Shown: positions 1 through 64,000 of the stretch, piece after piece
Layout of the letters: every line of letters begins with the position of its first letter
Numbering within the stretch: the stretch's first letter is position 1
From: Arenicola marina
Lineage: Eukaryota; Annelida; Polychaeta; Arenicolidae
Direction: 5' to 3'
Length of the DNA stretch: 64,000 nucleotides
Assembly (NCBI GenBank): GCA_964019135.1
Contig: OZ025256.1
Span: 434,001-498,000 of the forward strand
Translations under genes and position numbers: made by a program
Notes under the pieces: model-generated
Database searches by the model: none
Seen by the model: the letters and a program-made list of their open reading frames with translations, nothing else
Told to the model about the DNA's origin: nothing

Positions 1-1035
1 AAACCTAGGAACACCCTTTTGTTTGGGTCCTTTTGGGAATCATGTGTGCATCCAAAGGCAGGCAGTACACCTTTTGTGCGATATGCCAGCACACCTAGCT
101 GTCTGATGTTTGTGTTGAACGACAGCGAGCAGCGAACAACGATTGTCACCAATGACCATTAGTTCTGGCTCTAATGCAAATTTAAATTCACAATACGTTT
201 GTAGCCTGTTTATCTCATCTAAATCTATTGATCATAGTTGTTTCGACGTATCCATTAATCTTTGCTTTATTTCAACTAGTAAGTCGACATAATCCATTGT
301 AGCTGCATAAACAGAAAGTCATTCCCAACTATTATCGCCATCACTGTGCCGATCCAAATAGTGCAGTCGTCAGGCCACAAAACGTTCTATCTGAGCAGCA
401 TCGATCCCGCATGTCAAAAGACAAGGTATGGGACAAGGATTGATGGAAATGTCGAATTTGAAATATCTATTATTGACTGGTTTTCCTTAGTTTGAGACTA
501 ATTTGACAGTTGATCGAATCCATATCAATATCACTGCACCGGATTTGAGCGATAACAATGGGTCGTTATGGATGCCGTTAAAGATTATTGGCGACTACCA
601 TACGGCAGGGTTGGTTCGTTTTGACCACAGTTTCAGTGGCGCCACGAGAGAGTCAGTAGGAACATGGGGAGGTGGAGGTGGGCTAAGGTAGCCCTAATCT
701 TTTGGCGCTGTTGCCGAGAACAATTTGACAACTTGCATTGTACCAGGCTAAGTGATGACGCTAGGGCAAAGGATAATTCCGTCCCTGTAATAATGATTCC
801 CTTTTATTTCTCATATCGATGAGATATAAAACTCAAATCGGATTCGAACCCCCCTTCCAGGCGCCCTATCACCTCTACTTTGCGCACTCCGGGTTCAAGC
901 TGAGATTGGATTCGGCATAAGCTACATCACTTCTATCCACCAGGACAACATTGGTGTTCATATGTCGTCTAGTTTTTGAGCTACAGCCGAGCACTCGACA
1001 TTGACACTAGTCAAGGTCACGACCTTGACATTTAA
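1..1035. repeat. Segmental duplication copy A, left part
   Basis: This stretch aligns by eye with 29,505-30,770 and 56,740-57,520 (shared CCTTTT-GTTTGGGT start, TTGATCATAGTTGTTTCGAC, CGTTATGGATGCCGTTAAAG). It carries no convincing coding region; the 62-residue ORF at 503-691 is not preserved as such in the other copies. Near 830-900 the minus strand reads GGTTCGAATCC, a perfect RNA polymerase III B-box, so a decayed tRNA-derived SINE may lie here. The copy is interrupted after about 1,035 by the LINE block. Confidence 0.75.
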
Positions 1036-1306
1036 ACGAAGTCGCTGAAAGACGGTCACTTTTAAGATATTAACTTGTTTAATATTTGTACCAAAGATTA
1101 AAATTCTGGCTTTGCATAGGTCAAATGGAACAAAATCATTTCGTCATTTCTGAGTCGAATTACGCATGCAATTTTTAGTCTCTGCTGGGTACCTTCTTAC
1201 ACAACGTAAATTATTAAGGGACTGTTTGAAGATTGATCAATATTCGACAATTGTTTTTTATTTTTAATGTTTTTTCAGGAAAAACTGGCAATGCAATACA
1301 TAAAAC

Positions 1307-4300
1307 TCATACGCGGTTGAAAAACCCTATCAAACTACTCCATTTCATGTTAGAATTCTGCACACAAGTTGACAAATTATCTATCATGTATATTTGTCTA
1401 ATTCTGCTTAAGGCACCTGCTACACTGAGAGTTCCGTTTTTACATTTGGTGGCGTAAATATATTGTTTAATTAACAGTACCACGAGGTTTAAGGCTGCTG
1501 TTGTTTTCTCAGTGACTCCCAGCAAGACATGTTTTTTCTGTAATTAAAGATTTGAAGTCAAAGTCTAACCCAAGCTGTAGGACTGTGATAATCTTTTGCC
1601 AAAATTCTTTTACATGCTTACAGCGCCAGAACAAAATGCCCGATGGTTTCTATGTGAGAACTGCAAAAATAACACAAGTCGCTTTCAGCTATACCACACA
1701 TTTTCAGGTACTTAATTGTAGGTAAAATACGTTGCAAAAATCGATATTAGAAACTTCTAGCCCTTGTTTCAGTAGTTACTCTATAAGGTAGTAGGTAGAT
1801 CTTTTCCCACAGCAAGTTATCTATTGTCACGTGCAGGGTTTCTTCCCACTTATTTCTTCTCTCTTGATTAAACTCGACTTTCGTTACTAACTTCCAATAT
1901 GCAAAATTACAGCAGCGTTGCGCATCTATCAGTTCTGTCACACATATATCTAAGTTTCTATCAGTTGGCACTTTTGGGTAACAAGAACGTTTATACCAAT
2001 GATCTGTTGCTTGAGGCACTGATAATCAAAAAAGTTTAAATTAATATTATACCTCATATTGAAACTCTCTTGTGTCAGAGGTTTCCCCTGATCATCAAAC
2101 AAATCCATTATTAGAGTACAGTTGTTGGCAACAAGATGATTCTTAAAAGCTATTATATTACTATGTCTAAGATACTGTGAATTCCAAAAGGTATACTTCA
2201 TTTCGTTACCGTACAAATAGTCTTGTCGTTTATACTTTCCCCAGTCAGTTATGATTATTTTTCAAAAGCTGCTGAATGTTTTTTTAGACAATGCGATTAA
2301 CGACTTCGGATCTAACTGCCATAACAAAATGCTGTTCTTTTCACCTAAAGCATGTTTTGCAACACTCTGCCAGTTTCCGACCGATGTTTCCAGTCTCTTT
2401 ATCCACGATAAACGAAGCGCTTTAATAAAAAGGTCAACACATGTTACTTGAATACCCCCATCCGAATACTTCTGTGCGAGTTGCATCCTCGATATCTTAG
2501 AGCGTTTCCCATTCCACATAAAATTATTTATCCCCTTGCATGTGCGTGATTAGAGCATCTTGCGATGAGAGTATGGAAAAAATATGTATAATCTTAGGAA
2601 TTACCAACGTTTTGATGACCGTAACCTTACCGATTAAGGATAAACTTTTTAATTTATAAAGACGCAAGGTCTTTTTTATTTTGCCGAGCTTGCCCTCTAT
2701 GTTTTTCTTTAACATATGCTCCATGTTAACATCAAATTCTATACCCAATAGTCTGAAGGAAGTTACCCATTTAATTGGGTATTTTGTACCAATCGGCTCC
2801 ATTGAAAGTTTTTACTTTAACATAGTCTAAACGTTTTTATAGCTTCCGTTATCGACCTTCCATCATCCTTCATCAATAAAAAAAGTGTCGTCAGCATATT
2901 GCCCGAATAGCACTGTGGTTTCACCTATTTTAATACCCTCTATGAAATTGTTTTTTCTTAACTCCTCAGCAAGCGGTTCAACTGCAAGTATAAAAATATA
3001 CGGGGATAAGGGGTCCCCTTGTCGACATCCTCTACCTAACCCGAAAAATTGAGAAAAATGACCGTTATTTATCACACAGCTCTCAGCCCCCGTGTACAAA
3101 AGCCTAAAATATTGTAAAAATGTTTCAACAAAATTATATACCTCAAGTGTTTTGGATATGTACTCCCAACCTATCGTATCAAAAGCTTTTTCGAAGTGGA
3201 CCATAAGCAACACTCCTGCCTTATTGGTGTGATCAAGGTGTTCCATTACGTCATACACGAGCCGAGTATTTTCACCAATAAAACGCCCTTTGAGGAATCC
3301 CTTTTGGTCCGGACTGATTTTTTTCGATAAAACCTGCTTGAGTCTGTTTGCCATTATACCGGACAGTACCTTATAGTCACAATTTAACAGGGAAATTGGG
3401 CGTCAGTTTTTTAACAGATCTCTAGGCTTTCTGGGTTTAGGCAAGCATGTTATAACCCTTTGTCTTTGGGTAACCTTTTGTCGTTGATTCCATGCTTTAA
3501 GCTTCTGTATAGGAAGTGGCCTATATCTTTCCAGTAAAAATTTATAAAATTCACACGGAAATCCATCTGAGCCCGGCGACTTTCCATTTTGCATCTTTAA
3601 AACTTTTTCTTAACTTCGAATATTGTAATTTCTGAATCACATACATCTCTATCCATTTCACTTATTTTACATATGTTCTCATTCCTCAGGAAGCGGGCCG
3701 TTGCCTCGTCACTACGTAGCAGATTTATATATTTATATAGTGTTTTGTAAAAGTGACGTTGTTCCTTCAGAATATATCTCGCGGATGTCACTGAGTGTCC
3801 CTCTATATTTAACTTAGTTATTAGTTTTCTTACAAAATTTCGCTTCTCTAAGTTACAGAAAAACTTACTGGGTTTCTCGCCCTCCTCGTACACCTTTATC
3901 TTGGCTCTCATAGCGGCACCTCTTACCTTTATATATCTGAGGGCACACAGTTCACAATTTTCTTTTTATAGGAAGAATAAGATACGCTTTTCCCTCTGAT
4001 TCCTGATTTTAACATGTCTAAAAAGCCTGCGTCGTTGATTGATAGTTTTACATTGGGGTGTTCTAAATTTTCCCCGGGTAAGGCGTGCGACTGCAAAACC
4101 TGGTGTATGACGCCCATAATAGTCTGAATATAGTCATCGTCACTTAGCAGGGATACATTGAATTTCCAAAAACCCTTCCCTCTTTCTTCGCTAAAGGTCG
4201 ATACTGAAAAAGTTATGAGGGCGTGGTCAGATTTGTATCTTATCCCAATGTCTGTCTTATCCATTTCAACAAGTAAATCCTGACTAACCAAAAAGAAATC

Positions 4301-4846
4301 TAATCTGGCATACTTATGTGGTTTGCTTTCCATGAAAATCTCTTAGTGTCAGGGTATTGCGTTCTCCATGGATCCACAATTTCTAACTCTTCACACATCT
4401 CGGCTACCCTTTTGGATGCCTTTAAATTATTTTGCCTGATGTAACCGCGTGTATCGTTAGTAAAATCGTTGAAATACCTTCACAAAAGGCAGGGTTATCC
4501 ACATTTGGCCCATTAAATAGATATAATTGTTGTCGGTCGTTCGTTTAGAGACAAGCTAATTGCAACGTAGTAACCTTCCGGCTCCAGTTGCACTCTTTCA
4601 ACTTTACACTCAAAATTATCATTAAACAAAATAGCGGTACCTCTTGCGTTACTCTTATATATGCACTTATGTAGGCAATAGAATCCCAGTCTCTTTCAAA
4701 TAATTCAACATTTTCTGTGCTGCATTGTATGTCTTGTACACAGTAGATCGCATATTTTTTTCCTTCAACCAGCTAAATACATCCCTTTGCTTTTTCTTGT
4801 CTGTCAGGCCCCTTACATTAAAACTGGCTATGTTCAAATTGTTCAT
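1307..4846 (-). pseudogene. LINE ORF2: endonuclease and reverse transcriptase
   Basis: ORF2 starts at ATG 4,846 (MNNLNIASFNVRGL, the typical APE-endonuclease opening) and ends near 1,307 (about 1,180 codons if whole, normal for L1/Tx1 ORF2). The endonuclease end shows the SDH catalytic motif (YKSDHALITF, ~4,220). Reverse-transcriptase motifs follow: PDQKGFLKGR (~3,310), FEKAFDTIGWEYI (~3,190), GRGCRQGDPLSPYIF (~3,020) and YADDT (~2,890). Then come FRLLGIEFD (~2,750), a thumb/connection region, and a C-terminal CCHC-like motif CYFCSSHIETIGHF (~1,660). At least half a dozen frame changes or stops split it, so it is a fossil copy. Its product would nick target DNA and copy the element RNA in the nucleus. 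Confidence 0.85.
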
Positions 4847-5214
4847 GTTTAATTAATTGTACAGCACTTCCGTCTACTGTTATCCGCGATAAAACCTTTC
4901 GGCAATCAACCTTATATGAATCTGATTGTAGCATTACTAATGTGTTAGCATTCGCCAGTTTACCTTTAACGATAGCCACCAACGAGTAGATCTTAGCTAC
5001 GCTGGACCGTTGCTGACATCCACTCATGGTCCTGCTCGTGAAATGTACCAGACGGGGACCCATGCCTGGTGTCTCCTAGATATGCTACTTTTGGGTACAC
5101 ATGGCCGTTTAAAAAAGACCGAACGAACACAAACAGCTATTTGACGATAAATACAAAAACAAAGACCATTTAAGCTACTTGGCGGAATCTGGTGACGTTT
5201 CTAGTGAGATGTTC

Positions 5215-5292
5215 CAATTGTTCCTGTACCAATTGTTCCTGTACCAATTGTTCAATCACCAATTGTTCATTACACAAATTATTCATACACCA
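5215..5292. repeat. 15-bp tandem repeat at the ORF1 end
   Basis: About five units of a 15-bp motif (CAATTGTTCCTGTAC and variants) start at 5,215, 5,230, 5,245, 5,260 and 5,275. The array overlaps the ORF1 stop and lies in the ORF1-ORF2 spacer. It is likely a local slippage expansion inside the LINE. Confidence 0.75.
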
Positions 5293-6563
5293 ATTGCTGC
5301 CAGAGCCTCGATTGCTGAATCCACAGCCTGCTCAATCAGGTGGAAACGTCGCTGGCCCAGATTCTCGTGGCTTGAGCGACTCACGAAGACCACCAGATTG
5401 GTTTTCTTCCGGCGTTGAAGCAGGTATCGCATATGCCTCGACGCGCCGAGCTCCCCGTCGTCCTGGCCGCCCTCCGTGACGGCGTCTGGGGCGCGGGGGA
5501 TGACAGGCGGAAGGCTGCCGCGTTGTGGGGCGCCGCTGCCATGACCGGGTTGAGCAGCAGGCAGCGATAAACTTCTCTGACTTGAGCTATGTCCTTTACC
5601 TCTGCGTTGGATGCCTTGAAGGAACAGCCTGGCGCCTTCACCTCCGCCCCGTGGATCAGCGAGGGGGCGGTCCGCATGAGCTCCTCCTGCTCAGCCGGCG
5701 TCAGATGGAGAATGTCTCCGGGTGACGAGAGGGGGAGGGGGTTTCGCTGTTTTTTACCGTTTACAAATAATGTCTCATTCGTCATTTTAACATTTTGACT
5801 TTCTGCTGACCTGCGTTTTCTTTTACCTCTTCCACCCTCTCACTCATAGTTCTCCTACATTCGAGCACATATGCAGGCTAGTGTGGAGTAATTTTCTGCT
5901 TTTCGCGTCCTCTGGGCATTTTCCTGCCCATCTCTTTCTGAGTTTTGCGGCATTGAATACTCCCATTCGGTGCGCTCTTTCGATGTACGGCATAGCGCCG
6001 TTCCACCCGTTTTGCCGCAGTATACCTTCCGCGACAACCGAACAGTCCTCTGTCCCACTAACCTCTGCCACGTTGTGAATTAACACATTGTTTCTCATAG
6101 ACCTGGTTTTTAAGTCAGTAAGGTCCTTTTTTACCTGAGTAATCTCTTCGCTTTGCCTGATAACCATGCTCTTGAGCAAAGTTACTTCACCTTGTAAGTC
6201 TTTTGTTTCCTTTGCCGAGTTGGCGAGCAAACCAGAGTTCTCACCAACGTCTCCTTCCGGTAGCGAAAGCTTGCTGCTTAATCCATCTTGACCACTGATT
6301 GTATCCATAAACTTGTCTTGTTTGTCTGAGAGCTGATTCAGTTGGAGGTGTATTTCCTGCATTGACTTGGCCAGAGCGGTGACCGGCTCACTTGGCCCTG
6401 CCGCCATTGCTGCTCCTTTCCCTTCTTGGCCGATTGTATTATCGCTCAACTCCTCCAATTTTTCTTCAAAAACCTCTCGAATGTTCGTTCTCTTGTTCTC
6501 TAGTTCTTTACTAGCTGTTCTGTTTCGTTTCCTATTCTTTTTCGATCCTGTATTATTAGCCAT
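5284..6563 (-). pseudogene. LINE ORF1: coiled coil, RRM-like, IMPACT/UPF0029-like C-terminus
   Basis: ORF1 begins at ATG 6,563 (MANNTGSKKNRKRNR; the upstream GTG is not needed). A basic N-terminus is followed by a coiled-coil region (residues ~60-150) and an RRM-like core (NNVLIHNVAEVSG), as in L1 ORF1 RNA-binding chaperones. After frame changes near 5,840, 5,790 and 5,490 the C-terminus reads MAAAPHNAAAFRL, then GQDDGELGASRHMRYLL, then NLVVFVSR, then NLGQRRFHLIEQAVDSAI, ending at a TGA at 5,284-5,286. These blocks occur in the order seen in human IMPACT (SATHNIYAYRI, EDDGETAAGGRLLHL, VVVSRWYGG, LGPDRFKHI). I infer a UPF0029/IMPACT-type domain at about 5,290-5,645. At least three frameshifts make this copy dead. 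Confidence 0.7.
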
Positions 6564-6639
6564 GTGCACCTGATAAACGTTAAACTTTTGTTTAAATGAG
6601 ACACTTGGGGCAAAGCGATCTCACACGTCCGCCATGTAA

Positions 6640-7560
6640 GGTGCACGATATGACCAAAAGTCCGTCGCCGTAAAAATGAAAGATTGACGTTTTGAACATG
6701 GGGAGTCCCGTAGGGAATTTTCGGTCAACTCTGGAACCGGAAGTAAGCTAGAAACATTCTATATTATTTTACGGTCAAACAGGGGACCCCATGTGCCACA
6801 GAATGACGCCATTTGCAAATTTTGGTCATTTGTTTCTAATTTTTGACGACTTTTTTTAATGTTTTCATGTATTTTTAATGGACTTCGCAGACCTCTTTGA
6901 TATTCATATTTTTATGACCGGCTAGAATCCCAGATCGATATCTTCAACTTAGATATATCTAAATCGATATCACCACAGAAAAAGTGTTCAAGGTCATTTT
7001 TGTCGTTTTCGGAAAAACATAAAACAGCATTTTGCTCAAAGATGCGTAAGACGCATCAAAACGTGAACAATACATGAAAGATGAAAAATATGGTGTAGCA
7101 CCTTGTGAATCTTACCGAACGTCACTAATCGTAATATTAACTTAGACGCGTTCTAAGATTTTTTTTCTCAAAAAATCACCCGTGACTTTGACCTTTGACC
7201 GATTTTGCCCGTTAACGAACTTAGCCTTAGTTTTGACCCTAGGTACCTGTAGGCGAAGTATGACAACGCTAGCTGTGAGCTTTCGAAATTTATTGCGCGC
7301 GAACCGAAGAACAGAACCGAGTCATAGTATGACAATTTTCGTCTTAACAAACCGAACACACAGACATAATAGCACATGGGCCAGGGCCCCAATTTTGACC
7401 GATCGGTACCATCAAGAGGTACCAAATGAAATAATGCTTTTGAGAAAGCTTATTGCCTGTAGATTCCGAATATGCATGCTGAACATGCGAATCGTGAAGC
7501 TTTTCAGCAATTCAGTGCCAAAGCGGGGTAACCTATAACTTGTGTCTTAGATAATTTAGG
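6640..7560. repeat. DR1-carrying repeat family, copy in duplication A
   Basis: A non-coding repeat related to 30,770-31,540 and, more distantly, to 42,230-49,200 and 57,570-57,900. Shared marks are the GTCCCGTAGGG...AACCGGAAGTAAG segment, ACGCATCAAAA followed by TGAACAATA, a run of T/A, then TGACCTTTGACC (7,189-7,200), and an ATTTTCGTC-type end. TGACCTTTGACC reads AGGTCA-A-AGGTCA on the other strand, an ideal nuclear-receptor DR1 site. No protein is encoded; the 118-residue ORF at 7,182-7,538 is not conserved. Confidence 0.7.
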
Positions 7561-7844
7561 GCCTTTAGCGAAAAACATCATATTTCAATTGATCCACAAT
7601 ACTTCAAACCAATCTTTATTAAACACCTCCCTTTTAGCTAACAGTTATTTTAGAGGTATTCTCATTCTACTTTGGATTGCAATTGTAACAAGAGATGATC
7701 TTGATGGCCGAATATTACGTTTATTACATGAAATCCAGCCACATGCGTGAGAACATTTGGCAGCAATGCAGATTTTTAGAATGCGTTCATTCAAATATGG
7801 TGTAATTATTAAACGCATCACACTACCAGAGAGTGGTAATCCGA

Positions 7845-8890
7845 TAAGTATAATCATGCTGATGATAATACTGCAGCGGCTCAAGGTAAGGAGTTTAACA
7901 AGGTTAAAATAACTGTAGAGAATGCGTTATCGGAAATAACAAAGTGGTTCATCGACAAATACATGAAAGCGAACCCAAGTAAGTACCAGGCAATCATGTT
8001 TGAAAAGAGAAACGAATTAAATCAGCACAGATCGTTTTCGATTTCTGGAACAGAACTGGCAGCAGAACAGGAAGTAACATTACTAGGTATTCAACTGGAC
8101 GCTAGGGTAACTTTCGGCAACCATATATCAAGTTTATGCAAGAAGGCTGGAACAAGTCTCAATACTTTAGCTAGAGTTTCTAAATCAATGGATGTTGATA
8201 GCAAACTTGCGTTATTTCATTCTTTTATCCTTTCACATTTTAATTACTGTCCCGTTGTATGGCAATTTTGTGATATGAAAAATATGCGTAAGATTGAAAA
8301 GATACAGAAGCTGGCATTGAGGTATGTGTTTAATGACTTTAGATCAGAATACGCAGATTTGAGGAAGAGAGCGGGTATACCGTTGCTATATATTGAACGA
8401 TTGCGCTGCATATCATTAGAAGTTTACAAGAGTATCAACAAGATTGGGCACATCTTAAATGTTATGATAAATGATAAATGTTATCTTCATGACATTTTAA
8501 AAAATGGGCCAAATATATGTATGCCAGGTGTTAAGACAACAGCCTATGGCCATAATTCATTGAAATATCAAGGTAGCAAGCTATGGAACATGCTCAAAAG
8601 GAAACGAAGTTAGCCAAATCCGCCAAGGAATTTAAAACAACGCTGTCAACCTCGGATGTGTGCTTGTGTCAGTGTAATTCGTGCACATTATGTAACATAG
8701 CTAATGGGTAAGGTTTTATGAGATGCAAAGGTTGTTATATTATCATTGTTGTCATATGTACATATATCTCATTCGCTCATGTCATTTTATCATTGTCGGT
8801 CAATAGCACGTGTGCTAATGTTTATTGTTGACGTTTACATACAGACTTTTACATGTTATATAAAACTTTATCTTACCTTATCGTATCTTA
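7845..8890 (+). mobile_element. CR1/Jockey-like LINE, 5'-truncated tail
   Basis: A 5'-truncated non-LTR retrotransposon. It begins abruptly inside the reverse transcriptase at motif C and runs to a 3' end with short TCTTA-type repeats near 8,870-8,890. Copy B lacks it between about 31,760 and 31,780, where the flanking sequences are nearly joined, so it is an insertion private to copy A or was lost in B. Confidence 0.75.
7854..8613 (+). pseudogene. LINE reverse transcriptase C-terminal part
   Basis: The reading frame opens at HADDNTAAAQGKEF, the catalytic ADD of reverse transcriptase motif C, although the first ATG is only at 7,963. It continues with KANPSKYQAIMF, LLGIQLDARVTFGNHI, LCKKAGTSLNTLARV and LSHFNYCPVVWQFC, the connection and C-terminal signature of CR1/Jockey-group LINEs. 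A frame change near 8,600 ends the ORF at 8,613; the other frame continues with ETKLAKSAKEFKTTLS to a stop near 8,708, the usual end of such proteins. The fingers and palm and the endonuclease are missing (5' truncation), so it cannot be active. Confidence 0.8.
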
Positions 8891-8948
8891 ATCATTTTGC
8901 AGTCTGTTGAACAAATCATAGAGATGGAGGGTTGCAGACAGGTGAAAC

Positions 8949-10430
8949 TTTAATCATCTTCATCATCCGTGTCCTCGTCCAGTACGATCCGGTCATCTCC
9001 ATCTGCAAGCATCATGTTGGTGCAGTTCTGAAGCCGGCATTCATCGGTGCATCTGAGAGCGTTAGAGATACACTGACAGTCGCGTAGTTCACAGGCCCGC
9101 CGACATTTGCAGGATATAAATTCCAGTATGGCCTGGGGAGCAGGAACTCCCGCCTTTCATTGAATGTCAAGCTTGCCATTCTGTCTTGCTATCCATCCAT
9201 GATTGTGTGGATCTGGAACAGCTGGAGTTGCAACTAGACTACGCTTCCAAATGGCGCATTGATATTTAGCTCTCAAAGCATGTTGATGGAGCGTATCTTC
9301 ACATGGAGGCAACTGTCCTGATTCCACTGATCCTTTCTTTGCACGCCACAATTGGAACCGGAGTTCATTCACACGAGCGATTGGAGAGCGAGCTGAATAC
9401 AGTTCATATGTGAACTGCTGTAGGAAGGCAAACAAATCAGGAGACACATTCCACTGCTCTCGAATTGCTGCAAAGGCAACCTGAAAGACTTGACTCCAAT
9501 CCTTTGAGTTTGCCCTGACCTGCAAAAGCACTAACGGGGTCGCATCCAGTAAAGGCGTGTAGACCAAGTAAAGATTGGCAGAGACCACTTCCCAGTGCGG
9601 CAGCTAGCTTGTTGATATGGATCAGTCTTGTCCTGTTCTTGGTGCCGCATCGCATGTAGATGTCACAGTTGATCTGATCTGTGAAAGCCAGACACAGGAT
9701 GAAAACATCTATATCCTCTCTTACTAGTGTGACCGATTTGAATCCAGAATCTGCTGCATACCTGGTGTGTAGAAGTAGACGTGTATCTGCTTCTTCATGG
9801 GTGCATGCAAGAGCGTCCACGCACTGAACAAGTTCAGCGGTTACTTTGAGGCACAGACGTCCGCTTGACAAGTAGAGACCCTCTCTGCCCAACTGGTCTT
9901 GTTTTTTTTGCCAGACCTCTGCAAAAAATTAAGTCAGCTTCTGTTTGCTGGATGAGCATGACAGGGGACGCCGCCAGATTTTATTCTATGGACGGCAAGG
10001 ATTTTTGAAAAGGAGATTCTATCATATGTTTCCCTCGTTTCTTTCTGTAACTGTTTGATGGAAAGAATCTTGTACACATGGAAGACGACATCAATCCTTT
10101 CACTTGCATATCCACTTTGCAAAAATGTGGTCAGAAGCCGTTGTGACCAATCAGAGAATGTACAATTGTCCCCTTGTAATTTCTGCAGCAATGCCATACC
10201 GTCGATCACAGTTGCTGATGGCAGCACCACACCATCTGGTGATGATAATTGTTTTTCCAAGTGCCTTGCCAGTGCGGCTTTGTTTGTCTTCTTCGGAGTT
10301 CCGTCACAATTTGCCAAAGACCAAGGCAAGGCTGAAGTTGAAGTGCAGTTGAAGTACTGTTTCCAGGCCCATTTGCCGACTGCTGGCAATCAGCAACATT
10401 CGTCCCTAGACGGTGGTCTGCCTTAAGAAC
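8949..10430 (-). pseudogene. Multicopy PIN-like nuclease family gene, decayed (copy A)
   Basis: Three overlapping minus-strand frames give one protein family in order. The first block includes VIDGMALLQKL and RIDVVFHVYK. Next come HEEADTRLLLH, DIDVFILCLAF, GTKNRTRLIHINKL and GLHAFTGCDPVSAFAG. The C-terminal part has a Cys-rich CKCRRACELRDCQC / CTDECRLQNC segment at about 8,980-9,115 and an acidic tail ending at 8,949. The spaced acidic residues (EAD, DID, GCD) fit a PIN/FEN-like nuclease fold; this is my inference from the motif layout. Proteins like this are widespread and multicopy in marine invertebrates, with no known function that I can name, and may belong to a mobile element. Frame changes and stops break it. 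A second copy lies at 31,780-33,130. Confidence 0.6.
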
Positions 10431-10498
10431 CGTTTCTTGATTTTTAACTTTGCTCTTTTTCTTTACACGCAGACTTGTAAATGACTTCCCTGTTTCAT

Positions 10499-10869
10499 AC
10501 TATTTCAATGTAGTCCAGGCCCCGTACGCCAGTGGCCGGTCCCTGTTTCAGACTGGTTCAAGGCTTTCCAGGTCCTGTACATGATTGGTTGTTCCCTGTT
10601 TTAGACAGGTTCAAGGCGGTCCAGGCCCTGTACGCTATTGGTTGTTTCCTGTCTCAGACTGGTTCAAGGCGGTCCAGGCCCTGTACGCTATTGGTTGTTC
10701 CCTGTTTCAGACTATTTCAAGGCGGTCCAGGCCCTGTACGCTATTGGTTGTTTCCTGTCTCAGACTGGTTCAAGGCGGTCCAGGCCCTGTACGCTATTGG
10801 TTGTTCCCTGTTTCAGACTATTTCAAGGCGGTCCAGGCCCTGTACGCTATTGGCATAGCGCTCATCCTT
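10499..10869 (+). repeat. 53-bp minisatellite multiplying a splice acceptor (7 units)
   Basis: Seven exact-length 53-bp units start at 10,499, 10,552, 10,605, 10,658, 10,711, 10,764 and 10,817. Each unit contains the start of the tetraspan exon (AC-TGG/TAT-TTCAAGGCGGTCC... to GCTATTGG) followed by a pyrimidine-rich CCCTGTTTCAG acceptor. The last unit runs directly into the rest of the exon, so the array is a tandem duplication of the intron-exon junction itself. Copy B has four units (33,211-33,422). Confidence 0.85.
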
Positions 10870-11045
10870 CCAGCTGTCCTCGTCGTGATGTTCGTCAGCT
10901 GCTGCCGGGAAAAGCAAGGAGGAACAGGAATCCTGGTTGTCGGCATTTTCCTCATCCTCGCCTGTGAGTAGTATTGACACCCGTCTCACGCAGTCAGTGT
11001 TCTGCCAGTATACCGAATGCAAGTCCTAAAATAAAATATCGTCAA

Positions 11046-11131
11046 ATTAAGGGGGTCACCCCGCGGCCTGGTAGTGGGTAGCGCATTCGGCTATTGTCGT
11101 ATATACCGGTGTGTGGTTCGAACCCCAACCG
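11046..11131 (+). repeat. tRNA-derived SINE head (copy A)
   Basis: A tRNA-like segment lies inside the intron of the tetraspan fragment. It has an A-box-like GGTAGTGGGTAGCG and, about 40 bp on, a perfect B-box GGTTCGAACCC. It is not a good functional tRNA cloverleaf. The same segment occurs at 33,606-33,690. Confidence 0.45.
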
Positions 11132-11399
11132 TGAACATGTGTTTGTACAGGTGCAGATCTCATCGTTTTAGATATTTGGATATCTTTATTACCATAAATA
11201 TGGACTCTTGTCCTAAGTGATATTGTTCGACCAAAACCAATGGGTAAGGTTGCGTGGTTGGTTGGTTATTCAGGACGCTTTAACCACTTTTGGTCATATC
11301 GCGTCAATGGGAGAACGAAGGGATAGTGGAGCCATGTCTCCGGTGGTGACCCCCTACTCTTTACGAAGAAAGACATGTGATCTTTATCCTGCGACCTCA

Positions 11400-11600
11400 C
11401 AGACATGGCCACAGCAGGGCTCGAACCATCGATCCACGTGCCGTTAGGCTCTCAGGTGACCAGAGCACTCAATGCGAGCGCTCTAGTCCACTGAGCTATC
11501 GCGCCGGCCCCCAGTGGCTAAGGAGGCTGAGCTGCAGATCCATAGGTCATGGGTTCGCGCCCTGGCGCCTTCGCCTGCATCTGGGACACGTTTCATCTGT
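11400..11600. repeat. Two opposed tRNA-like SINE heads
   Basis: On the minus strand (about 11,508 to 11,412) there is GCGATAGCTCAGTGGACTAG (A-box) and GGTTCGAGCCC (B-box). On the plus strand (11,512-11,572) there is AGTGGCTAAGGAGGCTGAG (A-box-like) and GGTTCGCGCCC (B-box). Copy B lacks this block (it would fall near 33,840), so it appears to be a copy-A-specific SINE insertion. Confidence 0.5.
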
Positions 11601-11989
11601 CGTTCTCCTATGTTAGGGCGAAACATTGTTTCACACAACAGCTCACGTATGACTCACGCCTACCATTAAATATCAATAAGCCGTTTCTTGGGCTCTAACA
11701 TAGAGGATGGACTGGTTCACCCAGCCACAGTTACTTGTTTCGTGGTTCAGTTTAGCTTTGATGTGCCCAACAGCGGCCGAAAGTTGTTGAACATGATTAA
11801 AATGGCTGATTTTTGTCTTTGTCTTTTTTTTCAGTCGCCGTCGTATGTGTTGTGTGATGATGAACAAGAACATGGGATACGGCGTGACCTGGCGGCCCAG
11901 GCTGGGCTGGGCCATGTGGCTGGGGGTGGGGGGCAGTGTCCCCCTCCTCGTCGCCGCCATCATGTACATGAGCTGGGGACGACATCACT

Positions 11990-12180
11990 TGATATGACGT
12001 CACAAGATGCATCACTTGATACGACGGCACTAGTCGACGCCACTTGATATGAGGTCACTTGACATGACGTCGCTTGATATGACGTCACTTGATATGACGT
12101 TACGAAAAGACGTCACTTGATATGACGTTGCGAAATGACGTCACTTAATAATTACGTCACCTAATAATGACGTCATTATG
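11990..12180. promoter_or_regulatory. Cluster of CRE (TGACGTCA) motifs, copy A
   Basis: Directly from the tetraspan stop codon onward there is a degenerate 15-17 bp repeat (ACTTGATATGACGTC). It contains perfect palindromic TGACGTCA sites at 11,995, 12,080, 12,136 and 12,168 plus several one-mismatch sites. TGACGTCA is the CREB/ATF consensus. Whether they are bound is unknown; they could simply be a minisatellite. Confidence 0.6.
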
Positions 12181-13188
12181 GAAAGTATTAGATCAGATTC
12201 TGTCTTGTTAAACAAACAAAAAATACACTGTGTCATGGCAATCACGAAGATTGGTTCCTCTGTCTCTTTGTGACACAGTTTGAGTCATTGGTTCATATCC
12301 TCCGTTCTAGTATAGAATATTGCTTATTAAGGGCCTTTTTTCTGCCATGTGGCCGCTTACATGCGTTTTATTTCGGGACTGGATGACACAGCAACCAAGC
12401 GGTGCACAGCACGCGGGCCTATTTCTCGGAGGGTTCTGAAAACTCTCTTCATGTGACGTAATTTCCGCCTACATCATATGTTTATATTGTTACATACTCC
12501 TCATGTCCCGCGACTGTCATTAGAATGTCCAGCGGTCGTAATCATTGAATTCTTTATTTGATACTCAACGTGCCAATGTTTTTTGTATCGAAGCCAATTT
12601 GTTTTTCTCCTTTCTTTCTGATCTCTCGCCGCTTGTTGCCCTGCCCCGGCATCTGTGCCTTTTTAAACGGTAATGCCCGCTACAAATGTGTACATAGCTA
12701 ACGCGCAAACCGTTTTATTATAAATCCCAGTGATGTAGGCAGTGCTGACATCCGTTTTTTATTTCTAGTGCGGTCCAGTTTATTTCTATTAATTGTTCTC
12801 TGTGCTTGTGTGTGAACAAATGCAGAAACTTAAAGCAGATACAAGAAGTAGACGCCACGGTCATAGGCATTCCGGAAATTAAGATGCATTTTAATGGATG
12901 TGCCGTTCCTCGTGTACAAATACAAGTAGAATTATTATAAATAGTGTTGAGACTCGGCAACGTATGTTATCAGTCTGTAACGTGGCCGGTGCAAGCCAAG
13001 AGAACCATGTTACCGATGCCAAATTCACTGAGGTCGTTTTAGACCCAACATACTTTTGTCAATAAAATATGAGTACATGTATATAATTTCATATCGGATA
13101 TGTGTTCGCTTGCCGCTGTTTTGTAAATCAAGTTTTTCACACAACGATATACGAAAAAGGTATGTGTACAAACAGATCTGTGTAATAA
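12181..13188. other. Non-coding part of duplication A
   Basis: No coding feature is seen. About 12,262-12,745 is absent from copy B, where 34,530 joins directly to the TTTATTTCTAGTGCGGTCC segment. The rest (12,745-13,188) matches 34,540-35,020. Confidence 0.6.
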
Positions 13189-13370
13189 TATCTGTATAAT
13201 TAGATAGTATAATTATATCTGTATAATTATATCGTATAATTATATCAGTATAATTATATTTGTATAATTATATCTATGTAACTTTATATTTGTATAATTA
13301 GATCGTATAAAAATATCCGTATAATTATATCTGTATAATTATATCTGTATAATTATTTCTATACAGGCCT
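13189..13370. repeat. AT-rich minisatellite (TATAATTATATCTG-type)
   Basis: Degenerate tandem units of about 14-16 bp (TATAATTATATCTG and variants). The homologous array in copy B (35,020-35,300) is longer and contains its own local expansion with CTCTATAATTATTTCTG. Confidence 0.85.
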
Positions 13371-14731
13371 TGTCATGATATCCGCAGAGTTATGTTACGA
13401 TGCTTGCTTAGCCATATCCGTCCCCCGTGATTTGGAAATGAAATTTATATATGTATATATATATATATCTTCTTTAAGTGTAGTTAATCTATATAATCTA
13501 TATATATATATATGACACATTTTAGTGCTTGCTTGTTTATGTAGCAGTATCCCGCCATGGTCTCGATTTGCCTTTTATTCAGCGTAAAGGTATCGCCCAA
13601 GTTGTTTTACTGCATGCGGGATTTTACTTCGCTCTGTAGTTTTAATTGATCGTATATATATATATAACATGCGTATACCATGCATGCGCACGGAGTTGGT
13701 TCAGGTGCCCGGCCTCAACGTTTCTTTTGACAGGGATAGGTTGGATATATGGCATTGTTATTCACAGAACAAACACATAAGGTGTTTCTATAAACTTCAC
13801 TTTAAGTATTATATTATATCATGGAATCACAGCTTATATTTCACTAGATTAAGAACAGTTGAGCAATCCTAGTCCTAGGCTCCCCGTTCCACATGCCTGG
13901 TTGCTACGCAACAAGTTCCATGTCACTCGAGTGCACTCAGATTCGTGTTGAAAACACAGTGTATACCGGTCCATACCATCGCTCTATAACAAGTTATAAT
14001 CGGTACACATCGGGTACCAAGTTATGTATTCTGTACAATATATATTCCTGAATTAGATTTTTAATATATCTTGACAAAACAGACGCCAAAACAATCATTA
14101 TTTCCGCACTGAAGAACATCAGCCAGCCGGGAATATGACCGCTTTCCTGCTACACACAGCGTAGCGTGTCATTCGCCGGTTGGTATTTATATCAGCTGTT
14201 TACTCGGCTTACATGCCTCCATCTCGTTCTTAAAATGGTATATATTTGATAGTCAAGATATTTATCGGTACAAAGTGACTTTTTGTTTTTAGAAAACACC
14301 CTGTTAACTTTACTAAACTGAAAATTATGCAACTATAATTCTGTACGCGCCTTATGCGTGCGCAGAGCGAGCTAGATTAATCCGAAATACGCGACTGCCA
14401 GAATTTTGCCTGGAACGGTCTACAGCATAAACGTTCCACCGGAACTGGGCGGTGGTTCGTTGTCGTGATACAGGGCATCATAATGCGCCCAAAACGTCCA
14501 TGCGCGTAACGAATAATACATTAAAACAACCTCACTGGCACCGATTATGCAGGCTTCTGCGGGTGAAAGTTGCCGGTGGTTTTGTCGAACCAACAATGCT
14601 TAAAAATTCACCGCTTGTATGAGGGATTTTTGCTTTACCTTTGCGCGATTCAAGGAATGATGTGTAACAGTCCATACCTGCTGTTTGCTTTAGGGGAGAA
14701 TCCAGAAATCTGGATAAGTGGGGGGGGGGGG
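13371..14731. other. Non-coding part of duplication A before the minisatellite
   Basis: Contains (TA)n runs near 13,450-13,515 and 13,653-13,668. The segment 13,668-14,515 matches 49,656-50,480 closely, so copy B was split here by later insertions. The segment 14,516-14,731 has no counterpart seen elsewhere and ends in a G11 run beside the 21-bp array. No gene is supported. Confidence 0.6.
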
Positions 14732-16208
14732 TCCTCGGTCACCCTTCCTTGTTCCCCTGTCACCCTCCCTTGTCCTCTGTCACTCTTCCTTGTCCCTTTG
14801 TCACCCTTCCTTGTTCCTCAGTCACCCTTCGTTGTCCCTTTGTCACCCTCCCTTGTTCCTCTGTCACCCTTTCTTGTTCCTCTGTCACCCTCCCTTGTTC
14901 CTCTGTCACCCTTTCTTGTTCCTCTGTCACCCTCCCTTGTTCCTCTGTCATCCTTCCTTTTTCCTTTGTCACCCTTCCTTGTTCCTCGGTCACCCTTCCT
15001 TGTTCCCCTGTCACCCTTTCTTGTTCCTCTGTCACCCTCCCTTGTTCCTCTGTCATCCTTCCTTTTTCCTTTGTCACCCTTCCTTGTTCCTCGGTCACCC
15101 TTCCTTGTTCCCCTGTCACCCTTCCTTGTTCCTCTGTCACCCTTCCTTGTTCTTCTGCCACCCTTCCTTCTCCCTCTGTCACCTTTCCTTGTTCCTTTGT
15201 CACCCTTCCTTGTTCCTCTGTCACCCTCCCTTGTTCTTCTGGCACCCTTCCTTGTTTCTCTGTCACCCTTCCTTCTCCCTCTGTCACCCTTCCTTGTTCC
15301 TCTGTCACCCTTCCTTGTTCCTCTGTCACCCTCCCTAGTTCCTCTGTCACTCTTCCTTGTTCCTCGTCCCTTCCTTGTTCCTCTGTCACCCTTCCTTGTT
15401 CCTCTGTCACCCTCCCTAGTTCCCCTGTCACCCTCCCTTGTCCTCTGTCACTCTTCCTTGTCCCTTTGTCACCCTTCCTTGTTCCTCAGTCACCCTTCGT
15501 TGTCCCTTTGTCACCCTCCCTTGTTCCTCTGTCACCCTTTCTTGTTCCTCTGTCACCCTCCCTTGTTCCTCTGTCACCCTTTCTTGTTCCTCTGTCACCC
15601 TCCCTTGTTCCTCTGTCATCCTTCCTTTTTCCTTTGTCACCCTTCCTTGTTCCTCGGTCACCCTTCCTTGTTCCCCTGTCACCCTTCCTTGTTCCTCTGT
15701 CACCCTTCCTTGTTCTTCTGCCACCCTTCCTTCTCCCTCTGTCACCTTTCCTTGTTCCTTTGTCACCCTTCCTTGTTCCTCTGTCACCCTCCCTTGTTCT
15801 TCTGGCACCCTTCCTTGTTCCTTTGTCACCCTTCCTTCTCCCTCTGTCACCCTTCCTTGTTCCTCTGTCACCCTTCCTTGTTCCTCTGTCACCCTTCCTT
15901 GTTCTTCTGTCACCCTCCCTTGTTCCTTTGTCACCCTTCCTTGTTCCTCTGTCACCCTTCCTTGTTCCTCTGTCACCCTTCCTTGTTCTTCTGTCACCCT
16001 CCCTTGTTCCTTTGTCACCCTTCCTTGTTCCTCTGTCACCCTTCCTTGTTCCTCGTCCCTTCCTTGTTCCCCTGTCACCCTCCCTTGTTCCTTTGTCACC
16101 CTTCCTTCTCCCTCTGTAACCCTTCCTTGTCCCTCTGCCACCCTTCCTTCTCCCTCTGTCACCCTTCCTTGTTCCTCTGTCACCCTTCCATGTTCCTCTG
16201 TCACCCTT
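14732..16208. repeat. 21-bp minisatellite, array A (~70 units)
   Basis: Tandem 21-bp units built on CCTTGTTCCTCTGTCACC. The unit length is a multiple of three and five of the six frames have no stop, so several 200-550 residue ORFs arise by chance. The segment starting at 14,753 repeats from 15,421 (period 668 bp), showing higher-order duplication within the array. The right edge joins a Ty3/Gypsy reverse-transcriptase fragment. Confidence 0.95.
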
Positions 16209-16832
16209 AGTGCAGTATGGTGCGCAGTAACTAACTGCCCCATCTTTTTTTCTAACAAGCACTGGTGCTTTTTCAAGCATTGCAGCTAAATGTACTTCTT
16301 CATTTTCAAACCCCAAGGGTGTTCTTGATCAGCGTCTTAGTTCATTGTCTCATCAGGTGGTTTGGTTTGATATATAGTTAACTCATCCAAAATATCAGAT
16401 TCGGTCCGTACATCCTCTACTTCGATTCCACTCCCTATTAAGAGAACTTTTCTTAGACTAATGAAACGGTTAGTAGGATTCCTGAATAAAATGGAAATAT
16501 CTGACCCTCCCTTAGCAACAATATGTAGGACAAGCAGATCCCACTTCTGACACCAATGTTGTATGATTGGTATTCTTGGGATTTACTCACTGATTTTATG
16601 CAGTTCCAATCGTATTAGGAATATTTGAGGTGGCTGTTGGTAGACACAACAGAACTCCTGTTTCGGATGTCCCGCCGTGCTGGTTGCTGTCTAATTTCAC
16701 TCTGCCGGCCTGTAGTCTCGTTCGTCAGGGGGCGCGTCTGCTTCCAGTACTATCCGCTAGGGGTTGCATCTACCAGTTAGAGGGCGCTCAGGGTCCTCCC
16801 AAGTGACCTTACTTTTGCCTGATACTACAACA
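16209..16832 (-). mobile_element. Ty3/Gypsy LTR-element fossil A (pol start, PBS, one LTR)
   Basis: Minus-strand remnant. Next to the 21-bp array the sequence reads APVLVRKKDG, the start of a Ty3/Gypsy reverse transcriptase. Further right is a probable primer-binding site (minus strand TGGTGTCAGAAGTGGGA, 16,539-16,555), then a 276-bp LTR at 16,557-16,832 with TGTTGTA/TACAACA ends. Only one LTR is present and most of the element is missing, so it is a broken fossil. It predates the A/B/C duplication because all three copies share it. Confidence 0.75.
16557..16832 (-). repeat. Gypsy LTR (copy A)
   Basis: A 276-bp LTR bounded by TGTTGTA and TACAACA. Matching LTRs lie at 52,668-52,943 (276 bp) and 63,505-63,772. 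It is recognised from the inverted TG/CA ends and the adjacent primer-binding site. Confidence 0.7.
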
Positions 16833-18110
16833 TCACTATTGACAATTCGTCTGTTGGGGCTTAGGCTCTGAGTTATGAGCATACACTTATGTCTTTAAGG
16901 AATATCCGTCTGTTTTACTGTGGCCCTAGGTGATGAGAATATTCATCTGTCGTCACTGTGGCTCGAGGTAATGAAAATGTTCGTCTGTGGTCACTGTAGC
17001 CGGAGGTAAGGTGAATATCCGTCTGTCGTTACTGTGACCCTAAGTGATCAGATTCATCTGTCTGTAACTGGCCGAAAATTATGGGTCGCTCTTCCATGTC
17101 AGTACATGTACACTATAGTTCCATAGTTATGAGAATGTTATGTCTGTCTGTACAAGATATATGCATGTTTGAGCTATGACCGTAAGTCATAGGAATGTTA
17201 TAATGTCTGTAAGTACTCAGATTAAATGTGCACCTGTCATACCGCGTGTGACACTGAAATGCTTGTCTGTACTTTTACCAACGGTTAGCGAACGAGTTCC
17301 CCCAAAATGATGTCAGTCAGCCAGGTATCGCACTTAGAGGCAAATTGTAGTCGCTTATTGTTGAAATAACATGTATTGCACTTACTCCAGTCAGCCACTT
17401 TTTTCAATGCAGTTATATCAGTTAAAATACTACTATTAATAATAAAAGTTATACTTCTCTTGTGTATGCACCTCGGCCCCAATAGACATATAGAAACCAA
17501 GAGGTACGTAGAGGACATCAAATGCAAACGTGTCCTCACGAAAATTGTAGAAAATCGTTATGACATAAAACAAGGTTTATGAAAAAATATGTGGTTTGTC
17601 CGTCTCATGTTTGTCTCATATTTGAAGTTTTTTTTGGCATCTGCTGGCTTTCGCTCTTGGCTGAGCGTTCGATGATTCCCGTGCTTGACATCTTTCCTAA
17701 AGCAGCTGTGGACTTTGAACATGCAAATGATTCTCTCTCAAAAATCGCCGCCTGGATATCTTAGACTAAGGAAAATGTGTACAGCCCTTTGTCCAAGATG
17801 GCTGCCAAAAAAAAATTTCTGACACAAGATCGTCACAACAATACTCCAAATGTACGTTAAATTTTATTGGTTAAGCTGATCACACGTAATACTTAGTGGC
17901 ACTAATAACATAATGACACCATGTGAGCCCTTGACCTGTGACCCTGGTCAGTTTAACATTAACATACTTACATAATTCAGAGAAAACCAAACCCAGCTTG
18001 TGTAATACAGCTTTCGAAGTGGAAGATTTACAGTGTAGCGTCCGGCTCAATGGTTCGCGAATCGAATCGCTAACTGCGCAGGTCTTGTGAGCCAATCGCC
18101 GGCTACACCA
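16833..18110. repeat. Right end of duplication A, with 38-bp minisatellite
   Basis: Non-coding. About four units of a 38-bp repeat (GTGATGAGAATATTCATCTG core) lie at ~16,915-17,060. The stretch to 18,110 matches 52,944-54,330. A 71-residue minus-strand ORF at 17,880-18,095 is found in both copies but differs at roughly 20% of residues, which argues against coding constraint. Confidence 0.7.
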
Positions 18111-19275
18111 TGGTCTCTATATCGTAGCCTCTATCGTGAACTGTGACTTGAGTTAACCTGCATCGCCTTAAATACCTTCTGAACTACTTAGAGACGATAC
18201 CATACTGGAATTAATTAGCTTATTTGATGCTATAAGCTGATTAGAGTGTCAGTCTTTCAGACCCGGGATGTCAGAAGTCTTTTCCCAGTGTTTGTGTGGT
18301 AGGCTTTTGTCCCGTGTTTTACAAATGTTATATATATAGTTTAGGATAGACATAACATCTTGCGAGCCCAGCTGTCCTACATGATGTCAACGACAGAGAG
18401 CATACTGTAGGCTGATGGTGCGGAAGTTCTAGAATATACGGTGGCAATATATTTTATGTAAGGTACTATACTATATCTGATGGTTAACACAGTGAGGGCG
18501 TGTACGCACTACGTCACCGAAGATTATGTGATGAGGTGTCCACAAGCAGTTCAATGCACACACTCCCACCCACATCAGCAGCTTCCCGCCATCACAAGGC
18601 TAGAATGCACTACTAAGTAGATGAGTTGATGGGTCAGCATAGCAGCTTCGATCCAGAACATCGAGGGTGGGTTCATTGAGCGGGTCAGCTGGAACCTCAA
18701 ACAACTGAGTTGCCGGTGCTCCGGACGCCCTTCTGATGGTAATAAGGTGACTGCCCCCCTCACCCCCCACCCCCTTTAATCACTACCGCCAAAGTCTGCT
18801 GGTGATGGGTATTTCAGTTCTAAAATTCCCTCGTAAGGGATATTTGAGTTCAAAAATCCATTCGGAAGGGACATCTTTGTTCCATTGACCCGTTCTATGT
18901 CGCTGCTCCCTGCAGACCGGCTCGTTTATTCTTTTTTCCGGCAAAGCCGTTCTATAAAGGCTCATTTTCAGAGTCGCCCACTCCCCGCCCCATTATCCCC
19001 CCCCCCCCCACCCTAATGAGTGAGAAAATAGAACCAGATAATAACTAGTTTTAGGGTAATTGTTATCTGACTGATGTGTGAGAAGCCGGAGTAACAGCTA
19101 GGCTAGAATAGCAAATGCGAACAGAGACGTACGTGCACTAAAACTTACATTACACGCACAAAATCCTCACGAAATCAGTGGTTAACATTATGAAGATATG
19201 CCACACGGTTCAGTAGACTGTTCTGTTCTGTTCTGCCTAATAACCTGCGTCCGTAGTCGTAGCCACGTCAGCGAA
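18111..19275. other. Intergenic, downstream of the DUF1647-like gene
   Basis: No gene is seen. It contains a C-run at about 18,998. On the minus strand an AATAAA lies at 18,930-18,925, about 350 bp past the stop codon of the host gene, and may be its polyadenylation signal. Confidence 0.5.
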
Positions 19276-19809
19276 TCAACATTCCCTGATGGAGTAGATA
19301 TTCGCTACATATCGCATCATATCAACCACTCGACCTTCCGGATTATACTCGTGCTTCTGAAAACCGTAATAATTACTTGCTAAGACGTTCAAGGACGCTT
19401 GGTCGTAGCTATGGCAACTACCGCGACCGGTCGCGCCACCGGGTAAGTTATACTTCTGGTGGTCCGTGCAATCCACCGTCCGGGTGAACTGTGGGGACGG
19501 AGGGACACAGGCCGGATCCAGAGCACAGAGGAACCACCAGTGAGCGATGTTCCAGTACACCTCCTTCGTCTTGTGCATGACGAACACGGAGGAGACGATG
19601 TTGGTGGAAGTCTTCTGGCGTTCCAAATCGGTCGTCAAACGGGCCGACGTGTTGGGATGCAGGAAAACGTAGGTCCAGAATTTAGAGTTCAAGAAGGTAT
19701 AGAAGCCGCTATTTTGTACGAGACGTGGGTAGGCTTTGGGGATTTCACCTCCCTTGAACCGGTTAGAGGCGTCCATCCAAACGGCGCCGCCATATTGGCA
19801 AAGAACCTC
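19276..19809 (-). CDS. Exon 4 of the DUF1647-like gene (terminal)
   Basis: Codes the last 177 residues after TTGCAG|GAGGTT. It starts EVLCQYGGAVWMDASNRF and includes the HSYDQASLNVLASN block. The stop is at 19,276-19,278. Six or more cysteines and the lack of a second membrane segment fit a luminal domain. Confidence 0.8.
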   Translation of the reverse strand, partial: EVLCQYGGAVWMDASNRFKGGEIPKAYPRLVQNSGFYTFLNSKFWTYVFLHPNTSARLTTDLERQKTSTNIVSSVFVMHKTKEVYWNIAHWWFLCALDPACVPPSPQFTRTVDCTDHQKYNLPGGATGRGSCHSYDQASLNVLASNYYGFQKHEYNPEGRVVDMMRYVANIYSIREC

Positions 19810-21990
19810 CTGCAAGTATATATATACGTCAAATAGATAATAAAGAAGCCCTTGTTGGAGTCAAAGCTGATCCTTAAGTTAATAATCTGAACATCTGAGC
19901 CTGGATCCGCCGAACGATCATCCCATAACATTCTCCCGCCCCCCCCCCCTCTCTCCCCTACACACAATCAATCGATGGCAAAACAAATCACAGCGCACTG
20001 CAGACGACATTCTTTTTCGCGCCAAATTCACTTGACTTGAACTTTGAATCCCGATAAAATATGCCTTGGGTGGCACTGTGAGGTTTACATTGTATATAAC
20101 CAGCATTAAAATATATGAATAGCAATGTTAAAAAATAATTTTCTACAGATATTTGCAACGCATATGCTGAAACACTGTCTGTGAGCAATAATAGGTCTGG
20201 GAATGTGTGTGAGTTTGGGGAGGGTGGGGTGGGGGGGGGGGGCATGGGGCGAGATAGGGCGATAGACCTTTAGGGGATTTCCAGGGTTTCAAGTATTGTC
20301 TCGAGGCTCAACATTTGTCGAGCGCAGCTTTAATTTTGTATCTATATGTCTAATTTACTATCTGTACAGATACCAAAGAGAGTGAATCCAAACTATTAAC
20401 ATGCTGTATCCCTACCTGAATAATGACAAGCTATAAGTAATAACTGATTCCACTCACCATAACAACGACTGGTTTGAAGTGCTTCCCTCTAAGGCCCTTT
20501 ATGTGGTCAGGATACCGATCGAAGTCAAATCGCCTGAGCGTGACGTAGCACCATGAAGCCACCTTGGGACAGATTGACGTATCAATTATAATAATTACAT
20601 ATTATGGAGTGTGCTTCAGTATCCAACATGCAAATCAACCATTAATGGACCCGAGGAATATATATTGATGATGGAACTTGAGCTTTATAAAGCTTACAAA
20701 ACAATTGAGGCGATAAAATCTGGTATTTAAGCCATGTTTGTGCGCACAAAGATTAAATCGGATCAACCCCGAGACAAGGTAATGCACCATAAGTAAATAA
20801 TAAAAGGTACTTCAGATGCAGGTACCAGGTCTCGAACCCACGACTTGTTGGTCTGCAGGTTAGCCTGTTAGACATTTGTTGTATTCCCCTTATTCAGCCC
20901 CCCCCCCCCTCCCCCCAACAAGATTTTTGTGGAGGCGTAATCCGAAGCAATGCGATTCTGCAAGAAGTCCATGATTCCAACTGCGCAATTGACCTGCAAA
21001 GTTCCAGGTTCGGTAAAGGTAATCCCTCGTCTCATTTAAGCGGTACCTACTTGTCTTCGCTGTTCATCGTTGAGTCCGATGTCGTAGTAGAGGAGCCTTT
21101 TCCCCGGGTAGTGGCGCTGGACGCCGGCCACCGCGTCCCGGCTCTCATTGAAGTGGTTGGCGCTGCACCCCGTCACGAACACAAAGTCCTTGACCGACTC
21201 GGGGGTCAAGACCTTGAACTCTGTAGGCGGCATGCCCAGCCTCCTGGCCATAGACTGGCTCACGTCCATTGAAAGACCTCTGGTCGTGATGCCAGATCAA
21301 GGCGGGGGCCGGTAGCTCATGTCCAGAACTTCAGCCTTGTCGGAACAAATAAACGGCCATTTTATTATCATAATTATAAACTATATGCCCGCGATATAAT
21401 ACATGTAAAATATCTAATAGTTATATATATTGCAAAAATGGAATCAACCACTCCCAACGAAACCTTTGTGCCAGGTACCATGTCTCACTCGTCTAGATAT
21501 CGTGACCTGTACCTCTACTTTGCCGCCGATCGATGTTGTACATCATAATTTTCAGTGTATGAGCCAAAGGTCACCATTTTCCGAATTTGAACCAAGGTTT
21601 AAAATTTGGTAAATTTAAACACATGGCATGATTCAAATGATTGAAATATCTTCTTCGCCACGCCAGAAACCTGGTTTGTGCCATAAATGTTAATTTACAA
21701 TATAATATCATAATAATTAATAACTGTATTCTGGTATTTCTATTTATAGTCTTGTATATATATATATACAAATATGTACCAACATTTCCATGGATAAGCG
21801 TCCTCACTTGGTTTTCCGTATCACAGAGATCTCTAGATAGAAGGCAGTCGCCGCGACTTTCAGAATCTCTCTGTTCTTCATTTTTTATGTATGCGAATGG
21901 TTTGAGGCGCCTCAGGTGACTCCAGTGCATTACGCAGACCACCAGCACCAAACATGCCGCGCTCACAAATACGACCCGAGCCTTCATCAT
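19276..21990 (-). CDS. DUF1647-like type II membrane protein, four exons
   Basis: The only apparently intact host gene: a 358-codon minus-strand gene with exons 21,990-21,780, 21,277-21,051, 20,562-20,458 and 19,809-19,276. Phases agree throughout (1, 0, 0). An N-terminal hydrophobic segment (residues ~6-22) after MMKAR looks like a type II signal anchor, suggesting a Golgi/ER luminal protein. Family-like blocks are FVFVTGCSANHF (102-113), YYDIGL (134-139), DFDRYPDHI, YGGAVWMDAS (187-196, a possible DxD-like site) and CHSYDQASLNVLASN (313 onward). These resemble DUF1647 proteins, which are glycosyltransferase-like but uncharacterised. Splice sites are good for introns 2 and 3 (ATG|GTGAGT, TTGCAG|GAG). 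The exon 2 left edge is less certain because of a TGA just upstream. Multicopy relatives are known to me from lancelets. Confidence 0.75.
20458..20562 (-). CDS. Exon 3 of the DUF1647-like gene
   Basis: A 105-bp, 35-codon exon (VASWCYVTLRRFDFDRYPDH... to FKPVVVM). It has acceptor CCCAAG|GTGGCT and a strong donor ATG|GTGAGT. It is too short for simple ORF calling and is supported by phase and family pattern. Confidence 0.75.
20816..20880 (-). repeat. tRNA-like SINE head in intron 2
   Basis: The minus strand reads CAAGTCGTGGGTTCGAGACC, containing a B-box GGTTCGAGACC, preceded by an A-box-like TAACAGGCTAACCTG. It is probably a SINE remnant in the intron between exons 2 and 3. Confidence 0.4.
21051..21277 (-). 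CDS. Exon 2 of the DUF1647-like gene
   Basis: Codes about 75 residues including FVFVTGCSANHF and LLYYDIGLNDEQRRQ. The donor CAA|GTAGGT gives phase 0. The acceptor at 21,278 (CCAGAG|GTC) is the only one near that keeps phase with exon 1 and avoids the upstream TGA; the right edge could be wrong by a few codons. Confidence 0.65.
21780..21990 (-). CDS. Exon 1 of the DUF1647-like gene
   Basis: Codes residues 1-70 plus one base: MMKAR, a hydrophobic anchor rich in V/A/L/C, then a basic HLRRLK and a polar stalk with three cysteines. The start is set by the two adjacent ATGs at 21,990 and 21,987. The donor is TTG|GTACAT. Confidence 0.6.
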
Positions 21991-22886
21991 GAAACGTCCA
22001 AGTGATGAGTGGAACAACATTATATGGCTGTTGGTTAATCCATTCAATCGTCAGTCGATTATAGATTACCCCATATTGTGGCACCCACCTGTAAATGTCA
22101 TCTGTGTCATAATTCTTAGTTTAAAGGTCGAAGGATGTGTGTCTGCTAGACGATGGTAGGAGGCAACTCGCGCTTACAAGTATTCGATGTTCCAACTCCT
22201 GTAGGATAAAACATTTTTAACTTGTTTTTGAGCCCCCCCCCCCCCCCTTCCTATTGTGCCCCTCGGCCGAGAATGTCTGCACACGCCCCTGATAGAAGTA
22301 TTAATCATAGCCAGACACACAGTATGGATGTAAATGAAGGCTTCATCTTAAATCGATATGGAAATGTTAATCGTTTATTGAACTTTAAGTAAAGCGCCAA
22401 TAGGACATGATAGGATTGCACCGATTTCCCACGAAATAACAACAATTTAACACTTTAATACACACATAACGCTCGCGTCGACGAAATGCATGGTACACGT
22501 ATTTGGCCAAGTTATATATCACACAAGAGCTTTTTGATTTAAACAAGGGAATAAATTTTATCTTAACGAGTTACAAATTACAAAACAATGGGAGATATTC
22601 TTGTCTTAGCGTTTCATAGGTAGGGCATTTTAGGATAAATAGTATTCGTCTTCAATGACAATATTGACAATATACATAACCGCCTTTGACGCTCAGTGCC
22701 CTTATGGCGACCAACTTAAATTTCCAGACTATAGGGCTATACAGTTCTCGCGATCGGGCCGCGAGACTTCAGTTTTGGGGACAATCAAACACGCGTGCTC
22801 CATGTTGAAGTATAGACAGCTATAAGTCAAAGTCGTTCTAAATTTAACCCTGCACCCGGGCTTTCGCAAGTTCAAAAAACAGCGAG
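21991..22886. other. Upstream of the DUF1647-like gene, no gene seen
   Basis: Probably holds the promoter and 5' UTR of the minus-strand gene, but no clear TATA or initiator is recognised. A C15 run lies near 22,233 and TTCTCGCGAT near 22,743. Confidence 0.4.
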
Positions 22887-23494
22887 TGACGTCATAGAGT
22901 TTTGTGTGCCTCCGCGGTAACAAAAATGGCGAGAGCAAGTGATCGACCATCCCGCCGTCAAAATGTGCAGTGCATGGAGTCAACACACGGGTGCGACATT
23001 AAGCCACATAGTAAAGATACAATAGGACCAGTTGGATGTTTTCGTATCACTTCGGGATCACGAAAAGACCAAGTTCATTTTTGTAAGTTTTCTGTTTGAA
23101 GCGTTGCGCCAATGTTGTCACCTGGGAGAATCCGTGTGACGTCATAATGCCTCGTCTTCGTAGCAAATGCAAAAGAACGTAAGTTTCTCAGTCGGATTGT
23201 CCCGTCGTAACAAATATTCATCATTGTGATGGCGCAAAGGAAAAACAAATACGTTATCTATCCGTTTTGTGCAACTATATTTCTTAAATATTCTTAATCA
23301 TATGGCTAGGCCTTCCGCAATGGACCCACCCCTCGGCTCCTGGCTTTTACACAGGTAATCTGGTTCCCAGTCTCTCTTTGCGTAACATACACGTCTCCCC
23401 TACGTCACAGATAGTCAGGATACCAGAGTGTGCAGAGATTCTAAACTCGTTCCGAACACGTGCTACGTGTGTTTTTCCCCAAAATGAGTAAACC
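22887..23494 (+). promoter_or_regulatory. Possible promoter with CREs and short ATG-to-GTAAGT exons
   Basis: A perfect TGACGTCA at 22,887-22,894 precedes ATG 22,926 in good context (AAAAATGGCG); 52 codons follow (MARASDRPSRRQNVQ...) up to a consensus donor TT|GTAAGT at 23,083. A second TGACGTCA at 23,137-23,144 precedes ATG 23,147 and, after 32 bases, AC|GTAAGT at 23,179. A third ATG (23,484) is followed by CC|GTAAGT at 23,495. This looks like alternative first exons of a plus-strand gene, but no downstream exon is identified and I do not recognise the protein. Confidence 0.3.
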
Positions 23495-24535
23495 GTAAGT
23501 CCAAGCAGACGAGACTGTATAGCCTTATGCGCTGCACATCTGAGCCTAAACAGCGCTCCCCTCAGTTTCTGTGGCGTTAAATATCTTAAAAATCACATGC
23601 ACAGATTTTTTTTCTCACTTTACGACGTTATCAGGTCAAGTTAACCATACCCATTTATACCCAAAACAAGATAGTTGCAAAAACAAATTATTTTCATTCG
23701 TAGCTTAAATGAGCAAAACGTCCCGTTCAGTGAGACAAATTCCTAAGCGTTTTGACGTCTCGCAGTTTTTAAAGCGATCGCCAGTATCGCTGCCCGCGAC
23801 GTCATTGGGGACATAAACACAAAACGTCTCCAAAACGCAAGGGAGAACACGACGGCAAGACGGACAGTTCAGTCATTTCGAGATATCTATCGTTTATAAT
23901 GGACTCTTTTCGGGGGAGGAAAAAGTCTGACTTTCCACTAGTATTAATAATATATTCCGTCACTCAATTCTTCGTGAACGGGGAATTTATCTTTTAAATC
24001 TTCATGCACTGGGGGGACGGATATGTATTCCTCGAAGTGACCCCCCCCCCCCTCCCCCCCCCTCCCCCGCCTTGGCCGGCCTCAAGAATAAGCGTAGGTC
24101 TGTTGGAAGCTGTCCGTATCTCGATTATCAATGCAAACAGTTATCTTTATATTCCCTCGAAGACGGGGGATACAGCATTTGTCAGTTCCCCTTCAAGCTT
24201 ATTAAATGCAAGGTCTTAACAGCTGGTATGGAGCCATAATGGCAAATTGTCACCTCGTGGTAGACGGTGTATCGACTGTCACTGAAGTCTGAAATGAACT
24301 ATGAGCTACAGACTCGAGGGCAATAAAGCGCAACAATGTACGACGAAGTAGGTTAGTCTATGCATATCCCTATATGGCGACCTACACTCGCCGCGCCGAC
24401 ATTGGCACGGACCAAGTCAAATTCTTTGCATGGAAGCTTATATAAGGGGGGGGGGGGGTGGGGGTCTATAATCTTATGTGACGGGATCTATAAAGCGTAG
24501 ATGAGTGAGATATGTGAGATTGACGGCTGTCTGCA
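23495..24535. other. Intergenic, no gene seen
   Basis: Contains a GACGTCATT near 23,799, C-rich homopolymer runs at 24,041-24,066 and a G run near 24,447. The short ORFs show no recognisable pattern. Confidence 0.4.
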
Positions 24536-25490
24536 CTAGAAATTGACACCAAAAAGGGGTTGGCCATAATTACAGAGCTCGACACTAATTCCTAACATGT
24601 ACTTGTCCTGGCTATATATACAGGGCTCGACACTAATTCCTAACAAGGACTTGTCATTGCTATAATTACAGGGCTCGAAACTAATTCCTAACATGTACTT
24701 GTCATTGATATAGTTACAAGGCTCGACACTAATTCCTAGCATGTACTTGTCCTGGCTAAAATTACAGGGCTCGACACTAATTCCTAAAATGTACTTGTCC
24801 TGGCTATAATTACAGGGCTCGACATTAACTCCTAACATGTGCTTGACCTGGCTATAGTTACAGGGCTCGACACTAATCCCTAACATGTACTTGTCCTGGT
24901 TATAATTACAGGACTCGACACTAACTCCTAACATGTACTTGTCCTGGCTATAATTACAGGGCTCCACACTAACTGATAACATGTACTTGTCATGGCAATA
25001 ATTACAGGACTCGACCCTAACTCCTAACATTTACTTGTCCTGGCTATAATTACAGGGCTCCCCACTAATCCCTAACATGTACTTGTCCTGGCTATAATTA
25101 CAGGGCTCGACACTAATTCCTAACATGTACTTGTCCTGGCTATAATTACAGGGCTCCATACTAACTGATAACATGTACTTGTTATGGCTATAATTACAGG
25201 GCTCGACACTAACTCCTAACATTTACTTGTCCTGGCTATAATTACAGGGCTCGACACTAATTCCTAACATGTACTTGTCCTGGGTATAATTACAGGGCTC
25301 GACACTAACTCCTAACATGTACTTGTCCTGGCTATAATTACAGGGCTCGACACTAACTCTTAACATGTACTTGACCTGGCTATAATTACAGGGCTCGACA
25401 CTAATTCCTAGCATGAACTTGTCTTGGCTATAATTACAGGCCTCGACACTAACTTCTAACATGTACTTGTACTGTAGAACAAGTACTTTC
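24536..25490. repeat. 48-bp minisatellite (~19-20 units)
   Basis: Tandem 48-bp units with cores CAGGGCTCGACACTAA and CTAACATGTACTTGTCC. One minus-strand frame is open for most of the array (16-residue repeat MLGISVEPCNYSQDKY) but is cut by stops within units, so I treat it as non-coding. Each unit carries a CAGGG terminal motif matching the right end of the surrounding hAT-like element. Confidence 0.9.
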
Positions 25491-25814
25491 AATTTTTACT
25501 TGTCCCACATGATATTAACTTCCCACCCCCCACCCTCCAAAAAGAGAAAAACAACAACCAGAACACGTTGTTGTCGATCTACTATTGTGAAAGTGCTTGT
25601 GGTACTCGTTGCCATTTTGAATAAATCAATACTTAATTAATAATAAGTCTCCCCCCACCGTTTTCTGGCTACCCAGATATGTTGCTGCTCTAACCAAATG
25701 GATGACATAACGGTAATGATCCTTTCCAAAGGATCTCGAATTTACACGAATATGGGAGAAACAGGTCTAAGCAACAAGCGTCAATTCAGTGGTCGATAAA
25801 ACGATATAGTGACA

Positions 25815-26112
25815 TGCACCATCATAGATTCTATACATTTTAAAATCAAGATTTTAAGTATCTCAAATTTTATAATGCCTATGTTTATTATCTCTTCGAG
25901 TCTGTGAAACAAACATTTCAACATAAAACGGACGTGATAGCGAGCCGCGGCCGACATCACACAAAATAGCGAACTGCGAACAGGCGCGCAGGGATATAAA
26001 GTTGGCCACCTACTTCTGCTCCGTTGACCAAAATGCTTCTCTCCGAATAGCCCACAGGCTTTCCGGATTTAAATTCAAGACAGAATGTACTTATTTGACA
26101 TGGAGAAGAGGT
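25815..26112 (-). repeat. Repeat present inverted at 58,893-59,178
   Basis: The reverse complement matches 58,893-59,178: TCTCCATGTCAAATAA, AGCCTGTGGGCTA, CCCTGCGCGCCTGTTCGC, GCGGCTCGCTATCA. At the other site it follows a decayed LINE ORF2, so it may be a LINE 3' region or a host exon carried with it. Confidence 0.65.
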
Positions 26113-26169
26113 TGGTAATACAAAGAATTACGGAATATATTGCTTTAAAAAGCTGTTCCCTTCCCTAGT

Positions 26170-26610
26170 CTATGTGCAGATGTGGGTCCATCCCGGGTAT
26201 GTATGAGGGCGGGATGGGATTCGTCCCTACGTCCCTCCTACGTGTGTTTGAGGGGGCTGAGGGGTCCCTCATGGGTGTGTGAGGGAGGAGGGAGAGGACA
26301 TCTGTCCCGGGTGTATTATGTGAGGGTGGGGGTCTCCTAGGTGTGTGTGAGGGGTAGGGGTCTGTCCTTGGTATATGTGTGAGGTGGCGAGGGGAGTCTT
26401 TCCTGGGTGTGTGTGAGGTAGGGGAGTCCGTCCTTTGGTGTATGGGTTCAGTGGGGTATCCTTCCTAAGTGTGTGTGAGGGGGAGAGTGTCATTCCTGGG
26501 TGTGGGTGAGGGGTGGGAATGGGGTGGGGGTCCCTCTTAGGTGTATGTGATGGGGAGGGGGTCCCTCCTGGATGTATATGTGGTGGGACTGGAGATGGAT
26601 CTATTCTGTG
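26170..26610. repeat. Degenerate G-rich minisatellite
   Basis: Loose ~45-50 bp units of GTGTGTGAGGGG and GGGGTCCCTCCTGGG type. The strand is G-rich with many runs of three or more G, compatible with G-quadruplex formation. The 141-residue minus-strand Pro/His/Thr ORF is low-complexity and not a gene. Confidence 0.7.
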
Positions 26611-26969
26611 GCGTGTAATACATTTGCTTCTATCGTCGGTCCACGCGGAAATCAATAATGCCCAAATATCGCGTCTTAAAGAACGTTGCAACAATGTGGT
26701 TGAGAGAAGCAGACAAATACAATGGACTAGTGAGTTTCACAATCGTGTTCGACTTAACATTTGTAAATGGGTGCATTCGGTTGCAATGATTAGTTGCAAA
26801 TGAACCAGTCAAAGCCAATAAAAAAAAACTCTGGTTGCGAACGTTTTGAACACTTGTCCCGCAAGCACTTGTCCTCTCGGACAAGTACAAGGAAGTGCTT
26901 ACTTGTCCCACAGGATAAATCGCTTGTCCCCGACAAGCCGACAAGCGTTAATGTCCAGCCCTGAAATTA

Positions 26970-27704
26970 ATATAGGCACGACAACAAAAAACACATATGC
27001 GCATGATATCAAGGTCCTTTATTCAATGCATGGTCAGAAACGTCATGACACTTCGCTGTGGCGGTGGTAGCTGTCATTTATAAGGTACATTTGATCACTG
27101 TTATAGGTTGATACACCTCATTGCCACTGTTCCACCTTTTGCAAGAATTCATCAAGAATCTGCCAATGTAAACATACATTATCAATATTAATTCAATATA
27201 TAATTTTTATTCTTTGCTATTTTGTCCTTACATTACATACAAGTTATTATAAGAAATCCCAGTTTCTACTAGTCTCTTTGCACTGGATTTCTTCCTACTA
27301 CACCAGTGTTGGTTGATAATTAACATAAGGTTTAGATTAAAACTCTGAAAATGAAAACAGTAACAGATGCCAAAAAACAACGTGGTACATCGGATGATAA
27401 GTATCTTATATTTGCATACTTAAACATGTGTTTTCACTGTCACACATATTTCATAAATGTTTTCATATTATTCAAATATTCATATTTTAATATAGGTTAA
27501 TTATATATATGCATGTTTCTAGTTTCTAATTATCTTGTAAATATTCATACCAAAATATGTGTATCCCTCTATGAAATAGTTGGATGATAAAACAGGACAT
27601 GAGACACAAAGGTGCATTTTTAAGTAGTATTGTTTTCGAGGTAAAAAAACTCTTTTATTTCCATCTGTTAACATTTACTTGCCCTTTAGAACAATTGCTC
27701 CAAA
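26970..27704. other. AT-rich intergenic, no gene seen
   Basis: No coding pattern, no recognised repeat and no RNA gene is seen before the start of duplication copy B. Confidence 0.5.
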
Positions 27705-28100
27705 AGTGTTGGAGCTGCCGGATCTGAGGGGTCAATACGGATCTGAGGTGTCCAATATGGACCTGAGGGTCTAATTAGGATCTGAAGTGTCAAATCTGGA
27801 TCCCAGGGTGTGTCTGTGCACTCTGTGTATGCCACAAAACGCAACACTTCGTCGTACAAATTTACTCATCGATATCCGTTTTGCGAGATGGATCGATTAC
27901 GTTCATTAACGGGGAATGAAGGTCACAGGTCAAAGTCACAGTCAAGTCAATTGTAAAGGTCAAAGTCATTGTAGTGGACCGAGGACATAATCCGGATTTT
28001 ACATTTTACGTCATCTCATCTCACCCTTTCTGTTACTTTGATCAGATGATAGCCAATTTGCCTTGAAGTAGTTCCCTACCAAATTGCTAAGTTGCTAACC

Positions 28101-28212
28101 TTAAATGTGCCCATGGGGAGAAATATCAACTTAAATATAACTTCAAAGCTCTTCATTTAAATGTGCCCATGGGGAGAAATATCAACTTAAATATAACTTC
28201 TTCATTTAAGCT
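28101..28212. repeat. 56-bp local tandem duplication
   Basis: TTAAATGTGCCCATGGGGAG starts at 28,101 and again at 28,157, each followed by AAATATCAACTTAAATATAA. Copy C has one unit (near 55,270), so the duplication is specific to copy B. Confidence 0.8.
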
Positions 28213-28447
28213 CTTCATTTAAAAAAAAATAACATTAATAAAGTCTATGTGCGCATCATAGAATTTGGATGGAAAATGTTACATTTTCCTCTATTCAACT
28301 AGGCTTAGCTGATGTTACCTTACAGTGATTCCTACATTAAATGTAGATTCAAAATATTGCTAACGGTGCTAAATTTTTCAAACCCTAAATTTATAACTAT
28401 ATACTGGCAGCTAACGCCTCAGACAGACGTGTAAATTCTGTAATTAG

Positions 28448-28718
28448 CAAGGGCTGATCCGGGGAGGGGGCAGACCCCCCTCCTCCTTTTTGAGGAAGAA
28501 TGCCATTTTTCAATGCAAAATTTAGGCCATCTGAGGCGTGGACCCCCTATTTTTGAGGTTGAACAATATCTGTGGCAGCGTGGACTCCCAGGCCCTGGTC
28601 AGCACAAAATGGGTGGTCGCAGTTTTGTTTAGAGCCCCCCCCCCCCTCAGCCCCCCCCCCCCCAAGTTTGGATACAAGTTTGGACCCCCCCATTTTCAAA
28701 TTCCTGGATCCGCCCCTG
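28448..28718. mobile_element. hAT-like MITE (copy B)
   Basis: A ~270-bp element whose right end reads CAGGGGCGGATCCAGGAATT on the minus strand and whose left end is CAAGGGCTGATCCGGGG. Such CAGGGGCGGATCC ends are common in invertebrate hAT-like MITEs. It is internally C-rich. The homologue is at 55,550-55,833. Confidence 0.45.
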
Positions 28719-28899
28719 AATGAGCAAAAACTTGTATGCAAATTGGCGGTTGGGGAGTTGTCTATAGCCATGGCATAAGTGAATCATCTGGAAGAGGGTA
28801 TATATTGATGGAGAGCTACGTGTAGGGGGGGGGGGCTTGTCTTGCTTCTAATGACACACAGTGTATACTAGGTTATAAGTCTCAGTCTCAGACGGCCTA

Positions 28900-28992
28900 G
28901 CCTAGCCTGAAAGTTCAGACGGTGAAGTCTTGACACTTTTTTCGTCATAAGAACAAGTACGTGTCAAGACCGTCTGAACTCTCAGGCTAGGC
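28900..28992. repeat. Long imperfect hairpin (copy B)
   Basis: Arm 28,900-28,936 (GCCTAGCCTGAAAGTTCAGA...) pairs with 28,961-28,992 (...TCTCAGGCTAGGC). The right arm is 5 bp shorter and the loop is 24 bp. Both arms are kept at 56,004-56,096. Confidence 0.8.
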
Positions 28993-30769
28993 GAGATTGT
29001 TTTCGTGCATTATCGCCCAGACGTACTTGCAGTTTTTCCATCTTCTCCTGAGCTTTTGATGCTGTTTTGCTTCGATGAAAGCATGGTTCGAATTTGTCTT
29101 GGCTTCAGTCCCAATGACAGGTGTTTACGGCGGTGCCGGGTGGTTTGATCATATCTTCCGGCTCCGCAGTGCAACTTCAAATGACCACCATAACATCGTC
29201 GGAGTGTCGCTCATTAAGGGGGGGTGGGGGTGGGCGGGGGCAAGGAGTATTTCCGTTCCTAGGGAATGGGCTTTTCATTTCACCGTGAAGCGGGATTGAG
29301 GCAAATAATTCTTTGTGAACTGGGAATGGGGTATTAGACGACCCCCGTGATGATGTATTTTCTTTAATCGTGAACTGGGAATTTTAATATTAAATAACCG
29401 TGAATCGGGAAATCGCTAATTTATATCATGTATTAGCCGTCCCAATGCATACTGACACCCGCCATTCTGCTCTGTGTGGAGTTGGTTGCCAGTTCTTTCC
29501 TAGAAACCTAGTAACACCCTTTTCTTTGGGTTCTTTTGGGAACCATGTGTGCATCCAAAGGCAGGCAGTACACCTTTTTCGCGATATGCCAGCCCCCCGT
29601 AACACCTGATGTTTGTGTTGAACGACATCGAGCAGCGAACAACGATTGTCACCAATGACCATTAGTTCTGGCTCTAGTGCAAATTTAAATTCACAATACG
29701 TTTGTAGCCTGTTTATCTCATGTAAATCTATTGATCATAGTTGTTTCGACGTATCCATTATTCTTTGCTTTATTTTTCGACGTATCCATTAATCTTTGCT
29801 TTATTTCACTTAGAAAGTCGATATAATCCATTGTAACTGCATAAACAGAAAGTCATTCCTAACTATTATCGCCATCACGGTGCCGGTCCAAATAGTGCTG
29901 TCGTCAGGCCACAAAACGTTCTACCTGAGCAGCATCGATCCCGCATGTCAAAAGACAAGGTATGAGACAAGGATTGATGGAAATGTCGAATTTGAAATAT
30001 CTATTATTGACTGGTTTTCATATAGGCGCAAATGTGGTGACGCTACATACCCCGCAAGGCTCTGTAGTGTCATAAAACATTAGTTATCACCTGATTAGGT
30101 ATACAAGATAGAAAATATTCGCCATTTAGGTTGTCGATATCCGTTGAAATGTAGCTGTTGTCTTCTTATTTGGGCATATACATTCGATACATATACGATT
30201 AGTCCTTAGTTTGAGACTAATTTGACAGTTGATCGAATCAATATCAATATCAGTGCACCGGAGTTGAGCGATAATAATGGGTCGTTATGGATGCCGTTAA
30301 AGATTATCGCCGACTGCCATACGGCAGGGTAGGTTCGTTTTGACCACAGTTTCAGTGGCGCCACGAGATAGTCAGTAGGAACATGGGGAGGTGAAGGTGG
30401 GCAAAGGTAGCCCTTAACTTTTGGCGCTGTTGCCGAGAACAATTTGACAACTTGCATTGTACCAGGCTAAGTGATGACGCTTGGGCAAAGGATAATTCCG
30501 TTCCTATAATAATAATTCCGTTTTATATCTCATATCCATGAGATATAAAACTCAAGTCGGGTTTGAACCCCCCTTCCTGGCGCCCTAGCAACTCTACGTT
30601 GTGCACTCCGGGTTCAAGCTGAGATTGGATTCGATATAAGCTACATCACTTCTATCCACCAGGACAACATTGGTGTTCATATGTCGTTTAGTCTTTGAGC
30701 TACAGCCGAGCACTCGACATTGACACTAGTCAAGGTCACGACCTTGACCTTTAAACGAAGATTTTTTCT

Positions 30770-31540
30770 AATTTTAGACGACTTTTTCGATGTACCGGAA
30801 CTCACGTCATCGTGATTCTGATGCATGCGACAAATCTCAGATTTCGCAGACCTCTTTGATATTCATATTTTTATGACTGGCTAGAGTCCCAGATCGATAT
30901 CTTCAACTTAAATATATCTTAATCGGTATAACCACAAAAAAAGTGTTCAAGTTAATTTTTTTCGTTTTCGGAAAAACATAAAACGGCATTTTGCTTAAAG
31001 ATGCGTACGACGCATAAAAAAATGAACAATACACGAAAGATGAAAAATATAGTTTAACACCTTGTGAATCTTACCGAACGTCACTAATCGTAATATTAAC
31101 TTAGATAGACGCGTTCTAAGATTTTTTTTCAAAATATCCCCGTGACCTTGACCTTTGACCGATTTTGCCCGATAACGAACTTAGCCTCAGTTTTGACCCT
31201 AGGTACCTGAAGGCGAAGTATGACAACGCTAGCTGTAAGCCTGATCGCGCGCGCAGACAACTTTGCATACACATACACAAACAGAACCGGGTCATAGTAT
31301 GACAATTTTCGTCATGACAAACCGAACACACAGACATAATAGTCCATGGGCCAGGGCCCCAATTTTGACCGATCGGTACCATCAAGAGGTACCAAATGAA
31401 ATAATGCTTTTTAGAAAGCTTATTGCCTGTAGATTCCGAATATGCATGCTGAACATGCGCATCGCGTAGCTTTTCAGCAATTCAGTGCCAAAGAGGGGTA
31501 CCCTATCACTTGTGTCCTAGATAAACATCATATTTCAAAT
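30770..31540. repeat. DR1-carrying repeat family, copy in duplication B
   Basis: Homologue of 6,840-7,510. It contains TGACCTTGACCTTTGACC at 31,143-31,160 and the same GGGCCAGGGCCCCAATTTTG and GATCGGTACCATCAAGAGG tail. Non-coding. Confidence 0.75.
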
Positions 31541-31779
31541 GATGCACAATACTTTAAAGCAATCTTTATTAAACGCCTCCCTTTTAACTAACAGTTATTT
31601 TAGAGGTATTCGCATTCTACTTTTGGACTGCAGTTGTAACAAGAGATGAATTTGATTGTCGAATATTACGTTTATTACATGAAATCCAAACATTTGGCAG
31701 TAATGCAGCGCTTCAGAATGCATTCATTCAAATATGGTGTAATTATTAAACGTATCACACTATCAGATAACCGTTAGAG

Positions 31780-33130
31780 ATACACTGACAGTCGGGTAGT
31801 TTAAAGGCCCGCCGACAGTTGCAGGATATAAAATGCAGTATGGCCTGGGGAGCAGGAACTCCCGCCATCCATTGAATATCGAGCCTGCCATTCTGTCTTG
31901 CTATCCATCAATGATTGTGTGGATCTGGAACATCTGGAGTTGCAACTAGACTACGCTTCCAAATGGCGCATTGATAATTAGCTCTCAAAGCATGTTGATG
32001 GAGCGTATCTTCACATGGAGGCAACTGTCCTGATTCCACTGATCCTTTGTTTGCACGCCACAATTGGAACCGGAGTTTATTCACACGAGCGATTGGAAAG
32101 CGAGCTGAATACAGTTCACATGTGAACTGCTGGAGGAAGGCAAATAAGTCAGGAGACACATTCCACTGCTCTCCTATTGCTGCAAAGGCAACCTGAAAGA
32201 TTTGACTTGGGCAAATCAACTTCAATCCTTTCAGTTTGCCCTGTCCCGCAAAAGCACTGACGGGGTCGCATCCCGTAAAGGCGTGCAGACCAAGTAAAGA
32301 TTGGCAGAGACCACTTCCCAGTGCGGCAGCTAGCTTGTTGATATGGATCAGTCTTGTCCTGTTCTTGGTGCCGCATTGCATGTAGATGTCACAGTTGACC
32401 TGATCTGTGAACGCCAGACACAGGATCAAAACATCTGTATCCTCTGTTACTAGTGTAACCGATTTGAATCCAGAATCAGCTGCATACCTGGTGTGTAGAA
32501 GTAGACGTGTATCTGTTTTTCATGGGTGCATGCAAGAGCGTCCAGGCACTGAACAAGTTCAGCGGATATTCTGAGGCACAGACTTCCGCTTGACAAGTAG
32601 AGAACCTCCCTGCCCAACTGATCTTGTTTCTTGTTGCCAGACCTCTGCAAAAAATTCATTGCTGGATGAGCATGACAGGGGCCGCCGCCAGGTTTTGATT
32701 CTATGGGCGGCAAGGATTTTTGAAAAGATGATTCCATCGTCTGTGGCCCTCGTTTCTCTCTCTACCTTCTTGATAGAAGGAATCTTGTACACATCGAAGA
32801 CGACATCAATCCTGTCCCTTGCATATCCACTTTGCAAAGATGTGGTCAGAAGCCGTTGTGACCAATCAGAGAATGTACAATTGTCCCCTTGTAATTTCTG
32901 CAGCAATGCCATACCGTCGATCACAGTTGCTGATGGCAGCACCACACCATCTGGTGATGATACTTTTTTTCCAAGTGCCTTGCCAGTGCGGCTTTATTTG
33001 TCTTCTTCGGAGTTCCGTCACAATTTGCCAAAGACCAAGGCAAGGCTGAAGCTGAAGTCCAGTTGAAGTACTGTTTCCAGGTCCATTTGCCGACTGCTGG
33101 CAATCATCAACATTCGTCCGAACAGATGGT
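31780..33130 (-). pseudogene. Multicopy PIN-like nuclease family gene, decayed (copy B)
   Basis: Second copy of the gene at 8,949-10,430, in the same orientation. It retains VIDGMALLQKL, RIDVVFDVYK, the GTKNRTRLIHINKL block, GLHAFTGCDPVSAFAG and IWKRSLVATPDVPDP. The Cys-rich tail is cut short near 31,780, where the copy B sequence jumps. Several frame changes separate the blocks, so it is also non-functional. The pair shows the gene was already present, and probably decaying, before the segmental duplication. The function is unknown; a PIN/FEN-like nuclease fold is inferred only from motif spacing. Confidence 0.6.
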
Positions 33131-33210
33131 GGTCTGCCTTAAGAACCGTTTCTTGATTTCTAACTTTGCTCTTTTTCTTTACACGCTTGTAACTGACTTC
33201 TCTGTTTGAG

Positions 33211-33422
33211 GCTGGTTCAAGGCGGTCCAGGCCCCGTACGCTATTGGCTGTTCCCTGTTTCAGACTGGTTCGAGGCTTTCCAGGTCATGCAAGTCATTGG
33301 TTGTTCCCTGTTTCAGACAGGTTCAAGGCGGTCCAGGCCCTGTACGCTATTGGTTGTTTCCTGTTTCAGACTATTTCAAGGCGGTCCAGGCCTTGTACCC
33401 TATTGGCATAGCGCTCATCCTT
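33211..33422 (+). repeat. 53-bp splice-acceptor minisatellite, 4 units (copy B)
   Basis: Units start at 33,211, 33,264, 33,317 and 33,370. Three carry TTTCAG before AC-(T/A)GG or AC-TAT. The last unit continues into the tetraspan exon, as in copy A, which has seven units. Confidence 0.85.
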
Positions 33423-34283
33423 CTAGTTGTCCTCGTCGTGATGTTCGTCAGTTGCTGCCGGGAAAAGCAAGGAGGAACGGGAATCCTGGTTGTCGGCATT
33501 TTCCTCATCCTCGCCTGTGAGTAGTATTGACACTCGTCTCCCGCAGTCTGCCCTGTGTTCTGCCACTATACCGAATGCAAGTCCTAAAACAAAATCTCGT
33601 CAAATTAAGGGGGTCACCCCGCGGCCTGGTAGTGGGTAGCGCATTCGGCTATTGTCGTGTATACCGGTGTATGGTTCGAACCCCAACCGTGAACATGTGT
33701 TTGTACAGACTCTTGTTCTAAGTGATATTGTTCTACCAAAACAAATGGGTAAGGTTGCTTGGTTGGTTGGTTATTCAGGACGCTTTAACCACTTTTGATC
33801 ATATCGCGTCAATAGGAGAAGGAAGGGAGAGTGGAGACATTCATCTGCATCTGGGACACGTTTCATCTGACGTTCTTCCATGTTAGGGCGAAAAAATGTT
33901 TCACACAACAGCTCACGTATGACTCACGCCTACCATTAAATATCAATAAGCCGTTTCTTGGGCTCTAACATAGAGGATGGAGTGGTTCACGCAGCCACAG
34001 TTACTTGTTTCCGGGAGATTTCGTGGTTCAATTTAGCTTTGATGTGCCCAACAGCGGCCGAAAGTTGTCGTTGAACATAATTAAAATGGCTGATTTTTGT
34101 TTTGTCTTTTTTTTTCAGTCGCCGTCACATGTGTTTGGTGTGATGTTGAACAAGAACATGGGATACGGCGTGACCTGGCGGCTCAGGCTGGGCTGGGCCA
34201 TATGGCTGGGGGTGGGGGGCAGGGTCCCCCTCCTCGTCGCCGCCATTATGCACATGAGCTGGGGACGACATCACTTGATATGA
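33370..34283 (+). pseudogene. PMP22/claudin-like tetraspan gene, last two exons (copy B)
   Basis: Exon 33,370-33,516 (147 bp, the same length as in copy A) encodes (D)YFKAVQALYPIGIALIL... and ends at CCT|GTGAGT. The second exon starts after TTTTTTTCAG at 34,119 and ends at the TGA 34,281-34,283. The second exon is again out of register with the first, but by a different change near VCVW, which suggests a common intact ancestor with independent decay. The intron carries the same SINE head. No 5' exons are visible. Confidence 0.5.
33606..33690 (+). repeat. tRNA-derived SINE head (copy B)
   Basis: Homologue of 11,046-11,131 with A-box-like GGTAGTGGGTAGCG and B-box GGTTCGAACCC. Confidence 0.45.
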
Positions 34284-34448
34284 CGTCAGTAGATGCATCA
34301 CTTGATACGACGGCACTAGTCGACGCCACTTGATATGACGTCATTGACATGACGTCGCTTGATATGACGTCACTTAATATGACGTTACGAAATGACGTCA
34401 CTTAATAATGACGTCACTTAATAATGACGTCACTTAATAATGACGTCA
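34281..34448. promoter_or_regulatory. Cluster of CRE (TGACGTCA) motifs, copy B
   Basis: Seven perfect TGACGTCA palindromes at 34,281, 34,336, 34,365, 34,393, 34,409, 34,425 and 34,441. Later units are spaced exactly 16 bp (ACTTAATAATGACGTC), more regular than in copy A. Confidence 0.65.
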
Positions 34449-35019
34449 TTATGGAAAGCATCAGATCAGATTCTGTCTTATTAAACAAACAAAAAATACA
34501 CTGCGTCATGGCAATCACGAAGATTGGTTTCCATTTTTTTTATTTCTAGTGCGGTCCAGTTTATTTCTATTAATTATTCTCTGTGCTTGGGTGTGAACAA
34601 ATACAGAAACTTAAAGCAGATACAAGAAGTAGACGTCACGGTCATAGGCATTCCGGAAATTAAGATGCCTTTAATGGATGTGCCGTTCTCGTGTACAAAT
34701 ACAAGTAGAATTATTATAGTGTTGAGACTCGGCAACGTATGTTATCAGTCTGTAAAGTGGTGCAAGCCGAGAGAGCCGGCGGTGGCGTATGTTATTATTC
34801 TGGAACGTGGCCGGTGCAAGACGAGAGAACCATGTTACCGATGCCAAATTCACTGAGGTCGTGCATTCTGTCGTTTTAGACCCAACATACGTTTGTCAGA
34901 AATAATGAGTACATATATATCATTTCATATCGAATATGTGTTCGCTTGCCGCTGTTTTGTAAATCAAGCTTTTCATACAACGATTTACGAAAGAGGTATG
35001 TGTATAAACAGATCTGTGT

Positions 35020-35300
35020 AATTATAGCCGTATAATTAGATCGTATAATTATATCTGTATAATTATATCTTATTTATATCGTATTCAAATAATTATATCT
35101 ATATAACTTTATATTTGTATAATTATATCGTACAATTATATCGTACAATTATATCTCTATAATTATTTCTGTACAATTATATCTCTATAATTATTTCTGT
35201 ACAATTATATCTCTATAATTATTTCTGTACAATTATATCTCTATAATTATTTCTGTATAATTATTTCTGTATAATTATTTCTGTATAATTATTTCTATGC
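35020..35300. repeat. AT-rich minisatellite (copy B)
   Basis: Homologue of 13,189-13,370 with extra units of CTCTATAATTATTTCTG type. Confidence 0.85.
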
Positions 35301-35543
35301 AGGCCTTGTAATGATATCGACTATATCGAAATATATATCCTGTTTAAGCGTAATTAATCTATATTATATATATATATATGACACATTTTAGTGCATACTT
35401 GTTTATGTGGCAGTATCCCGCCATGCTCTCGAATTGCCTTTTATTCGGCGCAAAGGTATCACCCAAGTTATTTTACTGCATTTTACTGAACACATCAGTC
35501 TAATATTAGATATAGCTCTACCTCTAACTGATTTAGTATATAG

Positions 35544-35694
35544 TGTTCGGTTGGTTTGGAAGCATGTAACGTTTTGTTTTCGGTAATTAGAGAGTGTTGT
35601 TGTGTTTCCGGTAACGAGGCCGGCTTGGTGTGATTTGAAGAAAAGAAAGGTATATTTCGCTTCAAGAAGTTTCGTGAATACCATCGTAAGAACA
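35544..35694 (+). repeat. BEL/Pao 5' LTR
   Basis: Starts TGTTCGG and ends TAAGAACA, 151 bp. About 97% identical to the 3' LTR. Confidence 0.93.
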
Positions 35695-35697
35695 TTT

Positions 35698-35715
35698 TGG
35701 TAGCAGAGCGTGGTC
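35698..35715 (+). other. BEL/Pao primer-binding site
   Basis: TGGTAGCAGAGCGTGG begins three bases after the 5' LTR, the expected place and TGG start for a tRNA primer-binding site. The tRNA species was not determined. Confidence 0.6.
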
Positions 35716-38700
35716 GACCGTGAGTCTCACATATAACATAACCATGAAAAAGCTGAAAAATCAGAAAGCTAAGGCGAAGGCTGCATTCACTCGCACCAGC
35801 ACGCGGTTGTGCAATCTATGGAAAGCGGATGCGGCCAAAATGAGATAAATTCAAATTTGGACTCTGTGACCATAGCATTTGAAGGAGTGATATTTGCCTG
35901 TGAACAGTTAGAAGAATTCTATGAAGGCATCGGCGATAACAGGAACGTCCGACTGGTAGGACGCGAACTCGAAGATATTGAAGAAAGATTCAGTGATTAT
36001 AGTCGAATGGTGCAACAGCATTTACAGCACTGTTATCCGCATACTCGGTCTCAGGCACCTCGCCGGCCGCCAACCGTGCAGCCGGTGCCAGAACAGCAAA
36101 GCACTCCAAGACAACTGTCAGAACAATTCCGACATGAAATCAGCCAACGGGAGGCTGAACTTGAACGCATTCCGTCTCAAATTGAAAGAACTTTCGAAGA
36201 ATGTCAGATTCATATACGAGAGATGAAAGGACCACAGCAGCCATCTGTATCACCACACCAGAACGCAATTAACCAGACCCACGTTGCAACCCACCCAGGT
36301 GAACAGCATTCATCGCATGCATCACACGAGTTATCAGAGTATGTGGCTGCAACTCAGGCCCAACCAGCTAATCACCGGGTTATTACATCGACGCCATTTA
36401 TGCTGCCTGCAATGCCATCCACTGCCTCACATGTACATCAACCTCTCAGCACCCAGCCTCAGGCAAGTCCAATTAGAAGCGTGTCAGCGGCAAATATGCA
36501 GTCATACCAGCAATCTGGAGGTCTTGAACCAGAGGGTCATCGCCATGGAACAATAGTGGGGTCCCAGCAATTATTACCCAATGAAAATTACCCTGTGGGT
36601 TTGGGACAAGCAGGAAACAGTTGTAGTGGCGTTAATGCAGATCCCTCAGTACTCCTTCCCAGGGTGAGTCTGCCCAAGTTCTCTGGGGACAAGAGAGCTT
36701 ACGAAGCCTGGCGATCAGCCTTTGATGCATGTGTCGACAGCGCCAGAATAGTGCCGGAGTACAAACTGCTGCGCCCGCGAGAGAGCTTGCAAGGTGAAGC
36801 GTTAAAGGTGGTGGAAAGCTTGGGTTTCTCGGCACAAGCTTATGAGGTGGCCAAGGCTCGGCTAGAGAGGAAGTATAGCGGAAAGCAACGGGCACTAACT
36901 CTGCGCCTCGAAGAGTTAGATCAGTTCAAGCTTGTTAGAGACAACTGCGAAAAGGATTTGGAGCGCTTGGCAGAATTGTTAGATATGGTCGTTGTCAACC
37001 TTCATGAAGCCGAGCTGGGGAACGGATCCTTATATATAGCTATCCAGCGCAAGTTGAGCAAATCGCTACTCGCCAAGTACAAACAGTGGATTTGTGAAAG
37101 TAATCGCGAGGAAACCGTGCTAGTCTTAAGAGATTTCATTGACAGAGAAGCCGAGTTCCTCACAACTGCATCCGAAACTCTATGTGGAATCAACAAGGAC
37201 TGGGGAAGAAAAGAGAAGACCGCTTCAACTGGGCGGACGTTCCTGACCCAAGACGAGACCAAGGGTGCTATGAAGCCGCAGTCGAAGTGCCACCTGTGTC
37301 AGTCTCGCCATGGCATGTGGGCTTGTAGCCGCTTCCGGGCCATGTCAATACCACTCCGGTGGAACGTGGCCAAGGAACACAGACTTTGCTTTAGGTGCCT
37401 CCGGGATGGTCATCAAGGCCAAGCGTGCATTAGGGGTCGAACATGCGGTCTAAATGGATGCGAATTATCCCATCATCGTCTGCTGCACAAGGATCGAGTG
37501 ATCCCTCAATCAGACCGTCCACGTGAAGCCGAGGTAAGAGACAGGGATTCAGTGAGGTCAGTAAATGGTAGAAACACGGAAGCAAGTTCCCATGGTAACT
37601 CCACCATGGAAGGAGAGCGAAGCCCGAGAACCATGTTGACTGAGCATACAAAGTCTACAGAGTTTGTCGCCCTAAGGACAGTGCCTGTCTATCTGTCCAA
37701 CGGACAGCGGAAATTGAAAGTGAATGCTCTATTGGACGAGGCACTTAGCAAGAGCTATTTGAACAGCGACATAGCTGCGGAACTAGGTCTCGACGGAACC
37801 CACCAAGAACTAACTGTAAACGTCCTAAATGGCAATCAAGAGCGTTTTGACACAGCTGTTGTTGATTTCACAATTCAAAGTGTCCACGGCGATCTGCATA
37901 AGGAAGCGTCAGCGTATACCACAGAACGTGTGACGGGAGACATGCAGGTGGTGAACTGGAATGAAGCAAAGCACAAGTGGACGCATCTGAAAGGAATTAG
38001 CTTCCCAAAGGTTGGGCCACGACCCATCGTCGACCTGTTGATCGGTGTGGATCAATCTGATCTTCTGTATTCATTAAAGGACATACGCGGACTTCCTGGA
38101 GAGCCTATCGCTCGACTGACGCCACTGGGATGGACCTGCGTCGGTAACACCGAGATGGCGACGAGTAGCCCTCAGGCAAACTTCGCCTTTTTCGTGAAGG
38201 ATTCGAACAACCTTGAAGCACTTGTTCGTCGCTTTTGGGAACTTGAAGATGTCCAAGGTACTCAAATTGTCAAACCGGGAGGCAAGGCCGCTATGGACTT
38301 CGTGTCAAAGTCTCTAGTGTTTCGGGATGGCCATTACCAGGTTGCTACGCCGTGGAAAGTCGATAGACCCAAACTACCGGACAACTACAGTATGGCATTG
38401 CGCAGACTGCAAAATACTGAAAAACGCCTGTTGAAATGCCCAAAGGTTGGTGAGGCATACGCAGGGGTGTTACAGGATTATCAGGACAAGGGGTACATTC
38501 GCAAAGTTTCCCCTAATGAACAGAAACCTGATGAGGTGTGGTATCTGCCCCACTTTCCAGTCCTAAGACCGGACCAGGAAACGACAAAGACAAGGATCGT
38601 GTTCGATGCGTCAGCCGAGTGCGAAGGAATCTCACTCAATGATGTCGTCAAACATGGACCCAAGTTACAAAACGACTTTGTGGATGTTCTCCTTCGTTTC

Positions 38701-41700
38701 CGACGCGACCCCGTTGCTCTGATGAGTGATGTCAAGGCGATGTACCTACAGATAAAACTGAACACTGCGGATCGCCCATACCATCGATTCTTGTGGCGCG
38801 ATCTAAAAACGGACAACGAACCGGATGTATACGAATTCGAAAGGGTTGTGTTTGGAGTGAACTCGTCGCCATTTCAGGAGTCCAGGAGCAGGAGTCCAGG
38901 AGCACGCCCGGCAGCACCAAGCGGAGTGGCCGGTCGGCGCTGACGCCATCATTAACAGCACTTACATGGACGACACCATGGACTCGGTCGCCGACTTGGA
39001 GAAAGGCATCGACTTTTATAATCAAACAACAAGTCTATGGAACGCGGCTGGAATGCACGCCAGGAAGTGGCTTTCTAACGCGCCTGACGCATTGGAACAC
39101 ATCCCTCACTCAGACTGCGCGAAAGAGGTGGATCTTGATCGGGGTGAATTCCCTGCCGTCAAAACCCTCGGAGTCATGTGGTCACCCATGGAAGACGAGT
39201 TCCTATTTCGCTTCAACCAATCTCCACACGATTTGACTTATACAAAACACGAATTCCTGAAGAGGATAGCAACATTATTTGACCCTTTGGGGTTTCTGAC
39301 GCCGTACACCGTTCGTGCAAAAGTCCTTCTACAGGAAATGTGGGCAGCTGGCCTGGCCTGGGACGATCCATTAGATGAAGTGACAGTAACAAAAGCAAGA
39401 CAGTGGTTTGGTGAGCTTAACGATCTGCAAAACATACGCATTCCTCGTTGTCTCCGGCTACCTGGAGAACCGCAGGACACTGGCCTGCACGTATTCGTGG
39501 ACGCCTCTACTGCTGCTTACGGAGCCGTCGCTTATGTGAGACACACCAACGCCGATAGGGAAGCTACTTGTCGTCTTGTTGCCTCGAAGTGCCGTGTGGC
39601 TCCGCTGCAAGCCGTCACTATCCCTCGTCTGGAGTTGATGGCTGCTGTCGTTGGTTTGCGACTAGCTGAGACGGCCGGCAAGGCGCTACGTATGCCATCC
39701 CATTCATGGACATTCTGGTCTGACAGCATGGATGTGCTGTATTGGATCCGGGGAAATCCAAGGTAAAACCAGCCCGGCTCAGTGGAGACATGTTCCTTCC
39801 AAGCAAAACCCGGCCGATGCGCTGTCCAGGGGAAAGACAGTATCTACGCCTGCGACGGAGAGCAAATGGTGGAACGGGCCATCGTTTCTTGGGCAAGAGG
39901 ACGACGAGTGGCCCGAGAACAAGATCGACACAACCTTGAGGGTTAGTGCCAAAACACTCAATGACCGACACGGAATGACCCACGTTCGGGCACAAACATT
40001 CGTCACCAATATCCTTGAGAATCGATTGACTCCGGAGCGATACTCAAGTTGGACTATGCTTACGAGGGTCCATGCCAAGATGCGTCGCTTCGTGGAAAAC
40101 TGTCGCTTACCCAGTGGCATACGCCAAGCGGGACCGACCACGCCCGATGAAATAACTAGCGCCGAAACGTATTACTTCCGGCTCGCACAACGGGAAATGT
40201 TCGAAGAGGAGCTACGAGCAATACATGCTGGAAAAGAGTTACCGAGTGGATCCAAACTTCCTTCATTGAAGCCAGCAATGGACGAGGAAGGGGTACTGAG
40301 ATGCACTGGCAGACTTGAGTTCGCGGAGTGTCTGCCGTGGGAAGCACGCCACCCCATAATCTTACCTCGCCATCATCGGATTACCAAGCTGGTAATAAAA
40401 GATATACGTGAACACTGCCTGCATGGCGGAACAAACCAGGTGCTGGCGCAGTTGTCAGCACGCTGCTGGGTCGTTTCGGCAAGAGAGGCGATAAGGGAGT
40501 GGGAAAGGGAATGTTCTGAATGTAAACGGAGGAAAGCCGCCCCCGCGGCCCAGCAAATGGCCCCATTACCGGAACTGCGCACGCGTGTGTCATTGCGTGC
40601 GTTTAGCCAGACTTCAATGGACTTCGCCGGGCCATTCTTCACAAAACAGGGGAGAGGCAAGACCCGACAAAAGAGATACCTGTGCTTGTTCACGTGTCTT
40701 GCCACCCGAGCGGTCCACCTGGAAGTTGCCAATGGGCTTGATACCGACTCTTTCCTAAACGCCTTTTTCCGCATGGCTTCGCGACGCGGTATGCCAACTG
40801 AAGTTTTATCGGACAACGGGACACACCTCGTTGGTGCCGCTAACGAACTGGAGGGGCTGGCGGCTCTGGACAAAGGGCAAATACAGGAGAGGTCGGCCAG
40901 CGACGGGGTGAAGTGGAATTTCAATCCGCCTGCGGCCCCCCATTTTAACGGCGTGCATGAGATTATGATTAAGGCAGCGAAGAAGGCCATCTACGCCATC
41001 CTGAGATCCGCAGACGTGACGGATGAAGAGCTGCTTAGTGCCGTGGTGGGGGCAGAGGGATTGATTAACTCTCGACCGTTAACATATCAGTCGGCAAACC
41101 CAGCTGACTGTGTGCCCCTCACACCCAACCATTTTCTACACGGTCAGGTTGGCGGCAGATTTGCACCTGAAGCTGTGGACAGAGTAGCGTTCAACCCAAG
41201 AAAACGCTGGAGGCGGGTACAGGAGCTAGTGCGCCATTTCTGGCACAAGTGGCTTTCCTAGTGGTTACCTGGCCTGAACGCAAGAAAGAAGTGGGCGCGC
41301 GATAGCAGGGATCTACAGACTGGCGATCTCGTGATCGTTGTATCGCCTGATACTCCGCGTGTTCAGTGGCCGCTGGGACGTGTCGTCGCGACCTATCCTG
41401 GACGTGAACGGCGCGTTCGCGTCGCTGACGTCAAAGTCAGAGGCAGTACCATGCGTCGACCCATAGTTAAACTGTGTCCACTGGTGGATCTTTGAACGCA
41501 CCATAACGTTTGTTTTGACGATGAACATTAACCGGATTATTAGCGTTTTAAGTAAATAAACATTAATAGCAATTGATGTAACACTAGAACACATTATGAA
41601 GCGGTTTTACATTACGTCCGTGGACTAAAACGTCCTGTCCGAGTAAAACAGTATTAAGTGGGCTAGTTTAAGTTCGACCTACTAGCGTGTTGATATTGTC

Positions 41701-41705
41701 ACATC

Positions 41706-41719
41706 AAGGAAGGGGAGGA
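41706..41719 (+). other. BEL/Pao polypurine tract
   Basis: AAGGAAGGGGAGGA lies immediately before the 3' LTR, the plus-strand priming site of LTR elements. Confidence 0.85.
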
Positions 41720-41870
41720 TGTTCGGTTGGTTTTGAAGCATGTAACGTTTTGTTGTCGGTAATTAGAGAGTGTTGTTGTTTTTCCGGTAACGAGGCCGGC
41801 TTGGTGTGATTTGAAGAAAATAAAGGTATATTTCGCTTCAAGAAGTTTCGTGAATACCATCGTAAGAACA
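41720..41870 (+). repeat. BEL/Pao 3' LTR
   Basis: 151 bp, TGTTCGG to TAAGAACA, followed by the TATAG target duplication. Confidence 0.93.
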
Positions 41871-41875
41871 TATAG

Positions 41876-41961
41876 CATATAGTTATTTATTATATTTATA
41901 AGTACAATATTAAACACAGGTCTGGGGAGGTCCTGCAGGTGTAACTCAAGACATAGTATTG

Positions 41962-41994
<33 letters not shown>

Positions 41995-42229
41995 TCTATA
42001 TGTTTATATGAATATATGTAGGATATATATATATATATCATTGCCATATAAAATATAACACTTATATATATATTACGGACAAACGAGGCACTTGCACATT
42101 TCATGGATAAAGAACACTGTCTTGATATCTCTAGATCAAGATTAAAACAAGAGATATTCGACCATAGGTCGAGGACGAAAATATATAAGTACATTGGGAA
42201 GCTGTATTAATGGCGACGTTACGAGTCGT
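41876..42229. other. AT-rich spacer with (TA)n microsatellites
   Basis: Contains several (TA)n runs (41,961-42,075) and a short unassigned segment. No gene is supported. Confidence 0.6.
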
Positions 42230-44560
42230 CAGGGCCAATTTCGGCCAAAGGGCCTTATAGGGGCAATTTGGGCTAAATGCTGCCTTCGACAGGCAGTGTG
42301 GCACTGTAGCCGGAGCTTAATTGAACATCCAGTTTGAAGCCAAGGCGCTTCTCTTGAAGCAATATTAACGGTACTTTCGTATCTTTTATTTATTATGTCT
42401 TCGTGACTTCACGAACTTCATTTGACGATCACGACAATATTCGCGATGGCTTCTACTTTGTTAAGTATACCTACTTGCAAAATCATGGATGAATATCCCT
42501 TGCGCCAAAAAAGTTACACCCGGCACAAACTGTCCCTGAACAAGACCTGCAACGTCAAACTACCCGAAAGTCGCCATACCTTATAATAGCTGAGTAATAG
42601 CTTACTAAAGATGTGTGAGGTCATGACGTTATAGTGAAGTTATGACGTGACGCACGACAACGTCCAAGTGGCAATACGCCATGGTTTACTGCCAAAAGTT
42701 ATTCGATTAAAGAGCTAGGCGATAGAAAGAATAGTCCTTCAGCTATGGTTTGACGAAATGGCCAAAAGTTGCATTAGTTCATCATTGCGGAGACACGGAG
42801 ACCTAGGACAAGAACAAAGAACACTGCAGGCGAAGTGATATAGCAACTCATTTGTTTCTTTTACTAGGTTTCTGCCGATCAATGGTCCCTACCATTTGGC
42901 CTAAAGATCACAGCTCCGGCATGTTTTTCTTCATTTTGACGTTGTTTTCAAGATGGACACAATCTCCATTCACTCATCATTGGTGGCCTTCAAAGGTGTA
43001 GTCCCACTTTGAAGCGCTCTAGCGCCATAACTGAGCAACATCCGCCTCATTGAAGCATTAAGTAATCTGTAGATGCTTATTGGCAACTAGTTGGCGAAAA
43101 GAATGCAATTTTAGCATTTTTATCTGATTTTTGACGATTTATCTTTCAATGGCAAGAATCTGTATGTTTATCATTAGGCCAGTGGCTTCGTTGCCATGGA
43201 AACAAAAAGTAATACAGAGATCGCCGTCTTTTTCTTATAACTTGCTTTAAGGTGATATTACCTCACTGTGTGGTGAAGGAGACTGATATAGCTTGACCGG
43301 AAGTAGGTCATATTCGATCAAGTTCATTTTCCCCATAGGATCCTATGTTAAACGATTTCGACTATATACCGAAAAGGAATGTGGCTATGAAACCATGTTG
43401 ACAGATTATGACTCAGCTCAGTATTATCCATCCACAGCTGCAAGCATTGAGTGATGGCTTGAATAGGACACCCGTGGGAGCCTCTGCTAACACCAAAAAG
43501 CCGTATCTTTCACCATTGGCCAGATTTCAAAAAAATCCTGTGACGTCACTATTTGCTCCAATCGCATGCGATAAGCACTGAGGCTATTATGTATCATGTT
43601 TAACTAAGAAAAAAATGAAGGTGTCGCTTGATGGAGGCACTTGTGAAATTCACGACAAAACATTTTTCCCAGCCTAAAGATACAGCGCTTTAACATTGGA
43701 AGTCCCATAGAGAACTGCCGTCGGCCCTGGAACCGGAAGTAAGATAGGAACATATTGTTTTTAGTTTGCAGCTATACGAGAAACTACTTTTCCTACAATA
43801 TAATGCTACTTACTCATTTTTGGGATTGTTTTCTGATTTTTTCCGATTTTTTGTAAGTACCAAAAGTGACGTCACGTGACGCATCAGAGAACTCTAAGAT
43901 TCGACACAACTCATCACAATTCATATTTCTATGGCATATTAGAACATGATAGCGATAGCTTTATGGCAAATGGGCCCAAAAGCGAGAAAACTGACAGAGG
44001 TCATTTAGTGCGTTTTCCGCAAAACTGATGACCTCATTTTGCTCGAAAATGAGTACTACGCATCAAAAAGTGATCAATATAGGAAAACTGCGTCTTAGAG
44101 GGTAGCATATTTTGAAACTAACCAGAGACCTTTAGCCTAAATATTTACGGAGATATAAGCGTTTTTAGTTATTTTTTCAAAAAATCGCTGTGACCTTGAC
44201 ATTTGACCTTTTGATCTGCGTGACAAATATGTTGTAGCCCTATTGCGTAGCTATTACGTACTGAAGACTGTGAATCGGTGCATGCAGTTGTTAGGCCATA
44301 AGAAGACTTCCCGTTTTTGCGTGAAACAGACATACAAACAGACAAACAAGAACTGGGGCACTGATGATGACGAAAATCGACTTTGGGTCAAAGAGCGTGT
44401 CTTTTGAAACATACTGAGCGAAACCGCAACCTTGTACGATGATTATTAATTAACTTATTAATAACAAAGCCTATTTGTTTATTCCAGTAGCTTAACAATG
44501 GCTCTTTCTCTCCTATTATAACTACTTATAGAGTCCTAGTGAAGTTAGCGGTCGCCTATG
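42230..44560. repeat. DR1 repeat family, unit 1 of 3
   Basis: Non-coding unit beginning with a GGGCAATTTGGGCTAAATG-like segment. It contains GGCACAAACTGTCCCTGAAC (42,518), GTGGGAGCCTCTGCTAACAC, AACCGGAAGTAAGATAGGAA and ACGCATCAAAAAGTGA, and near its right side TGACCTTGACATTTGACCT (44,191-44,209). It is very similar to unit 3 (offset about 4.69 kb) and diverged from unit 2. Confidence 0.75.
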
Positions 44561-46600
44561 TAGGTAAGCAGATTGGAACAATTACGGCCTTCAGCGGCCA
44601 ACTTGGGCTAAAATGGCCTTCAATAGGGCAAATTGGGCGCTGCTGGCACTACCTTGAACCATGTGCGCACTTTATTAATCGATATCGCCCAATAGTGCGA
44701 CGACTAAGGGTGCTAGAACCGATTAGATGGCACCTAAACCCATGTTTTCGACCATTGCGCGTCTGTTGGTGCCTTTTAGGACTATCTATATCTCTTAGTA
44801 AAGGAGCTGCGGCGCGTACGCACTGCCTAGAACTTGACGTCACGATGTCGTCACATGGCGCATCTTTCTCCCGCCGATTCAATGCTACATTAGAAGTTAA
44901 ATTAACATGCATTTTGAGGTCAAGAGTGATTGAGTTGACTCAATATTACCAGCACTATGAATTTTACCTTTTATTTAAGATGACGTCATCGTGACGTCAC
45001 ATGACGTCATCGTGACGTCACATGACGTCACTGACGGTCACGGAAATGCTCAAGATGGCTTCTAGTTTATATAGTATACCTACCTATGAAGTCGGGAGAT
45101 AGTAACTATTAGCAAAACTCCTAGAAATGAAGCAAGCGCAACATTTCCTAGAAGCACGTTAGCTATGACGTCATTTTTGACGCACACTTATTCCCTGTGA
45201 CAAAGAAGTTAGGCACGACATAAGTTGTTCCTGAAAACTACCTGTAACGACAAATAAACCGGAAGTCGCATAATAGCTGAGTAATAGCCTTCGTAAGATG
45301 TGGACGTCATGGCGTCATAGTCACGTTATGCCGTGTCGCACGACAACGTCCAAGTAGAACAACGCAAACGTTTATAGCGTCAACTATTTACCACAAAGAT
45401 CACAGCTCTGACATGTTTTGCTGATTTTTGACGAATTTTTGAAGATGGCCAAAATCACCATTGGCTCAGCATTGGGGCCTCGCCGAGGAGTCACCACACC
45501 TTGAAGCGCTCCAGCGCCGAAACAAAGCACGATTTGTCCAATCGGAGCATAGAGTAATCTGTACAGGCATCCTATTAACCAATTGGCGCAAAAATTGCAG
45601 GTCTAGCATATTTTTCTGAATTTTGACAATTTTTTTTACAAAATGATCACACTCCGTATGTTTACAATGGGTCCAAATGTTCCGTTGCCATGGAAACAAA
45701 ACTGGGAGATATAAATGCCATTTTGACTTTTTAGAATTTATGACACATCCAATTGGAAGAATCGTGGCGATTTGGATGCCAATCGACTCAGCCGTTTATG
45801 CGCTATGAGGTTATATATAATAAGCTATATTTTCCCCATAGCAAAGATACGAACTTTTAACATGGCAAAGTAAAATTGAAATTATCTTTTTTTAACTAAG
45901 AAACAACTAGGCGGTAAAATTAGAAGTCCAATGACCAAATTCCGATCCCTTTATTTTTAATATTAATTGAACAGTGAATTTATTTCGTCTTTAAATGTTT
46001 TATTTTTTTGACGTCACGTGACGTAATTGACGGTAAACTTTTTTCTTTTAATTAGGTCACATCGACTCCTTTAACAAAGTTCTGGAAGTTGACGACGATT
46101 GAAAAAGCGAAAGTGGGAAAACAATGTACATCTAGTTTTAACATACGGACACGGTGAAATATGACGTCATTTTGCGCGAAAACGAGTGCCACGCATCTCA
46201 AAATGATCATTATCAATTTATGTCCCCGAACGCGAGGAACATTTTGATGCCAGTTTTATCTTTCTAAACTCACTATTAAGCAAACTACAGCGTGTTGAAG
46301 CTTTTTTCATGATCGAGTGACCTTGACCTTGACCTTTGACCTAATAACTATACTAATCACCTGCAAGAGAAGTATATTATAGCCCTATTGTGTAGCAATG
46401 CGCTACCATAATCTATCGATAATCGCTTTAGCCATTAGGACGCCAGGACACTTACAATTTTCGGAAAAGTGCTGATTGGAACAGACATACATAGAAACAA
46501 GAAGTCAGTGAGGACACTGATGATGACGAAAATCGACTCTAGGTCGAAGAGCGTGTCTATCTGAACATGTTGATCGAAACCGCGACCGTCCACGATGATT
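44561..46600. repeat. DR1 repeat family, unit 2 of 3 (diverged)
   Basis: Shares block order with units 1 and 3 (AACTTGGGCTAAAATGG start, AAGATGGCTTCTAGTTTA, CAAGAAGTCAGTGAGG near the end) but is more diverged. It carries the longest motif of the family, TGACCTTGACCTTGACCTTT followed by GACCT (46,318-46,342), and the CRE cluster at 44,981-45,030. No conserved ORF. Confidence 0.7.
44981..45030. promoter_or_regulatory. Five perfect CREs in 50 bp
   Basis: TGACGTCA at 44,981, 44,992, 45,002, 45,013 and 45,023, alternating 10- and 11-bp spacing, which is about one DNA turn each. It is a 21-bp tandem repeat (TGACGTCATCGTGACGTCAC core) inside the DR1 repeat unit. Confidence 0.7.
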
Positions 46601-49200
46601 ATTAAGGGAATGAGGGCCATTTCTATATTGCGATTTGAGCTGAACAGCGCATATAGGGGGCAATTTTGGATAAACAGCGCGTATACGGGACAATTCGGGC
46701 TAAACAGCGCGCACAACGGGAAATTTAAGCCAAATAGCGCATTCATCCGACAACGTGCGCACCGCAGGCTCTATTTTCACCAATGTGCAATGAGCAATTA
46801 ACCGATATTAACGGAATTACACGTAAAACCGTTCTTTGTGCCGGTGACGTGAGGATTGCGTCGTGTAACGCATCTTCCGCCCGCCAATTTAATGCCATAT
46901 TAGAGTTTAAGTGAACATGAAATTTTGTTTTCTCAAGAGCGATTGCTTGACTCATTATGAATGGCGCTACGAATTTTACTTTTTATCTAATAATACGTCA
47001 TCGTGACGCGACATGACGCCATTTGACGATTGCGAAAATGCTTAAGATGGCTTCTCTTTCTTTACTATACCTACGTATCAACTCGGGCTATGACAGCTAT
47101 TGCCAAAGTGGCTGAACATGAAGCAAATCCAACATGTCGTAGGAGCACGTTAGCTATGACGTCATTTTTGACGCATACTTATCCCCTGCACCAAAAAAGT
47201 TACACACGGCACAAACTGTCCCTGAACACGACATGCAACGTCAAGTAACCCGAAAGTCGCCATACCTTGTAATAGCTGAGTAATAGCCTACGTAAGATAT
47301 GTGACGTCATGACGTCATGGTGACGTTATGACATGACGCACGACAACGTCCAAGCGGCAATATGCCAAGCTTTACTGCCACAACTTATTCGATTAAAGAG
47401 CTAGCCGATAGTAAGATTAGTCCTTCAGCTATGGCTTGGCGAAATGGTCAAAAATTGCATTAGCTTATCATTGCGGAAACACGGAGACCGACGACAAGAA
47501 CAAAGAACACTGTAAGCGAAGTGATATAGCAACTCATTTGTTTCTTTTACTATTTTTCTGACCATCAATGTTCCCTACCATTTGACGCAAACATCACAGC
47601 TGTAGATTGTTTTTCTGATTTTTGACGATTTTTTCAAGATGGACACAATCTCCATTCACTCATCATTGGGGGCCCCGCAAAGGTGTCGTCCCACTTCGGA
47701 GCGCTCTAGCACCATAACTAGACAACCTCCGCCTAATTAAAGCACTAAGTGATCTGAAGATGCTTATTGGCAACTAGTTGGCGAAAAGAATGCAATTTTA
47801 GCATTTGTATCTGATTTCTGACGATTTTTCTTTAAATGGCCAGAATCTGTATGTTTATCATTAGGCCAGTGGCTTCGTTGCCATGGAAACAAAAAGTAAT
47901 ACAGAGATCGCCGTGTTTTTCTTATAACTTGCTTTAAGGTGATATTATCTCACTGTGTGGCGAATGAGACTGAAATAGCTTGAGTGGAAGTAGGTCATAT
48001 TCGATCAAGTTCATTTTTCCCCATAGAATCCCATGTTAAACGATTTCGACTATATACCGAAAAGTAATGTGGCTATGGAACCATATTGACAGATTATAAT
48101 TCAGCTTAGTATTATCCATCCACAGCTGCAAGCATTGAGTGATGGCTTGAATAGGACACCCGTGGGAGCCTCTGCTAACACCAAAAAGCCGTATCTTTCA
48201 CCATGGGCCAAATTTTAAAAAAATCCTGTGACGTCACTTTTTTCTCCAATTGCATATGGTAAGCACTGTTGCTACTAGGTATCATGTTTAACTAAGACAA
48301 AAATCCCGGTGTTGTTTGCTGGAGGCACTTGCTACATACGCGACAAAACATTTTTTCCCAGCCTAAAGATACAGCCCTTTTAACATGGGAAGTCCCATAG
48401 AGAAATTCCCCCGGCCCTGGAACCGGAAGTAAGATAGGAAAGTATTCTTTTTAGTTTGTAGCTATACGAGGAACTACTTTTCCTACAATATAATGCTACT
48501 CTCGCATTTTTGTGATTTTTTTCTGATTTTTGATGATTTTTTGTAATTACCAAAAGTGACGTCATCGTGACGTCACGTGACGTATCAGAAAATTCTAAGA
48601 TTCAACGCAAGTCATCACAATTCATATTTCTATGACATATTTGAACATCATAGCGATAGCTTTATGGCAAATGTGCCAAAAAGCGAAAAAAACTGACAGA
48701 GGTCATTTAGTGCGTTTTCCGCAAAACCTATTACCTCATTTTCCTCGAAAATGAGTATTACGCATCAAAAAGTGAACAATACCCGAAAACTGCACCTGAA
48801 AGAGGGGCACATTCTGAAACTAATTCGAGATCTCTAGCTTTAATATTAACGGAGATATAAGCGTTTTCAGGGTTTTTTTCACAAAATCGCTGTGACCTTG
48901 ACCTTTGACCTTTCGACCTGCGTGACGAGAATGTTGTAGCCCTATTAGCTGGCTATAAGATGTTAAAGATTGCGAAACGATACATGTAGCAGTTAGGCCA
49001 CAAAGAGACTTCCCGTTTTCGAGTGGGACAGACATACATACATACATACATACATACATACATACATACATACATACATACATACACACAAACACGACCA
49101 ACCGACATATGCCGAAAATTGAAAATTTCAATTTTCGTCATAACAAGAGCACAAACATACAAACACGACCGACAGACATATGACGAAAATTGAAAATTTT
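46601..49200. repeat. DR1 repeat family, unit 3 of 3
   Basis: Close homologue of unit 1. It starts with three GGACAATTCGGGCTAAACAGC-like ~30-bp tandem motifs (46,620-46,745). It has the TGACCTTGACCTTTGACCT motif at 48,893-48,911 and ends with a (CATA)n microsatellite and two GACGAAAATTGAAAATTT segments. Two TGACGTCA sites lie at 48,557 and 48,568. Confidence 0.75.
49031..49085. repeat. (CATA)n microsatellite
   Basis: About 13 perfect CATA units following GACAGA. The same place in unit 1 (44,330-44,350) has only ACATACAAACAGACAAACA, so this is a private expansion. Confidence 0.95.
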
Positions 49201-49655
49201 CGTCTTAATAAAGTTTGTATTTTATCATAATGTTGCTTTCGCCCGTTTTTTCCCGTGTTTCACCATCGTCTTTTGGAATTCTAAACACCCCCTTAACGTA
49301 TTTATTGCTACCTTCATGGACAATGTTCTCATTAAGGTCAAGTAATTGTTTCATATCAACACCCTCTCGACTTTTTCTCTAGTCTTTTCTGTATAATGCT
49401 CGTTTAGTGTTAAATTGTGCCTTAATTGTCCAAATTACGCAAGGGAAGCAATCCCGCATCATAAAATATGGGCGGCCAATCTTCCAATAACTCGTAAATA
49501 TCGATGCCACTTTTTGCAAATGATGGTCTGTCGATTCCCCCGCATTAAATGCATTGTGGGAACGACAATAGTTGTCGATAATACACCGTTCCAGATACCC
49601 CAGGCGACATCTATCGTCACACAATAGACACTGCGTGTTTCGGGTTCGAAAACCG
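49201..49655. other. Spacer with an unassigned minus-strand reading frame
   Basis: On the minus strand, 49,624-49,204 reads as one frame broken once by a TAG near 49,380 (blocks FTSYWKIGRPYFMM, WTIKAQFNTKRALYRKD, LLDLNENIVHEGSNKY). I do not recognise it; it could be a decayed transposon or host exon, or chance. Confidence 0.25.
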
Positions 49656-50480
49656 ATTCCCGCATGCGTTTACCGTGCATGCGTATGGAGTTGGTTCAGG
49701 TGCCCGGCTTCAACGTTTCTTTTGACAGGGATAGGTTGGTTATATGGTGTTGTTATTCACAGAACAAACCCACAATGTGTTTCTATATTATATCATGGAA
49801 TCACAGCTTATATTTCACTAGATTAAGGACAGTTTAACAATCCTAGTCCTAGGCTTCCCGTTCCATATTCCTGGTTGCTACGCAACAAGTTCCATGTCAC
49901 ACGAGGGCACTCCGATTCGTGTTGCAAACACATGTATACCGGTCCATATCATCGCTATTATAATTATAATCGGTACACATCGGGTACCAAGTTATGTATT
50001 TTGTACAATATATATTCCTGAATTAGATTTTTAATATATATTGACAAAACAGACGCCAGAACAATCATTATTTCCACACTGAAGAACATCAGCCAACCGG
50101 GAATATGACCGCTTTCCTGCTCCACACAGCATTGCATAAGTAATTCGCCGGTTGGTATTGATATCAGTTGTTTAATCGGCTTACATCTCTTCATCTCGTT
50201 CTTAAAATGGTAATTGATAGTCAAGATATTTATCTGTACAAACGTTTTTAGAAAACACCCTGTAAACTATACTAAACTGAAAATTATTCAACTATAATTC
50301 TGTACGCGCCTTATGTGTGCTATACAGTGCAGAGCGAGCTAGATGAACCCGAAAAACGCGACTGCCAGAATTTTGCCCGGAACGGTCTACATCAGGAACG
50401 TTTCACCGGAACTGGGCGGTGGTTTGTTGTCGTGATACAGGACATCATATTGCGCCCAAAAAGTCCATGCGCGTAACGAA
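49656..50480. repeat. Segmental duplication copy B, resumed
   Basis: Matches 13,668-14,515 closely (GGAGTTGGTTCAGGTGCCCG, ACGTTTCTTTTGACAGGGAT, CCATGCGCGTAACGAA). It shows that about 14 kb was inserted into copy B between 35,490 and 49,656. Confidence 0.8.
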
Positions 50481-50727
50481 GACGGGGTTACATATTAGGA
50501 GGCGGCCAATTACACAGAGTAAAGCCAATAATAAAATGTGAGGGTTTCGGGACGAGCATTATTTTATAATGGGGTCAGTTCGTTTATTAGGATCGGGCTT
50601 AAATATTAAGTGGGGGCATATGACAAAGTGATAACCAACATTTGTCAAGTATTTAAAACTTTGGATTGAATATTAATTTAGTGTTGGGTCAATGTTGGTG
50701 CAGTGCCAAAGGTGGGGTTCTACGTTT

Positions 50728-51419
50728 AGGCTTGTGGCAAGCAATAAGGTCAGGTCAATTATTAGGCTTGTGGCAATCAATGAGGTCAGGTCCATTGTTA
50801 GGCTTGTGGCAATCAATGAAGTCAGGTCCATTGTTAGGCTTGTGGCAAGTAATAAGGTCGGGTCCATTGTTAGGCTTGTGGCAATCAATGAAGTCAGGTC
50901 CATTGTTAGGCTTGTGGCAAGTAATGAGGTCGGGTCCATTGTTCGGCTTGTGTCAAGTAATCTGGTCAGGTCAATTGTTAGGCTTGTGGCAATCAATCAG
51001 GTCAGGTCAATTCTTAGGCTTGTGGCAATCAATGAAGTCAGGTCAATTCTTAGGCTTGTGTCAAGTAATGAGGTCGGGTCCATTGTTCGGCTTGTGTCAA
51101 GTAATGAGGTCAGGTCCATTATTTGGCTTGTGGCAAGCAATGCGGTCGGGTCTATTGTTATGCTTGGGGCAAGCACTGAGGTAAGTAATGAAGTCGGGTC
51201 AATTGTTAGGCTTGTGTCAATTAATGAGGTCGGGTCAATTGTTAGACTTGTGTCAAGTAATGAGGTTGGGTCCATTTATAGGCTTGTGTCAATTAACTAT
51301 GTCAGGTCAACTCTTAGGCTTGTGGCAATTAATGAGGTCAGGTCAATCCTTAGGCTTGTGTCAAGTAATGAGGTCAGGTCATTGTTAGGCTTGTGACAAG
51401 TAATGAGGTCGGGGCAATA
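50728..51419. repeat. 36-bp minisatellite (~19 units)
   Basis: Tandem 36-bp units with core AGGCTTGTGGCAATCAATGA and GGTCAGGTCCATTG. The unit length is a multiple of three and several frames lack stops, giving chance ORFs of up to 234 residues. Array A lacks it, so it is specific to copy B. Confidence 0.95.
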
Positions 51420-51673
51420 GTAGTTGTGGAGGAATGGTATTGGAACAGCGGCGTATGGTGCTCGGTCGGTGGTTCTATTAACGTGCGAATAACAGGGCAC
51501 CTTATCTATATTTCATTGTTCTTAACGCAGTGCCATAACAAACCCTGACATCAGCTCTTACTCAATATTCAGAACTAGGTCGCCCCTAAATATTGGACAT
51601 ATATTACTTTCCTACTTTTGGATCAATCTAGGTATTTCATGTATGTTGCCTGATAGTCTTCTCATTATATCAT

Positions 51674-52068
51674 TTGCCACCCGTTCTTGTTCCTTTGTGT
51701 TCCTTCCTAGTTCATCTGTCACCATTCCTAATTGTTTCTCTCACCCTTCCTTGTTCCTCATTCAATCTTCCTTGTTCCTCTGTCACACTTAGTTGTTCCT
51801 GTGTCACCCGCTCTTGTTCCTCTGTCAGCCTTTCTTGTCCTTCTGCCACCCTTTCTTGTTCCTCTATCATCCGTTCTTGTTCCTCTGTCACCCTTCCTTG
51901 TCCCTCTGCCACTATTTCTTGTTCCTCTATCACCCGTTCTTGTTCCTCTGCCACCCTTTCTTGTTCCTCTTTCACCCTTTCTTGTTCCTCTGTCACCCGT
52001 CCTTGTTCCTAAGTCACCCTTGCTTGTTCCTCTGTCACCCTTCCTTGTTCCTCTGTCACCCTTAGCGC
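51674..52068. repeat. 21-bp minisatellite, array B (~19 units)
   Basis: Same 21-bp unit as arrays A and C but short and more diverged. The right edge is at the same point of the Gypsy fragment (before AGCGCAGTATGGTGTGCAGT). Confidence 0.9.
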
Positions 52069-52943
52069 AGTATGGTGTGCAGTATCTAACTCCCCCATCT
52101 TTGTTTCTAACAAGCACTGGCGCAGAGGCCAAAGCAGAAGAGGAGGGTTGTATAACTCCTTTCTCAAGCATTGCAGCTAAATGTACTTCTTCATTGTCAA
52201 ACCCCTAGGGTGTCCTTCTCAATCGCTGACGAATGGGTTTTGCTTCCCCGGTATTGATTTGGTGCTTAATTGTCTAACATGTCCCTAAGTCTAGATCATG
52301 TTGGGCAAATATATCATTAGATTTTATTAATAATCGGGCTGCACAGCAGGCTTGCTGGAGTGTCAGATGTTCTATGGTCTTCTTTATAAGATCCGTGAGA
52401 TGGACGAAGGCTTTGGATAATAAGGTTTACAACTCGTGATCAGTGTCTTAGGTGATTGTCTCATCAGATAGTTTGGTTTGATATATAGTTAACTCAACCA
52501 AAAATTCAGATTCGGTCAGTACTTCCTCTACTTCGATTCCACTCACTATAAAGTGACCTTTTTTTAGACTGATGAAACGGTCAGTAGGATTCCTGAATAA
52601 AATGGAAATATCAGGCTCTCCCTGAATAACAATATGGGGGACAAGCAGATCCCACTTCTGACACCAATGTTGTATAATTGGTATTCTTGGGATTTACTCA
52701 CTGGTTATACGCTGTTCCAATCGTATTATGAATAGTTGAGGTGGCTGTCGGCCGACACAACAGAACTCCTGTTTCGGATGTCCCGCCGTGCTGGTTGCCG
52801 TCTAATTCCACTCTGCCGGCCTGTAGTCTCGTTCGTCAGGGGGCGCGCCTGCTCCCAGTACTATCCGCTAGGGGTTGCATCTACCAGTTAGAGGGCGCTC
52901 AGGGTCCTCCTAAGTGACCTTACTTTTGCTCGATATTACAACA
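52069..52943 (-). mobile_element. Ty3/Gypsy LTR-element fossil B
   Basis: Same element as fossil A and in the same orientation. It includes a reverse-transcriptase start (SSALASAPVLVRNKDG), upstream pol sequence, a primer-binding site (52,650-52,666) and a 276-bp LTR at 52,668-52,943 with TGTTGTA and TACAACA ends. It is broken, with one LTR only. It was duplicated along with its surroundings rather than inserted independently. Confidence 0.75.
52668..52943 (-). repeat. Gypsy LTR (copy B)
   Basis: 276-bp LTR homologous to 16,557-16,832. Confidence 0.7.
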
Positions 52944-54330
52944 TCAGTATTGACAATTCGTCTGTTTGGGCTTAGGCTCTGAGTTATGAGCATACACTTA
53001 TGTCTGTAAGGAATATCCGTCTTTTTTACTGTGGCCCTAGGTGATGAGAATATTCATCTGTCGTTACTGTGATCCTAAGTGATGAGAATACTCATCTGTC
53101 GCTACTGTGGCCCTAGGTGATGAGAATGTTCATCTGTCGTCACTGTTGCCCGAGGTCATGAAAATGTTCGTCTGTCGTCACTGTGGCCCGAGGTGATGAG
53201 AATACTCATCTGTCGTCACTGTGGCCCGAGGTGATGAAAATATTTGTCTGTCGTTACCGTGACCCTAAATGATGAGTTTCATCTGTCTGTACCTGGCCCT
53301 AAATTATGGGTCGCTCGTCCATGTCAGTACATGTACACTATAGTTCCATAGTTATGAGAATGTTATGTCTGTCTGTACAAGATATATGCATGTTTGAGCT
53401 ATGACCGTAAGTCATAGGAATGTTATATTATGCATAATGGCTGTAAGTACTCAGATTAAATGTGCACCTGTCATACCGCGTATGACGCTGAAATGCTTGC
53501 TTGTACTTTTAGTAACGGTTAGCAAACGAGGCAAATTGTAGTCGCTCATTGTTGCCATAAAATGTATTGCACTTACTCCAGTCATCCATTTTTTTTTCTT
53601 CCATACAGTTATATCAGTTAAAATACTACTACTAATAATAAAAGTTATACTTCTCATGCGTATGCAACTCAGCCCCAATAGAAATATAGAAACCAAGAGG
53701 TACGTAGAGGACATCAAATGCAAACGTGTCACTCCAAAAATTGTAGAAAATCGTAATGACATAAAACAAGGTTTATGAAAAAAGTTTGTCCGTCTCATGT
53801 TTGTCTCATATTTGAAGGTTCGACATCTGCTGGCTTTCCCTCTTGGGTTAGCGTTCGATGATTCCCGTGCTTAACATCTTTCCTAAAGCAGCTGTGGACT
53901 GTTTCTCTCAAAATTAAGGCAAAAGGTTCTTTTTTTACCTTCGATATTTCGCTTCGCCGCCTGGATATGTTAGACTAAGGAAAATGGGTACAGCCCTTTG
54001 TCCAAGATGGCTGCCAAAATTATTTTCTGACAAAAGATCGTCACAACAATACTCCAAATGGACGTTAAATTTTATTTATTTAAGCTGATCGCACCTAATA
54101 CTTAGTGGCACTAATAGCATAATGGCACCATGTGAGCCTTTGACTTGTGACTCCGGTCTGTTTAACATTAACATACTTACATAATTCAGAGAAAATCAAA
54201 CCCAGCTTGTGTAATACAGCTTTCGAAGTGAAAGATTTACAGTCTAGCGTTCGGCTCAATGGTCCGCGATTCGAATCGCTAAATGCACAGGTCTTGTGAG
54301 CCAATCGCCGGATACAACATAGTCTCTATA
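52944..54330. repeat. Right end of duplication B, with 38-bp minisatellite
   Basis: Matches 16,833-18,110. The 38-bp repeat has about seven units here (53,025-53,290) against four in copy A. No gene is supported. Confidence 0.7.
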
Positions 54331-54847
54331 TCGTAGCCTAATCGTAGTTATCGATGGGTAAAGTTACAGAAAGAAATGTCGTGTTTTGCGCCCTCCAGAG
54401 CGCGAACAGACAGACAGACAGACACACACACACAGACACACGGGATGACCGATATGTTCCAGAAATCGAAGATTTCCATCATAACAAAACGCGACGGCTC
54501 ACTAATCTGCTAATCAATACCGCGAGGCGTTGGGCGATCGCGTGCGGTGACGACTGCCGCGGTGCGAGCGTGTGTATGTGTGTGTGTGCGAGCTGGGGTG
54601 GGGGTCAAACTGGGGTGGTGGGATAATTGAGTTGTCTGTCGCGAACGGTGACAGCGACCGTGGTGTGAGTGTACTGTTGTGTGTGTGGGGAGGGGGGGGG
54701 GGGAGGGTGTATCAAGCTGGGGTGGTGGGATGATTGAGTTGGTTTCAGATGTCCACCTACCCAGATGTTAAACCTGGGGGCTAAACTGAAGAGTGACTTT
54801 TACTCTTGGGATGGGGCGAACAATTGAGAGGATGCTCACTATAGCGA
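54331..54847. other. Junction between duplication copies B and C
   Basis: About 500 bp with (CAGA)n/(CA)n at 54,408-54,440, a (TG)n run near 54,570 and a G run near 54,686. No gene. The host gene found between copies A and B has no counterpart here. Confidence 0.6.
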
Positions 54848-55549
54848 CAGTGTTGGAGCTGCCGGATTTGAGGGGTCAATACGGATCTGAGGTGTCCAAT
54901 ATGGATCCGAGGGTCTAAATAAGATCTGAGGGGTCAACTCTGGATCTCAGTGTGTGTGTGTGCACTCTGTGTAGGCCACAAAACGCAACATTTCGTCGTA
55001 TGATCCGTATAAATTTACTCATCGATATCCGTTATGCGAGATGGATCGATCAAGTTCGTTAACGGGGTATGTAGGTCACAGGTCAAAATCACTGTCAAGT
55101 CAATTGTTAAGGTCAAGGTCATTGTAGTGGACCGAAAACATAATCCGGATTTTACATCATACGTCATCTCAACCTACGGTTGACGCAATCTCGGTTTTCT
55201 TTGCTCTGATCAGATGATAGCCAATTTGCCTTGGAGTAGTTCCTTGCCAAATTATTGGAGTTGCTAACCTTAAATGTGCCCACGGGGAGAAATACCAGCT
55301 TAAATATAATTCAAAGCTGATCGTTATTGACAGAACAAAATAAAATTAATAAAGTCTATGTAAGCATCATAGAATTTGGATGAAAAATGTTTAATTTTCC
55401 TCTACTCAAATAGGCCTAGCTTATGTTACCTTACATTGATTCCAACATTAAGTGTAGATTTACAATATTGCGAATTTTTTCAAACCCTAAATTTATAACT
55501 ATATACTGGCAGCTATCGCCTCAGACAGACGTGTAAATTGTGTAATTAG

Positions 55550-55833
55550 CAAGAGCTGATCCAGTGGGGGGGGGGGGCAGACCCCCTCCTCCTTCTTGAG
55601 GGAGAATGCCATTTTTCAATGCAAAATTTAGGCCATCTGAGGCGTGGACCCCCCTATTTTTGAGATTGAACACTATCTGTGGCAGCGTGGACTCCCCGCC
55701 CCTGGTCAGCACAAAATTGGTGAATCTCCCGGTTTTGTTCAGAGCCGCCCCCCTCCCTCCCCCCCCCCCCACCCCTCCCAAGTTTGGTCACAAGTTTGGA
55801 CCCCCCATTTTCAAATTCCTGGATCCGCCCCCG
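55550..55833. mobile_element. hAT-like MITE (copy C)
   Basis: Homologue of 28,448-28,718. The right end reads CTGGATCCGCCCCCGG and the interior is C-rich. Confidence 0.45.
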
Positions 55834-56003
55834 GATGAGCAAAAACTTATATGCAAATTGGCGGTTGGCAGGTTGTCCATGGCCATGGCATAAGTGAATC
55901 ATCTGGAAGAGGGTATATATTGATGGTGAGTTAGGGAGGTGGGGGTTGCTTCCAATGACACACAGTGTATACTAGGTTATAAGTCTCAGTTTCAGACCGC
56001 CTA

Positions 56004-56096
56004 GCCTAGCCTGAAAGTTCAGACGGTGAAGTCTGGACACTTGTTTAGTCATAAGAATGAGTACGTGTCAAGACCGTCTGAACTCTCAGGCTAGAC
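56004..56096. repeat. Long imperfect hairpin (copy C)
   Basis: Arms 56,004-56,040 and 56,065-56,096, homologous to 28,900-28,992, with the loop length kept at 24 bp. Confidence 0.8.
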
Positions 56097-57520
56097 GAGA
56101 TTGTTTCGTGCATTATCGCTCAGACGTACTTTGCAGTTTCTCTATCTTCTCGTGAGCTTTTGATGTTGTTTTGCTTCAACTTTCGATGAAACCATGGTTC
56201 GAATTTGTCTTGGCTTCAGTCCCAATGATGTGAGGCTGTAGCCGATGCATGTGTTTACGCCGGTGACGGCTGATTTGATCATATCCTCCGGCTCCGCAGT
56301 GCAACGGCAAGTGACCACCACAACATTGTCGGAGCGTCGCTTATTCAAGGGTGCGGGGGGGGGGGCCGCAAGGGGTATTTCCGTTCCTCGGGAATGGGGT
56401 TTTCATTTCACCGTGAAGCGGGATTGATGCAAATAAGTCTTCGTGAAATGGGAAATGGGTATTAGACGACCCCCGTGATCAAGTATTTTCTTTAATCGTG
56501 AACTGGGAATTTTAATATTAACTAACCGTGAATCGGGAAATTACTAATTTATATTATTTATCAGCCGTCCCAATGTATACTGGAATTATCCCAGGGCGAG
56601 CTGAAAACACCCACCCCACCCCCCTCCCTCCATTTGACCCCCCCCCCCCCCACCCCCGCCCTCATTCTGCTCTGTGTGGAGTTGGTTGCCAGTTCTTTCC
56701 TAGTCGGTGAAGTGATTTGTTAGCGAAAACTAGGAATACCCTTTTCTTTGGGTTCTTTCGAGAACCATTTGTGCATTTAGAGGCAGGCAGTACACCTTTT
56801 TCGCGATATGCCAGCACACCTAACTGTCTGATGTTTTTGTTGAACGACAGCGAGCAGTGACCAAGGATCACCAATGACCTTTTGTTCTGACTCTAATGCA
56901 AATTTAAATTCACAGTACGTTTGTAGCCTGTTTATCTCATGTAAATCTATTGATCATAGTTGTTTCGACGTATCATTAGTCTTTGCTTTATTTCATTTAG
57001 TGAGTCGATACAATCTATCGTAACTCCATAAAACCGAAAGTCATTCCCAACTATTATCGTTATAACTGTGCCGGTCCAAATAGTGCTGTCGTCAGGCTAC
57101 AACACGTTCTATCTTAGCAGCATCGATCCCGCATGTCAAATGAGAAGGACTTATTGAAATATTGATTTTGAAATATCGATTATTGGCTTTTTTTATATGC
57201 GCGCAAATGTGGGGACGTTACAGACCTCGAAAGGCTCGGTAGTGTCGCATAATATTAGTTACCACCTGATTAGGTAAACAGGAGAGAAAATATTCGCTCT
57301 TTAGGTTGTCGATATCTGTTGAAATGTAGCTGTTATTTGGGTATATACATTCGATTTTTAGTCCTTAGTTTGAGACTAATTTACCAGTTTATCGAATCCA
57401 TATCAATATCACTGCACCGGAGTTGAGCGATAATAATGGGTCGTTATGGATGCCGTTAAAGATTATTGCCGACTGCCGTGCGGCAGGGTTGGTTGTTTTT
57501 CAGCACAGTATCAGTTGGTC

Positions 57521-58179
57521 TCTTGCGAGCGCTCTGCAATGCGTCGTTTGACTCACTTGTAGCTTTCATAGAGAAATTGAGTCATTTTCCCCTCAAAATG
57601 CTCTCGTGGTGTCCCATGTTGAAGTTTGGTATTTTTTCGCAGTAAAACTATTCGGGCGATCTGTAACATTCAACAACGGTATACAAGGTATATACAACCT
57701 ATAGGCCCAATACGTGAAATAATTAACAGCGTGAATAAATTAAAACTGTGAACGTCATAGCGATTTTTTCCGATTTGTGGTCCTATCCTTCAATGGTTAA
57801 GCAAATTTCCGAAAATTCCTGTGACCTTGACCTTTGACCTACATGGCTATATATATGGCTATAGATTATATTATAGCAAAGGAAGATTATGAAAATATTT
57901 AGAAATTAAAAACGCACGGAGGCCTAATCAGAGCTAGAGCCTTAGACATTTAGCAAGGAGAAAAAAGTTCGAAATATTTTAAGCCTAGAGAAACATAGAA
58001 GTGAAAAAACATCGCTTTTTTAATCCGTTAATCACATAATAAGGGACGAAAAGTTAATCCTTGATGAACTAAATTAAACTAAACTCTTCACATAAACAAA
58101 CACTGATTCAGATATTCAGATAAACTTAATAGAAGGAAAACGCATTTTTAAGGGCACTTGGTATTCACTTTTGCTAAGA
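57521..58179. repeat. Diverged DR1 repeat fragment and spacer
   Basis: Contains TGACCTTGACCTTTGACCT at 57,822-57,840 preceded by GAAAATTCCTG, resembling the core of the DR1 family. The rest is AT-rich and unassigned. Confidence 0.5.
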
Positions 58180-58890
58180 CATGACATTGATGGCTAAACT
58201 AAATCTAACTGAACGTTATTTGAAATTCAAAAACGTTTTATCCACATGGTCAACCCGGTACTTAACTTTCAAGGGAAAAATCAGTGCCCTTAAAAGTTTA
58301 GCCTTGCCACTTTTGACGTGAGCCACTGCGAATATATTCACTCCAGAAGAACTTTTATTCAAAAAGTTGATAACGATATTTTAAAATTTGTTTGGGACAA
58401 CAAACCACCTAGAATCATAAGAGAGATACCATGATTGGTAATATTGTAGACGGTGGGCATGGGCATCCAAGATTTAAATAAATTATTAAAACCCAGCGAA
58501 TTATGTGGATAAAACGTATCGGGAAAATTCGAACGCGAGTGATCAAACTAAAATGTTGTCCCTAAGTTTAATGCGTCTCACGAAGGATCCAAAATGTCAT
58601 ATCACCTGTTAGCTAAACCCTCTAGTTTGTTCTATCATCAAATGTTACAAATATGGTATGACTTCTATGCATTTGAACCGGAGATCCAGGATATGAGGAA
58701 TGAAAAGTTAAAAAATTATCATTATTGCCAACTTGCCAGCGAATAAGCATGAATTAAAAGTTAAAACCTGGAAAGACAATGGTATAGAACTCGTAGGACA
58801 CATCATAAACGAACTTGGAATCTTTTATATATTGAAATGGTATAACACTGAAATTGATCTAATGAATTATTTTTTTCGAGCGTAGCCTTT
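58180..58890 (+). mobile_element. L1/Tx1-like LINE ORF2 C-terminal fragment
   Basis: The decayed plus-strand frame reads NLTERYLKFKNVLSTW, YLTFKGKISALKSLALP, VDNDILKFVWDNKPPRI, the thumb-region signature of L1/Tx1 ORF2 (compare GKVTVIKTLVIPKI in the LINE at 1,245-6,640). Later blocks include LKVKTWKDNGIELVGHI. It has many stops and is truncated at 5'. It is not the same copy or orientation as the first LINE. Confidence 0.65.
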
Positions 58891-58892
58891 TC

Positions 58893-59178
58893 TCCATGTC
58901 AAATAAATACATTTTGTCTTAAATTTAAATCCTAAAAGCCTGTGGGCTACCCGGAGAGAAGCAAATGTGCTTTTTATCCCTGCGCGCCTGTTCGCTGTTC
59001 GGCATTCTGTGTGATGTCGACCGCGGCTCGCTATCAGGTCCGCGCCATATAAATAAACCGCGCAGTTTTATGTTGAAATTGTTGTTTTACAGACTGAAAG
59101 AGATACAAAACATATGCATCATAATTTTGAGATACGTTTAGTCTTGATTCTAAAATGTAAAAAATCTAAGATGGCGCT
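58893..59178 (+). repeat. Repeat present inverted at 25,815-26,112
   Basis: Follows the LINE fragment directly. It carries AGCCTGTGGGCTACCCGGAG, CCCTGCGCGCCTGTTCGC and GCGGCTCGCTATCA. It may be the 3' region of the LINE family or linked host sequence. Confidence 0.6.
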
Positions 59179-59360
59179 TGTAAGTAGGCTGCTTTAAACG
59201 AACGGCCGTCATCGAAACACCAACAAGTGTTAAACTTGTCAAGTGTCATGCGGTAAGCCGTGTGTTAGGAGACTGTTTACACTATAACTATATGTGACAC
59301 TTTGTTATTTGTTGTGGTGTTTAGCGGTCATGACCCCGGGGTTGGCTTAGTTGAATCACG
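59179..59360. other. Short unassigned spacer
   Basis: No gene or repeat is recognised before the 21-bp array. Confidence 0.5.
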
Positions 59361-62300
59361 ATGTCACCCTTCCTTGTTCCTCTGTCACCCTTCCTTGTTC
59401 CTCTGTCACCCTTCCTTGTTCCACTGAAACCCTTCCTTGTTGCTCTGTCACCCTTCCTTTTCCCTCTATCACCTTCCCTTGTACCTCTGTCACACTTGCT
59501 TGTCCCTCTGTCACCGTTCCTTGTTCCTCTGTCACCCTTCCTTGTTCCTATGTCACCGTTCCTTGTTCCTCTGTCACCCTTCCTTGTTCCTCTGTCACCC
59601 TTCCTTGTTCCTCTGTCACCCTTCCATGTTCCTCTGTCACCCTTCCTTGTTCCTCTGTCACCCTTCCTGGTTCCTCTGTCACCTTTCCTTGTTCCTCTGT
59701 CATCCTACCTTGTTCCTCTGTCACCCTTCCATGTTCCTCTGTCACCCTTCCTTGTTCCTCTGTCACCCTTCCTGGTTCCTCTGTCACCTTTCCTTGTTCC
59801 TCTGTCACCCTTCCTTGTTCCTCTGTGACCCTTCCTTCTTCCTCTGTCACCGTTCCTTGTTCTTCTGTCACCCTTCCTTGTCCCTCTCTCACCCTTCCTT
59901 GTTTCTCTGTCATCCTTCCTTGTTCCTCTGTCACCCTTCCTGGTTCCTCTGTCACCCTTCCTTGTTCCTCTGTCATCCTACATTGTTCCTCTGTCACCCT
60001 TGCTTGTTCCTCTGTCACCCTTACTTGTTCCTCTGTCACCCTTACTTGTTCCTCTGTCACTCTCCCTTTACCTCTGTCACTCTTGCTTGCTCCTCTGTCA
60101 CCCTACTTTGTTCCTCTGTCACCCTTCCTTGTTCCTCTGTCACGCACCCTTTTACCTCTGTCACCCTTCCTTGTCCCTCTGTCACCCTTGCTTGTTCCTC
60201 TGTCACCCTCCCTTGTTCCTCTGTAACCCTTCTTTTTTCCTCTCACACCCTTCCTTGTTCCTCTGCCACCCTTCCTTGTTCCTCTGTCACCCTTGCTTGT
60301 TCCTCTGTCACCCTTCCTTGTTCCTCTGTAACCCTTCCTTGTTCCTCTGTAACAATTCCTTTTCCCTCTCTCACCCTTCCTTGTTCCTCTGTCACCCTTC
60401 CTTTTGCCTCTGTCACCGTTCCTTGTTCTTTTCTCTCCTTTGCTTGCTCCTCTGTAACCCTTCCTTGTCCCTCTGTCACCCTTCCTTGTTCCTCTGTCAC
60501 CCTTCCTTGTTCCTATGTCACCGTTCCTTGTTCCTCTGTCACCCTTTCTTGTTCCTTTGTCACCCTACCTTGTTCTTCTGTCACCCTTCCTTGTTCCTCT
60601 GTCACCCTTCCTTGTTCCTCTGTCAACTTTCCTTGTTCCTCTGTCACCCTACCTGGTTCCTCTGTCACCCTCCCGTTTACCTCTGTCACCCTCCCTTTTT
60701 CCTCTGTCACCCTACCTTGTTCCTCTGTCACCCTTTCTTGTTCCTCTGTCACCCTCCCTTCTTCCTCTGTCACCTCTCCTTGTTCCTCTGTCACCCTTCC
60801 TTTTACCTCTGTCACCCTTCCTTGTGCCTCTGTCACGCTTCCTTGTTCTTTTCTCTCCATTGCTTGTTCCTCTGAACTCTTCCTTGTCCCTCTGTCACCA
60901 TTCCTTGTTTCTGTCACCCTTCTTTGTTCCTCTGTCACCCTACCTTGTTCCTTTGTCACCCTTCCTGGTTCCTCTGCCACCCTTCCTTGTTCCTCTGTCA
61001 CCCTTGCTTGTTCCTCTGTCACCCTTCCTTGTTCCTCTGTAACCCTTCCTTGTTCCTCTGTAACAATTCCTTTTCCCTCTCTCACCCTTCCTTGTTCCTC
61101 TGTCACCCTTCCTTTTGCCTCTGTCACCGTTCCTTGTTCTTTTCTCTCCTTTGCTTGCTCCTCTGTAACCCTTCCTTGTCCCTCTGTCACCCTTCCTTGT
61201 TCCTCTGTCACCCTTCCTTGTTCCTATGTCACCGTTCCTTGTTCCTCTGTCACCCTTTCTTGTTCCTTTGTCACCCTACCTTGTTCTTCTGTCACCCTTC
61301 CTTGTTCCTCTGTCACCCTTCCTTGTTCCTCTGTCAACCTTCCTTGTTCCTCTGTCACCCTACCTTGTTCCTCTGTCACCCTCCCGTTTACCTCTGTCAC
61401 CCTCCCTTTTTCCTCTGTCACCCTACCTTGTTCCTCTGTCACCCTTTCTTGTTCCTCTGTCACCCTCCCTTCTTCCTCTGTCACCTCTCCTTGTTCCTCT
61501 GTCACCCTTCCTTTTACCTCTGTCACCCTTCCTTGTGCCTCTGTCACGCTTCCTTGTTCTTTTCTCTCCCTTGCTTGTTCCTCTGAACTCTTCCTTGTCC
61601 CTCTGTCACCATTCCTTGTTTCTGTCACCCTTCTTTGTTCCTCTGTCACCCTACCTTGTTCCTTTGTCACCCTTCCTGGTTCCTCTGTCACCCTTCTTTG
61701 TTCCTCTGTCACCCTACCTTGTTCCTCTGTCACCCTTGCTTGTTCCTCTGTCACCCATACTTGTTCCTCTGTCACCCTTACTTGTTCCTCTGTCACTCTC
61801 CCCTTTACCTCTGTCACTCTTGCTTGCTCCTCTGTCACCCTACTTTGTTCCTCTGTCACCCTTCCTTGTTCCTCTGTCACGCACCCTTTTACCTCTGTCA
61901 CCCTTCCTTGTCCCTCTGTCACCCTTGCTTGTTCCTCTGTCACCCTCCCTTGTTCCTCTGTAACCCTTCTTTTTTCCTCTCACACCCTTCCTTGTTCCTC
62001 TGCCACCCTTCCTTGTTCCTCTGTCACCCTTGCTTGTTCCTCTGTCACCCTTCCTTGTTCTTCTGTAACCCTTCCTTGTTCCTCTGTAACAATTCCTTTT
62101 CCCTCTCTCACCCTTCCTTGTTCCTCTGTCACCCTTCCTTTTGCCTCTGTCACCGTTCCTTGTTCTTTTCTCTCCTTTGCTTGCTCCTCTGTAACCCTTC
62201 CTTGTCCCTCTGTCACCCTTCCTTGTTCCTCTGTCACCCTTCCTTGTTCCTATGTCACCGTTCCTTGTTCCTCTGTCACCCTTTCTTGTTCCTTTGTCAC

Positions 62301-62890
62301 CCTACCTTGTTCCTCTGTCACCCTTCCTTGTTCCTCTGTCACCCTTCCTTGTTCCTCTGTCAACCTTCCTTGTTCCTCTGTCACCCCAGCTTGTTCCTCT
62401 GTCACCCTCCCGTTTACCTCTGTCACCCTCCCTTTTTCCTCTGTCACCCTACCTTGTTCCTCTGTCACCCTTTCTTGTTCCGCTGTCACCCTCCCTTCTT
62501 CCTCTGTCACCTCTCCTTGTTCCTCTGTCACCCTTCCTTTTACCTCTGTCACCCTTCCTTGTGCCTCTGTCACGCTTCCTTGTTCTTTTCTCTCCCTTGC
62601 TTGTTCCTCTGAACTCTTCCTTGTCCCTCTGTCACCATTCCTTGTTTCTGTCACCCTTCTTTGTTCCTCTGTCACCCTACCTTGTTCCTTTGTCACCCTT
62701 CCTGGTTCCTCTGTCACCCTTCTTTGTTCCTCTGTCACCCTTCCTTGTTCCTCTGTCACCCTTCCTTGTTCCTCTGTCACCCTACCTTGTCCCTCTGTCA
62801 CCCTTCCTTGTTCCTCGGTCACCCTTCCTTGTTCCTCTGTCACCGTTCCTTGTTCCTCTGTCACTCTTCCTTGTTCCTCTGTCACCCTTA
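59361..62890. repeat. 21-bp minisatellite, array C (~168 units)
   Basis: The largest array. Higher-order structure is plain: the segment at 60,243-60,500 recurs at 61,980-62,237 (1,737 bp away), and the block starting at 60,515 recurs at 61,226 and 62,252 (711 and 1,026 bp). Because the unit is 21 bp and stop-free in five frames, an ORF of 1,189 codons spans it; this is not a protein gene. Confidence 0.95.
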
Positions 62891-63772
62891 GCGCAGTATG
62901 GTGTGCAATATCTGACTTCCCCATCTTTTTTTCTAACAAGCACTGGTGCAGAGGCCCAGGCAGAAGAGGAGGCTTGCATAACTCCTTTTTCAATCATTGC
63001 AGCTAAATGTACCTCTTCTTCATTTTCAACCCCAAGGGTGTCCTTCTCAATCGCTGACGAATGGGTTTTGCTTCCCCGGTATTGATTTGGTGTTTAATTG
63101 TCGAAAATGTCCCTAAGTCTAAACCATGCTGTTTTATATATATACATATATCTTTAAATTCTATTAATAATCGAACTGCACAGCAGGCTTGCTGGAGTGT
63201 CAGATGTTCTGTGGTCTTCTTTATAAGGTCCATGAGATGGACGAGGGCTTTAGATAATAAGGTTTCCAACTCATGATCAGCGTCTTAGGTCATTGTCTCA
63301 TCAGATAGTTGGGTTTGATATATAGTTAACTCATCCAAAATATCAGATTCGCTCAGTACTTCCTCAACTTCGATTCCACTCACTATAAAGTGACCTTTTT
63401 TTAGACTGATGAAACCGTCAGTAGGATTCCTGAATAAAATGAAAATATCAGGCCCTCCCTTAGCAACAATATGTAGGACAAGCAGATCCCACTTCTGACA
63501 CCAATGTTGTATAAATGGTATTCTTGGGATTTACCCACTGGTTATATGCAGTTCCAATCGTATTAGGAATAGTTGACGTGGCTGTCGGCCGACGCAACAG
63601 AACTCCTGTTTCGGATGTCCCGCAGAGTGTTGGCTGCCGTCTTGTTCCACTGTGGTCTCGTTCGTCAGGAGGCGCGTCTGCTTCCAGTACCATCCGCTAG
63701 GGGTTGCATCTACCAGTTAGAGGGGGCTCAGGGTCCTCCCAATTGACCTTACTTTTGTCCGATACTACAACA
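62891..63772 (-). mobile_element. Ty3/Gypsy LTR-element fossil C
   Basis: The clearest of the three copies. The minus-strand pol reads IKHQINTGEAKPIRQRLRR, then SSAWASAPVLVRKKDG, the conserved entry to a Ty3/Gypsy reverse transcriptase. Then come the primer-binding site (63,487-63,503) and a 268-bp LTR at 63,505-63,772. It is broken, with one LTR and most of pol absent. Confidence 0.8.
63505..63772 (-). repeat. Gypsy LTR (copy C)
   Basis: 268-bp LTR homologous to the LTRs at 16,557 and 52,668, with TGTTGTA and TACAACA ends. Confidence 0.7.
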
Positions 63773-64000
63773 TTAGTATGGACAATTCGTCTGTTTGGGC
63801 TTAGGCTCTGAGTTATGAGCATACACTTATGTCTGTAAGGAATATCCATCTGTTTTACTGTGGACCTAGGTGATGAGAATATTCATCTGTCGTTACTGTG
63901 ATCCTAAGTGATGAGGATACTGATCTGTCGCTACTGTGGCCCTAGTTGATGAGAATATTCATATGTCGTCACTGTGGCCCGAGGTGATGAAAATGTTGGT
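63773..64000. repeat. Duplication C flank with 38-bp minisatellite, runs off the window
   Basis: Matches 16,833-17,060 and 52,944-53,200. At least four 38-bp units (GTGATGAGAATATTCATCTG core) are visible from 63,855 to the window end. Confidence 0.8.

Follow-up and report, generated by a model that had tools for sequence, protein, structure and literature searches.

The window, by which we mean the whole stretch of 64,000 nucleotides of Arenicola marina DNA that was analysed, carries on its minus strand a decayed copy of a LINE of the L1-superfamily type (Table 1). Its outer limits reflect the extent of the alignment to L026, a relative in the same genome, and the start of its ORF1 was set by eye from the sequence and from that alignment. 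While ORF1 of the window copy is split over several frames, the matching stretch of L026 is a single open frame of 445 codons. An earlier note on this DNA had recognised four IMPACT-like blocks at the end of ORF1, with a frame change near position 5,490. The minus-strand translation contains all four: frame 5839-5381 holds APHNAAAFRL, and frame 5690-5283 holds QDDGELGASRHMRYLL, NLVVFVSR and LGQRRFHLIEQA. The frame change is borne out as well, since a profile of the LINE version of the UPF0029 domain finds the two halves of the domain adjacent and in the correct order in two frames. In L026, whose DNA is 91-96% identical, a single open frame runs through the region, so that the frame change is a lesion of the window copy, which on its sequence is evidently dead. 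The L1 affinity that the same note had proposed also holds: the ORF2 of L013 matches LINE-1 ORF2p (see below), and the reverse transcriptase (RT) of L026, which is of the window type, is 73% identical to that of L013. Scanned singly, frame 5690-5283 reaches 23 bits with Pfam UPF0029 over positions 48-107 of 107, short of the 27 bits set as curated cut-off, in a frame that holds only half of the domain; frame 5839-5381 gives no UPF0029 match up to E 1.

Where ORF1 ends, between it and ORF2, the window also contains a short tandem repeat (5228-5296) with 2.3 copies of a 31-base unit. A fragment of another LINE reverse transcriptase lies on the opposite (plus) strand at 7840-8613, with a frame of 257 codons and an RT profile match at 7852-8094 (iE 1e-5), and a minisatellite at 10486-10853 (53-base unit, about 7 copies) overlaps open frames of the plus strand.

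Table 1. Parts of the LINE copy in the window, with the basis on which each was placed
Feature	Position	Strand	Basis
LINE copy, L1-superfamily type, decayed	1270..6644	-	blastn against L026, 91.3-95.6% identity, five blocks
ORF1 region, split over several frames	5283..6563	-	open frames 6620-5844, 5839-5381, 5690-5283
ORF1 N-terminus and heptad-like (possible coiled-coil) stretch	6105..6563	-	analogy with aligned ORF1s
L1 ORF1p-type RRM and C-terminal domain, in more than one frame	5732..6104	-	RRM-CTD profile matches 6104-5937, 5943-5791, 5824-5732
UPF0029/IMPACT domain, N-terminal half	5498..5659	-	LINE-UPF0029 profile positions 2-55, 49.8 bits
UPF0029/IMPACT domain, C-terminal half, QDDGE motif	5295..5489	-	LINE-UPF0029 profile positions 54-119, 75.6 bits; Pfam UPF0029 E 8.3e-5
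ORF2 reverse transcriptase domain	2737..3441	-	RT profile matches 3441-2869, 2823-2737; Pfam RVT_1 E 5.6e-27 (frame 3402-2863)

Architecture and spread of the UPF0029-bearing ORF1

Less decayed relatives were sought in the window's own genome (867 Mb), the only eukaryotic genome searched. All of the best 150 of 289 candidates from a six-frame UPF0029 search, the ones that were scored, exceed the curated cut-off (best E 1.1e-13), and counts from this search are lower bounds; one of these 150 belongs to the host's own IMPACT gene, as one of its exons (C10:33245131), and single checks covered part of the others. In ten open ORF1s from ten loci, Pfam UPF0029 scores 38.8-57.8 bits (cut-off 27; 41.7 bits in L026) in every case, as an IMPACT-like ORF1 tail predicts; since the ten were picked for a prior UPF0029 match, they reveal the nature of the open protein and not the frequency of the fusion. 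The match covers nearly the whole profile in eight of them, positions 3-89 in L015 and positions 1-94 in L024. No other Pfam family reaches its cut-off in the ten. Transposase_22, specifically, has no match in them and none in the genome, a silence of limited weight because the control genomes were likewise silent.

The remainder of the protein became apparent when a profile of 14 aligned ORF1s was compared with all solved structures. At profile positions 326-438 it matches the IMPACT homolog 6bqi (E 4.7e-12), and within positions 141-281 it matches LINE-1 ORF1p (2yko, E 2.2e-5; 2ldy, E 8.6e-5; 2w7a, only 0.074). From the positions of these matches, the L1 RRM and C-terminal domain (CTD) are in their usual place and the UPF0029 domain comes after them, the full order being a heptad-like stretch, the RRM, the L1 CTD and the 'ancient' (UPF0029) domain of IMPACT. 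In all 14 ORF1s the UPF0029 match begins 23-25 positions past the L1 CTD match and stops 1-9 residues short of the stop codon. The hydrophobic 3.5-residue periodicity of the heptad-like stretch varies among the 14, some of which show it clearly and others weakly. By profile, then, these ORF1s are assigned to the L1 type of ORF1p, with an RRM and an L1 C-terminal domain, and carry a UPF0029 domain fused in frame at the C-terminus. They share with L1 ORF1p (PDB 2yko, which we take to be the human protein, as we do the ORF2p structure entries) the RRM and CTD, a preceding heptad-like stretch and the position before an endonuclease-RT ORF2. L1 ORF1p ends soon after its C-terminal domain, whereas the present ORF1s add a UPF0029 domain of about 120 residues at this point.

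Stretches of 6.5-7.3 kb were fetched around 19 UPF0029 places, and 18 of them contain an RT on the same strand, further downstream; none was found in the exception, L022. The long ORF2 frames of L012, L013, L015 and L021 match both endonuclease and RT families in Pfam, that of L026 RT only. Such an endonuclease-RT ORF2, downstream on the same strand, identifies the elements with a UPF0029-bearing ORF1 as LINEs, that is, non-LTR retrotransposons. In four of the 19 stretches (L011, L018, L021 and L028) the same minisatellite unit flanks the LINE on both sides, with periods of 40, 42, 28, and 72 (together with 143, its double), an arrangement like that left by insertion of a LINE within a tandem array.

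The association also emerges from an independent start, in which the RRM-CTD of L026 served as the query and the best 150 of 896 candidates were scored. For 63 of these 150 places, a listed UPF0029 place follows on the same strand, at most 1.2 kb to the 3' side. Twenty places were fetched from the remaining 87, and the LINE-domain profile detects the domain in 19 of them; among the 19 it is split or in a frame other than that of the RRM-CTD in L039, L051, L052, L055 and L056, and the match is partial in L053. The UPF0029 domain was not found in L046, the sole non-carrier among the 20, which may be a truncated copy or a real case of absence. In all, open domains occur in 57 distinct places, with doubly labelled ones counted once (L009 = L001, L011 = L007, L025 = L008), and these form 21 clusters below 70% identity. 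The UPF0029 tail is thus, as far as these profile matches go, more general than the window copy alone could show. L034 and L035 were considered as exons of host IMPACT and rejected, their translations being by eye those of LINE copies of the L012 kind; a Pfam scan of one frame of L035 matched no family. Among the viral contigs searched, no relative was confirmed.

The domain also bears a trace of selection. Among the 1596 pairs formed by the 57 places, 54 have a dS of 0.1-1.3, with a median dN/dS of 0.26 (range 0.05-0.55), values that come from non-independent pairs and, at greater depth, include shortened domains. In the 11 pairs with dS 0.1-0.3, nine of which come from one group comparison (L014, L027 and L028 against L072, L073 and L085), dN/dS is 0.05-0.15, and L012 and L014, at a dS of 1.06, have a dN of 0.12 and a ratio of 0.11. 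The closest copies, by these ratios, show purifying selection, and the dN/dS values indicate that the UPF0029 domain was most likely maintained while the elements were active.

The open-access literature that we searched contains no report of a fusion between UPF0029 or IMPACT and a LINE ORF1; Repbase and subscription papers, outside that scope, may note it. Metcalfe and Casane (2014; PMC4120745) classified the ORF1s of 448 Jockey-superfamily elements, and the words impact, UPF0029, RWD and Tx1 are absent from the available text of that paper. Schneider et al. (2013; PMC3905857) distinguish three structural classes of ORF1p, and 'impact' does not occur in the available text of theirs. The roles of LINE ORF1 parts beyond RNA binding are poorly understood, and a selected fusion of UPF0029 to an otherwise ordinary L1-type ORF1p offers a direct handle on them. 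Conversely, the LINE ORF1 provides a second biological setting for the 'ancient' domain, for which no function is known.

Relation of the domain to IMPACT

Compared on its own with solved structures, the UPF0029 part of the LINE ORF1s matches 6bqi, presumably yeast Yih1, at E 1.7e-12, and TTHA1053, presumably a bacterial protein, only at E 0.24. The LINE-domain profile scores 51.7 bits with the 6bqi stretch, 40.2 bits with three joined exons of host IMPACT (a partial domain) and only 4.8 bits with E. coli YigZ, which is annotated as an 'IMPACT family member' and shares the DDG and A-x-H motifs. Because the scores are better against IMPACT proteins than against YigZ or TTHA1053, eukaryotic IMPACT seems the more likely source of the domain than a bacterial protein, a lead drawn from few references. 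A search for bacterial relatives of YigZ gave 80 loci, nearly all of them from enterobacteria judging by record titles.

The LINE ORF1 carries only the second domain of IMPACT and is thus no IMPACT protein: for the RWD domain, the ten open ORF1s gave no Pfam match at E 0.1. In common with IMPACT/Yih1 (RWD plus UPF0029; 6bqi) it has UPF0029 over nearly the full length and the motifs A-x-H and DDG, retained in 53 and 54 of the 57 places, respectively. It differs from IMPACT/Yih1 in the missing RWD and in the missing Y/F-G-G motif, which is present in 6bqi, host IMPACT and YigZ and occurs in none of the 57 LINE places, so that the original partner may have been lost.

It might be supposed that the domain is a pseudogene of host IMPACT. 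This reading was rejected, as the domain occurs in many places and in frame with the RRM-CTD; moreover, the IMPACT gene is a separate locus. There the domain is spread over several exons, whereas the LINE version is one open frame in many copies. An upstream exon of host IMPACT was sought by eye and none was recognised, and an RWD search aimed at this gene gave the loci L029-L032 but no progress beyond them. Between two of the host IMPACT exons lies a 41-base minisatellite of about 112 copies (L057:459-5033).

ORF2 types and probable exchange of ORF1

The UPF0029-bearing ORF1 precedes more than one kind of ORF2. That of L013 matches LINE-1 ORF2p (8sxt) with 389 bits over residues 19-1202, most of its length; the corresponding scores are only 62 bits for L012 and 60 bits for L021. 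The element type found in the window is, on these matches, assigned to the L1 superfamily. The non-L1 types are presumably CR1/L2-like, judging by motifs rather than by a reference tree. As a separate observation, ORF2 of L009 (2842-3735) starts with a PHD finger that falls just under the Pfam cut-off (PHD, E 8.9e-5), and the ORF2 starts of L015 (2520-5891) and L025 (3360-3806) look PHD-finger-like by eye; the Pfam scan of L015 shows no PHD up to E 0.01.

In 27 pairwise comparisons of L1-type elements (L026, L010 and L013) with nine others, the RT is 21-29% identical, the RRM-CTD 37-46% and the UPF0029 domain 33-48%. Within the L1 type the ranking is reversed, with 71-77% identity in the RT and 54-65% in the ORF1 modules. 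Since one ORF1 type precedes both L1-superfamily and distant ORF2s, with RTs that are far less alike than the modules, it appears that ORF1s have been exchanged between LINEs. L015, whose RT is 62% identical to that of L001 and whose ORF1 modules are 66% and 61% identical to those of L012, points to another exchange. Further genomic copies from the L013, L015 and L021 families carry the same RT at the expected offset with 98.8-100% identity (over 188 residues for L021). Because the pairing of ORF1 and RT recurs in them, the two are copied together as a unit and do not merely happen to lie side by side.

Maximum-likelihood trees of 12 elements, in which the RT of L001 was represented by that of L025 from the same family, agree for RT, RRM-CTD and UPF0029 on the main split of the L1 type from the rest. 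The branch between the two groups has a length of 4.4 in the RT tree, and of 0.40 and 0.54 in the trees of the two ORF1 modules. The RT tree is rejected by the RRM-CTD and UPF0029 data (AU 5e-7 and 5e-5), and the RT data reject both ORF1 trees; the AU test used 5000 resamplings, few for AU by the program's own warning. Beyond the main split, on which they concur, the two ORF1 modules agree less within the rest. The RRM-CTD tree has an SH of 0.24 and an AU of 0.03 under the UPF0029 data, and the UPF0029 tree is rejected by the RRM-CTD data (SH 0.02, AU 0.003), so either the modules need not always have moved jointly or short alignments mislead.

It is conceivable that there was no exchange at all, and that both LINE groups inherited the shared ORF1 from a common ancestor while the RT diverged faster. 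Such a history would fit with the low support of the RT tree near L001, L015 and L021 (bootstrap values of 25 and 47), and with data that come from one genome. However, a faster RT is at odds with its stronger conservation within the L1 type, the opposite of what is seen between the groups, and the data of both ORF1 modules reject the RT tree, which makes shared ancestry very improbable. Exchange of ORF1 among distant LINEs is the best explanation of the trees and identities. Domain-shuffled ORF1s of CR1/L2 elements, of the PHD and esterase types, likewise have extra ORF1 domains and possibly whole-ORF1 transfer between lineages, according to PMC4120745; the exchange proposed here differs from what is described there in that it would reach an L1-superfamily element.

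Possible roles of the domain

What the UPF0029 domain might do for a LINE has to be judged against the little that is established for IMPACT. According to PMC7140605 and PMC5054600, the N-terminal RWD of IMPACT/Yih1 competes with GCN2 for GCN1 and thereby inhibits GCN2, and the ancient domain has no known function. In published work, the part of IMPACT/Yih1 that suffices to bind Gcn1 and the ribosome overlaps its linker, and the invariant features of Yih1 and YigZ sit in loops that share one side of the domain, which is suggestive of a binding face.

The explanation that we favour, with modest confidence, is that an L1-type ORF1p acquired a UPF0029 domain, that this ORF1 was exchanged between LINEs, and that the domain serves as an extra contact surface of the ribonucleoprotein particle (RNP). 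As in L1, ORF1p would coat the LINE RNA; the UPF0029 domain would add a further binding surface, one that keeps A-x-H and DDG. This surface would most likely touch RNA or the translating ribosome, and such a contact could help to assemble the RNP or to hold it on its own mRNA. We infer the mechanistic half of this explanation, because even for IMPACT no role of the UPF0029 domain has been established. If A-x-H and DDG belong to the one-sided binding face, as we infer, their retention makes one more RNP contact with RNA or the ribosome the most likely role. A contact of this kind would be likelier than control of GCN2, because no RWD, the GCN1-binding part of IMPACT, was found in the ORF1s.

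The main rival, possible and clearly less probable, is that the domain is a structural extension only, one that has no host partner and makes the ORF1p oligomer, or the way it packs on RNA, more stable. The constant place of the domain in all 14 aligned ORF1s, at a nearly fixed distance from the L1 CTD and just before the stop codon, is what such an extension would lead one to expect. However, A-x-H and DDG are retained in most places, the published one-sided position of the invariant loops suggests a binding face, and the RRM-CTD and UPF0029 trees are somewhat discordant.

Rather unlikely, in our opinion, is that the domain imitates IMPACT, so that ORF1p binds GCN1 or the GCN1-ribosome complex and damps GCN2, and LINE proteins are still made under stress. 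The domain does score better with IMPACT proteins than with YigZ, and the inhibition of GCN2 by IMPACT through competition for GCN1 is known, as described in PMC7140605 and PMC5054600. However, that competition is ascribed to the RWD, which the ten ORF1s lack at the Pfam threshold given above; the Gcn1- and ribosome-binding region, according to published work, overlaps the linker, and Y/F-G-G is absent in all 57 places. Equally doubtful is a wider scenario in which LINEs captured a translation-control domain and ORF1p became a portable 'RNP plus ribosome/GCN1' cassette, swapped between superfamilies and aiding the translation and packaging of LINE RNA under the host stress response.

It is scarcely credible that the resemblance to IMPACT is due to chance or, as the earlier note had allowed for, that an ordinary L1 ORF1 CTD was mistaken for IMPACT: the window copy alone scores under the Pfam cut-off, but the ten scanned open relatives score over it, the UPF0029 match is not a misread L1 domain because the L1 RRM and CTD are matched separately upstream of it, and the UPF0029 part matches 6bqi by itself.
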